Source: Thermoplasmata archaeon
Lineage (GTDB): Archaea > Thermoplasmatota > Thermoplasmata > Thermoplasmatales > Thermoplasmataceae
Length of the DNA stretch: 47,844 nt
Direction: 5' to 3'
Assembly: GCA_021803655.1 (NCBI GenBank)
Contig: JAJZLK010000026.1
Coordinates: 1-47,844, forward strand
Part shown: positions 1 through 47,844 of the stretch, one piece after another
Position numbering within the stretch: the stretch's first letter is position 1
Layout of the letters: each line of letters opens with the position of its first letter
Made by a program: the position numbers and the translations under genes
The notes under the pieces: generated by a model
Told to the model about the DNA's origin: nothing
Databases searched by the model: none
What the model saw: only the letters and a program-made list of their open reading frames with translations

Positions 1-1
1 C

Positions 2-1213
2 CACAGTAAAATAGCAATTGAAACTGTGTTCAAGTCCATGGGCGAGGATGGCAAGATAGCCATAACCCAGCTTTCCCAACTGGGAGTAAAACCGAATCAG
101 GGAATCCTGGTTTTTCCGACGGATAAGATTGGTGTAATTGGGAAGGAAATAGACGAGAGGGAGAAGATTCTTTACAGAATCTCTGAGGGCAGTACTCCGA
201 CAGAAAATGAAATTTTGAAGTTCAGGAAAAGAGGGACTGTGCTTGTTGAACGGAAAACAGGTACGCGACTCTTATCACCTACTGATCGCGCAGGTGCTGA
301 GATTCTATCAAATAGCACGGAGAAGATCGACACAGTAACCCCGGAGCTTATTGCATCAGGAAAATGGAAAGGAAGTGGGTTCAGGAAATATGATCTCAAC
401 TCCCCCGTGGAAAGAGTGGAAGCAGGTTTTGTCCATCCGGTTTCGCTGCTTATACAGAAGGTCAGGGCCATCTTCCTTGAAATGGGATTCACGGAGATGA
501 AGGGGCACTACATAGAATATTCCGGTTGGAATATGGATGCGTTGTTCATCCCGCAGGATCATCCGGCAAGAGACATGCAGGACACATTTTATCTCGATTC
601 AACATCAGAGTTCACCTTCGAACATCCTGAAGCAATGGAGATAATCCGGAAGACACACGAGAGAGGGATTCCGGGCTATTCCGGATGGGGATACAAGTGG
701 AACATCACGGAATCGCAGAAACTACTCCTTAGGACGCACACAACCGTAAGTACTATCAGGTATCTCTACGAACACAGGGACTCTCCGCAGGCGATCTTCT
801 CGGTTGATAAGGTATTCAGGCACGAGAGCGTGGACTGGAAACACCTTGCCGAACTCCATCAGATTGAGGGGGCTGTCTGTTCAAAGAATGCAAACATTTC
901 CACACTCAAGTGGCTGATCAGGGAGTTCTACGAAAGACTTGGGTTCAGCAGGATCAGGTTCATCCCCTCGTACTATCCGTATACAGAACCAAGCCTGGAC
1001 ACAATAGCCGAGATCAACGGGCAGGAGGTAGAGTTGGGTGGATCGGGTGTGTTCAGACCTGAGGTGACAAGGCCACTCGGGATAAGAGATCCGGTTATTG
1101 CATGGGGGCTGGGGCTTGAAAGGCTGGCAATGCTCTATTACGGACTTGACGACATCCGGAAGATTTACCAGAGCGACATAGAATGGCTCAGAACCTTCAA
1201 GGTAAGAGTCTAG
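2..1213 (+). CDS. pheS: Phenylalanyl-tRNA synthetase alpha subunit (5' end missing)
   Basis: Catalytic subunit of the heterotetrameric class II synthetase that charges tRNA-Phe in the cytoplasm. The reading frame is open to the window edge (HSKIAIETVF precedes the first possible start, GTG at 26), so the N-terminal helical/winged-helix part is cut off; about 403 residues are visible against roughly 460-510 in archaeal homologues. Motif 2 is seen as FRHESVDWKHLAELHQIEGA and motif 3 as GLGLERLAMLYYG near the C-terminus, the latter with the invariant class II arginine. The aromatic-binding region YPYTEPS is also present. The archaeal/eukaryal type is indicated by the long N-terminal region. The beta subunit gene is not in the window. 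The stop codon overlaps the stop of the small zinc gene on the opposite strand. Confidence 0.95.
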   Translation, partial: HSKIAIETVFKSMGEDGKIAITQLSQLGVKPNQGILVFPTDKIGVIGKEIDEREKILYRISEGSTPTENEILKFRKRGTVLVERKTGTRLLSPTDRAGAEILSNSTEKIDTVTPELIASGKWKGSGFRKYDLNSPVERVEAGFVHPVSLLIQKVRAIFLEMGFTEMKGHYIEYSGWNMDALFIPQDHPARDMQDTFYLDSTSEFTFEHPEAMEIIRKTHERGIPGYSGWGYKWNITESQKLLLRTHTTVSTIRYLYEHRDSPQAIFSVDKVFRHESVDWKHLAELHQIEGAVCSKNANISTLKWLIREFYERLGFSRIRFIPSYYPYTEPSLDTIAEINGQEVELGGSGVFRPEVTRPLGIRDPVIAWGLGLERLAMLYYGLDDIRKIYQSDIEWLRTFKVRV

Positions 1214-1332
1214 AATTTCTTCTTATTACATGTTCTGCACATCTTCGCCTGCTCGACATAGTGTAACCTGCATACTGATCTATTGCAGTAGACACACCTG
1301 CCCACCGACGGTGACGCGCATATGTAGCACAT
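1210..1332 (-). CDS. 40-residue cross-brace zinc-finger microprotein
   Basis: A 40-codon minus-strand frame beginning ATG at 1332 and ending TAG at 1212-1210, convergent with pheS and sharing bases of its stop codon. The peptide starts MCYICASPSVGRC and has eight potential zinc ligands: Cys2, Cys5, Cys13, Cys16, Cys21, His24, Cys32, Cys35. This C-x2-C/C-x2-C/C-x2-H/C-x2-C pattern is what HIT- or B-box-like cross-brace fingers use to hold two zinc ions. The rest is basic, ending KKKF. Such very short zinc proteins bind nucleic acid or protein partners; the specific role is unknown. A TTTATAC box on the minus strand at 1367-1373 would start a transcript with a leader of about 12 nt. The density of paired cysteines in one frame makes chance unlikely, though no expression evidence is visible. 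Confidence 0.7.
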   Translation of the reverse strand: MCYICASPSVGRCVYCNRSVCRLHYVEQAKMCRTCNKKKF

Positions 1333-1497
1333 TCCCTGTAACGTAAAGATGTTATCTGGCTATGGCGTATAAACTTTAATTTTGAGGGAAAATGTAAGTT
1401 CGGAATTCAACGGCTTGCAATTGCCGAGGATCAATGAAGTATTATCGCGCCAACAGTGCAAAGTGCATGGTGTGGCTACAAAGTCAATATTGATGCA

Positions 1498-1571
1498 CGC
1501 CCGAGCCGGGATTCGAACCCGAATCTGAGGCTCCGCAGGCCCCTAGGATATCCAGACTACCCCACTCGGGC
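1498..1571 (-). tRNA. tRNA-Arg (anticodon GCG)
   Basis: On the minus strand the 74-nt sequence folds as a cloverleaf. The acceptor stem GCCCGAG pairs with CUCGGGC. The anticodon stem GGGGC pairs with GCCUC around the loop CUGCGGA (U33, anticodon GCG, G37), and the T stem UCGGG pairs with CCCGG around UUCGAAU. The anticodon reads CGC arginine codons. CCA is not encoded, as is usual in archaea; the discriminator base is G. No intron interrupts the anticodon loop. A minus-strand GAATTAAG box at 1618-1625 could be its TATA element, giving a short 5' leader. Confidence 0.95.
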
Positions 1572-1668
1572 AGAGAGATCAGGCTGTTGTTCCGGATTGC
1601 GTCATACTCCGGGGTGTCTTAATTCTTCGCCATGTGCTCAAACTGGTCCAAAAGCACGGAGAATTAAG

Positions 1669-1676
1669 TTAAATAA
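1669..1676 (+). promoter_or_regulatory. TATA box of the MFS gene
   Basis: TTAAATAA centred about 25 bp upstream of the TTG at 1697. This spacing matches an archaeal TATA box with transcription starting at the first codon, and it supports the TTG start. Confidence 0.5.
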
Positions 1677-1696
1677 GGGTTAAAAATACGCACTCG

Positions 1697-2896
1697 TTGT
1701 CGTACACACAACATCAGAAGACAAGGTCGCTGGCATTCACTTCCCTCGGTCATTTTGTAAATGACGGCAACTTCCTGCTGATATCTCTCCTGCTCGTCTA
1801 TTACCTTGCAGTTCCGCAGGTAAACCTGGCATTTGTTGCCCTGATGGCAGCAGGATATAACCTCATATCCGGATTGTCGAGTATCGCGGTCGGGTATGTG
1901 GCTGACGTTACAGGAAAGGACGGTCACCTTATCTCGCTCGGGATATTTCTCCAGGCTGTTGCCATATTTCTCTTCGCAATGCCATTCAGGTATCCTGACT
2001 ACTGGTTTCAATCTGTTTTAACCGGTTCCATTCTTCTGGGGTTTGGGCAGGCATTCTACCATCCACTTGGAGCATCGATCCTCAGATCAACCTACGGGGC
2101 GGCAAAAGCTCCCCTGGTAATGGGAATCAACGGGTCAATGGGAAGCATCGGTCGGGCCATGATCCCATTCGTGCTTGCAGTTATGATTCTCAGTTTTGGC
2201 AAATTCTATGGATTCGTGTTTCTCTCTGTCTACACCGTAATCGGAGCAATCCTGATTCTCCTGGGACTGTTCGACTTCAGGAAGGAAGGTGTTTTGCCAA
2301 AGCAGAAACACACGAAGGAGAAAACTCCGGCCGGGAGGGAATACTGGATTTTTATGAGTTTCCTTTCTACGGTTATTTTCCTGCGATCGGTCTTCATGGG
2401 GGGTTCTGTCCTGTATATAGGGAGGTACCTGTTTGATATCTTTGGGTCGGAATTCCTGCTAGCCCTGTTCCTTGCACTCACGCTCATCCCTCCAATAATT
2501 GGACAGCCCCTGCTAGGAGCTATCACCACACTGAAGGGTGGACGGTTTGCAACAAATCTTACAGGAATAACCTCCACGATTTTCTTTATGCTCTTTCTCC
2601 TGACTACGAACCCGATAGCCATGGGCCTATTCTTTATGGTCTTCTCCTTCATGGGTTTCAGCCTCTTTCCTGTCATGCTCGGATATATCGGACAGCAGGT
2701 CAGGGAAGGACAGGGGTCAGTTTCCAACTCCATTGCCTGGGGACTTGGCAACTCCCTCGGATTCGCTGTAGGAGCATTAGTTATGACATTCTGGACAGGA
2801 ATGTATGGAATACCATCGGGAATGTGGTTGATGCTGGCATTTGGTGCAGTTTCAACAATCATCTTCATCAGCTTCCGTCCGGATCTTAATAAGTGA
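1697..2896 (+). CDS. MFS transporter, fosmidomycin-resistance (Fsr)-like
   Basis: Polytopic membrane protein of 399 residues with about 12 hydrophobic segments, the normal size of a major facilitator. The N-terminal stretch with GHFVNDG and the FYHPLGAS motif at the fourth segment resemble the Fsr branch (ND and FFHP motifs), which exports small organic compounds. The charged central loop (about residues 195-215, rich in Lys and Glu) separates the two six-helix halves. The TTG start at 1697 is chosen because no ATG or GTG precedes the first helix and a TATA box lies about 25 bp upstream. It stands alone between a tRNA on the other strand and the DsrE-like gene. The substrate cannot be read from the sequence. 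Confidence 0.85.
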   Translation: MSYTQHQKTRSLAFTSLGHFVNDGNFLLISLLLVYYLAVPQVNLAFVALMAAGYNLISGLSSIAVGYVADVTGKDGHLISLGIFLQAVAIFLFAMPFRYPDYWFQSVLTGSILLGFGQAFYHPLGASILRSTYGAAKAPLVMGINGSMGSIGRAMIPFVLAVMILSFGKFYGFVFLSVYTVIGAILILLGLFDFRKEGVLPKQKHTKEKTPAGREYWIFMSFLSTVIFLRSVFMGGSVLYIGRYLFDIFGSEFLLALFLALTLIPPIIGQPLLGAITTLKGGRFATNLTGITSTIFFMLFLLTTNPIAMGLFFMVFSFMGFSLFPVMLGYIGQQVREGQGSVSNSIAWGLGNSLGFAVGALVMTFWTGMYGIPSGMWLMLAFGAVSTIIFISFRPDLNK

Positions 2897-2948
2897 CGGG
2901 TGGAATGTATCTTTCGGATAGAGGCGGTGCGATCCGTGACCGGCATTG

Positions 2949-2956
2949 TTTATATG
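2949..2956 (+). promoter_or_regulatory. TATA box of the DsrE-like gene
   Basis: TTTATATG centred about 25 bp upstream of the ATG at 2977, consistent with a leaderless transcript. Confidence 0.55.
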
Positions 2957-2976
2957 GGGTGTGGAAATCTTAGCCT

Positions 2977-3318
2977 ATGAGCAAGATATTGATAGTGATA
3001 TCTTCAGGACAGGAAGCGAAGGATAAGGCTATGACCGGTCTGGCTTTTGCGCGAAACGCCAGGAAGAAGAACCTCTTCGAAGACGTGCGCCTCATATTCT
3101 TCGGTCCATCTGAAGGGTTGCTTGCCTCTGGAGACTCTGATATGCTCGCTGTGTACAAGGACCTGATCTCCATGAATGTCATAGTGACTGCGTGTGTTGG
3201 AGTTGCGCAGGCCAGGAATATTGAGTCAAACCTCAAGGAGATCGGGCTTGAACTTGAACCAGTCGGGCAGACCATTTCAGGGCTGATAGGACAGGGCTAC
3301 GTTCCCATGGTGTTTTGA
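2977..3318 (+). CDS. DsrE/DsrF-like family protein
   Basis: A 113-residue cytoplasmic protein with the alternating strand/helix pattern of the DsrE/F fold. It opens MSKILIVISSGQEAKDKA, has a central hydrophobic strand (VRLIFFGPSEGLL) and a cysteine-containing strand (VIVTACVGVAQ) where sulfur-relay members carry their reactive cysteine. Family members carry or bind sulfur, but many archaeal homologues have no assigned role, and one cysteine does not prove sulfur transfer here. The start follows directly from the TATA spacing. The gene is monocistronic, with 141 bp before the convergent aminotransferase. Confidence 0.75.
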   Translation: MSKILIVISSGQEAKDKAMTGLAFARNARKKNLFEDVRLIFFGPSEGLLASGDSDMLAVYKDLISMNVIVTACVGVAQARNIESNLKEIGLELEPVGQTISGLIGQGYVPMVF

Positions 3319-3439
3319 AGCTCAGTGAAAACTTTATTCGGAACGGCCTCTAGATACAGTCCGGTGAAAGGCAGTCTGTAACAGTCAGGGTCTGCCATAT
3401 ATTTCTTATTTCCAGACACACATCATTTTTCCGGAAGAG

Positions 3440-3453
3440 TTTGACTAGTCAAA
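3440..3453. repeat. 14-bp perfect palindrome
   Basis: TTTGACTAGTCAAA reads the same on both strands. It lies six bases beyond the aminotransferase stop codon, in the convergent gap with the DsrE-like gene. It may be a protein-binding site or part of a termination structure; nothing further can be said. Confidence 0.5.
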
Positions 3454-3459
3454 GGTAAG

Positions 3460-4647
3460 CTACTTTCTGGTCCAGAACGCTAACCTCTGGACAAGATGAT
3501 CAATGTCAGAAGCATCGTTAAGGAAGTTGACAGAGACCCGCATGCCGCCAATTCCTGCCGCCCCACGCAACGATAACCTGAAGTTTTCCTCCAGAAGCTT
3601 GCGATGGATGGATCTGTCCTTACCGATGCTTCCCGTGGTAAATGTCACTATTCCGGAGGAGTCGCTTTCCCGAACCGGAGAAAGTATCCTGAGATTCAGT
3701 TCCGTTAACCACTCCAAGAGCTGTTTTCTCAACCGGAAAGCAATGGCATCCCGCTCTCTCTCCTCTATTCCGAGGATAATCTTCAGTGACTCATTCAGTG
3801 TCGTTATCCCGATATGGTTCTTCATGGCCCCGTACTGGAATCTCCTGTGATCGTTCGCAAAGCTGTAGTCACGGAAGATCTGTTTCTCCCTGTCTTCATA
3901 GAATAAATCCCACCCTCCTGATGGTTCCTCAACGTTTCCGTATCCAAAGTTCACTCTCCTGAGATCGCTTGAAACATTTCTGCTGACAAAGAGAAAACCA
4001 GTTCCCATCGGTGACAGGAGCCATTTATGGGCACCGCCACTCACTGCATCCACTCCGCTTTCTGTTACATCCAGACTGACGTTCCCGGCATGCTGAATCG
4101 AATCAACAAGGACAAGAGCACCTCTTTCGTGTGCAATATCCGCAATGCCCTTTAGATCTAGCCTGAAACCATTCACCCAGTTCACCGAACTTATGGCAAC
4201 ACAGGCCGTATTCCGGTCAACAATCTTCTCAAGGTCCTCCAGATGGTACGATCCTATCCTGTTCTTCCAGATTCTTGTCTGTACGCCATTCTGATTCCAT
4301 CCGCTCAGTTCAGTTGCCATTAGTGGAAACTCAAGGTCTGTGGTAACTATGTTGGACCCCTTGGCAGGGTTAAGTGACCGGAAGAATATCTGGACCCCTT
4401 CCGTTGTGCTTGTTCCGGTGAACGAAATCTCCTCCGGTTTTGCGTTGATGAGTTTCGATAGTCGTCCTCTCGTCTCCTGCTCTTTGTCATTCACATACGA
4501 TCGGAACGACGGATCAAACCTCATTTCCGTGGCGAGTCTTAGAAATTCTGATGCAGATTCAGCCGCGCTGGTTGGTATCGGTCCAATCGAGGCCCAGTCA
4601 AGATACCTGAGTCGCGAGAAAACCGGAAAGAGTTCTCTTATTCCCAT
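3460..4647 (-). CDS. PLP-dependent class V aminotransferase family protein
   Basis: Fold-type I PLP enzyme of 395 residues, the usual family length. The PLP-binding lysine is Lys208 in GGAHKWLLSPMG; Asp182 in LVDSIQHAG contacts the cofactor ring nitrogen and Gln185 stacks near it. The TSTTEGV segment (about 79-85) matches the phosphate-binding region. Class V members include cysteine desulfurases, isopenicillin-N epimerase-like enzymes and kynureninase-like enzymes. There is no obvious C-terminal reactive-cysteine loop as in IscS/NifS, so an epimerase/lyase-like role is as likely as a desulfurase. The ATG at 4647 is the first in frame. A T-rich stretch on the minus strand (4669-4675) at about 25 bp could act as a weak TATA box. 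Transcribed divergently from the ssb-like gene. Confidence 0.85.
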   Translation of the reverse strand: MGIRELFPVFSRLRYLDWASIGPIPTSAAESASEFLRLATEMRFDPSFRSYVNDKEQETRGRLSKLINAKPEEISFTGTSTTEGVQIFFRSLNPAKGSNIVTTDLEFPLMATELSGWNQNGVQTRIWKNRIGSYHLEDLEKIVDRNTACVAISSVNWVNGFRLDLKGIADIAHERGALVLVDSIQHAGNVSLDVTESGVDAVSGGAHKWLLSPMGTGFLFVSRNVSSDLRRVNFGYGNVEEPSGGWDLFYEDREKQIFRDYSFANDHRRFQYGAMKNHIGITTLNESLKIILGIEERERDAIAFRLRKQLLEWLTELNLRILSPVRESDSSGIVTFTTGSIGKDRSIHRKLLEENFRLSLRGAAGIGGMRVSVNFLNDASDIDHLVQRLAFWTRK

Positions 4648-4670
4648 GAGATAGTATATGGGGGTCGTAA

Positions 4671-4699
4671 AAAAAGGAGGCGGTATTCGCCACCTTTTT
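4671..4699. other. Hairpin-forming inverted repeat in a divergent promoter region
   Basis: Arms AAAAAGGAGGCG (4671-4682) and CGCCACCTTTTT (4688-4699) pair with one mismatch around a 5-base loop. It sits between the divergent aminotransferase and ssb-like genes, beside the presumed promoter of the former and 20 bp before the TATA box of the latter. A regulator-binding site is more likely than a terminator, because neither flanking gene ends here. Confidence 0.6.
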
Positions 4700-4718
4700 G
4701 TCCGAAATGTTCCACAAC

Positions 4719-4730
4719 ATATTTAAGTAA
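4719..4730 (+). promoter_or_regulatory. TATA box of the ssb-like gene
   Basis: The A/T box ATATTTAAGTAA predicts a start near 4750 and a leader of about 33 nt, unlike the leaderless neighbours. The leader begins with a small hairpin (GTCTT at 4751-4755 and AAGAC at 4761-4765 around five T), then a weak purine-rich GGAAG before the ATG at 4783. Confidence 0.45.
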
Positions 4731-4782
4731 ACAATTGCATTACTGATTTAGTCTTTTTTTAAGACGAAAAGGAAGTAGTAGA

Positions 4783-5268
4783 ATGGAAGGCAGTACTAAC
4801 ACCAAAATAAAGGATTTGACACCTTCTTCAAGGAGAGTAAACGTTCTTGGGAAAGTTGTTTCGGCAGGAGAGAAGAAGAACATAACGACCAGATTCGGCG
4901 AAGAGAAGTCCGTTACGGAAGTCGTCATTGGTGACGAAACCGGAAAGGTTACCCTTTCGCTCTGGGGCGAGCAGGCAGATGGAATTGAAGGCGGAAAGAC
5001 CCTGTTCATCGACAATGGATACATATCCCTTGTCAGGGGCCACATGCGCCTTAACGTAGGAAAATATGGCTCAATAAGTCCAAAAGACGAGGAGATCGGA
5101 GAGATCAACGAGGAACTGGACATGAGCGAGAAAGAATACGAGAACCAGTTCCGTGGCGGCGGCGGTGGAGGCGGCTTCAGAAGAGGCGGTAGCGGAGGCG
5201 GCGGGTTTGGAAACAATAACCGCAGCAGAGGCTACGGCGGAAATCGCGGCAGAAGAGGAGATGAGTAA
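4783..5268 (+). CDS. ssb: Single-stranded DNA-binding protein (OB fold with Gly/Arg-rich tail)
   Basis: A 161-residue protein with one OB fold (about residues 8-105) followed by an acidic linker and a Gly/Arg-rich tail (about 126-158) with runs of glycine, RG and SRGYGG units. OB-fold elements are visible in VNVLGKVVSAGEKK, VTEVVIGDETGKVTLSLWG and the closing strand LVRGHMRLNVGKYG. The single-OB-plus-flexible-tail plan matches the short SSB of Crenarchaeota and some Thermoplasmatales rather than multi-OB RPA. It coats single-stranded DNA during replication and repair; the tail probably recruits partners or aids condensation. The ATG at 4783 gives a complete fold. It is convergent with DNA ligase, another replication/repair gene. 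Confidence 0.85.
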   Translation: MEGSTNTKIKDLTPSSRRVNVLGKVVSAGEKKNITTRFGEEKSVTEVVIGDETGKVTLSLWGEQADGIEGGKTLFIDNGYISLVRGHMRLNVGKYGSISPKDEEIGEINEELDMSEKEYENQFRGGGGGGGFRRGGSGGGGFGNNNRSRGYGGNRGRRGDE

Positions 5269-5279
5269 AACTCATCCCA

Positions 5280-5287
5280 TTTTTTTT
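5280..5287 (+). terminator. Oligo-T terminator after the ssb-like gene
   Basis: Eight consecutive T residues 11 bp after the stop codon, in the short convergent gap with DNA ligase. Archaeal RNA polymerase terminates at such T tracts. Confidence 0.5.
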
Positions 5288-5315
5288 AAACACTAACTCA
5301 ACTTAACAGATAAAT

Positions 5316-7073
5316 TCAGGACGTACCCATTTTCTTATTCTGGTTTTCCAGCATTTCGTGTATTTCAAGTGATTGTGTAGCATCCTCAGGCTTCTTGTCA
5401 GTTCTCCATCTCCCGGTGAATCGCGGAAATCTCAGGGCAAGGCCATTTCCAGAGTTCTCCTTTGAATAGCATGTGTGTACCGGACTCACGGTAATCTCTG
5501 CCCCCAGGATCTCCATAACCTTGGCCGGCTCTATCCAGAAATCGGCTTCCAGGATCGAATCAACACGGGCAGGCTTGCTCTTCAGTAAGTGTGGCTCCAT
5601 GATCTTCGTGAGGCTCTCAAGGGTTTCATCCGTGAAGCCAGTACCCAGCTTGCACACGGTTTCGAACATGTCCCGTTCCCTGTTATACGAAGCCATCAGC
5701 AGAGCTCCGTACCTGCCTTTCCTCTTTCCGTGGCCGGAGAACGCTCCAACAACGACCAGGTCAAGGGAATCCGAAACCTTCTCCTGATAATCACGCTTGA
5801 ACTTTATCCAAAGCCATCCCCTAGCTCCAGCCCTGTACAGCGATGCGTCGGTAACGTTCTTCGCCACAACCCCTTCGCATCCGTCGTTCACTGACTGCAG
5901 GAAGAACTCCATGATCTGCTTCTCATCAGACGAAACTATCCTCTTTGCCAGCTTGAAATTGTCATTCTCCGTGAATGTTCCTTCCAGAATTTCCCTCCTC
6001 TCCTGGTAGGGGACTTTGTTGAGAGCCCGTCCATCCAGGTTGATTATGTCGAAGAGAAAGACCGCAAGTGGAATCTCGGATGAGACACTTTCAATGGCGT
6101 ACTTCCTTCCTCTCCGCTGGGAAACCATCTGGAACGGGTATAGTTCTCCCGTTTCCGGGTTATAGGGGACAGCTTCTCCATCCACAATACATGAATCGCA
6201 CTTGAAAGTCTCCAGAAAGGCTCTCTTTATGTCCGGAAAATTGCTGGTTGTCTCCTCATTTCCCCTGGAGAATATCTTCACGGTATCTCCGGATTTGTGT
6301 ATCTGTGTCCTGAGGCCGTCGTACTTGTATTCGAAGGAAGCGGTTCCACCCATCTTGCCAAGTATCTCCTGAATGCTCGGAAGCCTCTCAGCGAGCATGA
6401 CCTTGCATGGTATGAGAGGAATAGGACCGGTGGAGAGCAGTTCATCTATCCTTCCATCCCTCAATTCCTCGGCAATCCTTCCCATGTCGGGGTGGAAGTT
6501 GTATGCTTCTTCTACTGCGTCTTCCATCTCCTTGGTAGAAAAAGCTTCAACAAGCCCCTTCAATATTGTTGAGTCCGAGACGCCGAGTCGCAACTTACCT
6601 GTTAGGATTTTTGTGATGTATATTGCTTCCTCGACAGAGGAGTTAATGATGAGGTTTTCATAGATGCTGGTCTTCGACCTGATGCTCCCCTCACCTGAGC
6701 TTCCTGCAATCTTAATAAGCGCATTGAAAACGTATTCCACTGAAAGTTCAGAAGGTATAAGGGACAACTGCTTCTTTGACTGCAGAACAGCTCCTGCCAC
6801 CTGTCCGAGATCTCCAGTCTCCCAGAATTTCTGGTTTATCTCCTCCATGGCAGTGCCGGTTATGGTTGAAAGGGCCTTCATTATCAGCTTGTCAGCCATT
6901 CCGGTCTCTATGCCCATAAAATCGGGCGCAAGTTTCCCCTGGACCAGATAGACGACTTTCCTGAGGTCCGGACCCGCTTCCCTGAAAAGTTCTGACATGA
7001 TAGTTCCGAGTTCCAGCCTGCTGGTTGTGGTGGACATCCTGCTGAAAGACTCGGTTACGCGGGAAAACAGCAC
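5316..7073 (-). CDS. lig: ATP-dependent DNA ligase
   Basis: Joins nicks in duplex DNA during replication and repair. The 585-residue length and order of parts match archaeal/eukaryal LigI-type enzymes: an N-terminal DNA-binding domain (about 1-215), then the nucleotidyltransferase domain with the AMP-accepting Lys250 in [13 protein letters not shown], and a C-terminal OB domain. Further ligase motifs are visible as [15 protein letters not shown] (motif IV) and WIKFKRDY (motif V lysines). GTG at 7073 is preferred over the internal ATG at residue 13 because archaeal ligases normally begin just before this helix, SRLELG following after about 18 residues. It lies 28 bp downstream of truA on the same strand and is probably co-transcribed with it. 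Confidence 0.96.
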
Positions 7074-7101
7074 AGATCAAGATGCAGAATCTGAATATAA
7101 C

Positions 7102-7854
7102 TTAGTACGTCGAAAGTGATTCCATTATACGGGAATCCGTGTAGCTTCGTATCGCAGCACTACGCTGCCTGAGTGCCAGTTTCCGTGAAATAGACCTGGT
7201 AAACTCGATTCCGCCATAAGTTATGTCCACGAGATAAAGACCTTCAGTACCCCAGAGGTACGGGAATCTTCCTTCAATCTTGAAAGGATCTCCGGAATAC
7301 TTTTCGTCATTTGTGGCCGCATAGGCAACAATGGATCTCAGCTGGTTCCACAGAAATCCTCTGGAATGGAAATCCGCCAGGATGAGTGGTCCCTCCTCTC
7401 TCACCTCTATCCTGTCTATGCTCCTGATGGTGTTTCTCCCGTCCTTTCTGCAGAATGAGGCGTAATCATGGGTTCCAGTGAACAGTTTAATCCTCTCCCG
7501 AAAAGAATCTGGTTCCACGGAATCCCTGCTTATTGCGTAAGTGTACTGTTTTGAAGTGCATTTTCTGCAGTCAAACCCATCCTCCACGATTGCATAGTGA
7601 TGGAAAACAATATCCTCGGAGGAGGAATTGAGAATACCGGTTATCCTCTTCGGATTCAATTCAGAATCTATGGAGAATACGTTTCCGAGTGCAGAAACTC
7701 CTCTGTCTGTCCTTGCAGCACTCCTTAAGCCATGTCCGAGTTGTTTCTCATTGATCAGCTCTATAATGGAGTCTTCAACACTTCTGTCGCCGTTTCCTCT
7801 CTGGTAGCCTGTAAACTTCCACCCGAGATAGGCAAACTTTACCAGAATCCTCAT
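7102..7854 (-). CDS. truA: tRNA pseudouridine synthase A
   Basis: Isomerises uridines 38-40 of the tRNA anticodon stem. The 250-residue protein carries the TruA catalytic motif with Asp50 in AARTDRGVSALG, the N-terminal strand RILVKFAYLGWKFTGYQRG, and a conserved later segment FLWNQLRSIVAY. Length is normal for an archaeal TruA. The ATG at 7854 lies about 28 bp below a CTTAATATTC box on the same strand. DNA ligase follows after 28 bp, giving a two-gene unit of tRNA modification and DNA repair. Confidence 0.95.
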   Translation of the reverse strand: MRILVKFAYLGWKFTGYQRGNGDRSVEDSIIELINEKQLGHGLRSAARTDRGVSALGNVFSIDSELNPKRITGILNSSSEDIVFHHYAIVEDGFDCRKCTSKQYTYAISRDSVEPDSFRERIKLFTGTHDYASFCRKDGRNTIRSIDRIEVREEGPLILADFHSRGFLWNQLRSIVAYAATNDEKYSGDPFKIEGRFPYLWGTEGLYLVDITYGGIEFTRSISRKLALRQRSAAIRSYTDSRIMESLSTY

Positions 7855-7875
7855 GGCTTACCGTTCATGTCGTGT

Positions 7876-7887
7876 TTGAATATTAAG
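7876..7887 (-). promoter_or_regulatory. TATA box of truA-lig
   Basis: On the minus strand CTTAATATTCAA is centred about 28 bp upstream of the truA ATG, consistent with a near-leaderless transcript. Confidence 0.5.
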
Positions 7888-8145
7888 GAGTGTCAACACA
7901 GGGGACGCACCAGAATCAGATTCATCGAAACAAACCCCCCTTAATTCCAACAGAATCTGAACGCGGAGACGTACCCCGAGAGGAGAGGGACCGCGAAAAC
8001 TCACGTGGAAGCAAATCCTTTGAGGTAATTTCCGAGTTACATTTCTGTTGTCTCTGGCGAGTAAGTTGATCAGTTTCATGACATAGGCTCTGAGACGGAT
8101 CCTGGAAGATTTTAACGGGAGTCCGGTATTTCCAAGATTCTGAAT
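7888..8145. other. Divergent intergenic region with possible structured RNA
   Basis: About 260 bp between the divergent truA and reductase promoters with no credible ORF. It contains an imperfect stem (CGCG 7962-7965 with 7992-7995, and GTaCCC 7971-7976 with GGGAC 7987-7991) and a longer-range inverted pair, CAGATTC just before it and GAATCTG at about 7963. No tRNA, SRP RNA or RNase P RNA signature was found. A small RNA is possible but unproven. Confidence 0.25.
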
Positions 8146-8180
8146 AATATTTTAGGGGGGACTGAATACACGCCTGCACC

Positions 8181-9140
8181 TTGATCACTATAGCCGGTCT
8201 TGGAATCTCAGGCTCTTATCTTCTTAAGAGATTGAAGAACAGCGGATTTGATGTCCGTGGTTACGACCCGAAACCACCGGGGTACTACCTCCCCTGCGGG
8301 TACGCGGTTAATATACATGAGCTCGCACCATTGCTTGAGGAGGTGAACCTGAGCGCACGCGACTATCTCCTCTCCGAGGCCGAGAGCATAACGATTGGTA
8401 CAGAAAGCGGGGGAGAATATGTCTTCCAATCAAGGGGATTGTGCACCATAGAGAAGAACAGGCTGGAGAACGACATGGTAGCGGAAACGCGATTCACCAG
8501 GGAAATTGCACCTGCAAAAGGAGATATAATTGTTGATGCAACCGGTGTTTCACGTTACTATCTTGGAAAGACACCGGAAGACTTTACCATGTATGCGAGG
8601 GAACTCGTGACCACCGAATCAGGACATGACGATTTCTATTTCAGGTATTTTCCGGACGGAAAGGGATACTACTGGGAATTCCCGCTAGGCGACAGGTACC
8701 ATATTGGTGTAGGGACATCAGACTTCGAGTATCTCGACAAGTACCTTGCCAACAGGCCTAGGGAAAGGATCACGGGAAGAAAGATCAGGTTGAAGCCTCT
8801 CATGGGGAGTGCAGTGAGAGGAAACATAGTGGGTATTGGAGAGGCAGTGGGAACTGTATCACCAATAACAGGCGAAGGAATAATCCCGTCACTGAAGTCT
8901 GCAGAGATTCTTTATCAGTGCCTGAACAGGAATGAGGACCGGGAAGAGGCATTTCGTGCTTATATGAAGGCAATGGAAAAAACCTTCTCCAGATACATGA
9001 AGCTGTATTCCCTGCTGATGAATTTCCGTTCAGGGCGAAAAGGTCTCGGCAATGTCAGGTATCTCCCGGCCGCCGTTGAGGATATCCGGAGTTTTGGTAT
9101 TGATTTCAGGATGACGAAGGTTATCTCTGAGTTCCTCTGA
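8181..9140 (+). CDS. Geranylgeranyl reductase family FAD-dependent protein
   Basis: Flavoprotein of the family that saturates geranylgeranyl chains of archaeal ether lipids. The N-terminal dinucleotide-binding motif is GLGISGSYLL (about residues 5-14). The FAD-contacting C-terminal motif appears as VGTVSPITGEGIIPSLKSA, characteristic of the family. With 319 residues it is shorter than classical digeranylgeranylglycerophospholipid reductases (about 390), so it may be a paralogue acting on another polyprenyl substrate. The TTG start at 8181 is chosen because the Rossmann strand begins at the next codon; an AATATTTTA box is centred at 8150. Its stop at 9140 directly abuts the stop of the convergent aldolase gene with no base between. 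Confidence 0.85.
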   Translation: MITIAGLGISGSYLLKRLKNSGFDVRGYDPKPPGYYLPCGYAVNIHELAPLLEEVNLSARDYLLSEAESITIGTESGGEYVFQSRGLCTIEKNRLENDMVAETRFTREIAPAKGDIIVDATGVSRYYLGKTPEDFTMYARELVTTESGHDDFYFRYFPDGKGYYWEFPLGDRYHIGVGTSDFEYLDKYLANRPRERITGRKIRLKPLMGSAVRGNIVGIGEAVGTVSPITGEGIIPSLKSAEILYQCLNRNEDREEAFRAYMKAMEKTFSRYMKLYSLLMNFRSGRKGLGNVRYLPAAVEDIRSFGIDFRMTKVISEFL

Positions 9141-11108
9141 TCAGAGGATTCCTCCGTCAACGGGTATCATCGTATCCGTTGTTGCCCCGAAGGTGTTTTC
9201 ATCGACAAGCGCCAGGAGAACATTTGCCACATGTTCAGGAAGTACCTCTCTCCTGAGCAGATTTGACGTCATATACTCCTCTACAGTCTGGTTCTTGGCT
9301 CTTGCACGGGATTCAAGAACTCCGTTGGCCCATATCGCAGAACCCCTGAATATCTTGTCCGGGTTGATTATGTTGGACCGTATTCCGAACTTCCCGCCTT
9401 CCTTCGAGACATAATGACAAAGTTGCGCGGCAAACGCCTTCGTCGAACCGTATGCAGCCATGCCGGAACCTGGGTGGGTGAGGTTCTTGGTGATGTTGAA
9501 TACAATGTTGCCTCCGATCCCCTGTGCCTTCATCGTCTTGAAAGCTTCCCTGGTGACAATGAAGGTTCCCATTGAATTCACCCTGTAATGCCTGTCCATC
9601 TCCTCTGTTGACAGTTCGTCAATAGGCGATGATTTCAGTATCCCTGCGTTGTTGAACAGGATGTCAACACCGCCAAACTTCATCAGCACCTCATTGAACA
9701 TTGCGAGAACCTCATCTTCCCTGGATATGTCACACCTGATTCCAATCACATCACCCCTGATTCTGGAAGAGAGTTCCCCGGCAACCTGAACTACCTCAGG
9801 AGAAACGTCACAGAGAACAACGCAGGAACCGTTCACTGCAAGCTTTTCAGCCGCGACCAGGCCAATGCCGCCCCCAGATCCCGTGACCAGGGATACGCTA
9901 CCCTGGAGCATCCTGGGCGATGTCTTCTTCAGCTTTGCCTCCTCAAGTGGCCAGTACTCCATGTCGAAAGCCTCCTTCCGGGAAATGAACTGCTGTTTCC
10001 CGATTATTGATGCATTGAAGTTTACACGGAAACTGTGGATGAACTGATCATAGATGATCTTAGCTTCCCTGTAGGACGGAGCCTGAGTAATTATGCCGGA
10101 CCCTTCAAGGACAATTATGGAAGGATACGGATCATGCATGGGAAATCCCCTGACGTTTTCCTTGAATTCCTTCTCATATTCTTCTGCAAACCTGAGTACT
10201 GAGTCTTTCAGGGAATCCTCTTTTCTCAGGAAGAGATAGTCATACTTGGTCCTTATGAGCATATCTGGGGTCGCAGGACCGGCCTTCTGGAATCTCACTG
10301 CTTCCTCGGAACTTGATATTTCAATGTCCACCGGGTTTGTGGAGATGTGGAGAACCTTTTTTCTGCGGGCAGACACAGCCCCTCTCAACTCTGAAATCTT
10401 GTCGGTGTCAATCTTGGCATGCTCGAAACTTCTGGTCGGTTTCCTGTCTCCCACGGTCTTCGAAATATACTCCTCTGCCCTAGTAACAAGGGAGACATGT
10501 TTTTCATAGCTTTCCTTTGCACTGTTGCCGAACGTGAATAACCCATGTCTTGAGAGGACTATCCCCTCAGTATTATTGTCAATGCTTCCGGCCACCTCCA
10601 GTATCTTCTTCGCAAGGGTGAATCCCGGAGGAAAGTAAGGAACAAACAGGACGTTTCCCAGTATTTTCCTTATTTCCTTTGCTCCTATAGACGCATTTGT
10701 CAGGGAGAGTATTGAATCTGAATGCGAATGGTCAACGAACCTGAATGGCAGGAACGCATGCATGAACGTCTCTACAGAAGGTGCAGGCTCGGCTGGATCT
10801 ACCATGCTCTTGCGCAGATAATCCATCATCTCGAAATCGCTCATCGCCTCGACCGATTGAGCCGCCTTAAGATCCAGTAGGCGCAGGCCGGTGAAACCAG
10901 ATCTTTCGATCGTGGACAGGTCTGAACCACTACCTTTGACCCTCAGCACTTCAATCCTCTTGCCAGTATGATCAGTTTCAGTGACCTTTACCGAAGTATT
11001 TCCGCCACCATGAAGCACAAGATCCGGTTCTGAACCTAGTAGTCGGGAGGCATAAACCCTCTCGTCAACCTCATCCTTGAATTCCCTCTCTTCCCATCTG
11101 GAACGCAT
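9141..11108 (-). CDS. Bifunctional class II aldolase / short-chain dehydrogenase (RhaD-ADH-like)
   Basis: A 655-residue fusion. The N-terminal class II aldolase domain has the phosphate-binding HGGGNTSVK (33-41), a catalytic Glu (Glu113) and zinc-ligand histidines in VDHSHSDS (His127, His129) with a third in SRHGLFTFG. The C-terminal half (from about residue 405) is a short-chain dehydrogenase with the NAD motif TGSGGGIG, the structural NNAG and the catalytic YGSTK. In bacteria this architecture cleaves rhamnulose-1-phosphate to dihydroxyacetone phosphate and lactaldehyde, then oxidises the lactaldehyde; the exact sugar here is inferred. Start: the frame is open to 11186, but ATG at 11108 is chosen because homologues begin there and a TATA box lies 27 bp upstream. 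No other sugar-catabolism gene is nearby. Confidence 0.88.
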   Translation of the reverse strand: MRSRWEEREFKDEVDERVYASRLLGSEPDLVLHGGGNTSVKVTETDHTGKRIEVLRVKGSGSDLSTIERSGFTGLRLLDLKAAQSVEAMSDFEMMDYLRKSMVDPAEPAPSVETFMHAFLPFRFVDHSHSDSILSLTNASIGAKEIRKILGNVLFVPYFPPGFTLAKKILEVAGSIDNNTEGIVLSRHGLFTFGNSAKESYEKHVSLVTRAEEYISKTVGDRKPTRSFEHAKIDTDKISELRGAVSARRKKVLHISTNPVDIEISSSEEAVRFQKAGPATPDMLIRTKYDYLFLRKEDSLKDSVLRFAEEYEKEFKENVRGFPMHDPYPSIIVLEGSGIITQAPSYREAKIIYDQFIHSFRVNFNASIIGKQQFISRKEAFDMEYWPLEEAKLKKTSPRMLQGSVSLVTGSGGGIGLVAAEKLAVNGSCVVLCDVSPEVVQVAGELSSRIRGDVIGIRCDISREDEVLAMFNEVLMKFGGVDILFNNAGILKSSPIDELSTEEMDRHYRVNSMGTFIVTREAFKTMKAQGIGGNIVFNITKNLTHPGSGMAAYGSTKAFAAQLCHYVSKEGGKFGIRSNIINPDKIFRGSAIWANGVLESRARAKNQTVEEYMTSNLLRREVLPEHVANVLLALVDENTFGATTDTMIPVDGGIL

Positions 11109-11130
11109 ACGTTTTGCCCTATAGAGAATG

Positions 11131-11140
11131 CATATAACTA
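11131..11140 (-). promoter_or_regulatory. TATA box of the aldolase/dehydrogenase gene
   Basis: On the minus strand TAGTTATATG, centred 27 bp upstream of the ATG at 11108. It rules out the longer upstream start, which lies beyond it. Confidence 0.6.
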
Positions 11141-11189
11141 TTTGTCCAGACCCACAGATCAATGGCAAATTTAAACGTCCGCTCACGTC

Positions 11190-11431
11190 TCATCTTGAGA
11201 GATTATCAACAGATTTCATGAACTTGAGGTTATTGTTATACTGATCAAGGTGGAATGTCAGGCTATGGTACAGATTCTCCACCTCGTCTACGGTTCCATG
11301 ATCATTGAATACCATTGCCTGATTGTATACTTTCTGGAGTGCTCTAGTCGTCCTCCCACCGTCTTCGCCATAGAACCGTTTAAGATCCTTTGCATCGCAT
11401 ATTCTGGTGGATCAGCATCACTGGTAGTCAT
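11190..11431 (-). pseudogene. Frameshifted small ORF, product unrecognised
   Basis: The minus strand holds a protein-like stretch in one frame ending TGA at 11192-11190: DLKRFYGEDGGRTTRALQKV, continuing about 45 more residues with NDHGTVDEVENLYHSL and LKFMKSVDNLSR. It reads as amphipathic helices, but no start codon lies between it and the upstream stops. A second frame provides ATG at 11431 and MTTSDADPPEYA, which joins the first if one base is shifted around 11395-11400. The simplest reading is a roughly 80-residue gene with one frameshift, either a real mutation or a sequencing error. No family was recognised. It is the only content of the 318-bp gap between the two flanking genes. Confidence 0.4.
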
Positions 11432-11504
11432 TTTCTGTCTTCCCACCTTCTACCGCGAAAAAGTGGTCAGGTCCAACGGGGCTTGTTTTCCCGTAATCCA
11501 TTGA

Positions 11505-13151
11505 TCACGATGGGTAACTCCAGAAAACAGGGAATGGGGCATTGAAAGAGACCGTGGTGCTTCCGTCCTGAAATTCAGTGGGTTCAACGGCCCCATAGGA
11601 ATTGACCGTGAGATCTGTTCCGCTTTGACCAGAGGTTGGGTTGTTATGTATTGACACTTCATTGAAATAGGTTGAGACCAGACTGGTAACGCTTATGCTG
11701 CTCAGTGCAGAAACTTCTGCAAGAACCAAGCCTGCGACAGCCAGTGCGGCATTCACATCGTTCACCGCTTGGGCTGCGGTTCCTACAACTGGAATCACGC
11801 TCAAAGCCGTCGCAATGGTCAGCCCGAGTCCTATTCCTGCCAGTATAGTTCCGGTCAGTCCTTCCAACATGTGGAGTGTGTCGGCTGCATTGCTATATGA
11901 AGTATCAGACTGGGCATAGGCCCAGTTGTTAAGGTTATCTTGAGGAGGGATAGTAACGGAGGAAAGTTCTGCCTTCGATATATTGTTCATAACATTCTTC
12001 CAGAACGGCGACGCTTTCAGTTGATAAAAGTAAGAACTCATGGAGGAGAATTCACTGTTCTGGACGTAAGAAACACTCAGGTCGGTAAATGTTCCAACGT
12101 CGATGATCGCACAGTTGCTTCCGTCGGTATATGTGTAGTATTCTCTGTACTCCCAGATGTGGACGTAGGTCTTCGGAATGTAAACGAGGCTCATGTTATC
12201 ATTTGGAAGGAATAGCCTTAAACCTGAACCGGGCCCACCTATTACCTGAATAGAGGCATTGCTCCCCTGCCATGATGATTCTGTCGACTGGGCGATAAAA
12301 CCTTTCGTTTGCTGGCTTGTCAGGCTGTTGAATGCAAAGGTGGCTGACGAACTGATCTGTGTTGTTGAGTAATCAACCGAAGATTCCCCGAAGCTCGCGT
12401 TGTAAGTGGATGTGTCCAGTATTCCTCCCATTAGAGGCATAATTGTCTCTGGTGTGTTTGTGTAAAGGGTATCGTAGGTTGTCCCGGTCGGACAAGTCCC
12501 CGGTCCGGCTTGTCGATCCGGTTGTATGGTGGAACTGGTAGACATATTGATGACCTCGGAGGGGGACGAGAGGTTGAAAAAGAGCGCAGAATGCAATTTC
12601 GCCGGTGAAATCATAGCACCGGAAAAACTGGCATTGAACGGATTGAAAGGGATGTTGTTCCAGTAATCGTATACATACAGGTACCCGCGGTTCCTTATAG
12701 TAAGGGAGGACACTATCTGAAGAGAAACTGTTGCATTCCTGCCTTTCAGGATTTGACGCCATTCGTTTACAATATGGTAAAAGATTGAATTCAGATGTCC
12801 GGAAACTTCACCGTTCGAGTCGGCTTTTCCGGCGAACAGGAGGACCTGATAGGAGTTATTCGTCTGGTTTGCGGAGGAGAGGTTGACTCCCCTGCCGGAA
12901 AACATGGAATCTGGCACAATGGAAAAGACAGACACACTTACATTAGAAAAATACTCTGAGTTCTGAAAGCCAGTGTTTGCTGCATTGTATACCGGGGAAC
13001 CGGAGATGTTGGCTGTGATCTCAATTTCCGCGTTTTGAGGAGAAGGAGGTGTGATAAGGAAACCTTCAAACATGGCAACAGGAATGACAACCAAGGCGAC
13101 GGAAATAACCACTAGGAGAATCTTCAGTCTTTTTTGCATAATCGGTTTCAT
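11505..13151 (-). CDS. Large secreted or membrane-anchored surface protein with hydrophobic hairpin
   Basis: Protein of 548 residues with an N-terminal membrane segment (about 9-28, after KRLK) acting as signal or anchor, then a Ser/Thr/Asn-rich extracellular region with many N-glycosylation sequons (for example NISG, NLSS, NMST, NASF). Near the C-terminus residues 431-487 are almost entirely Gly, Ala, Val, Ile and Leu (GLTGTILAGIGLGLTIATAL, then a second hydrophobic stretch), resembling two membrane helices or an insertion hairpin. A polar tail rich in Asn and Gly follows. Only two cysteines (220, 347) are present. No family is recognised. Two starts are possible: ATG 13151, or ATG 13139, which fits leaderless spacing from the A/T tract at 13159-13173. 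Confidence 0.75.
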   Translation of the reverse strand: MKPIMQKRLKILLVVISVALVVIPVAMFEGFLITPPSPQNAEIEITANISGSPVYNAANTGFQNSEYFSNVSVSVFSIVPDSMFSGRGVNLSSANQTNNSYQVLLFAGKADSNGEVSGHLNSIFYHIVNEWRQILKGRNATVSLQIVSSLTIRNRGYLYVYDYWNNIPFNPFNASFSGAMISPAKLHSALFFNLSSPSEVINMSTSSTIQPDRQAGPGTCPTGTTYDTLYTNTPETIMPLMGGILDTSTYNASFGESSVDYSTTQISSSATFAFNSLTSQQTKGFIAQSTESSWQGSNASIQVIGGPGSGLRLFLPNDNMSLVYIPKTYVHIWEYREYYTYTDGSNCAIIDVGTFTDLSVSYVQNSEFSSMSSYFYQLKASPFWKNVMNNISKAELSSVTIPPQDNLNNWAYAQSDTSYSNAADTLHMLEGLTGTILAGIGLGLTIATALSVIPVVGTAAQAVNDVNAALAVAGLVLAEVSALSSISVTSLVSTYFNEVSIHNNPTSGQSGTDLTVNSYGAVEPTEFQDGSTTVSFNAPFPVFWSYPS

Positions 13152-13158
13152 GAAATAG

Positions 13159-13173
13159 ATATATATATATATT
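13159..13173 (-). promoter_or_regulatory. A/T tract, probable TATA box of the surface-protein gene
   Basis: Alternating AT tract centred about 26 bp upstream of the internal ATG at 13139, suggesting that codon as leaderless start. Confidence 0.5.
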
Positions 13174-13288
13174 CTTTGGCCAGCACGATCTACGGAGATA
13201 ATTACATAATCGATCTAGAACAACCACCGATTAGGATGTGCGGATTTAGTGGGTGAACAAACTCCATTTGATTCTGTCCTCCCCAAGT

Positions 13289-16027
13289 TCAGAGAAGAGT
13301 AATCATGGCTCTTCCTGGCCACGGGTTCTTTCCTGATGGATTCAGGGGAGGCGAGGTGATGGATACGGACATTCCAAGGCTCTTTTCCATCAGGTCCTTG
13401 CACTGGATCAGCACTTCATGTTCATTGAATTCGTGCATGACCACATTCTTCCTGACCTTCATGAAGTCTCCCACTGCCTTCTTCTGATCAAGAGTCAGGG
13501 AGTCCATCTTTCCAGACATTATCTTTCCAGCAACCGAATAGTGCTCAGCGCCAGCTGCCCTGATCTCAACCTTTTCATATTTCCTGCCCGTGGTACGCTC
13601 AATCTCCCTTACGTCATCCATCATCTTCTGGATATATTTCTGGGAGTCAATCACCCTCGTATCTTCAGGGTTAACAACGTATTTCCCCAGTCTCATGGTG
13701 CTTATGAGTCCCTTCCCGCCGTTGCGATGCCAGTATTCCTCTGCAGTATGCGGTATTATGCATGAAACTGCAATCAGCCAGTCCTTCAGGATAGCAGAAA
13801 GGAGGGAATTGCGCGAGACCCCCATGGTTTCCGCATTCCTGAGGTCGTTCATCACTTCAAAAAACACAGAAACAGAGGCCTCGCGAATCCGGTTCTGTTC
13901 CATTGCCTCAACAAACCTGGCCATTCTTGACCTGAATGAGGCCATGAACCATGTTCTGCCAAAGGATTCCTCATCCGAAGAATCTGCGGAATAGGAATCC
14001 ATGAGGGTCGTGAACTGATCATATTTCTTCTTCACTGATGCAAGATCCTTCTCATTCCAGTCAACAACAGACGATGGATCGGCGGAGGTAGCCATGAACA
14101 ATCTGTAGGTGTCTGCAGAGTATTTTCTGGAGATCATAATGAGGGAAACCACGTTCCCTTTGCTCTTTCCAATCTTTGCGCCATTGGAGGTGACAAGACC
14201 TGAGATGCCAATTGCTTTTGGCTGTTTGTCGATAGGGAAGATTGCAGCATGGTTCATCACGTAGAATGCAAGGTGATTCGAGAAATGGGGAAGAGCGGTA
14301 ATCCTGATATCTACGCCATACCAGTACTGGAACAGTTCTCTAGCTTCCCTGATATCTTCAGCGCATTCATCGTATCCGGTAATTTCCTTTCCAAGGAATA
14401 TGTGGTCAAGGATTTCCGGCGGTATATCACGAAGCCTGGAGAATATCCTGCGAAGTGGTACTATACAGGTGTACAGGGCAGGGTATATGGTCGAGTCTGA
14501 AAGAGACTCTATGATCCACTCTTCATTGAATGGGAGCTTAGTGCCAAGCCCCCTCTTCCTCGCGCATGGTCTTTCCCGCAGCCAGTCAATGACTTCATGC
14601 ATATTTTTTGCATACTGCTCCGGATAGAATTTCATCCGGTCAATCAACTCATGGGATTTCTCCTTCAGCCATGGTGACGAGTAATCGATGAACCACTGAT
14701 CCTTCATCACCGACACTATGACCCTTGAACCCATTCTAGTCTCTGCTATCCTGCTGGTTTCGTACATTATGAAACCAAGACCACCGCTGATCAGGTCGCT
14801 GCGCATCTTATCCCTGGCTTCACGTACAGATAAGCCTGAATATATGCCATTCCTGGAATTCATCCTGCCGGAGTAGAATTCAGACTTATAGAGGGACTGC
14901 GTTGCCTCTTCAAGTTTTTCCCTGTCTCCAGAATTTGTTATCTTCATAGTGGAGATCAGGGAATCTACACTCTCTGTGCCGTCTGGCATCTCAATTATTT
15001 TCACCGGGCTCTCGTCGGTACCAGACTTCTCCAATGCAATCCTGTCCCAGATGGAATGTCCGGGGACTGAAAAGACAACTCCGGTGCCGAAAGATGGATT
15101 GACAATTGATGACCGGTGAACTTTCACTTTTGAGCCTGAGAATGGAACCGTGAATTCGGCATTCAAGATCTCGTTGATGTCGATATTTCCTGAAATCTCG
15201 ATCCCAGAATCCTGTTCTCTTATCTTATCGCAGGCTTCTCGCGTTATGACTATGGTGCGTCCTTTCCACCTGCACCTGAGATACTCCGCACCCGGGGATA
15301 TCCAGAGGTTGGTGGTGCCGTACAGCGTCTCAGGTCTCAGGGATGCTGCAGCGAGATCGAAATTCTTTCCCGTGAAAATTACCACGGTCAGCTCCTCGAT
15401 CGAAACCTTGTCAGTATCTCCGTCCTTAATGTCATCCTCTCCGACTGCATTTCCATCATCCGGACTGAAAAGGACCGGATAGCTTCCCTGCTTGATCAGC
15501 CCCAGTTCCTTGAGCTTTAAGAATTGCCAAGTAACGAACTTCTGGTAGACAGGCTCAGCAGAGTTGAATCTCCTTGTCCAGTCTATTGAGAAACCAAGGC
15601 TGCTAAAATCCTTGATTACTACCTCCGAGAAGAAATCAGCAATGCCTCTCGGTTCCCTGAAAGAGAGGAGTATGTTTTCTATTTTGTCACTGTCAGCCTC
15701 GTATTCCTGAAGATGTTCCCTGTAATTCTCTATGATTCTCGTGTCCCCGGATGCAACTCTCCTGGCATATGACAGGATCGGAGTCCCGCTCTGGTGGAAC
15801 GCCATGGGAAAGAGGACGTTTCTTCCCATTATCCTGTGAAATCTCGCGACCATGTCTGCAAGGGAATAGGTTCTGCCGTGTCCTACATGCAGCGTGTCGT
15901 TTGTATACGGATACGGCACAGTGATGAGGTACTTTTCTTTCCTTGTGTCAATATCCGGTTTGAAGGCTCCTGATTCTGCCCATCGTTTCTGCCACTTGCT
16001 CTCAATCCCTGAATCCACGGAAACCAT
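13289..16027 (-). CDS. leuS: Leucyl-tRNA synthetase (archaeal type)
   Basis: Class I synthetase of 912 residues charging tRNA-Leu. The HIGH-type signature is HVGHG in NDTLHVGHGRTYSLADM (about residue 45), followed by the archaeal/eukaryal FHQSGTPI. The KMSKS-type signature is KIGKSKGN in the last third. A long editing domain (CP1) lies between about 150 and 500 with the TLYGTTNLW region that contacts misacylated tRNA. The ATG at 16027 immediately follows the TAG of pdaD, so the two genes form one transcript with stop-start coupling. Length is close to other archaeal LeuRS (about 930-970), slightly short. Confidence 0.96.
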   Translation of the reverse strand: MVSVDSGIESKWQKRWAESGAFKPDIDTRKEKYLITVPYPYTNDTLHVGHGRTYSLADMVARFHRIMGRNVLFPMAFHQSGTPILSYARRVASGDTRIIENYREHLQEYEADSDKIENILLSFREPRGIADFFSEVVIKDFSSLGFSIDWTRRFNSAEPVYQKFVTWQFLKLKELGLIKQGSYPVLFSPDDGNAVGEDDIKDGDTDKVSIEELTVVIFTGKNFDLAAASLRPETLYGTTNLWISPGAEYLRCRWKGRTIVITREACDKIREQDSGIEISGNIDINEILNAEFTVPFSGSKVKVHRSSIVNPSFGTGVVFSVPGHSIWDRIALEKSGTDESPVKIIEMPDGTESVDSLISTMKITNSGDREKLEEATQSLYKSEFYSGRMNSRNGIYSGLSVREARDKMRSDLISGGLGFIMYETSRIAETRMGSRVIVSVMKDQWFIDYSSPWLKEKSHELIDRMKFYPEQYAKNMHEVIDWLRERPCARKRGLGTKLPFNEEWIIESLSDSTIYPALYTCIVPLRRIFSRLRDIPPEILDHIFLGKEITGYDECAEDIREARELFQYWYGVDIRITALPHFSNHLAFYVMNHAAIFPIDKQPKAIGISGLVTSNGAKIGKSKGNVVSLIMISRKYSADTYRLFMATSADPSSVVDWNEKDLASVKKKYDQFTTLMDSYSADSSDEESFGRTWFMASFRSRMARFVEAMEQNRIREASVSVFFEVMNDLRNAETMGVSRNSLLSAILKDWLIAVSCIIPHTAEEYWHRNGGKGLISTMRLGKYVVNPEDTRVIDSQKYIQKMMDDVREIERTTGRKYEKVEIRAAGAEHYSVAGKIMSGKMDSLTLDQKKAVGDFMKVRKNVVMHEFNEHEVLIQCKDLMEKSLGMSVSITSPPLNPSGKNPWPGRAMITLL

Positions 16028-16579
16028 CTAGATAATAAGCACAGCCGCTGCCACTGCAGTAGTCCATTCACCGGACTTAAGGACAACTCCTGTTGAGCAG
16101 ATGTTTTTCGTTGTGAGTATCTTGTCTTCCAGAACATACTCCTTCTTGGATTCATCCCACTTCAGTTTCTTCTGGAGACCCATTGTACTGGCCAGCATTT
16201 CAGCAGCAAGCTTCTCCGCAAAATAACCGGCTACGCCCTCTGTCTCCCCATAACTGTGATGTTCGCTGAGGTATCCCCACTTGTTTCTGTCCCTCGGTAT
16301 CGCATATCCTATTGCAGATGATATCATCCTGTTAAGTTCGTCCGAAGAGTTCCTGGCAAGTACGGAAAAGAGGATCTGTCCGTCAGAAAGCTCTGAGAGC
16401 CCTTCCTCCCTGGAAACTACTTCGCAGTTCGGGGGAAAGATCGAACTGATGCTCGAAAGGTTGTACTGGGCTATTCCAGCATCACGTAGGGCCTCTTCAA
16501 AGGATTGAAGCATGCTGGCGCCCCTGCCAACACCTCTTGTGAAGAATATCTTCTTGGGAACCATTGAGGACATAATCAT
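16028..16579 (-). CDS. pdaD: Pyruvoyl-dependent arginine decarboxylase
   Basis: Decarboxylates arginine to agmatine, the precursor of polyamines and of the agmatidine at tRNA-Ile2 position 34 in archaea. The 183-residue proenzyme has the N-terminal KIFFTRGVG strand and the self-cleavage site in [11 protein letters not shown]; cleavage between Ser45 and Ser46 would leave a pyruvoyl group on the alpha chain. [19 protein letters not shown] and the conserved HHSYGETE segment complete the family signature. Starts at ATG 16579 or, from TATA spacing, ATG 16573. leuS begins at the base after its stop. Confidence 0.93.
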
Positions 16580-16590
16580 CGGATAGACTT

Positions 16591-16602
16591 GTATTTAATA
16601 TT
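16591..16602 (-). promoter_or_regulatory. TATA box of pdaD-leuS
   Basis: Minus-strand ATATTAAATAC is centred 18 and 24 bp from the two candidate pdaD starts. It indicates that pdaD-leuS is a separate transcription unit from the upstream archease gene. Confidence 0.5.
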
Positions 16603-16611
16603 CTTTTTCAG

Positions 16612-17022
16612 TTAAAGATCAAAAAGAACCGTAATGAACCCTTCTTCCCTGTAATACTTCAGGTCGTGGTAAGTTACAGCCTTTATGACATTGGAATAGG
16701 CCTCATCACCTCTGAGAAGCACTCCGGACACGTTGACGGTCATGCTTCCAGGTATCTCTCCTGTGATTTCACCTGCAGTGGTGATCAGTAAATTTTCCGA
16801 ATCAATGGCGGCGATAAGTTCAGAGAAAAGGTCTACGACGACGTTCTCGATTTGATCACCCCTCAGTTTTATGGTTCTCGTCTCCGTCACATTATCTGGG
16901 ACATCGTCCACGACAAGATGGCCGAAGGTCCGGATGCAGTTGACAATCAGTTCCCGATGCGACTTTCCGTGCACTCTTACAAAAAGATCACTGGGATGCT
17001 CAAGAATGTCAAAAAAAATCAT
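16612..17022 (-). CDS. Archease
   Basis: Small protein of 136 residues that activates the RtcB-type tRNA ligase in archaea and some bacteria, promoting guanylylation and multiple turnover. Family landmarks: the N-terminal LEHPSDLFVRVHG (equivalent to the usual EHTAD segment, keeping the metal-binding aspartate), the central VVVDLFSELIAAID and the C-terminal KAVTYHDLKY. It ends FDL, as in most homologues, where the terminal acidic region helps bind metal. No RtcB gene is in the window. It lies 39 bp after the radical SAM gene and 32 bp before pdaD, all on the minus strand; runs of T on that strand after the radical SAM stop suggest partial termination. Confidence 0.92.
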   Translation of the reverse strand: MIFFDILEHPSDLFVRVHGKSHRELIVNCIRTFGHLVVDDVPDNVTETRTIKLRGDQIENVVVDLFSELIAAIDSENLLITTAGEITGEIPGSMTVNVSGVLLRGDEAYSNVIKAVTYHDLKYYREEGFITVLFDL

Positions 17023-17061
17023 ATTTCAATAAAAAGGGAAAAAAATGGTTGGTAAAAAAGA

Positions 17062-18882
17062 TTACTCAGGTCTTTCCGAGGAAATAACTGGGATGGCTTC
17101 CTCGAGGTTAAGTCCGATTTCATCTTCCCTGAGTTTTCTTCCGATGCTCCTCTCGTAGAAGGCGATGATGGACCTCTTCTCTTCCATGGTGTAGTCCCTG
17201 TAGTATTTCTCCTTCTTGAGGATCTTGCCAGTCTTCTCTTCGTAGATCTTGGCAGGCATGGAATACTTTCTCTGGGTTGCGTCCCTGTAAAGTTCGGGTA
17301 TGACATTGAATGCACAGAATGGAACCACTCTTCCATCAGGCATTGCATAGTGGATATCACACCTCTCTACCCTGTCCACGTCGTAGGTGTACGGGTCCAT
17401 GAAGTGCATGAATCCTATGAACATGGACTTGTAGTGGAACGCCTTGAGTCCATGGTAGTCTCCCTCAGTGAATGCATTGTAAACCATGTCCTTGAGTCTG
17501 AAGTCTTTCGGGGCCTTTTCGTAGTCCACGAACTTCTTGAGGCTCAGGAGCAGCTTTGAAGTGGACTCGACTTTCTTCAGCCTCTTGAAGGACGAACTCT
17601 TGATCTCGTCTCCCAGCTCTCCCATGTACTCGAACATTCCTCTGACGTCTATGAACCTGGTGATTGGTATCACCTTGTCATCGTCCTTGAAGATGTACGT
17701 TCCCATACCGCAGGCAAAGTGGATCGACAGTTTGTAGGTGTCCTTTCCCTTCAGTGCCTCGATGAAGTTTGACACCTTTGTCGTGGACGGAACGGTGAAG
17801 AAGTCTTCCCTTCCAAGCATACCGTCTGTCTGCTGCTCGATCTTCTTTATTGCTCCAGGAATAGTGATCCTCTGTTTTTCCCTCATCCTGTCAGGCATTC
17901 TTCCCACAAGACTTACTGGCTGGAAGTTAACTGCCCTGACAGCGTCGATGTTGGAAAGACCGAACCTGATAATGTCACCAAGGTACTGGTCGTTGACTCC
18001 TCCTATTACGGTAGGAACAAGAACCACACCTAGGGGTGCTTTCTTGTAGTTCTCAAGTGCAGCCGGAATTTCCCAGAAGTTCTTAGGGTTAGATCTGGGG
18101 GATGGTCCATCGAAACTGGTGTAAATCACGTTTGAACCGGTTTCCCTGACTTTCCTCGGGAAATCAGGGTCAAATGCAGCCCTGATACTGTTGGTGTTGA
18201 GCTGTATGTGTTCGTATCCCTCTTCCCTTGCGATCTTGATCACATCGAGGATGTCATCCCTGATGGTCGGCTCTCCGCCTGTTATCTGAACGGCGTTGGC
18301 TCCAACAGGCTTCTCATTCCTCATTCTCCTGAGCATCATCCTGATCTGGTCCTGGGATGGCTCATAGATTGGTTCATCCTCCTTGGCGTAGAAGAAACAG
18401 TACCAGCATGAAAGATCGCACCTGTTCGTAACGACAATGTTTCCAAGACCAGTGTGTGACTTGTGTTTAACGCAAAGACCGCAGTGTGATGGACAGACAA
18501 TTTTCTCTTCAAGCATGGCAACGTTAGGATTCAGTATCCTGACTCCCTTGTCCTGCCACTTCTTGGCCTCCTGGTACATCTCATAATCTTCCCAGTATTT
18601 CTCCTTCGTGACTCCATGTTCTGCGCATTCCTTGATCAGCCTGACCTCTCCGGAGTTCTCATAAACGATTGCCGGTATTCTCATCTGATCGAATTTCTCT
18701 TCGTCAGCGCACAGGGGACAAAGGCTCTCTGTTACCCTTATGACCAGCATGTCATCGTTGATTAAGTGGCCGAGCGTGTTAATGAAGTCGTCCACAGTCT
18801 TGAACGGTGAGTTCCTGCTGATCTCGAAATCTGATGCAAATCTGTATTCGGGGAATTTCCTGATCTCTTCAGCTACTATCAT
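17062..18882 (-). CDS. tes: Radical SAM tetraether lipid synthase (Tes)-like
   Basis: Matches the radical SAM family that joins two archaeol tails to make membrane-spanning tetraether lipids. From ATG 18882 it has 606 residues. An N-terminal pair Cys55/Cys58 (LCPLCADEE) looks rubredoxin-like with Cys86 and further ligands. Cys130, Cys134 and Cys137 (CPSHCGLC) would hold an auxiliary Fe-S cluster. The radical SAM motif is Cys155-x3-Cys159-x2-Cys162 (CDLSCWYC), followed by the SAM-binding ITGGEP. Later cysteines (FACGMG; RCDIHYAMPDGRVVPFC) may hold another cluster, as known for the characterised enzyme. The frame is open to 18951, but 18882 is chosen: GGTGA lies 8 bp upstream and the TATA box falls inside the longer version. 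Thermoplasmatales make tetraether lipids, which fits. Confidence 0.9.
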   Translation of the reverse strand: MIVAEEIRKFPEYRFASDFEISRNSPFKTVDDFINTLGHLINDDMLVIRVTESLCPLCADEEKFDQMRIPAIVYENSGEVRLIKECAEHGVTKEKYWEDYEMYQEAKKWQDKGVRILNPNVAMLEEKIVCPSHCGLCVKHKSHTGLGNIVVTNRCDLSCWYCFFYAKEDEPIYEPSQDQIRMMLRRMRNEKPVGANAVQITGGEPTIRDDILDVIKIAREEGYEHIQLNTNSIRAAFDPDFPRKVRETGSNVIYTSFDGPSPRSNPKNFWEIPAALENYKKAPLGVVLVPTVIGGVNDQYLGDIIRFGLSNIDAVRAVNFQPVSLVGRMPDRMREKQRITIPGAIKKIEQQTDGMLGREDFFTVPSTTKVSNFIEALKGKDTYKLSIHFACGMGTYIFKDDDKVIPITRFIDVRGMFEYMGELGDEIKSSSFKRLKKVESTSKLLLSLKKFVDYEKAPKDFRLKDMVYNAFTEGDYHGLKAFHYKSMFIGFMHFMDPYTYDVDRVERCDIHYAMPDGRVVPFCAFNVIPELYRDATQRKYSMPAKIYEEKTGKILKKEKYYRDYTMEEKRSIIAFYERSIGRKLREDEIGLNLEEAIPVISSERPE

Positions 18883-18920
18883 CTTCCAATTCACCTTGTT
18901 GGTTAAACATTGAAAAGAAG

Positions 18921-18930
18921 ATATATTAAA
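18921..18930 (-). promoter_or_regulatory. TATA box of the tetraether synthase-like gene
   Basis: TTTAATATAT on the minus strand predicts a start near 18900 and a leader of about 17 nt containing a GGTGA ribosome-binding site (18891-18895), one of few Shine-Dalgarno leaders seen in the window. Confidence 0.5.
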
Positions 18931-18951
18931 AGTATTTTGTAGTGATAACAA

Positions 18952-19323
18952 CTAAAAATACTCGCCAAGAGCCTATTACAGCGGCTTTATGCGCAAGAAT
19001 TTGCCTATTAAAAGCAGGGAAAATAGATACTAAATATTCATGAAGACTGCTCAAAACAGCCGGCGGTTGGAATTCAGGCAACGTAAAGCGAATGTTCTCT
19101 TTTTTAAAATTGGTATTTAAACCAGATGTAGCAGGTATCGCTCCACCCAGCACGATCATATCTAGATTCCGATGTTGCTTCAACCTTGCCGTCCAACTGG
19201 TGTTAAGGAACCACAGTAAGCTCTGAATATGAACAAGGTGGGGAATGTGCAGTACGGAATTTGAACTTCGGACAAGACCCGATTCCAAAAGATAAAATAA
19301 ATCATAACCCATTCCCACCCCAA
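18952..19323. other. Intergenic region without recognisable gene
   Basis: About 370 bp between the radical SAM gene and tRNA-Gly. A long minus-strand frame spans it, but its first residues are antisense tRNA-Gly and the rest resembles no protein family. A/T-rich AAATAAATC at about 19293-19302 may serve as the tRNA promoter. Confidence 0.4.
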
Positions 19324-19396
19324 GCGGGCGTGGTGTAGCCTGGTAACACTCGAGCTTGCCAAGCTCGTGCCTCGGGTTCAAATCCCGGCGCCCGCA
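19324..19396 (+). tRNA. tRNA-Gly (anticodon GCC)
   Basis: A 73-nt cloverleaf. The acceptor stem GCGGGCG pairs with CGCCCGC, with discriminator A. The anticodon stem CGAGC pairs with GCUCG around UUGCCAA (anticodon GCC), and the T loop is UUCAAAU within UCGGG/CCCGG. It reads GGC (and GGU) codons. CCA is not encoded and there is no intron. Confidence 0.96.
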
Positions 19397-19534
19397 TATG
19401 TATTTGCACAAGGATCTCTGCTCAACTTAAACCCGATCATTTTTCTCATAACAGGTCTTCCGGAACGCACTTGAAGACTGTGGTGGATTATCCGTGTTTC
19501 ATGTAACGTTCCGCTTCATTAATTGAGATTGTGA

Positions 19535-20089
19535 TCACGTCACCCTACGATAAAGATGGACGTAATGGTGCACGAGATCCGTCTTTCTCACAAGGACGAA
19601 CCCGTGCGATTCCACCATGTTCCTGAGATTTTCCTGGTCGATCTTGATATTATCTGGAGGGCCTATTTCCGAATGTTTATGGAATTCTACAAAGATGAGT
19701 GCTCCATTCTCTGGCAGGTCCCTGTGCAACCACGTCAGAAGAGCTTTCTGGCAATCAAGGTCATGAAATACTGTTGAGAGAAAAACTTTGTTAAACGTGC
19801 TGTCCTTGAATTCAGCGCAGACGTCAGAAAGGACAGGATGAACACTCTTTCTATCTGCCTCCTTCAGGTTCTTTTTCATAATTGTGAGAGCCTTGTCCGA
19901 GCCATCAACCGCATATACGGTCACATTCTCTGCGCTCCTTGAGAAGAGAAGGGAAAAGTGTCCGGTTCCGGAACCGAGGTCAAGTATCACGTCACCAGGA
20001 CTCGGTTTCACGAAATCCAATACCACACTGTCGGGAAGAAACTCCTCCCTGATCCTCTGTATTCTCTCATAATTGAACTCATTATGCAT
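19535..20089 (-). CDS. Class I SAM-dependent methyltransferase
   Basis: Soluble methyltransferase of 184 residues from ATG 20089. Motif I is VILDLGSGTGHFSLLFS, the acidic loop after strand 2 is AVDGSDKA, and the strand-4 region is VFLSTVFHDL, followed by LPENGALIFVEF: a complete Rossmann-type core. The substrate cannot be told; the small size and Ubie-like core are compatible with quinone, small-molecule or protein methylation. The frame stays open upstream to 20218, but that part lies across the divergent promoter region, and GAATTAAGTG on the minus strand at 20107-20116 fits leaderless start at 20089. Divergent from the DUF763 gene. Confidence 0.85.
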   Translation of the reverse strand: MHNEFNYERIQRIREEFLPDSVVLDFVKPSPGDVILDLGSGTGHFSLLFSRSAENVTVYAVDGSDKALTIMKKNLKEADRKSVHPVLSDVCAEFKDSTFNKVFLSTVFHDLDCQKALLTWLHRDLPENGALIFVEFHKHSEIGPPDNIKIDQENLRNMVESHGFVLVRKTDLVHHYVHLYRRVT

Positions 20090-20173
20090 AGCTTCTCCAG
20101 CGCATTCACTTAATTCAATATTACTGAGCCGGAGACAGACAATGTTTTTACCTCCGAGGCCGCTTCTCATCCC

Positions 20174-21280
20174 ATGGCGGGCCGCGGGATTGCACAGATG
20201 CCTCTGCATTACGGACATCCTCCCGAACGACTTTACAGGAGGATGCAGGAACTTGGGGGCCTGATCTGTGATCTTGTGACAGAAAAATACGGCTCAGGAG
20301 AACTGCTCCAGAGACTTTCAGATCCTTTCTGGTTCCACTCGCTGTCCCTGGCAACAGGCTTTGACTGGAATTCAAGCGGCACCACTACCACGACGCTTTC
20401 TGCATTGAAGGAGTATTTCAGTAAATCGAGGGATGCGGAATTCTTTATCGCGGGAGGGAAAGGAACGACCATGTCCTCTGTCAGTTCTGATTTTGAGAAG
20501 AGAGTGAAAGGGGGTTTCATAGGTGAGGCTGAATCGTCGCAGATCAGGAGGCGGGCCAGAGCTCTGGCCAAGGTGGACAACAATCTGCTCCAGGATGGTT
20601 ATGACCTTTACATGCACTTCATTATGGTCAGCGGGAAAGGGGAGTGGATCGTCGTGCAGCAGGGAATGAATTCTGTGGATAGAATGGCAAGGCGTTATCA
20701 CTGGCATCACAGTTCGTTCCAGTCAAGGCTCGATGATGGAAGAGACGGAATCTCATCAGAGATGATTCACGAGAAGGTGCTTGACCTTTCATCCTCGGAC
20801 AGCAAAGGAAACAGGAAAGAGATGCTGGACGTTGTCCGCGACGATCCGTGGAGATACAGGAATCTCTTCTCCAGTGGTTCACAGACAACTCTGGACAACA
20901 AATTCTCCGATGGAAAACAGTTGAGGCTTGATATCCGAGTGGACTGGAATCGCCTCCGCAGCATATACGAGACGCAACCTGCTGATTTTGAAGAACTGAT
21001 GAACATTAAAGGATCAGGAAAGTCAACGATCAGGGCTGTTTCCATGATTGCCCGGCTGGTCTACGGGACAGAACCATCATGGAGGGATCCGGTCGAATTC
21101 TCCTTTGCACTTGGAGGGAAGGATGGGATACCAAAACCCGTGAATTATCCAGACTACGACAAGACCATTGAATTCTACCGTGAGCTCCTTGGAAATCTGA
21201 GACACGGGGACGGCAGGCTCTCAGCAATAGCAGAGAACATAAACCGCAGATACGGAAGGATTACCGGGAATTTCCTCTGA
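20174..21280 (+). CDS. DUF763 domain protein, predicted DNA-associated
   Basis: A 368-residue protein matching the DUF763 family (COG1415), widespread in archaea and some bacteria and not functionally assigned. Conserved parts are RGIAQMPLHYGHPP at the N-terminus, RLSDPFWFHSL and SSGTTTTTLSALKEY, and a C-terminal helix-hairpin-helix-like segment (FEELMNIKGSGKSTIRAVS) followed by FSFALGGKDGIPKPV. Helix-hairpin-helix elements bind DNA backbone, so a DNA repair or processing role is often suggested; that is inference. The ATG at 20174 gives the normal family start, with a T-rich box about 28 bp upstream. Its 3' end overlaps the convergent peroxiredoxin gene by 20 bp. Confidence 0.88.
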   Translation: MAGRGIAQMPLHYGHPPERLYRRMQELGGLICDLVTEKYGSGELLQRLSDPFWFHSLSLATGFDWNSSGTTTTTLSALKEYFSKSRDAEFFIAGGKGTTMSSVSSDFEKRVKGGFIGEAESSQIRRRARALAKVDNNLLQDGYDLYMHFIMVSGKGEWIVVQQGMNSVDRMARRYHWHHSSFQSRLDDGRDGISSEMIHEKVLDLSSSDSKGNRKEMLDVVRDDPWRYRNLFSSGSQTTLDNKFSDGKQLRLDIRVDWNRLRSIYETQPADFEELMNIKGSGKSTIRAVSMIARLVYGTEPSWRDPVEFSFALGGKDGIPKPVNYPDYDKTIEFYRELLGNLRHGDGRLSAIAENINRRYGRITGNFL

Positions 21281-21722
21281 TCTCCTTCAGGACTTTCATG
21301 GAATTTTCAACATGATCCTCGGTCCTCATCTGTGAATCAAATACGTACCTAATGGTTCCCTCTAGGTCAATTACGTATGTGACCCTCTTGGGAATAATGA
21401 ATCCCTCGCAATCGTAAAGCTTCCTGACTTTCTTCCCGGTATCAGAAAGCAGGGGAAATGGCAGCTTCCGGTGTTCCATGAATTTCTTGTGGCTTTCAAC
21501 GGAATCAGAACTGATTCCAACAACAAGTGCTCCAATCTCCCTTATCTGATCCCAGTGATCCCTGAATGAGCAGGCTTCAGCAACGCATCCTGGAGTCTCG
21601 TCCTTCGGATAGAAATACAGGATAATCTCCTGCTTGCCAATCAGTCCCGAAAGAGATACGTCTTTTCCATCCTGATCCTTCAGTGTAAAATCAGGGGCCT
21701 TTGTTCCAGTCTTAAGAGTCAT
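21261..21722 (-). CDS. bcp: Peroxiredoxin, PrxQ/BCP type
   Basis: Thiol peroxidase of 153 residues reducing hydrogen peroxide and alkyl hydroperoxides. The peroxidatic Cys46 is in DETPGCVAEAC, with the resolving Cys51 five residues later, the arrangement of atypical two-cysteine PrxQ proteins; FYPKD precedes it and the conserved arginine region RVTYVID follows. Length is standard. The start at 21722 overlaps the end of the upstream solute-binding gene by 11 bp, suggesting coupling, and the 3' end overlaps DUF763 by 20 bp on the opposite strand. Peroxide defence suits an aerobic acidophile, but the lifestyle is inferred. Confidence 0.95.
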   Translation of the reverse strand: MTLKTGTKAPDFTLKDQDGKDVSLSGLIGKQEIILYFYPKDETPGCVAEACSFRDHWDQIREIGALVVGISSDSVESHKKFMEHRKLPFPLLSDTGKKVRKLYDCEGFIIPKRVTYVIDLEGTIRYVFDSQMRTEDHVENSMKVLKEIRGNSR

Positions 21723-24700
21723 TGTGAAGGTTATGCGGTTTTTCTATATCTTCTATTCTGGGAAAAGGACCCATTGGGGTTGAAACCAAGGTTCCGCCCA
21801 CGTTGGCAGCGGCGCCGGGCGGGTTTACCGTGAAACTTCGTATGAAACTCCCATTAAGCGAGATCGTCACCGGCCTTCCCCTAAGCGTAAAATTACCATG
21901 CGATGGAGAAATGATCAACGTTTTGTTCTCAGAGTATGCCGTGAAAGCGTAGGTTCCGTTGATCTCCTCTGTCGACATACTCGGCCCCGCGGTACTGAAG
22001 ACCTGCGTCTCGTTATTTCTGGTGACGGTAACAGTCCACTGAGAACCTGTGGACGTGGAATTAAAGTTGAACGTCACAGCGTAGGAGGATGATCCGTTTC
22101 CCGTATATCCTAAGAGATTGTACGTATAATCTCCGATTTGACCGCTCATCACATTCTGCTCATTGTTTATTATTTGAGAGCCAGGTATCTTAACGCTCCA
22201 GACCTCCCAGTTCACTGGGTCAGACAAGTACACATCAAACGACATGTTTACGAACTCCTCATTCATGTGCTGGAAGTAGTATTTCGCCGTACTTGCACTG
22301 GTTGTACTTGATCCATTCTCGTAGTCGTTAATCAGTGTATGGAATGCCGTGACTTCGCTGGCGTTATAAGACGCCAGATTAGATGAGTTGTCTATGGTAC
22401 TGAGGAGCCACCCATTTGAAGCCATGTAAAATGACGTGTTAACAGGATCTGCCGTCGGCAGAAGAAAGTCAGTCGGGTACGGGTAGTCCGGGGACAATCC
22501 AGAGATTGTTATGGGCATTGGGTTATACGAGTTCGCCGTGTTTGGGGTGTTCTGCACAAAGGTTGTTTGCTCTACCGGGAACTGTGTGTAGTATGCCGAT
22601 GTCCCGAATATTACCTCGGACAGATTCTTTGCCCACGTCAAAGCCCCTGCCTGATCAACAGCGTCAGGTCCCAATATGAATATAGGTATGTTCAGCATTT
22701 TGCCCTTATAGTATCCGTTTAAACCGATACCCATCGCCTTTGCATTGGAACTGTTCAGGAACATGTCCCAGTAATGCTTTGCCATTGTGAGATTGAAGTC
22801 AGGCACATTTGCTCCCGCGGCTGTGAGCTGCGGAGGAGTCTGTCCGTACAGCATGGGTGGAGGTAGCATTCCGGCATATTGGCTTGCAAGAGTCAGGTTG
22901 TAGACACTGTTTCCAACCTGCTGATCGAGGTAGTACTGATAGTTGTATGCATAGGCAAATGTCTGTCTAACGTAGACGTTGTCAAAGAAGGACGCGTTGA
23001 CATTTGCTGATGCATCCATTTGGGCCAGCAGGGTCGTGTTTATATTCCCGTTAAACTGATACCAGGAGGGCGTCATACCAGTTGCGTTGTATGCGTTCAC
23101 GATGCCCAGTGAGTGTAACTGTCTTTCGTAACTCCAATTCGAGATCTGTATGGTTCCGGTTTGGGCTCCGCCGTACCTGAGCATCAGGTAAGGAGATATA
23201 TATTGTGAAAAGAGCAAGATTCTGATTACTTTAATCGTAGGGGCCGGAAACCACGGCCCGGGAGATACGAAGTGCGGGTTAGCCCTCAGCACAATCTCAC
23301 ACGCAGGGAGATAGTATGCCATGAGGTAGGGGCCGTCTGAGAAAATATGGGTTTCAGGATAAGTAAAGTAGGCTCCAGGTGCATCATGGGTAGAATATGC
23401 CCTAAACCCGGCAGGGGTCCACGCAAGACCTGCTCCGTGCGCGGCAAGCCATTTTGCACTTGTGATAAAGGCTCCGCTTGAAGCGAACAGGTCGTAGATG
23501 AACTGTGGCGCTTCAGGCTTCTGCAGGTGGAACGAGACTGAATTCGTCGCGTTGTTCACTGTTATATTGTCGGAAATGTTATGATATGTGTTAGTAGGTC
23601 CGGACACATATCCTCCTCCGGGCAGAAGAACCTGGGCCAGCATCCATCCCGGCGTTTGTGGGCTTCCTTGCATGAAGAGAAGGTCTCTAGCTATGCTGGT
23701 CTTCACATCCCAGGCCGTCACCGGAGTGCCATCCTGCCAGGTTGCGTTGCTTCTTACTTGGAAAGTGTAATTCTGTCCCGGTGCAGTCACAGCATTGTAG
23801 GTTATTTTAATGCCTGCGTTGTTCACGTATGACCGAGTGTAGTTGTGCCAGTGTGCGTTCACGCCATGCCCAATAGTCGGAAGGTATGAGGCAAGCATCG
23901 GCTCAAACCGCGAAGAAGAAGACCCTTTGTACATATCAAGAAACTGGTTAGTGTTGTAAAGCGCCTCCTCGCTCACCGCATCGTATGCGATCTGGGTATC
24001 GAACGTCTCGATGCCACCCGTTGCAAACTGTGCATCCGTGAGAGATTGGCTATTCTGTGGGATAGGAAAAACAGGGATTCCGGAAAAGACTGCCGCATCC
24101 AGGAAGTAGTCGGAGGCACTGGTGTTACTGACCGCGCCGGTGCTGTTGACTATACCCGTAAACGTCCTAATCTCGAACTGATACAGACCTGATGATAGGC
24201 TTGAATAGTTCAGGATGTAATCTTTGACACTTGTATTGTAACCGCCTTTGACGGAATTGAATTTGTAAGGAATATTGGTCGAGCTGTACTGTGAACCGTT
24301 CCTGTATACTATTACATTCTGGCCATAAACCTGGTAGGTTGAATTCAACGGTGGTTGCAGATAACTCACCATGACACCAAGGTGAGAGCCGGGAGCATAG
24401 AGGTTGGAATCCAGGTAGGTACTGTTTGAGGAAAGATATGGAAGAATGGTGGCGAATCCTGTGCTTCGATACTGGTTTACAGAACCACCGGAGACGTCAA
24501 TGCGTAGCAGTACAGAATAATTATGCGGAGAAGACTTGTAGTGAGCTACAATCATAATGAAATAGGTTCCATATGCGGAATAGTTGTGAGAAAGGGTTAC
24601 CCGATTAATTCCACCATAATTTTCCTGATGGGATGAACCGTCACCATAGTAGATTGTCATGGATTGGAACTGTGACATAGACTGGATTGTAAAATTATAT

Positions 24701-24909
24701 GGGGTATTGATCGTGGCATTTGATGTGGGATCTACCACGTAAATCGAATTAGATTCGGGGTATTGTGGGTTCTTGGAGGCAACCGGCCCGCTTGGTCTTG
24801 AGGGAAAATAGGCGAGTATGACGATGCTGGTCACTACTAATAATGCGCTAACTACGAGCACGAGTAATTTCCTCCTGTTCTGTCCGTCGATGTATCTACG
24901 CGTTGACAT
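21712..24909 (-). CDS. Membrane-anchored peptide-type solute-binding protein with PKD domain
   Basis: A 1065-residue extracellular protein. Residues about 13-34 form a membrane anchor after a basic N-terminus (RRK). Residues about 55-140 look like a PKD beta-sandwich (MTIYYGDGS, then HNYSAYGTYF). The long middle (about 290-920) has features of family 5 extracellular solute-binding proteins (oligopeptide/dipeptide type), such as the FQVRSNATWQDGTPVTAWDV segment near the start of the fold. A C-terminal beta-rich part (about 930-1065) completes it. Many N-x-S/T sequons indicate surface glycosylation. Permease and ATPase genes are absent nearby, so it is an orphan binder or works with a transporter encoded elsewhere. 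Its end overlaps bcp by 11 bp. Confidence 0.82.
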   Translation of the reverse strand: MSTRRYIDGQNRRKLLVLVVSALLVVTSIVILAYFPSRPSGPVASKNPQYPESNSIYVVDPTSNATINTPYNFTIQSMSQFQSMTIYYGDGSSHQENYGGINRVTLSHNYSAYGTYFIMIVAHYKSSPHNYSVLLRIDVSGGSVNQYRSTGFATILPYLSSNSTYLDSNLYAPGSHLGVMVSYLQPPLNSTYQVYGQNVIVYRNGSQYSSTNIPYKFNSVKGGYNTSVKDYILNYSSLSSGLYQFEIRTFTGIVNSTGAVSNTSASDYFLDAAVFSGIPVFPIPQNSQSLTDAQFATGGIETFDTQIAYDAVSEEALYNTNQFLDMYKGSSSSRFEPMLASYLPTIGHGVNAHWHNYTRSYVNNAGIKITYNAVTAPGQNYTFQVRSNATWQDGTPVTAWDVKTSIARDLLFMQGSPQTPGWMLAQVLLPGGGYVSGPTNTYHNISDNITVNNATNSVSFHLQKPEAPQFIYDLFASSGAFITSAKWLAAHGAGLAWTPAGFRAYSTHDAPGAYFTYPETHIFSDGPYLMAYYLPACEIVLRANPHFVSPGPWFPAPTIKVIRILLFSQYISPYLMLRYGGAQTGTIQISNWSYERQLHSLGIVNAYNATGMTPSWYQFNGNINTTLLAQMDASANVNASFFDNVYVRQTFAYAYNYQYYLDQQVGNSVYNLTLASQYAGMLPPPMLYGQTPPQLTAAGANVPDFNLTMAKHYWDMFLNSSNAKAMGIGLNGYYKGKMLNIPIFILGPDAVDQAGALTWAKNLSEVIFGTSAYYTQFPVEQTTFVQNTPNTANSYNPMPITISGLSPDYPYPTDFLLPTADPVNTSFYMASNGWLLSTIDNSSNLASYNASEVTAFHTLINDYENGSSTTSASTAKYYFQHMNEEFVNMSFDVYLSDPVNWEVWSVKIPGSQIINNEQNVMSGQIGDYTYNLLGYTGNGSSSYAVTFNFNSTSTGSQWTVTVTRNNETQVFSTAGPSMSTEEINGTYAFTAYSENKTLIISPSHGNFTLRGRPVTISLNGSFIRSFTVNPPGAAANVGGTLVSTPMGPFPRIEDIEKPHNLHNDS

Positions 24910-25197
24910 CTCTATTCTTCCCGCAGGTGAGGAACAGGAAAATTAGTCTTAAAAGCCTTATTAACTATTCCTTAAACGTGAACCAGATTCACCCCAAAAT
25001 CACGTTGGGACTCTTTCCTGATTTCTGATCTCCTCTCTCGCTATCCAGTTTCGATGGTCTCGTAGAATGTACAGTGAATCTGTAATTCAGTCAGATCGTT
25101 CTGAAATTCATTAAAGAAGAATAACATAATTCGCGAGGTAACAAATTAAGCATGAGGAATCGTCAATAATTATAGTTATGGAAACTATCTACATGAT
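24910..25197. other. Divergent intergenic promoter region
   Basis: 288 bp between the divergent solute-binding and acyl-CoA dehydrogenase genes, rich in A/T boxes (for example AATTATAG at about 25169-25176, some 25 bp before the dehydrogenase ATG). No gene or RNA was recognised. Confidence 0.4.
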
Positions 25198-26334
25198 ATG
25201 AAGCTGAGCGAAGATGAAGTCCAGGTGCTCGACGTACTTAGGAGATTTGTAGAGACTGAAGTGAAACCCCTTGCAATGGAGATAGATAAGACAAAGTCCG
25301 TACCGGAAAAGATAATCAGCAGGATGCGGGAACTGGGGCTATTCGCATCGTATATTCCAACGGAATATGGAGGGGCGGGACTAAGCTTCACTTTCCTCGT
25401 AAACGCGATCGAGATACTGTCATCTGCGTGCGCGAGTACTGCTCTGGTACTCGACGGGGCAGAGACACTGTTTGCGGAACCGATAATGATGTTTGGCTCC
25501 CACGAACTGAAGCAGAAATACCTCACACAGGTGGCAGAAGGTGCCGTGGGAGGGCTTGCAATCACGGAACCAGGTGCCGGAAGCGATGCTGCGTCCATCC
25601 GAACAACCGCGACAAGGAAAGGGGAGGTCTATGTGATAAACGGAACAAAGACATTCATCACCAACGGGAGGATATCAAAATTCTTTGTTTTCGATGCGGT
25701 TACTGACTCAACAAAGGGCCATAGAGGAATAACAACCTTTGTTATAGATACCGGAACCCCCGGATTTCACATAAGCAGGGACATTGAAAAGATGGGAATA
25801 CGCGGCTCAAGCACAGTAGAACTTGTATTTGAGAACGCAGAAGTGCCGGCGAGCAATATTGTGGGAAAAGAGAATGAGGGATTCAAGGTAATAATGGAAA
25901 CCCTTGACGCAGGGAGGGTCGGAATCGCCGCACAGGCCGTGGGAATAGCAAAATCGGCACTCGATGAGGCCATAGCTTATGCAAGGGAGAGAAAACAGTT
26001 CGGCCAGCCAATAACCGAATTTCAGGGGATACAGTTCATGATAGCTGACATGGCTACCCAGCTTGAGGCTGCAAGGCTTCTGACCTATGCGGCCGCTGAG
26101 GCATGGGAGGAGAGAAAAGACTCGGTCAGGCTTTCATCAATGGCAAAGATGTTCGCGTCAGATGTTGCTATGAAGGTTACCGTGGAGGCACAGCAGCTCT
26201 TTGGAGGGTACGGATACACGACGGACTTTGATGCCGAAAGGCACGTGAGGGATGCAAAAATAACCCAGATATATGAGGGGACTAACCAGATCCAGCGGGT
26301 TATCATCGCAAGGGAAACTCTCCGCAGGTTATGA
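25198..26334 (+). CDS. Acyl-CoA dehydrogenase
   Basis: FAD enzyme of 378 residues that introduces the alpha-beta double bond into acyl-CoA thioesters, passing electrons to ETF. All domains are present: an N-terminal helical domain, the middle beta domain with GLAITEPGAGSDAASI and TFITNG, and the C-terminal helical domain with ARERKQFGQPI and LFGGYGY. The catalytic base is Glu360 in IYEGTNQIQR, the position used by short/branched- and butyryl-type enzymes. Chain-length preference is not determinable. The TGA overlaps the ATG of the next gene, so the two are translationally coupled. Thermoplasmatales carry several acyl-CoA dehydrogenases for fatty- or amino-acid breakdown. Confidence 0.94.
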   Translation: MKLSEDEVQVLDVLRRFVETEVKPLAMEIDKTKSVPEKIISRMRELGLFASYIPTEYGGAGLSFTFLVNAIEILSSACASTALVLDGAETLFAEPIMMFGSHELKQKYLTQVAEGAVGGLAITEPGAGSDAASIRTTATRKGEVYVINGTKTFITNGRISKFFVFDAVTDSTKGHRGITTFVIDTGTPGFHISRDIEKMGIRGSSTVELVFENAEVPASNIVGKENEGFKVIMETLDAGRVGIAAQAVGIAKSALDEAIAYARERKQFGQPITEFQGIQFMIADMATQLEAARLLTYAAAEAWEERKDSVRLSSMAKMFASDVAMKVTVEAQQLFGGYGYTTDFDAERHVRDAKITQIYEGTNQIQRVIIARETLRRL

Positions 26335-27131
26335 TAAGAATAGGCTGTTCAGGATGGAGCTATCCGGAGTGGGCTCCATCTTTCTACCCTTCCAGGAATA
26401 CGAATTTTCTCAGATATTATGTCCGGAAATTCTCCACGGTGGAAATAAACACCACCTTCTATGCGGATCCTTCACCCAAGTCAGTAATGTCATGGATAAA
26501 CAGTGCAGCGGAACGGAAAGATTTCCTCTTCTCGGTGAAGATGCCCGGTGCGATTTCCCATGAATTACTATTGTCAGATCTGGAGACTGCTATAAACCGT
26601 GCTGTAAACTTTGAAAACAGCCTTCTCTCCGGAATCGCTGCCCATGGAAAACTCGGGGCTTGTCTTATTCAACTGCCGCCATCTGCCGGAAAGTCGGGCA
26701 TTTCCGCAATACTGAGGTTTGTCTCATCACTTGCGTCAAAAAGGTTCAGGTATGTTGTTGAACCTAGGAACATGGAACTGATACACGACCGGATGTTCAT
26801 TTCCGATCTCGTCGCGCAGGGAGTCGGTTACGTAATTACTGACAGTCCTGTATCCGCACTGGAGAACATTTCTTCGGCAACCTACCTCCGTCTTCATGGA
26901 CGAAACAGGGAGGGATGGACTGCTCATCTGGACAAATCCTCAAGATACGATTATGATTATTCCGGAAGTGAACTTGGCAGAATCGCGGAACTGATCTCCG
27001 AGATGTCCCCATGGTCCGGAGACGTATTTGTGTACTTCAACAATCACCCGCATGGAAACGCACCGAGAAATGCACACGACCTGCAGATTATGCTGGGTCT
27101 GGGAAAGGATCCGCAGTCCACCCTTTTCTGA
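26331..27131 (+). CDS. DUF72 (YecE-like) family protein
   Basis: A 266-residue TIM-barrel-like protein of the DUF72 family. Seen are the N-terminal RIGCSGWSYPEW, the EINTTFY strand, FLFSVKMPGAISHE, the mid-barrel VVEPRN and the late ATYLRLHGR and VYFNNHPHGNAP motifs, all hallmarks of the family. The biochemical role is unknown; links to Fe-S or nucleic-acid metabolism have been proposed without proof. Coupled to the acyl-CoA dehydrogenase by a 4-base ATGA overlap, which hints at shared expression but not necessarily shared pathway. Confidence 0.9.
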   Translation: MIRIGCSGWSYPEWAPSFYPSRNTNFLRYYVRKFSTVEINTTFYADPSPKSVMSWINSAAERKDFLFSVKMPGAISHELLLSDLETAINRAVNFENSLLSGIAAHGKLGACLIQLPPSAGKSGISAILRFVSSLASKRFRYVVEPRNMELIHDRMFISDLVAQGVGYVITDSPVSALENISSATYLRLHGRNREGWTAHLDKSSRYDYDYSGSELGRIAELISEMSPWSGDVFVYFNNHPHGNAPRNAHDLQIMLGLGKDPQSTLF

Positions 27132-27141
27132 TCAAGAAGCG

Positions 27142-27148
27142 TTATATG
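27142..27148 (+). promoter_or_regulatory. TATA box of gatD-gatE
   Basis: TTATATG lies 21 bp from ATG 27166 and 27 bp from ATG 27172. The latter spacing matches the other leaderless genes of the window better. Confidence 0.5.
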
Positions 27149-27165
27149 TCCTACTCCTCTTTTGA

Positions 27166-28416
27166 ATGGAAATGTCAGTGAAAGATCCTGAGTTCGGGGA
27201 CAGGATTTCCGTTACGTACGATGGTGGAAGAATGAGCGGGGTGTTTGTGAACGATGACCCCGATTTTATCTTCATAAAGCTTGACAGCGGTTATAATACT
27301 GGAATCTCGAGGAAGAAAGTGCGATCCATAACCGTTGTGGAAAAGAGAAAGGAAAAGGAAGAAATTCCCATCAGGAAACCAAGAAAGGATGGCAGGGGAA
27401 TCGCGATTCTTTCCACCGGTGGAACAATATCCAGCAGGATCGACTACACAACGGGAGGCGTGAAACCGTCCAGTACCATGGACCAGATTTACTCGGAGGA
27501 ACTCTCCAGGCTTCACTCTATTCCTGTGCATTATGAAACCATAAGTGCGATCCTGAGCGAGAACATGACTCCTGAAAGATGGATCGAAGTTGCAAGAAAG
27601 GTAAAGGAAAGCCTCGACCGGGAAATCGGAGTGGTGGTATTTCATGGAACGGACACAATGAGCTACACGGCATCCGCTGTTGCATTCATGCTGGAGGATC
27701 AGACAGGAACAGTGGTGTTCACCGGATCGCAAAGATCCCCGGACAGGCCGAGCAGTGACGCATATGTGAACATAGAGGCGTCGATCAAGTTTGCATCCAT
27801 CCCTTCCGGCGAGGTCGGAATTTGTATGCATACCGGTCTGTCGGACGACTCGGCTTCCCTGTTCAGGGCAGTCAGGTCAAGGAAGATGCACTCTTCCCGC
27901 AGGGATGCCTTCAGGTCTCTGGAATTCCCCCCGATCGGTGAATCTTCAAGAGACTCTCCCGCCGTTATGACTGCATATAGGGCAGCTGGAAAAGGCAATG
28001 TCCTGAAAGACAGGCTGGAGCACAGGGTCGGGATGCTCTATTTTAACCCGACACTGTCGCCGGAGGACATTGAAACTTTTGCCGAGGGAAAGAAATGTAT
28101 TGTCATCATGGGAACCGGTCTGGGGCACACGGCAGATCGGCTCATCCCGGCCATAAAGGGGATCACCTCGGCAGGAACGAAAGTTGTAATGACGTCACAG
28201 TGCATCAGCGGAACTGTTGACATGAACGTATACTCCACGGGAAGGGAACTCCTGAAAGCGGGAGTCATATCTGCAGGAAACATGGTACCGGAGGTGGCCT
28301 ACGTGAAATCGATGTTCGTTCTCGGGAACTATCCCGATGGGATGTTCGCAGAGCAATTTTCCACAAACATGCGTGGCGAACTCCTTGAAAGAAACGACGG
28401 AGGCAACATACAATGA
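27166..28416 (+). CDS. gatD: Glutamyl-tRNA(Gln) amidotransferase subunit D
   Basis: Archaeal-specific asparaginase-like subunit that releases ammonia from glutamine (or asparagine) for GatE. An N-terminal beta-barrel (about 1-70) precedes the L-asparaginase domain. First catalytic motif: LSTGGTISS with Thr84 and Thr87. Second: HGTDTMSYTASA, providing the second Thr and the Asp; SQCISGTVD lies at the C-terminal part. Length (416) is normal. ATG 27172 is an alternative start favoured by TATA spacing. The ATGA overlap with gatE shows the standard operon. This pair makes Gln-tRNA(Gln) indirectly. Confidence 0.95.
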   Translation: MEMSVKDPEFGDRISVTYDGGRMSGVFVNDDPDFIFIKLDSGYNTGISRKKVRSITVVEKRKEKEEIPIRKPRKDGRGIAILSTGGTISSRIDYTTGGVKPSSTMDQIYSEELSRLHSIPVHYETISAILSENMTPERWIEVARKVKESLDREIGVVVFHGTDTMSYTASAVAFMLEDQTGTVVFTGSQRSPDRPSSDAYVNIEASIKFASIPSGEVGICMHTGLSDDSASLFRAVRSRKMHSSRRDAFRSLEFPPIGESSRDSPAVMTAYRAAGKGNVLKDRLEHRVGMLYFNPTLSPEDIETFAEGKKCIVIMGTGLGHTADRLIPAIKGITSAGTKVVMTSQCISGTVDMNVYSTGRELLKAGVISAGNMVPEVAYVKSMFVLGNYPDGMFAEQFSTNMRGELLERNDGGNIQ

Positions 28417-30221
28417 AACCGGAGGCTCCCCTCAAGATAGGATTGGAGATTCATATGCAGATGAAGGGCGAAAAGCTCTTCTGCCGATGCCTCACAGATA
28501 ACGGAACAGTGAAGAAGTTCACTGTATGGAGAAGGCTGAGAGTAGTAACAGGCGAGATGGGCAGATCGGACAGGGCTGCTATTTATGAGGGAGAGAGAAA
28601 CAGGAGCTTCATGTATGAGGTCACAGACAACAGTTGCCTGGTTGAACTTGATGAAGAACCTCCTGGAAACCTGAACAGGAAAGCGCTTGAAACGGCTTTA
28701 CTGGTGTCGATGGGGATGCAGGCGGAGATCAGGGACGCGATACAGGTTATGCGGAAGATAGTGCTGGACGGTTCCAATACATCAGGTTTCCAGAGAACCA
28801 CGCTTGTATCCGGGAACGGAAAGGTGGAGAGCGCCACCGGTGATGTGGGAATCACTTCTGTCTGTATTGAGGAGGATTCCGCACGCAAGATATCAGACGA
28901 TTCCGGCACGGTGACTTATTCCCTCGACAGGCTCGGGATTCCGCTCCTTGAGGTGGCTACGGAACCTGATATCAGGAACGCTGATCATGCCGTGGAAATT
29001 GCTAGGAAAATAGGATTCCTCGTAAAGGAAACCTTGATGCTTAGGAAAGGGCCAGATGCAATCAGGCAGGATGTTAACATGTCCATGGGTTATGGCAGGG
29101 TTGAAATCAAGGGAGTATCAAAAATTTCGCAGATCAGGGACGTTATTGCCTACGAGGTATCCCGGCAGAAAGGTGTTGCGCGGGCCATGGAGACCCTTGA
29201 TGACCGTATACCAGGAATCTACCCGGAGATAAGCGTTCAGGACATCACGGAACTGGAACATTTGAAAAAGAGCAGGATGATTGTGGATTCTATCCGGAAA
29301 GGCAACCGTGTGGTTTCCGGTAAACTGCCCGGACTTGCTGGCCTTCTCAAGAAAGGCGATTTCAGGATTGGAAGGGAAATCGCGGACGTGATCAAGGCAT
29401 ACGGAAACGGCGGGATGATGCACAGTGACGAGTTCCCCGGCTATGGCATGGATATGAAAGATGCAGGGGAAATTGCAGGTCTACTAGGATGCGGGGAGGA
29501 AGATGCTTTCTTCATCATTACGGGACGGCCTGGAAAGAACGATGAAATAGGCAGGATAATCACGGAGAGGATAAGGAAACTTAAGGAACTCGACCTGTCG
29601 GAAACAAGGGGGCCGCGGGAGAATGGAGAAACTTACTTCCTGAGGCCTCTTCCCGGAGGAGAGAGGATGTATCCGGAAACGGATCTCCCGGTCATAGTCC
29701 TCGACAGCGGATACCTCATGGAACTGAGGGAGAGGATTCCAAGGGGTGAAGGCAAGTTTGTAGCGGAATTTTCCAGCGAAAATCAGATATCTGTGCAGGA
29801 CGCCTCAACAATTATTGAAAAGGAGATGCTCGATCAGTTCCATAATTTGAAAGAGGCGACGGGAGACAGTCGGATGGCGGCCAGGCTCCTGCTTCAGGTG
29901 ATACCTGAGCTGTCACGGAAATCAGGGAAGAATGTCAATTATTCTGACATCGTGCGCCTTGCCGGCCTCTGCAGAAATCAGGGTTGGGCAAAGTTTGCGA
30001 TCGAGAATGCAGTTGGAATCCTCTTCTCATCAGGGAAATCCCCGGAAGAAATAGTGGATATGGAGGAGGCAAAACCACTATCCGGGACTGAACTTCGTGA
30101 CATTATTACTAAGCTGGCTTCTCATGGGGAGATTAACAGGAAGAACGTAATATTCACCCTGAAAAAGAACGTAAAGAGACCATTCGATCCGACTGAAGCA
30201 ATTTCACTGACAAATCAGTGA
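28413..30221 (+). CDS. gatE: Glutamyl-tRNA(Gln) amidotransferase subunit E
   Basis: Kinase/amidotransferase subunit (602 residues) that phosphorylates Glu on misacylated Glu-tRNA(Gln) and replaces it with amide using ammonia channelled from GatD. It opens with the GatB/E signature LKIGLEIHMQMKG and has the cradle-domain motifs DGSNTSGFQRT and IRQDVNMSM. An inserted AspRS-like GAD region (about 310-400), which distinguishes GatE from GatB, contains GGMMHSDEFPGYG. The C-terminal helical and tail domains bind tRNA. The start codon overlaps the gatD stop by four bases. Confidence 0.95.
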   Translation: MKPEAPLKIGLEIHMQMKGEKLFCRCLTDNGTVKKFTVWRRLRVVTGEMGRSDRAAIYEGERNRSFMYEVTDNSCLVELDEEPPGNLNRKALETALLVSMGMQAEIRDAIQVMRKIVLDGSNTSGFQRTTLVSGNGKVESATGDVGITSVCIEEDSARKISDDSGTVTYSLDRLGIPLLEVATEPDIRNADHAVEIARKIGFLVKETLMLRKGPDAIRQDVNMSMGYGRVEIKGVSKISQIRDVIAYEVSRQKGVARAMETLDDRIPGIYPEISVQDITELEHLKKSRMIVDSIRKGNRVVSGKLPGLAGLLKKGDFRIGREIADVIKAYGNGGMMHSDEFPGYGMDMKDAGEIAGLLGCGEEDAFFIITGRPGKNDEIGRIITERIRKLKELDLSETRGPRENGETYFLRPLPGGERMYPETDLPVIVLDSGYLMELRERIPRGEGKFVAEFSSENQISVQDASTIIEKEMLDQFHNLKEATGDSRMAARLLLQVIPELSRKSGKNVNYSDIVRLAGLCRNQGWAKFAIENAVGILFSSGKSPEEIVDMEEAKPLSGTELRDIITKLASHGEINRKNVIFTLKKNVKRPFDPTEAISLTNQ

Positions 30222-30318
30222 ACCATTAATAGGTGATCTCAACCGTAAGCCTTGGTGGCCCACCCTATCCTCATTCAACTCAGCGCAACTATTGGTCAGG
30301 AAACTGACTGATAAACAA

Positions 30319-30326
30319 TTAAATAA
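30319..30326 (+). promoter_or_regulatory. TATA box of the nuo operon
   Basis: TTAAATAA centred about 24 bp before the ATG at 30346. It lies inside the longer possible reading frame (TTG 30292) and so argues for the shorter NuoA. Confidence 0.6.
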
Positions 30327-30345
30327 CGTCTTGAAATTACGGTCT

Positions 30346-30783
30346 ATGTGGGATGGTTACATACCTCTTGCCCTGGTTTTCCTCATCATGGGGGTGGGGG
30401 TAGCGCTAACACTTTCCATTATTCCATCAATAAATGCGAGCCGTTATAACCCCGGAAAGAGACCAAGCCTGAAACCTTCCAGTATCCTGAAGAATCTGGC
30501 ATACGAGGCGGAACCGCCAGTGAGTGATACTGCATATCTGGAACCTTATGAATCAGGCGAGAAATCTAGGGGTGAATTCGGATCATACGTGAACGTGCAG
30601 TATTACGTTATTGTGCTCCTGTTTGTGCTATTTGACGTGGACATAGTTCTGCTCTTTCCGTGGGCATACAACTTCTATAATCTCGGATTCTATCCGTTTG
30701 TCGAGACACTTATATTCTTTTCAATGCCACTCTTCGCTGTCCTCTACGCTTACAGGCACGGTCAAATGAGGTGGATAAAATGA
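30346..30783 (+). CDS. nuoA: Complex I subunit NuoA
   Basis: Small membrane subunit at the junction of the quinone site and membrane arm. From ATG 30346 it has 145 residues with three membrane segments: [40 protein letters not shown] and [16 protein letters not shown]. The [12 protein letters not shown] stretch is the conserved NuoA acidic segment; the long loop before it is the flexible one seen in all homologues. The start is set by TATA spacing rather than the upstream TTG. The stop overlaps nuoB's ATG. First gene of a 14-gene unit reaching 40450. Confidence 0.93.
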
Positions 30784-31244
30784 AGTCAGGTGATGCAGGT
30801 TTCATTACTACTACAGTTGAGAAAGCCCTGACATGGGCAAGAAGTAACTCGATATGGCCTCTCACTTTCGGACTGGCATGCTGTGCAATTGAGATGATGT
30901 CTGTTCAGGCCTCGAGACTTGACGTATCCAGGTTTGGAAGTGAGGTTTTCAGGAATTCTCCAAGACAGTCAGATCTTATGATTGTGGCAGGAACGGTAAC
31001 AAAGAAGATGGCGCCGAGGCTGAAGAGGCTCTATGACGAGATGCCGTATCCGAAGTATGTTATTGCGATGGGAGTATGCGTGATCCAGGGCGGTCCCTAC
31101 GTGAAGGGATATTCTGTGGTTCTTGGCGTCGACAAGGTTGTTCCGGTCGATGTCTATGTTCCCGGGTGTCCACCTACACCGGAAGCCCTTACTTACGGAA
31201 TTGTAACGCTTCAGGAGAAAATCAGAGGAGAGACCGACCGATGA
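30780..31244 (+). CDS. nuoB: Complex I subunit NuoB (cluster N2)
   Basis: Carries the terminal Fe-S cluster N2 that passes electrons to quinone. In 154 residues: adjacent Cys34-Cys35 in [10 protein letters not shown], a third in GVCVIQGGP (about 99) and a fourth in [10 protein letters not shown] (about 129), the full N2 ligand set. ATG 30780 overlaps the nuoA stop (ATGA) and is preferred to GTG 30771. Closest characterised relatives are NuoB/FpoB proteins. Confidence 0.95.
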
Positions 31245-31705
31245 GTGAGCCGGAATCAGATTCCATCTCAAAGGGGAAGGATGGGCTTACGATTCACACG
31301 GTCAGCAAGGACAGGCTTCTGGAATTCATGAAGGATATGAAGGAGAGAGGATTCAACCACCTTTCACTTATTACCGGCGTTGACCGGCGTGATTACGTGG
31401 AAGTTGTTTATCACCTCCACGCCATGGATCGGGACGAATATGTAGTTGTGAAAACCACTACGGACAACGGAGTGGTTCCGAGCATGACTTCACTGTGGAA
31501 CAGTGCAAGATGGGACGAAAGGGAACAGTACGATCTTATGGGAATAAAATTTGAAGGGCACGAAAACCTGAAGCGTATATTCCTTCCTGAGAACTGGGTT
31601 GGCCACCCCCTGAGGAAAGACTACGATCTCAGCAACGTGCAGTACATCAATATGGACGAGGATGGGGAAGATTATGCAACGTTTGATCAGGGAGACGGTT
31701 GGTAA
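31241..31705 (+). CDS. nuoC: Complex I subunit NuoC
   Basis: The 30-kDa hydrophilic subunit that supports the NuoD/B quinone module; 154 residues from the ATG at 31241 overlapping the nuoB stop. Family signature [20 protein letters not shown] and [17 protein letters not shown] near the C-terminus. It is separate from NuoD, unlike the fused NuoCD of enterobacteria. The reading frame extends upstream, but that stretch lies within nuoB and is not used. Confidence 0.94.
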
Positions 31706-32808
31706 TGAATAATTTCGTTGAACTGAACTTCGGCCCCCAGCATCCGTCGACCCATGGAGTCCTGAGACTTCGAGCTAAGCTCGATGGTGAAATAGTGCGG
31801 GAACTTGAGCCCATAATCGGCTACCTGCACAGGAATGCTGAAAAGCTGTGTGAACTCACATTCTATGCAGACAACCTGATCTTCTTTGACCGAATGGATT
31901 ACGTTGCCTCAATGCTCATGGAGAGCGGTTATCTTGAGGCAGCAGAAAAGATTCTCAACATTCCGCCACCAGAGCGTGTTCTCTGGATCAGGGTCATCAT
32001 GAATGAGCTCTCACGGATCGCTTCTCATCTGGTATGGGCAGGAGCCTTCGGGCTTGATCTCGGGATGCTGACGCCATTCTTCTACTGCTTTGCCCAGCGG
32101 GATTACATACTTGATGTGTTTACAGAGGTGTGCGGTTCAAGACAGGAGACCAATTACATGAGCGTTGGCGGAGTCTATCAGGATCTAACACCAGAAATGA
32201 TAGAGCACATCGATGCATTTCTCCAGAGTTTCCCGAAGAAACTTGAGGAGATATACAGGCTGTTTGTCAAGAATGACATATTCATATCAAGAAACAAGGG
32301 GATAGGGGTACTATCAAAGGAAACTGCAATTGATTACGGGGTTACCGGTCCGATGCTGAGAGCCTCTGGTGTAAATTATGATGTCAGGAAAGCCAATCCT
32401 TACCTTGTTTATGACAAGGTGGATTTTGACGTGCCCATATCCCAGAAGGGAGACAATCTTGCAAGGTTTCTTGTAAGATTTGAGGAGATGAGGCAGTCGG
32501 TCAGGATCATAAAGCAGGCTATCACGAAGATTCCTGACGGTCCTTTCTTCAACCCCAAGGCAAAGAAATCAATGATGATACGGCTCAGAGGGGACGGAGA
32601 ATACTACGCAAGGACTGAATCCCCCAAGGGAGAATTCGGAGTATATATTGTAGGAGATGGCGGAGTAAAGCCTTACAGGGTGAGAGTCAGGAGTCCTTCA
32701 TTCAAGAATCTCTCAGTGCTGCCCGTACTTGCGAAGGATCAGATGATCTCGGACCTGATATCCATTTCCGGCACAATCGACCTGGTATTCGGTGAGGTGG
32801 ACCGATGA
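31705..32808 (+). CDS. nuoD: Complex I subunit NuoD (quinone site)
   Basis: The 49-kDa subunit, related to NiFe hydrogenase large subunits without the metal centre, lining the quinone channel. From ATG 31705 (TAATG overlap with nuoC) it has 367 residues. GPQHPSTHGVLRL holds the conserved quinone-channel histidine, and FFDRMDYVASM the conserved tyrosine. The hydrogenase-type terminal cysteines are absent, as in true complex I. The TTG at 31699 is a less likely alternative start. Confidence 0.95.
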   Translation: MNNFVELNFGPQHPSTHGVLRLRAKLDGEIVRELEPIIGYLHRNAEKLCELTFYADNLIFFDRMDYVASMLMESGYLEAAEKILNIPPPERVLWIRVIMNELSRIASHLVWAGAFGLDLGMLTPFFYCFAQRDYILDVFTEVCGSRQETNYMSVGGVYQDLTPEMIEHIDAFLQSFPKKLEEIYRLFVKNDIFISRNKGIGVLSKETAIDYGVTGPMLRASGVNYDVRKANPYLVYDKVDFDVPISQKGDNLARFLVRFEEMRQSVRIIKQAITKIPDGPFFNPKAKKSMMIRLRGDGEYYARTESPKGEFGVYIVGDGGVKPYRVRVRSPSFKNLSVLPVLAKDQMISDLISISGTIDLVFGEVDR

Positions 32809-33845
32809 GCATCTTCTCGAGGCTCACCTCGTTGTTCTCTCCCATGGGATATCCGATCTCAGAGGTCCTGGCGTATGTGGTGGAGAGCGCCATGCTGGCA
32901 ATCGTTGCTTCGGTGAGTCTGGCAGTTGTTATCTACCTCTTCAGGAAATACATGGCAAGGGTGCAACTGAGGATTGGACCGAACCGTGTGGGGAAGTTCG
33001 GGCTGCTTCAGGTCATGGCCGATGGTCTCAAGCTGGCGGGAAAAGAATCGATATTCCCCCGGAAGAGGGACGACCTGCCGTACAGGATTGCCCCGCTCAT
33101 GATTTTGGTTGGGCTTGTGATGGCCTTTGCCGTGATTCCTTACGGTAGCCTGTTCTGGATAGGGACTCTCACAGTATCAGATACATCCGTTTCGGTATTG
33201 CTGCTGTTTGCTATCATTGCGATAATGCCCATAGGTGAGGTCCTTGCAGGAATCAGCTCCAAGAACAAGTATGCCCTGCTCGGTGCCATGAGGGCAATAG
33301 CAAAGGACGTTTCCTTCGAGATACCTATGATGATCTCTGTTCTTGCCATCGTAATGATGGCGTCAGCAAGGACCGCGTCATCTCTCAGCATTAACTCAAT
33401 AGTGCTCACGGAACTTGTTCCATACGGGATACTTCAACCACTCGGAATATTCGTCTTCATGATTTCCATGGTCGCAAGGGCATCCTATACTCCTTTCGAC
33501 ATGGGGGAAAGCGACAGCGAACTGGTTACGGGGTACTCCACAGAATACTCCGGGCTAAGATTCGGAATGTTCTACATGGGCCTCTTTGGGTCCATTCTGC
33601 TCGGGTCATTCGTTATATCGCTCTTTTATCTGGGCGGTTTCAACGGACCAATGCAATCAAGCCTTGGTTTCGTATGGCTGGTTATAAAAGCAATGATCAT
33701 GGTGTTTATGGCATTCACTCTCTGGCTCTCCATGCCTAGGATCAGGATAGATAAATTCGTAAACCTCGGATGGAAATATCTACTGCCTATCGCAATGATA
33801 AACCTGGTGTTGTCAGGAACTCTCACGCTGCTTATGGGGTGGTAA
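32805..33845 (+). CDS. nuoH: Complex I subunit NuoH
   Basis: Membrane subunit (346 residues, about eight helices) forming the entrance of the quinone cavity and the first proton path. Motifs: RIGPNRVGKFGLLQVMADGLKL... shows the strongly conserved loop, with EIPMMISVL and PFDMGESDSELVTGY carrying the acidic residues of the proton/quinone coupling region. The ATG at 32805 overlaps the nuoD stop by four bases. Confidence 0.95.
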   Translation: MSIFSRLTSLFSPMGYPISEVLAYVVESAMLAIVASVSLAVVIYLFRKYMARVQLRIGPNRVGKFGLLQVMADGLKLAGKESIFPRKRDDLPYRIAPLMILVGLVMAFAVIPYGSLFWIGTLTVSDTSVSVLLLFAIIAIMPIGEVLAGISSKNKYALLGAMRAIAKDVSFEIPMMISVLAIVMMASARTASSLSINSIVLTELVPYGILQPLGIFVFMISMVARASYTPFDMGESDSELVTGYSTEYSGLRFGMFYMGLFGSILLGSFVISLFYLGGFNGPMQSSLGFVWLVIKAMIMVFMAFTLWLSMPRIRIDKFVNLGWKYLLPIAMINLVLSGTLTLLMGW

Positions 33846-34285
33846 GACTGGTAATTGAAGTTAAGGAACCCAGAAGATCGATACCAATAATAGGGTCATT
33901 GAGCGGTATGATGCTGGTGATGAGGCACCTCTTCAGGAAGCCTGTCACTGTCCAGTATCCGGAAGAGAAGTCAAAACTCCCTGATAGGTTCAGGTTCAGG
34001 ATATTCCTTAAACTGGACGACTGCGTTGGCTGCACGCTTTGCGAGCAGGTGTGCCCGAATGGCAGCATCACAATGCAGCACGTGGACAGGGAGAATCCCA
34101 GGAACAAGAGGATGATATACCCGGACGTAAATTTCGGAACCTGTACCGTCTGCAGGAACTGCGAGGAGATATGCCCCACGGATGCGATATATCTCACTCA
34201 CGTGTTCGAAACTTCACGTACCAGAAACAGCTTCACCTATTCCCCGGAAGAACTTGCAATGCAGGAAGACGAGGTGAAGAAGTGA
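33839..34285 (+). CDS. nuoI: Complex I subunit NuoI (two 4Fe-4S clusters)
   Basis: Ferredoxin-like subunit linking electron input to cluster N2. Two classical motifs: CVGCTLCEQVCP and CTVCRNCEEICP, each binding one 4Fe-4S cluster together with the other's last cysteine. The GTG at 33839, overlapping nuoH by 7 bp, gives 148 residues beginning with the membrane-surface helix; upstream codons in the same frame lie within nuoH. With NuoEFG missing, this subunit is the likely docking surface for the unknown electron donor (ferredoxin-like or other). Confidence 0.92.
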   Translation: MVRLVIEVKEPRRSIPIIGSLSGMMLVMRHLFRKPVTVQYPEEKSKLPDRFRFRIFLKLDDCVGCTLCEQVCPNGSITMQHVDRENPRNKRMIYPDVNFGTCTVCRNCEEICPTDAIYLTHVFETSRTRNSFTYSPEELAMQEDEVKK

Positions 34286-34530
34286 TCCTGACTGTACTGT
34301 TCCTGGTTTTCTCCGCTATACTTATCTTTACGGCAATCCTTGCCGTCGAGAACCATAACATTGTTCACTCCGCCGTATGGCTAATGTTCTTCCTCTTCTC
34401 AATGGGTTCTCTGTTCATATTCCTTGGAGCAAGTTTCCTGGGGAGCGTAGAACTGCTGGTTTATGTAGGTGCTGTCGTCACTCTCATTGTCTTCACCCTA
34501 ATGCTTACTGGAGGAAAGGAATTTGAATAG
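34282..34530 (+). CDS. nuoJ1: Complex I subunit NuoJ, N-terminal half
   Basis: An 82-residue membrane protein from GTG 34282 (GTGA overlap with the nuoI stop). It covers the first three helices of NuoJ, with AVENHNIVHSAVWLMFFLFS and the family-specific ELLVYVGAVVTLIVF helix that contains the pi-bulge implicated in coupling. It stops after GGKEFE, where a full-length NuoJ continues. The remaining helices are encoded by the next, overlapping frame. Confidence 0.88.
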   Translation: MILTVLFLVFSAILIFTAILAVENHNIVHSAVWLMFFLFSMGSLFIFLGASFLGSVELLVYVGAVVTLIVFTLMLTGGKEFE

Positions 34531-34738
34531 GAAATCGTCCGCGCTTGCTTCTGCCCTGTTTTTCCTCGTGTTTCTTGTGCAGATATTGAAGATTGGCGGA
34601 GATATGACTCTCATGACGCAGAACATAGGTACAATCGGAACACTTCTCTTCACTGAGTACCTGATTCCGTTCGAACTGATCTCAGTTATCCTCGTAGGCG
34701 GAATAATTGGGATGCTTTACGTTTCCGGAGGTGACTGA
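34523..34738 (+). CDS. nuoJ2: Complex I subunit NuoJ, C-terminal half
   Basis: A 71-residue membrane protein starting with TTG 34523, overlapping nuoJ1 by 8 bp. It provides the last two helices of NuoJ (ALASALFFLVFLVQILKI and LIPFELISVILVGGIIGMLY). The split appears deliberate rather than a frameshift, because both pieces have proper ends and start/stop overlap. Comparable splits of nuoJ are known in haloarchaea. Start choice is less certain because no ATG precedes the first helix. Confidence 0.82.
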   Translation: MNRKSSALASALFFLVFLVQILKIGGDMTLMTQNIGTIGTLLFTEYLIPFELISVILVGGIIGMLYVSGGD

Positions 34739-34740
34739 AA

Positions 34741-35034
34741 ATGTTGATGATTATACCTGAAACTGTTTCACTTCTGCTCTTTGCTATCGGGCTGTACGGG
34801 GTAATGAATTCCAGGGTGGGAATCAAGATGCTGATCTCAATAGAGATTCTCATAAATGCCGCAGTACTCAATCTTGTTGTTGTGGCTGGAACGTCAATGC
34901 AACCGGTTGTGCTTGCTGTCATGGTGATAGCTGTGTCTGCTGCGGAATCGGTCGTGGGAGTGAGTATCCTGGTTGCAATTTATCGCAGATTTGGCAGGGT
35001 AAATCTATCCCTGCTGAGTGAGATGAGGGACTGA
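34741..35034 (+). CDS. nuoK: Complex I subunit NuoK
   Basis: Three-helix membrane subunit of 97 residues, MrpC-related. It keeps the two membrane glutamates needed for proton transfer, in SIEILINAAVLNLV (helix 2) and SAAESVVGVSILVAIYR (helix 3). Begins two bases after the nuoJ2 stop. Confidence 0.94.
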   Translation: MLMIIPETVSLLLFAIGLYGVMNSRVGIKMLISIEILINAAVLNLVVVAGTSMQPVVLAVMVIAVSAAESVVGVSILVAIYRRFGRVNLSLLSEMRD

Positions 35035-35036
35035 AA

Positions 35037-36935
35037 ATGATCCTTCAGTGGCTCATTTTGCTGTCTCCGCTGCTGGCTGCACCCGTTGCGTTTGCTGCTG
35101 GCAGGTGGAAGAGAGGTCTCTCCGGAATCATAGCAAGCCTTTCAATCGCAATTTCTCTTGCTATTTCAGGAATAACCTATTTTGGCGTGGTAAGTGGAAT
35201 CACTTACTATGAGAGATTCACTTGGTTCTACAACCTTGGTTACGGGATTTACATAGACCACCTGGCAGTGGCCATGGTACTCATGGTAACCTTCGTCTCC
35301 CTCATGATCCATCTCTTTGCAATGTACTACATGGGCAAAGACCCGAACCGGCATGTGTATTTTGCCGAGACAGCCCTCTTCACTGCAGGAATGATTGGGC
35401 TAGTCATCTCCTCCAATCTCCTGGAGTTCTTCATGTTCTGGGAGCTAGTGGGCCTGTGTTCATACCTTCTTATAGGATTCTGGTTCTTCAAGCCCAACGC
35501 AACCGCTGCGGCAAAGAAAGCATTCATTGTGACCAGGATAGGAGACCTCCTGTTTCTTATCGGGCTCGTGGTTCTTTACCAGGGACTTACCGCCTCAACC
35601 GTTGTTGCAACATCACAAGGTCCCCTGAACATAGAATTTCTGATCACACATGCAGGCAGCGTGCTTAACGCACTTGGTCGTACCAGACTGTTCTTTGTCA
35701 GTCTTATGCTTCTTGGAGGGGCAATAGGGAAATCATCCCAGTTCCCCCTGCACGTCTGGATTCCGGATGCAATGGAGGGTCCTACTACGGTATCTGCACT
35801 TATTCATGCCGCAACAATGGTAACTGCCGGAATATATCTTGTTGCAAGGGTGTACCCTCTTTTCGTAGCCTCCGGCCCTGATATGCTGTATATCCTTGCA
35901 ATTCTGGGGTCATTCACTGCGCTCTTTGCAGGAACCCTTGGAATAGTGATGAACGATATCAAGCGCATACTGGCATACTCAACCATAAGCCAGCTGGGTT
36001 ATATGCTGGCTGCCCTGGGTTTCTACGGTGTATATGGGTCTGGGGTTATCGGACTCTCTGTTTATCAACTCGTAGTGCACGCGTTCTTCAAAGCACTCCT
36101 CTTCATGTCCGCGGGAGCAATACTGATTGCGCTCATGGATCTCCGTGATGTCCGGAAGATGGGGGGACTCTGGAGGAGGATGCCGCTTACGGTAACGCTG
36201 CTGTTCATCGGATCGATAACCCTGACTGCAGTTCCGTTCACTGCCGGATTCTTCTCAAAGGATGCCATAATTTCTGCCTCCTGGAGTTTCTACCAGTCTG
36301 GCGGAACATATGTCTACGGTCTGCCATGGGTATTCCTTGAAATTGGCTCCCTTATGACAGTGCTTTACACTTTCAGGATGTTTTTCCTTGTCGCTCTCGG
36401 GAAGCCAAGATCGCACCTCGCTGAGCACGCAAAGGATCCGTCTCTGGTTGCACTTCTTCCCCTTGCAGCACTGGCCGTGCTTTCATTGATATTCGGAATT
36501 TTCCAGGGGTCGTTCTATGATTTTGTAAATGGTTCAGCACTTGTACTGAAATCAGTACCGATCAGTATAGAGATAATTCCGCTGGTATTCCTGGTTGCGG
36601 GGGTCTTCCTGACCTATTTCATATTTGGGACAGGGCTCTGGCAGAAGGTCAACTTTTCAGCGGTTCCGGGTTACCGTACCCTTAAGAACAAGTACTATCT
36701 TGACAGACTGTTTACCAACTTGATTGCGGAGAGGGGCATACTCCCTGCCGCAGGTGCGTTCGGGAGGTTTGAGGATTCGTATAATTCAGGCAATGAAAGA
36801 GCCGGGCGTGGTGTCCTTTCTTTCGGATCCTATTTGAGAAAGCTTCAGTCAGGAATAATTGAAAACTACTTCCTCGTGATTGTAATCTCAATTTCGCTCA
36901 TTTTCATAATAATCGACCTGATGGGGGGATTCTAG
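35037..36935 (+). CDS. nuoL: Complex I subunit NuoL (antiporter-like)
   Basis: Largest antiporter-like subunit, 632 residues with about 16 membrane helices and the long lateral helix at the C-terminus. Key residues: the glutamate in FWELVGLCSYLLIG, the lysine in GKSSQFPLHVWIPDAM, EGPTTVSALIHAATM after it, and the central HAFFKALLF lysine. Each forms part of the proton path. It starts two bases after nuoK and is joined to nuoM by TAGATG. Confidence 0.95.
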   Translation: MILQWLILLSPLLAAPVAFAAGRWKRGLSGIIASLSIAISLAISGITYFGVVSGITYYERFTWFYNLGYGIYIDHLAVAMVLMVTFVSLMIHLFAMYYMGKDPNRHVYFAETALFTAGMIGLVISSNLLEFFMFWELVGLCSYLLIGFWFFKPNATAAAKKAFIVTRIGDLLFLIGLVVLYQGLTASTVVATSQGPLNIEFLITHAGSVLNALGRTRLFFVSLMLLGGAIGKSSQFPLHVWIPDAMEGPTTVSALIHAATMVTAGIYLVARVYPLFVASGPDMLYILAILGSFTALFAGTLGIVMNDIKRILAYSTISQLGYMLAALGFYGVYGSGVIGLSVYQLVVHAFFKALLFMSAGAILIALMDLRDVRKMGGLWRRMPLTVTLLFIGSITLTAVPFTAGFFSKDAIISASWSFYQSGGTYVYGLPWVFLEIGSLMTVLYTFRMFFLVALGKPRSHLAEHAKDPSLVALLPLAALAVLSLIFGIFQGSFYDFVNGSALVLKSVPISIEIIPLVFLVAGVFLTYFIFGTGLWQKVNFSAVPGYRTLKNKYYLDRLFTNLIAERGILPAAGAFGRFEDSYNSGNERAGRGVLSFGSYLRKLQSGIIENYFLVIVISISLIFIIIDLMGGF

Positions 36936-38414
36936 ATGATAGATCTAGCTGCGATCTTTGCTCTGCTTTCTGCACTTTCCGTACTGACATTCTTCGCCGG
37001 AAGGCATTCTTCTGCCTTCGCCATGATTTCGTCGGCAGTCGTTATGGTCGCAACTGCGTTCTACGTTGCGATTACCATGGAATCTTATACTGGAGGAATG
37101 ATCGGCCGTTATTCCATTGTGCTTAACAGTGCCCAGGGGATATCTTTCTCCATAGGAATAAGCGGATTTACTGCTCCTCTTCTGCTTGCTGCATCAATAG
37201 TATTTCCTCTTGCACTTTTCCTCTCAAGGGGAGGAGAATATGGCGGAACTTTCTACGGATTGATGATGATCTCGGAAACGGGACTTTACGGAGTCCTGAT
37301 CTCAAGGGACTTCATGTTTTTCTACATCTTCTGGGAAGTGGTTCTGGTTCCGGTGTTTTTCCTCATAACGCTTTACGGCGGTGTGAGAAGGCAGTCCGTC
37401 TCGCTAAAATTCTTTGTATATACACACATAGGATCGGCGTTCATACTTTTGTCAATCTTCTCGCTTTACGCTTACTATTTTGCAATATATGGGACTTTCT
37501 CCATGCAGATTTCGTCCCTAACTGATCCTGCGTTTGTCTCGAAGATCCCGTACTTCTGGCAGATATTCGTTATTGCGGGACTGATGATAGGGTTCCTGGT
37601 AAAGCTTCCAACTTTTCCAATACATTCATGGCTTCCGGACACGTACGATACGGCCCCATATCCAGTTACCGTGATAATTGCTGGTGGGCTTTCTCTCATG
37701 GGAGGATACGGTCTGTTTGGAATCATGCTCCGGATGGGGACGCTGTTTCCTCTGGTCTCACTGTGGTTCATAATCATGCTCTCGCTGATCTCCCTGGTAT
37801 ACTTCTCGCTGACGGCAATGTACCAGTACAGGATCAAGAGAATGATGGCCTATGCAAGCGCCGGTTCTATGGGATTTGTAACCCTGGCCTTCGCTTCCGG
37901 TATCATGGAGAAAACGGGGACAGATTATGTGCTCGCTATTTCCGGCGGGATGTTCCAGATCTTTGCCCACTCCCTCATAATAGCGCTTCTGTTTGCAAGT
38001 ATCTTCTACATAAGGAAGGTCAGCGGAAACGATTCTATATTCGGGCTTGGGGGAATCTACCGTGAGGCTCCGCTCCTTTCATCGATTACACTTGGTGGTC
38101 TTCTGGCTTCGCTGGGACTGCCGGGCCTTGCGGGTTTTGTCGGGGAATTCTCAATCCTTGGAGGGACTTTCCAGACGATTGGCTATCTCATATTTGTGGT
38201 GATATTCTCAATGATCATAACTGCATCTTATCATATCTGGTTTGCACAGAGATCCCTTTATGGCCCTTACAACGAAGGCCTTGGAAGGATACGCGATCTC
38301 AGCAGGTCTGAGTTTATTGTTCTCGGATCCCTCCTGTTCTTCCTTCTTTTCATAGGGGTGTTTCCTTCACTGTTCTTCAACCTATTTTCATCATATGTGG
38401 GGGGTCTTCTATGA
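36936..38414 (+). CDS. nuoM: Complex I subunit NuoM (antiporter-like)
   Basis: Second antiporter-like subunit, 492 residues and about 14 helices. It has the helix-5 glutamate in FWEVVLVPVFF, the helix-7 lysine in VKLPTFPIHSWLPDTY, and AHSLIIALLF in the broken-helix region. The ATG immediately follows the nuoL stop. Proton-pumping function is inferred from the intact charged residues. Confidence 0.95.
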   Translation: MIDLAAIFALLSALSVLTFFAGRHSSAFAMISSAVVMVATAFYVAITMESYTGGMIGRYSIVLNSAQGISFSIGISGFTAPLLLAASIVFPLALFLSRGGEYGGTFYGLMMISETGLYGVLISRDFMFFYIFWEVVLVPVFFLITLYGGVRRQSVSLKFFVYTHIGSAFILLSIFSLYAYYFAIYGTFSMQISSLTDPAFVSKIPYFWQIFVIAGLMIGFLVKLPTFPIHSWLPDTYDTAPYPVTVIIAGGLSLMGGYGLFGIMLRMGTLFPLVSLWFIIMLSLISLVYFSLTAMYQYRIKRMMAYASAGSMGFVTLAFASGIMEKTGTDYVLAISGGMFQIFAHSLIIALLFASIFYIRKVSGNDSIFGLGGIYREAPLLSSITLGGLLASLGLPGLAGFVGEFSILGGTFQTIGYLIFVVIFSMIITASYHIWFAQRSLYGPYNEGLGRIRDLSRSEFIVLGSLLFFLLFIGVFPSLFFNLFSSYVGGLL

Positions 38415-39847
38415 ACCTGGTTGCTGATCTACTGTCACTGGAGTATTTCTTTCCACTGATAGCAGTGGGCCTCGCCGGATTTATCCTGCTTGTGATTGGA
38501 TTTTTCCACAACAGTGGGAGACTCTATGCCGTAATCACATTCGCGGTATTGCTTGCTGCCCTCATCTCTATAATATTCCTGGCACCTTCTGTTGTGCTCG
38601 GAGGTATCCTGATATACAATCCCTTCAACGCATATTTCGCAGCAATTCTAATCATATCTTCAATGTTTGTTGCATTTCCGGCCCTGAAGAACATCACCGC
38701 GAGGTGGGATGTGTTCTACTCGCTGCTCCTGTTCGTTACCCTTGGTATGATTGTGGCATCATTCACAATGAACCTTGTGGTCATGTTCGTCGCTTTTGAA
38801 GCAGTTAGTCTTGGGACCTATGTAATGGCTGGATTTCACAAGACGAAGCGTGCGCTCGAAGCCTCAGCCAAGTACTTCTTCACGGGTGCAGTATCAACCG
38901 CATTCATCATTCTCGGCCTCTCCTACTATTTCCAGGCTACCCGCACCTTCGATCTCAATGCAGTCACGACAGGGGCACATACGCCTCTCCTGATCGCACT
39001 TGCCTTCCTTGTTATAGGGTTTGGGTTCAAACTCGCTATATTCCCAATGCACCAGTGGGCAATCGACACATACGATGGCTCTGAGAACTCAGTGTCTGCG
39101 CTTCTCTCCACTGGAGGAAAGATTGTAGCATTCATGATAATGCTGAAACTTTTCGTGCTCGGGTTTCCATCTATGGGTGATCAGGTTTTCATATTCTTCA
39201 CCCTGCTCGCAATATTCACGATGACTTACGGGAACCTTTCTGCGCTATCCGAAACGAAATTGAAAAGGCTCTTGGCATATTCGAGCGTTGCGCAGGCGGG
39301 ATACCTGATCCTTGTCTTCAGCGCTGTCGGCTATGGACAGTATAACCACGACCCGGCTGCTTACATTCAGACAATCGTTGCTGCCGGAATGCTATACTCG
39401 CTGGTCTACATCTTCATGAAGGGAGGTGCATTCCTTTCAATGAATGCCATCAAGAAGGAAGAACCGTTAATTGAGGACGTGGCCGGGATGTCAAAACAAT
39501 CTCCGATTTTAGCACTCAGTCTTTCAATACTGCTGCTTGCACTGGCCGGTATCCCGCTGACGGGCGGATTCACAGGAAAGGCATTCCTGTTCCTGTCCCT
39601 GATACAGGTGAAGTTATGGTGGGTCGCTGTGATAGCAATCCTCAACAGTGCCGTCTCTGTCTTCTATTATCTAAGGGTGATCAGCTACATGTACCGCAGG
39701 GAGCCTTCTGACAGGGAACCGTTCTTTACTGGCAGATCGGTCATAGCGCCGGTCGCAGTTGCGGCAATCATTACTGTAGCAATCGGTGTCTACTGGACCG
39801 TATTCTACCTTGTGCTTCCGTACGCAGCTTATCTGTTGGGTGGATGA
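38411..39847 (+). CDS. nuoN: Complex I subunit NuoN (antiporter-like)
   Basis: Third antiporter-like subunit, 478 residues. FVAFEAVSLGTYVMAGF carries the helix-5 glutamate, GFKLAIFPMHQWAIDTYDG the helix-7 lysine and YIFMKGGAF the central lysine. It overlaps nuoM by four bases. It normally closes nuo operons; here two further small genes follow without a gap. Confidence 0.95.
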   Translation: MNLVADLLSLEYFFPLIAVGLAGFILLVIGFFHNSGRLYAVITFAVLLAALISIIFLAPSVVLGGILIYNPFNAYFAAILIISSMFVAFPALKNITARWDVFYSLLLFVTLGMIVASFTMNLVVMFVAFEAVSLGTYVMAGFHKTKRALEASAKYFFTGAVSTAFIILGLSYYFQATRTFDLNAVTTGAHTPLLIALAFLVIGFGFKLAIFPMHQWAIDTYDGSENSVSALLSTGGKIVAFMIMLKLFVLGFPSMGDQVFIFFTLLAIFTMTYGNLSALSETKLKRLLAYSSVAQAGYLILVFSAVGYGQYNHDPAAYIQTIVAAGMLYSLVYIFMKGGAFLSMNAIKKEEPLIEDVAGMSKQSPILALSLSILLLALAGIPLTGGFTGKAFLFLSLIQVKLWWVAVIAILNSAVSVFYYLRVISYMYRREPSDREPFFTGRSVIAPVAVAAIITVAIGVYWTVFYLVLPYAAYLLGG

Positions 39848-39848
39848 G

Positions 39849-40202
39849 ATGAACATAATTGTTGAACTGGACTTTGTCGAATCATCTATGATGCAAGGAG
39901 ATTTTGGCAATGCAATACGCAGGTTGGAGTCATCAGTCAGGAAAGAGAGACAAAGGAGATCAATGGCCGGACTTGAGGGTGACACGGCCGAGATAACCGT
40001 TCTGGAGAGTATACTGGATACAATCAGAGGCAAGCACACTCTACAGGAGCTTAAGAGTTTACTGTCAAAATCAACGGCGCTTTCCACTATGCTTGACGGG
40101 AAGATTTTCCTGGACCGCTTTACCTATAATTTTGCTTACTGCACGGACAGGTACTTTCTCTCATACCCGGAGTATAACCAGAAGAGGTGCGATGATCTAT
40201 GA
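39849..40202 (+). CDS. Unrecognised 117-residue protein ending the nuo operon (first)
   Basis: Start ATG 39849 lies one base after the nuoN stop; the longer frame upstream is inside nuoN. The protein is soluble with no membrane segment: a helical N-terminal half (ELDFVESSMMQGDFGNAIRR, basic KERQRR), a leucine-rich middle (TLQELKSLLSKSTALSTML) and an aromatic C-terminal part with two cysteines (FAYCTDRYFL; KRCDDL). No domain is recognised. Position in a tightly coupled complex I operon suggests an assembly factor, accessory subunit or docking partner; this is inference only. The next gene overlaps its stop by four bases. Confidence 0.8.
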   Translation: MNIIVELDFVESSMMQGDFGNAIRRLESSVRKERQRRSMAGLEGDTAEITVLESILDTIRGKHTLQELKSLLSKSTALSTMLDGKIFLDRFTYNFAYCTDRYFLSYPEYNQKRCDDL

Positions 40203-40450
40203 GCAACAGATTCACCGAATGTTTTGAGGAGGCTAAGGACGAGGAGTCGGCAGCGGAGTGCATCCACTGTCTCAGGAAGCACGGCGAGGCCGTCATGTTC
40301 TCGCAGGATAAGGGAAGAATCATCCTCGGAAGAGAGTCGTGGGACAAGACTGTTTCAGGGGAGATGGAACGGATATCCGGACTTCTTGGAATAAACAGCC
40401 TGGAAAAGTACAAGGAAATGGACGAGAAATACAATCTCACCATGTACTGA
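40199..40450 (+). CDS. Unrecognised 83-residue protein ending the nuo operon (second)
   Basis: Starts at ATG 40199 within an ATGA overlap, so it is the final gene of the nuo unit. Soluble and acidic; three cysteines occur near the N-terminus (Cys8 in TECFEEAKDE, Cys21 and Cys24 in ECIHCLRKHGE), giving a CxxC that could bind metal or form a disulfide. The rest is helical and charged (GLLGINSLEKYKEM), ending NLTMY. No family is recognised. Co-translation with the preceding unknown gene suggests the two products act together, perhaps at the electron-input face that lacks NuoEFG. Confidence 0.78.
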   Translation: MSNRFTECFEEAKDEESAAECIHCLRKHGEAVMFSQDKGRIILGRESWDKTVSGEMERISGLLGINSLEKYKEMDEKYNLTMY

Positions 40451-40725
40451 CCGGGATATGACGGTCGCCGCTTCAGGGCTATTTGCCAGACATTTCCCTT
40501 CATATTTGTTAACCTGAAGTACGCGGTTCAACAGGAATAAAGTAACGTCAGTAACTCTGCGCGTACCAGAGAAAGAGATTTCTCTTTGCAGGCGAGTCTT
40601 GCAGCATGTTCAGTTACCTGTGTTTTTGAGAGAATTCAACAGGTCCCTCCAGAAACATATGGCGATGCACATGATTTATCCTCTATTCTGCCAGTACATC
40701 GAGGATGAGTGTCTACGAAATTGTC
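40451..40725. other. Convergent intergenic region with one perfect hairpin
   Basis: 275 bp between the end of the nuo operon and the end of tatC. AGAGAAA (40568-40574) and TTTCTCT (40579-40585) pair perfectly around a GAGA loop. A short plus-strand frame containing VFLREFNRSLQKHMAMHMIY is open across 40599-40730 but has no good start or recognised relative and runs into tatC antisense. It may be a gene remnant. Confidence 0.4.
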
Positions 40726-41544
40726 TTAATCAGCTGAAAGTTCCGGTTCCACAACTCTCCTTGCTTCCATTCTTTCGGTCACAATAATGCCGGCAGAGTA
40801 TAGAAGTATCATCGGTATGGCCATGACAATCATTGTGAATCCCGTAACTCCGGGTGAGAAAATCATTCCAAAAACAAAAGATCCTACTACTGCATATCTC
40901 CAGTTGTCCCTCCAGAGTTTAGCGGAAACTACCCCTGCGGTGGTCAGGGCAACCATGAATACGGGTACCTCGAAGGAAATTCCAAAGATCACAACATACA
41001 TCAGTATGAAGCTCACAAAGTTCATCAGGCTGACTGAGGAAACTGCCCCAAGACCGACATCAAACTGGTTGAAGATCCTGAAAATCTGTGGTGCCACAAA
41101 CCATACTCCGAAAAAGGCTCCTGCAATAAAGAGGGCTGTACCGGGAATAACGACCTGTCGCAATACTTTTACCTCCACTGTCCTGAGCGCAGGGCGGATA
41201 AACAGCCACAATTGGTATATTACAACAGGCATGCTTGTGCTGAGGCCTAGAAACATACACGAGTAAAAATCTGCCATCAGGCCGTCAGTCGGTCTCACAA
41301 TGAGGAGCTGGGTCCCGCTGGGTAGAACGTGGGACTCGATCATCGCCAGGAACTGTGCTCCCATGTTCGCATAAGGGTCCGGATATATCATTGGAAACGT
41401 ATACCCGTTAAAAGTTACAGTGTTGAGTCGGAATATAAGGAAAAAAATCGATGCCACCATGAAGGCGGCAAGCATCCTGATCACCCTGTACCTGAGTTCC
41501 TCCATGTGCTTGAGGAACTCTCCTGTCTGGAAAATCCCCGTCAT
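40726..41544 (-). CDS. tatC: Twin-arginine translocase subunit TatC
   Basis: Receptor core of the Tat pathway, exporting folded proteins with RR signal peptides. In 272 residues, about six helices. The N-terminal HMEELRYRVIR has the signal-binding glutamates; YQLWLFIRPAL and the later FEVPVFMVALTT are the standard TatC motifs. A longer first external loop (FNGYTFPMIYPDPYANMG) makes it slightly larger than typical. The start overlaps the tatA stop by four bases. Likely cargo in these organisms includes Fe-S proteins such as Rieske proteins (inference). Confidence 0.95.
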   Translation of the reverse strand: MTGIFQTGEFLKHMEELRYRVIRMLAAFMVASIFFLIFRLNTVTFNGYTFPMIYPDPYANMGAQFLAMIESHVLPSGTQLLIVRPTDGLMADFYSCMFLGLSTSMPVVIYQLWLFIRPALRTVEVKVLRQVVIPGTALFIAGAFFGVWFVAPQIFRIFNQFDVGLGAVSSVSLMNFVSFILMYVVIFGISFEVPVFMVALTTAGVVSAKLWRDNWRYAVVGSFVFGMIFSPGVTGFTMIVMAIPMILLYSAGIIVTERMEARRVVEPELSAD

Positions 41545-41831
41545 TGTTTTGTGGCTGCTTTATTGGCTATTTCCTGTCTTATCTGCTCTTCACTCTTGTT
41601 GGAAACATCGATTCCAAGATTCTTTGCCGCCTCTATGTAATTCACACTCGGGGCCGGAGTACTCATGGCAAACGAACTCTTGATCTCTCTCTCAAGTTCC
41701 ATCTTTCCTCTGGTAAATTCCCCGGTTGCCTTTCCCAGGCTCCTGGCAAATTCTGGTATTTTCTTTGCTCCACCGAATAGGACTAATACCAGCACTATGA
41801 TGATTATCCAGTCTGTCGGAGAGTCAAACAT
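41541..41831 (-). CDS. tatA: Twin-arginine translocase subunit TatA
   Basis: Pore-forming subunit, 96 residues: one short N-terminal helix (DWIIIIVLVLVLFGGAKKIP), the FGGAKKIPEFARSLG hinge and amphipathic helix diagnostic of TatA, then a charged tail. The ATG at 41831 lies about 23 bp below a GTTATATAATG box. It is co-transcribed with tatC. The mobile-element scar begins just upstream, beyond the promoter, so the operon seems intact. Confidence 0.94.
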   Translation of the reverse strand: MFDSPTDWIIIIVLVLVLFGGAKKIPEFARSLGKATGEFTRGKMELEREIKSSFAMSTPAPSVNYIEAAKNLGIDVSNKSEEQIRQEIANKAATKQ

Positions 41832-41848
41832 TATTCACTATCGAACTG

Positions 41849-41859
41849 CATTATATAAC
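41849..41859 (-). promoter_or_regulatory. TATA box of tatA-tatC
   Basis: On the minus strand GTTATATAATG, centred about 23 bp before the tatA ATG. It lies between tatA and the TnpB remnant. Confidence 0.55.
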
Positions 41860-41929
41860 GTTTCATCCACAAGTGTTCATCTTTGTTTGCGGTGTCAAAA
41901 TTCAACCGGCTTTGACAATAGGAGGGATA

Positions 41930-42172
41930 ATGAGCGACCTGAAGAGAAGGTCGCATACTCATGTCGTCATTCCAAGGTTCGTTCCCACAACACAAACCTG
42001 CTCGAGGTGCGGCAACAGGCAGGAGATCGATCTCAACCAGCGCATCTATTCATGCGGGAAATGCAGTCTTGTTATGGATAGAGACCTGAACTCTGCTATG
42101 GATATACTCAACGAACATGTACCTGCGGAACGCAGGGAATTAACGCCTTGTATATCATTATTAGGTTCATGA
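41930..42172 (+). pseudogene. tnpB: TnpB C-terminal remnant (zinc ribbon and last RuvC motif)
   Basis: An 80-codon frame from ATG 41930 matches only the last part of IS200/IS605-family TnpB, the RNA-guided nuclease. It keeps the zinc ribbon (Cys24, Cys27, Cys42, Cys45 in CSRCGN and SCGKC) and RuvC-III motif DRDLNSA (Asp50/Asp52). The N-terminal guide-binding part and RuvC I-II acidic residues are missing (a complete TnpB is about 400 residues), so it cannot cleave DNA. Curiously a perfect GGAGGG stands five bases before the ATG, so the fragment could be translated. The natural C-terminal motif VPAERRELTP is intact. The stop lies inside the first arm of a palindrome. Confidence 0.8.
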
Positions 42173-42225
42173 TATGAACCCATGGATCGGGAGGCGCGAT
42201 TACACGCCTTGAGGTTAAAAGCCTC
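42122..42225 (+). ncRNA. Hairpin series at the TnpB 3' end, omega-RNA (reRNA)-like
   Basis: Four hairpins follow one another. They are CCTGCG/CGCAGG with a GAA loop (42122-42136), GGTTCAT/ATGAACC with a GAT loop (42164-42180), AGGCG/CGCCT (42192-42209) and GAGG/CCTC (42211-42225). In TnpB elements the guide RNA is produced from this place, overlapping the 3' coding end and the right end. Assignment rests on position and fold only; a guide/target segment cannot be defined because the right boundary is not visible. Confidence 0.4.
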
Positions 42226-42348
42226 GGTCCACAGCATGCGTTCCCCCTCTCATGCCCATGTCACGAATGGTACGTTGTCCAGGACGCATGAACAAGTCTG
42301 TGAGGGCATGTCTGCGGGGTCACGTTAGACTCGATCCTGGAGTGAAGC

Positions 42349-42546
42349 ATGATATACGTAGGCACTGATATGGCCAAGGAGAAATTCGATGCGTGTACTT
42401 TGGATGGTGAAGGCAACCTCATCTCCGCTGAGGAATGTGCAAATAATACGACGGGTTTCCAGAGGTTCGTGGAATACCTGAACGGTATTCCGGGGGTATC
42501 AGTAAGCCTTGTGGTTGAAGCAGGAAGTTTCACAGCTTCAGCGTGA
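42349..42546 (+). pseudogene. IS110-family recombinase, N-terminal fragment
   Basis: A 65-codon frame beginning MIYVGTDMAKEKFDACTLDG, the typical start of DEDD recombinases of IS110 elements, with the first catalytic Asp in GTDMAKEKF. After about residue 55 (VSLVVEAG) the sequence departs from the family and stops at 42546; a complete protein is about 300-400 residues, so the rest, including the C-terminal serine domain, is lost. The noncoding stretch before it (42226-42348) is where such elements carry their bridge RNA. It contains CATGCCC and GGGCATG, an inverted pair separated by about 60 bp. Confidence 0.75.
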
Positions 42547-42651
42547 GGTAGTTCACTTATTCTCATTTTGTTTCTTTGTCTTTTCCCCACTAGTGATAGA
42601 GACCCAGGTAAGGAAGCAGACGTCAAGTATGCCTGTTTCTGTCTCTGCCAT

Positions 42652-43467
42652 TTAATCACCCAGATTATGGCTAAAGAACTTAACAGTCAGGGGCCAGACA
42701 TCCTTGGCTGCCTTCTCATCGTAGGCCAGGCCTGTGTGGTTGAAGAAGGCGTGCTGGGTATTGGGGTAAATCTTCATTTCGAAGCTCTTCTTGTGTTTAA
42801 GGATAGCAGGAATCAGTTCAGGCAATCCTGCGTTGATAGGACCATCTTCACCTGCATAAATGCCAAACACAGGCCCCTTCAGCTTCGAAATATCGTCCAG
42901 GTTTTTCGGATTCGCACCGTAATATACAACGGTAGCATCGAAGGGCACCATTGTTGAAACCTGGAATGAAAGCCCTCCTCCCATGCAAAATCCGACAACT
43001 CCCATCTTTCCGTTTGTATATGGTCTGTTTTTCAGAAATTTATGTCCCTCGACAAGATCCTTTGCCATGGTCTCCTCAAAAGTCTGTCTGTTGAACATCA
43101 AGTCATTTATTATCCTCTTGCTTGTGTCGCTTGATTTTGCCAGTAACTCCTTAATCGCATTCTGGTCTCTCCTTTTCTCAGGCGGGAGCGACCACATAGG
43201 CCTCATTGCGTCCATGATGTTCTCTTCCGTGTAAAGATCTATGTGATCTTTTCTGGAGTAAAGGTGGGGAGCCATTGCTACAAAACCTTCCTCGGCAAGC
43301 CTTGATGCGACGCTCTTAAGGAAATTCGTAAGACCCCAGATTTCCTGTACGACTATTATTGCAGGATGCTTTTTCTCGTCACTAGGCCTGGCTATTAGCG
43401 CCTTGACTTCGGTTCCGTCAAAGGTACTGTAATCAATTTCTTCTTCTATTATTTTCTTGCCTGTCAT
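42652..43467 (-). CDS. Dienelactone hydrolase family protein
   Basis: Alpha/beta hydrolase of 271 residues. The nucleophile is the cysteine in GFCMGGG, the family-specific elbow; the acid is in YAGEDGPIN and the histidine in NTQHAFFN. An N-terminal strand region (EIDYSTFDGTEVKALIARP) and VQEIWGLTNFL are typical of dienelactone hydrolases of archaea. An extra helical segment (about 70-130) near YSRKDHIDLYTEEN is a cap. The natural substrate is unknown; carboxymethylenebutenolide activity is only a family label. ATG 43467 is preferred to TTG 43485 because a TATA box is centred 24 bp above it. Confidence 0.9.
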   Translation of the reverse strand: MTGKKIIEEEIDYSTFDGTEVKALIARPSDEKKHPAIIVVQEIWGLTNFLKSVASRLAEEGFVAMAPHLYSRKDHIDLYTEENIMDAMRPMWSLPPEKRRDQNAIKELLAKSSDTSKRIINDLMFNRQTFEETMAKDLVEGHKFLKNRPYTNGKMGVVGFCMGGGLSFQVSTMVPFDATVVYYGANPKNLDDISKLKGPVFGIYAGEDGPINAGLPELIPAILKHKKSFEMKIYPNTQHAFFNHTGLAYDEKAAKDVWPLTVKFFSHNLGD

Positions 43468-43486
43468 AGATTTCTGATCTATCAAA

Positions 43487-43495
43487 GTTATAAAG
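43487..43495 (-). promoter_or_regulatory. TATA box of the dienelactone hydrolase-like gene
   Basis: CTTTATAAC on the minus strand, centred 24 bp above ATG 43467. It overlaps closely with the longer TTG start and so argues against that start. Confidence 0.55.
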
Positions 43496-43556
43496 CATTT
43501 TTTAAGGCCTGCCGGATGGTCACATATCGTATCAGAAAATGGTCTTAGATCTTAAC

Positions 43557-43842
43557 TTATTCAGTCCATGCCTTCAGTTGCAGGTCATCCTTGTGATTGA
43601 GAGAGGCCTCATTGTAATGTATCCGTTCGAGTGGTGTAATTGTCGGATCAAATTCTTTCCCGGTCCATAGCAAAGTGAGGAATTTTGCACAGTTTGTCGG
43701 AGACGGTTCCAAGGCTGTGTATATACTTCTCTGTGTCCTTCGATCCCTTAAGTTTCTCCCGCAACCTCTGTATAACACGCCTCATTGATCCCATCCTCGT
43801 TCTTCGACTTGAACCCAGTACATTTGTTGTGATTGGTATCAC
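43557..43842 (-). pseudogene. Frameshifted small ORF, product unrecognised
   Basis: Two overlapping minus-strand frames together read as one protein. The first gives MRRVIQRLREKLKGSKDTEK, then IHSLGTVSDKLCKIPHFAMD and a stop near 43648. The second continues DPTITPLERIHYNEASLN and ends KAWTE at 43557. The join needs one frameshift around 43645-43660. The combined product would be about 80-95 residues, charged and helical. No family is recognised. It could be a decayed gene, a remnant of mobile DNA or a sequencing error. Confidence 0.35.
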
Positions 43843-44025
43843 AAGGTCATTTCATCACGCATTTCCAAAATCACGACTATTGTGTATCTGTGAAGATTCC
43901 GGGAATGGCATCCCGGTGAAACCATCCCACTGAGAAAGTTAACAATAATAAGCGGGGAAACTCAAGGGCACTCTCACGCCATATTTCCTTGCTGTGGAGA
44001 CTCATTTCAGCAAGACTGAAAACCA
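43843..44025. other. Intergenic region with a strong hairpin
   Basis: CCGGG at 43899-43903 pairs with CCCGG at 43912-43916, with ATG/CAT pairing inside and one bulged A. No gene is recognised here. The hairpin may be transcription-related or a leftover of the broken gene beside it. Confidence 0.35.
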
Positions 44026-44364
44026 TTATGCAAGGTCGAGTTCAACATGCACACCGGCGCCCTGCAGTGGATAGACCGCTTCCTGAATAGCCCTCTTCAT
44101 GGATTCATCGGACTTTGTCAGGGATACCGACACAACCTTCCTAGCAACGTTTACCACAACGAATCCTACGGTACGGTCCTCCGGTCTGGTCTCTTCCGTC
44201 CTTGAAAAGGCGGAGATAAATTCAGCAAGTGAATCATTCGCATATTCAGAGTGGATGAGCTCCGGCAATGAGGATATGGAGTCCGTGAGCTTGGAAACCT
44301 CGACGCATATTGTGGACGGGTGCAATCCAGGGACGCTCACATTGTAGATGATGCATTCTGTCAA
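44026..44364 (-). CDS. Hypothetical 112-residue protein downstream of thrS
   Basis: Soluble alpha/beta protein not recognised as any family. It begins MTECIIYNVSVPGLHPSTIC, has a charged middle (EFISAFSRTEETRPEDRTVG) and a clear beta strand FVVVNVARKVVSVSLTKS, then an amphipathic helix (MKRAIQEAVYPL) and an acidic end. It lies 66 bp downstream of thrS on the same strand, possibly as part of its transcript. No metal-binding or catalytic motif is evident. The intact frame with protein-like composition supports a real gene. Confidence 0.65.
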   Translation of the reverse strand: MTECIIYNVSVPGLHPSTICVEVSKLTDSISSLPELIHSEYANDSLAEFISAFSRTEETRPEDRTVGFVVVNVARKVVSVSLTKSDESMKRAIQEAVYPLQGAGVHVELDLA

Positions 44365-44430
44365 GGTTTCAACTCACCGAGTGATTTCTTCAACCGATAA
44401 AATTATGTCCATAATTGTCTGTAGCCGGAA

Positions 44431-46425
44431 TCATACCAGCCGTTCGCGGATCTCCCTAGCAATTTTCTCCCTGAATCCGGCGAAGGGCATTACCTCCTGC
44501 TTGTTGTCTTTTCCGCGTACGGTAACCGATTTATCCTCCATCTCTTTCGAACCTACGACAAGGATGTAGGAGGGACGCAGGTCGTGAAGCATCCTGATCT
44601 TCTTGCTTATGGATTCCTTGGAGGCATCAACTTCTGATCTGACATTCATGGAAACCAGTTCACGGTTGATCTGATTAGCATAATCAAGTGCCGAATCGTT
44701 AACGGGCAGGACAAATACCTGGTGAGGACTCAGCCAGGTCGGAAGTCTTCCCGCACTTCCCTCAATCACTATGGCCATCATTCTCTCCAGGCTCCCGTAC
44801 ACTGCCCTGTGTATCATTATGACTGGTTCCTTCTTCCCCTCTGCGTTTACATAAAAGAGGCCAAAATTAGGGGGCATGAAGAAATCCACCTGTATTGTGG
44901 ATATCTGCCAGTCCCTGTTCAGCGCGTCCTTGGCATGAATGTCTATCTTAGGGCCATAGAATGCAGCCTCACCTGGAATCTCCCTGTAAATGAGTCCTGC
45001 CATGGCGAGCGCTTTGCGAAGAGCGTCAGTTGCCTGATCCCACTTTGAAAAGTCAGGCTCAAGGCTGGATGAGGAACAGGATGGACAGAGGAATTCACTG
45101 CCAGCTGCTTTCCTTATCTCCGATACGACTCCGCATGTTCTGCACTTGTATGATATAAGGAAATTATCCGGATTCTCCTTGTCAACAATGCTGAGATCGA
45201 ACGACAGGTCAGGGTGTTCGAAGAGTTTTCCGGAAGCTTCCTTGACCATTTCCAGGACCGACAGGATTTCGTCAACAATCTGGTCCAGTCTGAGGAATGC
45301 ATGTCCGTCGTCAACGGTGAACGATCTTGGGCGGGTAAGTCCTCCAACCTCTCCAGACTTCTCATACCTGTAGACCGTGCCGAACTCTGAGTACTTCACA
45401 GGGAGATCCCTGTAACTGTAGACTTTTCTGTCGAAGATTGTGATATGTCCAGGGCAGTTCATTGGTTTTATGCCATATCCGTCCCCGTTAAGTTCAAACA
45501 CAAACATGTTGGGCTTGTATTTTGCGAAGTGTCCGGACTTTTTCCAAATCTCGTCCCTGAACACATGCGGGGTTGTGACTTCCTGCCATCCCCTGCTCTG
45601 GTTAAGTTCCCTCATGTATCTGATCATTTCATTCCTGATTATTGTGCCGTTCGGGGTGTAGAGAGGGAAACCTGGTGCCCTCTCGGAATTGAAAACATAG
45701 AGATCCATCTCCTGTCCCAGTTTCCTGTGATCCCTCTTCGCGGCTTCATCCCTCATCCTGAGGAATTCGTCAAGGGACTTCTGGTCAGGGAATGCAGTTC
45801 CGTATATCCTCACCATTTTCTCCTGATTCTCGTCTCCTCTGTAATACGCACTGGATACGGATAATAGCTTTGTGGCCTTGAGGAACCCAGTGTCTGGAAC
45901 GTGAGGACCAGTACAGAAATCCCTGAATTCGTCCTGAACGTAGACAGTGGAGGAATCTCCCGGTGAAACCTTTTCAGTTATCCGCTCGGTCTTGAACTTA
46001 TTATGTTTGAAACTCTTCAGAAGGTCTTCCCTGGAGAGCCTTTCTTTCCTGATAGGTATCCTCTTCGCTGCCAGTTCATGCATTCTTTTCTCTATGGCGG
46101 GAAGGTCTTCGGAACTGATGGGTTCCATGAAGATATCATAGTAGAAGCCCTCGTCAGTGGGCGGTCCTGCATTTGGCAGAGCATCTGGGTATATCTGAAG
46201 CACGGCCTGTGCGAGAAGGTGGGCGCCTGAGTGTCTCAATATTGTGATCCCTTCTCTTGAATCGGCAAGAACCGGTGAAGCTTTAATGTCCTGAGTCGCA
46301 GTGTCAGAGAGATCAAAAAGCGTGTTCCCCGCCTTTGCAGCGACTACCGCTTTTACCTTTCTGAATACTTCTCCAAAGGTCTGTCCCTTCTTAACCAGTA
46401 CTTCCATGCTCGATTCTTCAGCCAT
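44431..46425 (-). CDS. thrS: Threonyl-tRNA synthetase, bacterial architecture with extra zinc ribbon
   Basis: Charges tRNA-Thr; 664 residues. A short TGS domain (about 1-60) is followed by the bacterial-type N2 editing domain: His65 and His69 in HSGAHLLAQA, Cys171 and His175 in CTGPHVPDTG, hydrolysing Ser-tRNA(Thr). The class II core has the active-site zinc ligands Cys324 (NCPGH), His375 (DDGHAF) and His539 (MIHRAV), and the anticodon domain follows. Most archaea use a different, DTD-like editing domain, so this is the bacterial form. Unusual: residues about 426-458 form an inserted Cys4 ribbon (Cys428, Cys431, Cys447, Cys450) between two catalytic-core strands. ATG 46425 is 25 bp past the hutH stop, so co-transcription with hutH is likely. 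Confidence 0.95.
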   Translation of the reverse strand: MAEESSMEVLVKKGQTFGEVFRKVKAVVAAKAGNTLFDLSDTATQDIKASPVLADSREGITILRHSGAHLLAQAVLQIYPDALPNAGPPTDEGFYYDIFMEPISSEDLPAIEKRMHELAAKRIPIRKERLSREDLLKSFKHNKFKTERITEKVSPGDSSTVYVQDEFRDFCTGPHVPDTGFLKATKLLSVSSAYYRGDENQEKMVRIYGTAFPDQKSLDEFLRMRDEAAKRDHRKLGQEMDLYVFNSERAPGFPLYTPNGTIIRNEMIRYMRELNQSRGWQEVTTPHVFRDEIWKKSGHFAKYKPNMFVFELNGDGYGIKPMNCPGHITIFDRKVYSYRDLPVKYSEFGTVYRYEKSGEVGGLTRPRSFTVDDGHAFLRLDQIVDEILSVLEMVKEASGKLFEHPDLSFDLSIVDKENPDNFLISYKCRTCGVVSEIRKAAGSEFLCPSCSSSSLEPDFSKWDQATDALRKALAMAGLIYREIPGEAAFYGPKIDIHAKDALNRDWQISTIQVDFFMPPNFGLFYVNAEGKKEPVIMIHRAVYGSLERMMAIVIEGSAGRLPTWLSPHQVFVLPVNDSALDYANQINRELVSMNVRSEVDASKESISKKIRMLHDLRPSYILVVGSKEMEDKSVTVRGKDNKQEVMPFAGFREKIAREIRERLV

Positions 46426-46450
46426 GTTTACCTACTGGAATGGAGGAAGA

Positions 46451-47842
46451 TCATAATAGCGTTATCTTTCCGAGCACTCCTTCCACGAATTCTCTCGAAG
46501 AGATAATTTCACTCATCCTTTCGATGTCCACGTATGGAGGTCTATCAACTGTAAGCCCATCTATTCTCCTCCTCACCAGATCTCTCACAGCTTTGAGATC
46601 AGGGCCGAGATCTGCATTTGACATTTCAGCAGCATGTATGGCGAGAAGCATTTCTATCGACAATATCTGCTTCAGATTTGAAACAATCTTTGAAAGTTTC
46701 AGTGCCCCTGTCATTCCCATGCTTACGTGGTCTTCCTGGTTGGCCGAAGTAGGGATTGTGTCCACTGAAGCAGGATGCGACAGGGTCTTGTTGTAATTGC
46801 ACAGTGCGGCCGCAACATACTGTGGTATCATGTAGCCAGAACTTGTTCCACTGTCCTCAGTAAGGAAAGGGGGAAGACCGCTGAGGTTTGCGTCAACAAG
46901 CATTGCTATCCTTCTCTCGCAGATGTTACCGAGATCGGTAAGTGCAATTGCAAGAAAGTCACACACGAATGCAACTGGTTCTCCATGGAAATTGCCGGCA
47001 GAGATAACCTCGTCGTTGCCGACAAGGGGGTTATCGGTTGCAGAATTCATCTCTGTTTCCAGGACGGTCCTTGCGTACTCGATGGTGTCCAGCACAGCTC
47101 CATGAACCTGCGGTATGCACCTGAGACTGTAGGGGTCCTGTATCCTGCGGCCTTCTCCGGACTCCGACAGGAGTCCTCTCATTATTCGAGCAACAGTGGC
47201 CTGTCCCTTATGGGGTCTGGACTCCACTGCCCAGTCAGTAAATGCGCTTCTGTTTCCGTGCAGCGCAGAGAAGGAGAACGAAGCGGACAGCAAAGAAGTA
47301 CTGAACAGGTCGTAAGCCCTCAGAAGTTCGACCGCAAGGACTCCGGAAATTGCAGCCGTCCCATTTATGAATGCCACTCCTTCCTTATGTGAGAAACTGT
47401 AAGGCTTTAGGCCGTTTTTCAAGAGCATCGCTTCTGCGGGTACCCTTGATCCGTTCTCAAGGAACTCACCCTCCCCCATAACGCACAGCGCAACGTGGGA
47501 GAGCGGAGCAAGGTCCCCGCTTGCTCCCACGGAACCGATCTCAGGAACGTAAGGAACCAATCCGCTATTAATCAGCTGCACGAGCGACGTGAGAAGTCCC
47601 TCCCCTAAACCAGAGAATCCCTTGAGGAATGTATTTGCCCTTATGAGCATCATTGACCTGACGTACTCCGGAGCTAGTGGGTTACCAACGCCTGAAGCAT
47701 GGCTCCTTACAAGATTTCTCTGAAGTTCTGATATCCTCTCATCGGGGATCTTCACGTTGTAAAGACTTCCAAAGCCTGTGTTGACCCCATATATGGTTCT
47801 CCCCTCTCCAATCATCCTGTCAAGGGACAGCTTGCTGGATTT
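46451..47842 (-). CDS. hutH: Histidine ammonia-lyase (5' end outside the window)
   Basis: First step of histidine breakdown: deaminates histidine to urocanate. The self-formed MIO cofactor arises from Ala-Ser-Gly in GSVGASGDLAPLSH. Other signatures: GVNTGFGSLYN at the start, FINGTAA, and QDPYSLRCIPQVHG. The frame is open to the window edge before ATG 47815 (LSLDR), and homologues have about 40-50 more residues at the N-terminus, so the true start lies beyond the edge. About 463 residues are visible of some 500. Downstream on the same strand is thrS. Confidence 0.93.
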   Translation of the reverse strand, partial: KSSKLSLDRMIGEGRTIYGVNTGFGSLYNVKIPDERISELQRNLVRSHASGVGNPLAPEYVRSMMLIRANTFLKGFSGLGEGLLTSLVQLINSGLVPYVPEIGSVGASGDLAPLSHVALCVMGEGEFLENGSRVPAEAMLLKNGLKPYSFSHKEGVAFINGTAAISGVLAVELLRAYDLFSTSLLSASFSFSALHGNRSAFTDWAVESRPHKGQATVARIMRGLLSESGEGRRIQDPYSLRCIPQVHGAVLDTIEYARTVLETEMNSATDNPLVGNDEVISAGNFHGEPVAFVCDFLAIALTDLGNICERRIAMLVDANLSGLPPFLTEDSGTSSGYMIPQYVAAALCNYNKTLSHPASVDTIPTSANQEDHVSMGMTGALKLSKIVSNLKQILSIEMLLAIHAAEMSNADLGPDLKAVRDLVRRRIDGLTVDRPPYVDIERMSEIISSREFVEGVLGKITLL

Positions 47843-47844
47843 AA

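Follow-up and report, generated by a model that had tools for sequence, protein, structure and literature searches.

The window analysed here covers positions 1 to 47,844 of contig JAJZLK010000026.1 of a Thermoplasmata archaeon (assembly GCA_021803655.1). It carries a core complex I operon whose gene order recurs in related loci in tblastn searches, and at the end of this operon lie two small genes, here called P1 and P2 (Table 1). The stop codon of nuoN is a TGA at 39845-39847, and the ATG of P1 follows after one intervening base, 39848. The initial annotation placed nuoN, the 117-residue gene one base on and the ATGA-overlapping 83-residue gene correctly; its description of the two as translationally fused is better replaced, since P1 and P2 are separate, overlapping genes that are translationally coupled. 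The 4-nt overlap is also found in 45 of the 48 loci with automatically assigned starts, and in 40 of 49 P1 sequences the GAGGTG motif falls within the final 18 nt. Downstream of P2 the genes tatC/tatA are convergent, so that P2 is the last gene of the operon. A short frame (41873-42172, + strand), flanked by the tat genes on one side and a hydrolase gene on the other, looks by eye like the end of a TnpB-type transposon protein that carries the zinc finger and is likely to be a transposon remnant.

Table 1. Position of the complex I operon, its two terminal genes and the associated translation signals in the window
Feature	Position	Strand	Basis and remarks
nuoA-B-C-D-H-I-J1-J2-K-L-M-N core complex I operon	30292..39847	+	ORFs; Pfam matches to NuoA, B, C, I and N
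P1, 117 aa	39849..40202	+	ORF; predicted helical; without Pfam/NCBIfam family; conserved C-terminal tail
P2, 83 aa	40199..40450	+	ORF; Cys8/Cys24 pair; invariant NLT-x-Y C-terminus; without Pfam/NCBIfam family
ATGA start/stop overlap, P1-P2 coupling	40199..40202	+	P2 start within P1 stop
GAGGTG, Shine-Dalgarno-like site for P2	40184..40189	+	Within the codons for KRC in P1

Both frames are real genes under purifying selection, since homologues occupy the same position in related genomes and dN/dS is low. Of 12 close pairs, those in which dS was not saturated (6 for P1, 8 for P2) gave values of 0.04-0.17 for P1 and 0.02-0.06 for P2. P1 evolves faster than P2. Both proteins are hydrophilic (GRAVY -0.39 and -0.70, respectively). 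Alignments of 49 P1 and 50 P2 sequences were made with the near-duplicates L090, L097, L109 and L117 left out; the P1 alignment is one row shorter because in one locus, L091, P2 follows straight after nuoN without P1, the contig ending there. Neither protein reaches the cut-off of any Pfam or NCBIfam family, neither has a credible sequence relative in the PDB, and an hhalign comparison found no homology between the two. The RNA_binding family PF01877 was considered for P1 and rejected (17.9 bits against a cut-off of 26.9, with 1 of 49 homologues matching at E 0.1), as were Tim54 and dsrA for P2, for which the matches were weak, scattered and below cut-off.

The order Thermoplasmatales was surveyed in 101 genomes, many of them fragmented MAGs, and P2 is present in 78. 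By family, it occurs in 59 of 61 genomes of f1, 14 of 15 of f3 and all 5 of f4, and in none of the 18 genomes of f5 or the single genomes of f2 and f6. The contigs of the two f1 genomes missing P2 (G084, G094) stop just after nuoN in one case and inside nuoL in the other, and the f3 genome missing it (G044) is also missing a NuoD match. P1, searched for with the single window sequence, was found in 67 of the 101 genomes and adjoins P2 in 66 of these, the exception being G006. P2 is on the same contig and strand as nuoD in 73 of the 78 genomes, with the two on different contigs in the other 5, and P2 is 7.5-8.4 kb downstream of nuoD in 72 of the 73 and 4.1 kb downstream in G006.

The families that carry P2 (f1, f3 and f4) have nuoABCDHIJJKLMN. 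In four loci from f5, f2 and f6 the genes seen are limited to L/M/N-, B-, C-, D-, H- and I-like ones, A, J and K being missing, and NuoA was not found in the 2 f5 genomes examined out of the 18. P2 was not found where only such hydrogenase-like relatives of complex I were seen. Thus, the pair appears to track true complex I rather than the hydrogenase-type relatives, a conclusion that is an extrapolation for 16 of the 18 f5 genomes.

A search of a genome-contig collection with the P2 alignment gave 54 loci, whose record titles name Thermoplasma, Acidiplasma and Thermogymnomonas among others, along with many Thermoplasmata MAGs; P1 alone gave no match in the same collection. After one locus with an incomplete P2 (L134) was dropped, nuoN was found upstream of P2 in all 53 loci counted and P1 directly upstream of P2 in 52 of them. 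The pair is therefore conserved downstream of nuoN in relatives, and this linkage, together with that to nuoD, upholds the proposal in the initial annotation that the pair belongs functionally to complex I. One of the loci, L130, has the record title Candidatus Syntrophoarchaeum sp. and the gene order nuoI-J-J-K-L-M-N-P1-P2. Strong P2 matches were found in 2 of 246 genomes (G273 and G301) of the phylum of L130, which we take to be Halobacteriota; in G301, the pair closes a nuoI-J-K-L-M-N block, with nuoBCDH on the opposite strand.

Among 194 genomes of the phylum Thermoplasmatota, 20 have strong P1 matches, the strong P2 matches come from these same 20, and all 20 belong to the order. NuoA is present in 115 of the 194, and these comprise the 20 with the pair and 95 without it, counted whatever their NuoEFG content. 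Eighteen other Thermoplasmatota nuo operons were fetched, and in none of the 16 that reach nuoN do P1 or P2 follow it; archaeal complex I therefore does not generally include the pair. In about 10 of these 18 operons (L218-L223, L225, L226, L229 and L230) NuoI is long and its C-terminus bears what look by eye like additional [4Fe-4S] motifs of the ferredoxin type; the NuoI of the window is the short two-cluster form.

Weak matches were set aside as chance, being 9 of 29 and 11 of 31 rows in the two scans of Thermoplasmatota and 6 of 9 rows in the scan of the phylum of L130. No nuo cluster lies alongside the 4 that were examined of the 9, and G383, one of the 6, has no nuo genes. Homologues away from nuo genes are not widespread: only one P2-like gene of this kind was seen, a diverged one in G413 (E 3.8e-8), with no nuo genes on the stretch read. 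This gene (L171, 12869-13132) encodes 87 aa with two cysteines at matching places and lies at a contig end, near a gene that by eye is CdhD-like.

The history of the pair was compared with that of the enzyme in a maximum-likelihood tree (LG+G4) built on the concatenated sequences of six core subunits (NuoB, D, H, L, M and N) in 29 operons, with P1 and P2 excluded. The pair-bearing complexes, ten from Thermoplasmatales plus L170, form one clade with UFBoot 100; the ten Thermoplasmatales operons alone are grouped with UFBoot 68. L170 comes from a Ca. Syntrophoarchaeum-related genome of another phylum, and the single clade thus implies that the pair and the version of complex I it accompanies share one history across phyla, whether by inheritance or by transfer. 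On this phylogeny, the pair marks one complex I clade found in two phyla.

The exceptional genome G006 shows what happens when the operon is divided. One operon there runs nuoA-B-C-D-H-I-J-K-N and ends in P2, and two separate, diverged nuoL-nuoM pairs (L211 and L212) are each followed by a P1 of their own. This split is the best hint of partners for the two proteins, suggesting that P1 goes with NuoL/NuoM and P2 with NuoN or the core; for P1, the hint is drawn from the two cassettes of this one genome. Because the pair stays with the complex I operon wherever the operon goes, chance adjacency is improbable, and P1 and P2 probably serve the proton pump specifically, either as components of it or in its construction.

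Structure prediction gives a helical array for P1 (mean pLDDT 85, pTM 0.76) with a low-confidence tail from about residue 101, and for P2 two helices, a beta-hairpin, three helices and a low-confidence tail (mean pLDDT 87, pTM 0.72). In Foldseek searches neither model had a match at E 0.001. The best VIA-align match of P1 is ElrR (Z 8.9, rmsd 3.0, 92 aligned), followed by many TPR rows at Z 4-5 that are within the chance range for helical models; the matches of P2 reach Z 2.4 at most. NdhS is not among the fold matches listed, and such a listing does not exclude it. The matches, weakly TPR-like for P1 and none for P2, point to no particular binding mode.

The tails are conserved and yet have low pLDDT (58 for P2 and 50-60 for P1) against the confident bodies. 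R101, Y102, P107, R113 and D116 are invariant in the P1 tail (n=49), as are N79, L80, T81 and Y83 in that of P2 (n=50). Such a combination would be seen if the tails became ordered on binding a partner; low pLDDT in a conserved tail can also have other causes. The conservation of the P1 tail, in its KRC part, is partly at the nucleotide level, because these codons hold the Shine-Dalgarno-like site of P2 and because the P1 copies of G006, which lie away from P2, end instead in KRIDP and KRANDVI. The RY and P upstream of KRC stay conserved, so that the P1 tail is constrained at the protein level as well.

We favour, with moderate confidence, the reading in which P1 and P2 serve a single lineage of archaeal complex I as accessory subunits specific to that clade. 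Both proteins are soluble, and translational coupling keeps their output in step with that of NuoN. The conserved, unstructured C-terminal tail of P1 probably grips the membrane-arm module NuoL/NuoM, and that of P2 probably grips the complex next to NuoN, presumably at the cytoplasmic face. Bound in this way, the pair would stabilise or trim the proton-pumping arm without carrying electrons. Supernumerary subunits of this general kind are familiar from bacterial and mitochondrial complex I, for example Nqo15/Nqo16, NdhS and the NDUFA/NDUFB proteins. Like them, P1 and P2 would be lineage-specific extras added to a conserved core; the pair co-occurs with the core and is inherited with it. Sequence searches of the PDB, however, gave no credible relative, and fold searches no significant match.

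It is possible that P1 and P2 are instead dedicated assembly factors, their tails binding intermediates of the membrane arm (P1 those with NuoL/NuoM, P2 those with NuoN) before the proteins leave or stay at sub-stoichiometric levels. Nearly everything observed, including the linkage, the co-occurrence and the splitting, would look alike for an assembly factor and an accessory subunit. The duplication of P1 with each nuoL-nuoM cassette fits a module-specific factor, and P1 is helical with weak matches to many TPR domains, which are common among chaperone-type binders, but these TPR-like Z values are no higher than chance allows for helical models. The coupling to core genes through a 1-base gap and a 4-nt overlap suggests, however, that output is matched to that of the subunits, and a pair in this position elsewhere is described as "highly transcribed" in the legend discussed below (PMC9012536), which fits subunits better.

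The initial annotation tied the pair to the missing NADH module and an unknown donor, and a docking site or relay for an electron donor such as ferredoxin, standing in for NuoEFG, is a distinctly doubtful explanation on the present evidence. That the operon lacks NuoEFG is borne out: the NuoF family PF01512 has 0 matches genome-wide in the window's genome, which is 91% complete, and no E, F or G gene is found among the ORFs of the operon. As described in PMC5155288, Cuniculiplasma has nuoABCDHIJJKLMN without EFG and its electron donor is in doubt; most acid mine drainage relatives are EFG-less according to PMC3750248, and ferredoxin is proposed in PMC12533140 as the donor for the truncated complex I of a Syntropharchaeia family. 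In L130 and L170, nuoI shares a gene block with the pair, which would also suit a docking role. Against this, the 95 NuoA-bearing genomes of the phylum without the pair leave only 20 of 115 with it, and when the operon is split P1 goes, twice, with the antiporter-like subunits nuoL-nuoM, which form the distal end of the membrane arm, and P2 keeps to the block ending in nuoN. Among the 101 genomes of the order, 35 have NuoF-like genes, and 24 of these belong to the pair-bearing family f1, so that a restriction of the pair to genomes without any NuoF-like gene does not follow; in both loci analysed from pair-bearing genomes (L207 and L209), the NuoF-like gene is followed by one for formate dehydrogenase alpha.

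The cysteines of P2 also argue against a donor function. The CxxC reported for the window is there (C21-I-H-C24) and does not hold as a conserved feature: it is kept in 31 of 50 homologues, Cys21 being replaced in the other 19. Cys8 and Cys24 occur together in 43 of the 50 and are both gone in 7, all short versions that are missing the first helix, and these 7 have none of the three cysteines. One family has lost all three and retains the protein itself, a shared loss that may be a single event. The CxxC was therefore rejected as a metal site, no other conserved metal or cofactor site is present, and an essential redox centre in P2 seems unlikely, as judged from the alignment. A Cys8-Cys24 disulfide is possible. 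Electron carriage by the pair is thus unlikely and donor docking by it unsupported.

That P1 and P2 are passengers on the transcript, or regulate the operon without touching the enzyme, is very improbable: G413 does have a P2-like gene away from nuo genes, but the pair is retained in nearly all operons of three families, moves with core genes after operon fission and shares its inheritance with the complex across phyla.

Other small proteins are known at this position. FpoO (PF10621) of the Methanosarcina-type complex is, like P1 and P2, a small soluble protein encoded right after fpoN; the two Methanosarcina-type operons that we analysed have it there instead of the pair, starting 1 and 13 bases after fpoN in L231 and L232. 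FpoO is, however, cysteine-rich, with four CxxC pairs, whereas P2 has at most one CxxC and P1 none. FpoO was rejected as an identity for either protein, as PF10621 matched nothing in the window's genome at E 10 and there is no shared motif. The Fpo-like complex of Methanomassiliicoccales is without both FpoF and FpoO, according to PMC4153887. The truncated NUO of Ca. Aerarchaeaceae (Syntropharchaeia) resembles the complex of the window in being without NADH or F420H2 input subunits and belongs to a lineage related by name to L130; it differs in that extra genes after nuoN are not mentioned in the available passages of PMC12533140.

A closer parallel is provided by FpoX and FpoY, which the legend to S6 Fig of PMC9012536 describes as two conserved, highly transcribed proteins after fpoN in ANME-2c and Ca. 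Syntrophoarchaeum. The same source gives both groups as without FpoO and the ANME-2c Fpo as most like that of Methanosarcinaceae. In both systems two genes lie directly after fpoN or nuoN (in the window, L130 and L170), in the place of FpoO, and the Syntrophoarchaeum-titled L130 has P1 and P2 in exactly that place. In contrast, the pair-bearing clade is apart from the Methanosarcina-type Fpo in our tree, and strong P2 matches were confined to 2 of the 246 genomes sampled from the phylum of L130. Because of L130, FpoX and FpoY may plausibly be the same pair as P1 and P2, the two having been likened by position and description, not by sequence. If so, the pair was first noticed in PMC9012536, as far as its figure legend goes, and what is new here is its presence across Thermoplasmatales, the clade-level co-inheritance, the analysis of cysteines and tails, and the split operon. 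The passages of the literature that were consulted make no mention of P1 or P2 in Thermoplasmatales; supplements, such as Additional file 8 of PMC1852104, may list the pair.

The accessory-subunit reading can be extended, with considerable reserve, to one in which the two proteins make up a soluble module, bound to the antiporter-like pumps NuoL, NuoM and NuoN on the cytoplasmic side and controlling them. Variants of P1 would then travel with alternative nuoL-nuoM cassettes, and a cell like G006 could swap arm modules, each with its own P1, on a common core marked by P2; as a whole this seems rather unlikely. More generally, if the pair belongs to complex I, work on the 12 annotated genes alone would reconstitute or model an incomplete enzyme. 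The conserved tails of P1 and P2, and a genome with two nuoL-nuoM-P1 cassettes, provide experimental handles on the pair.
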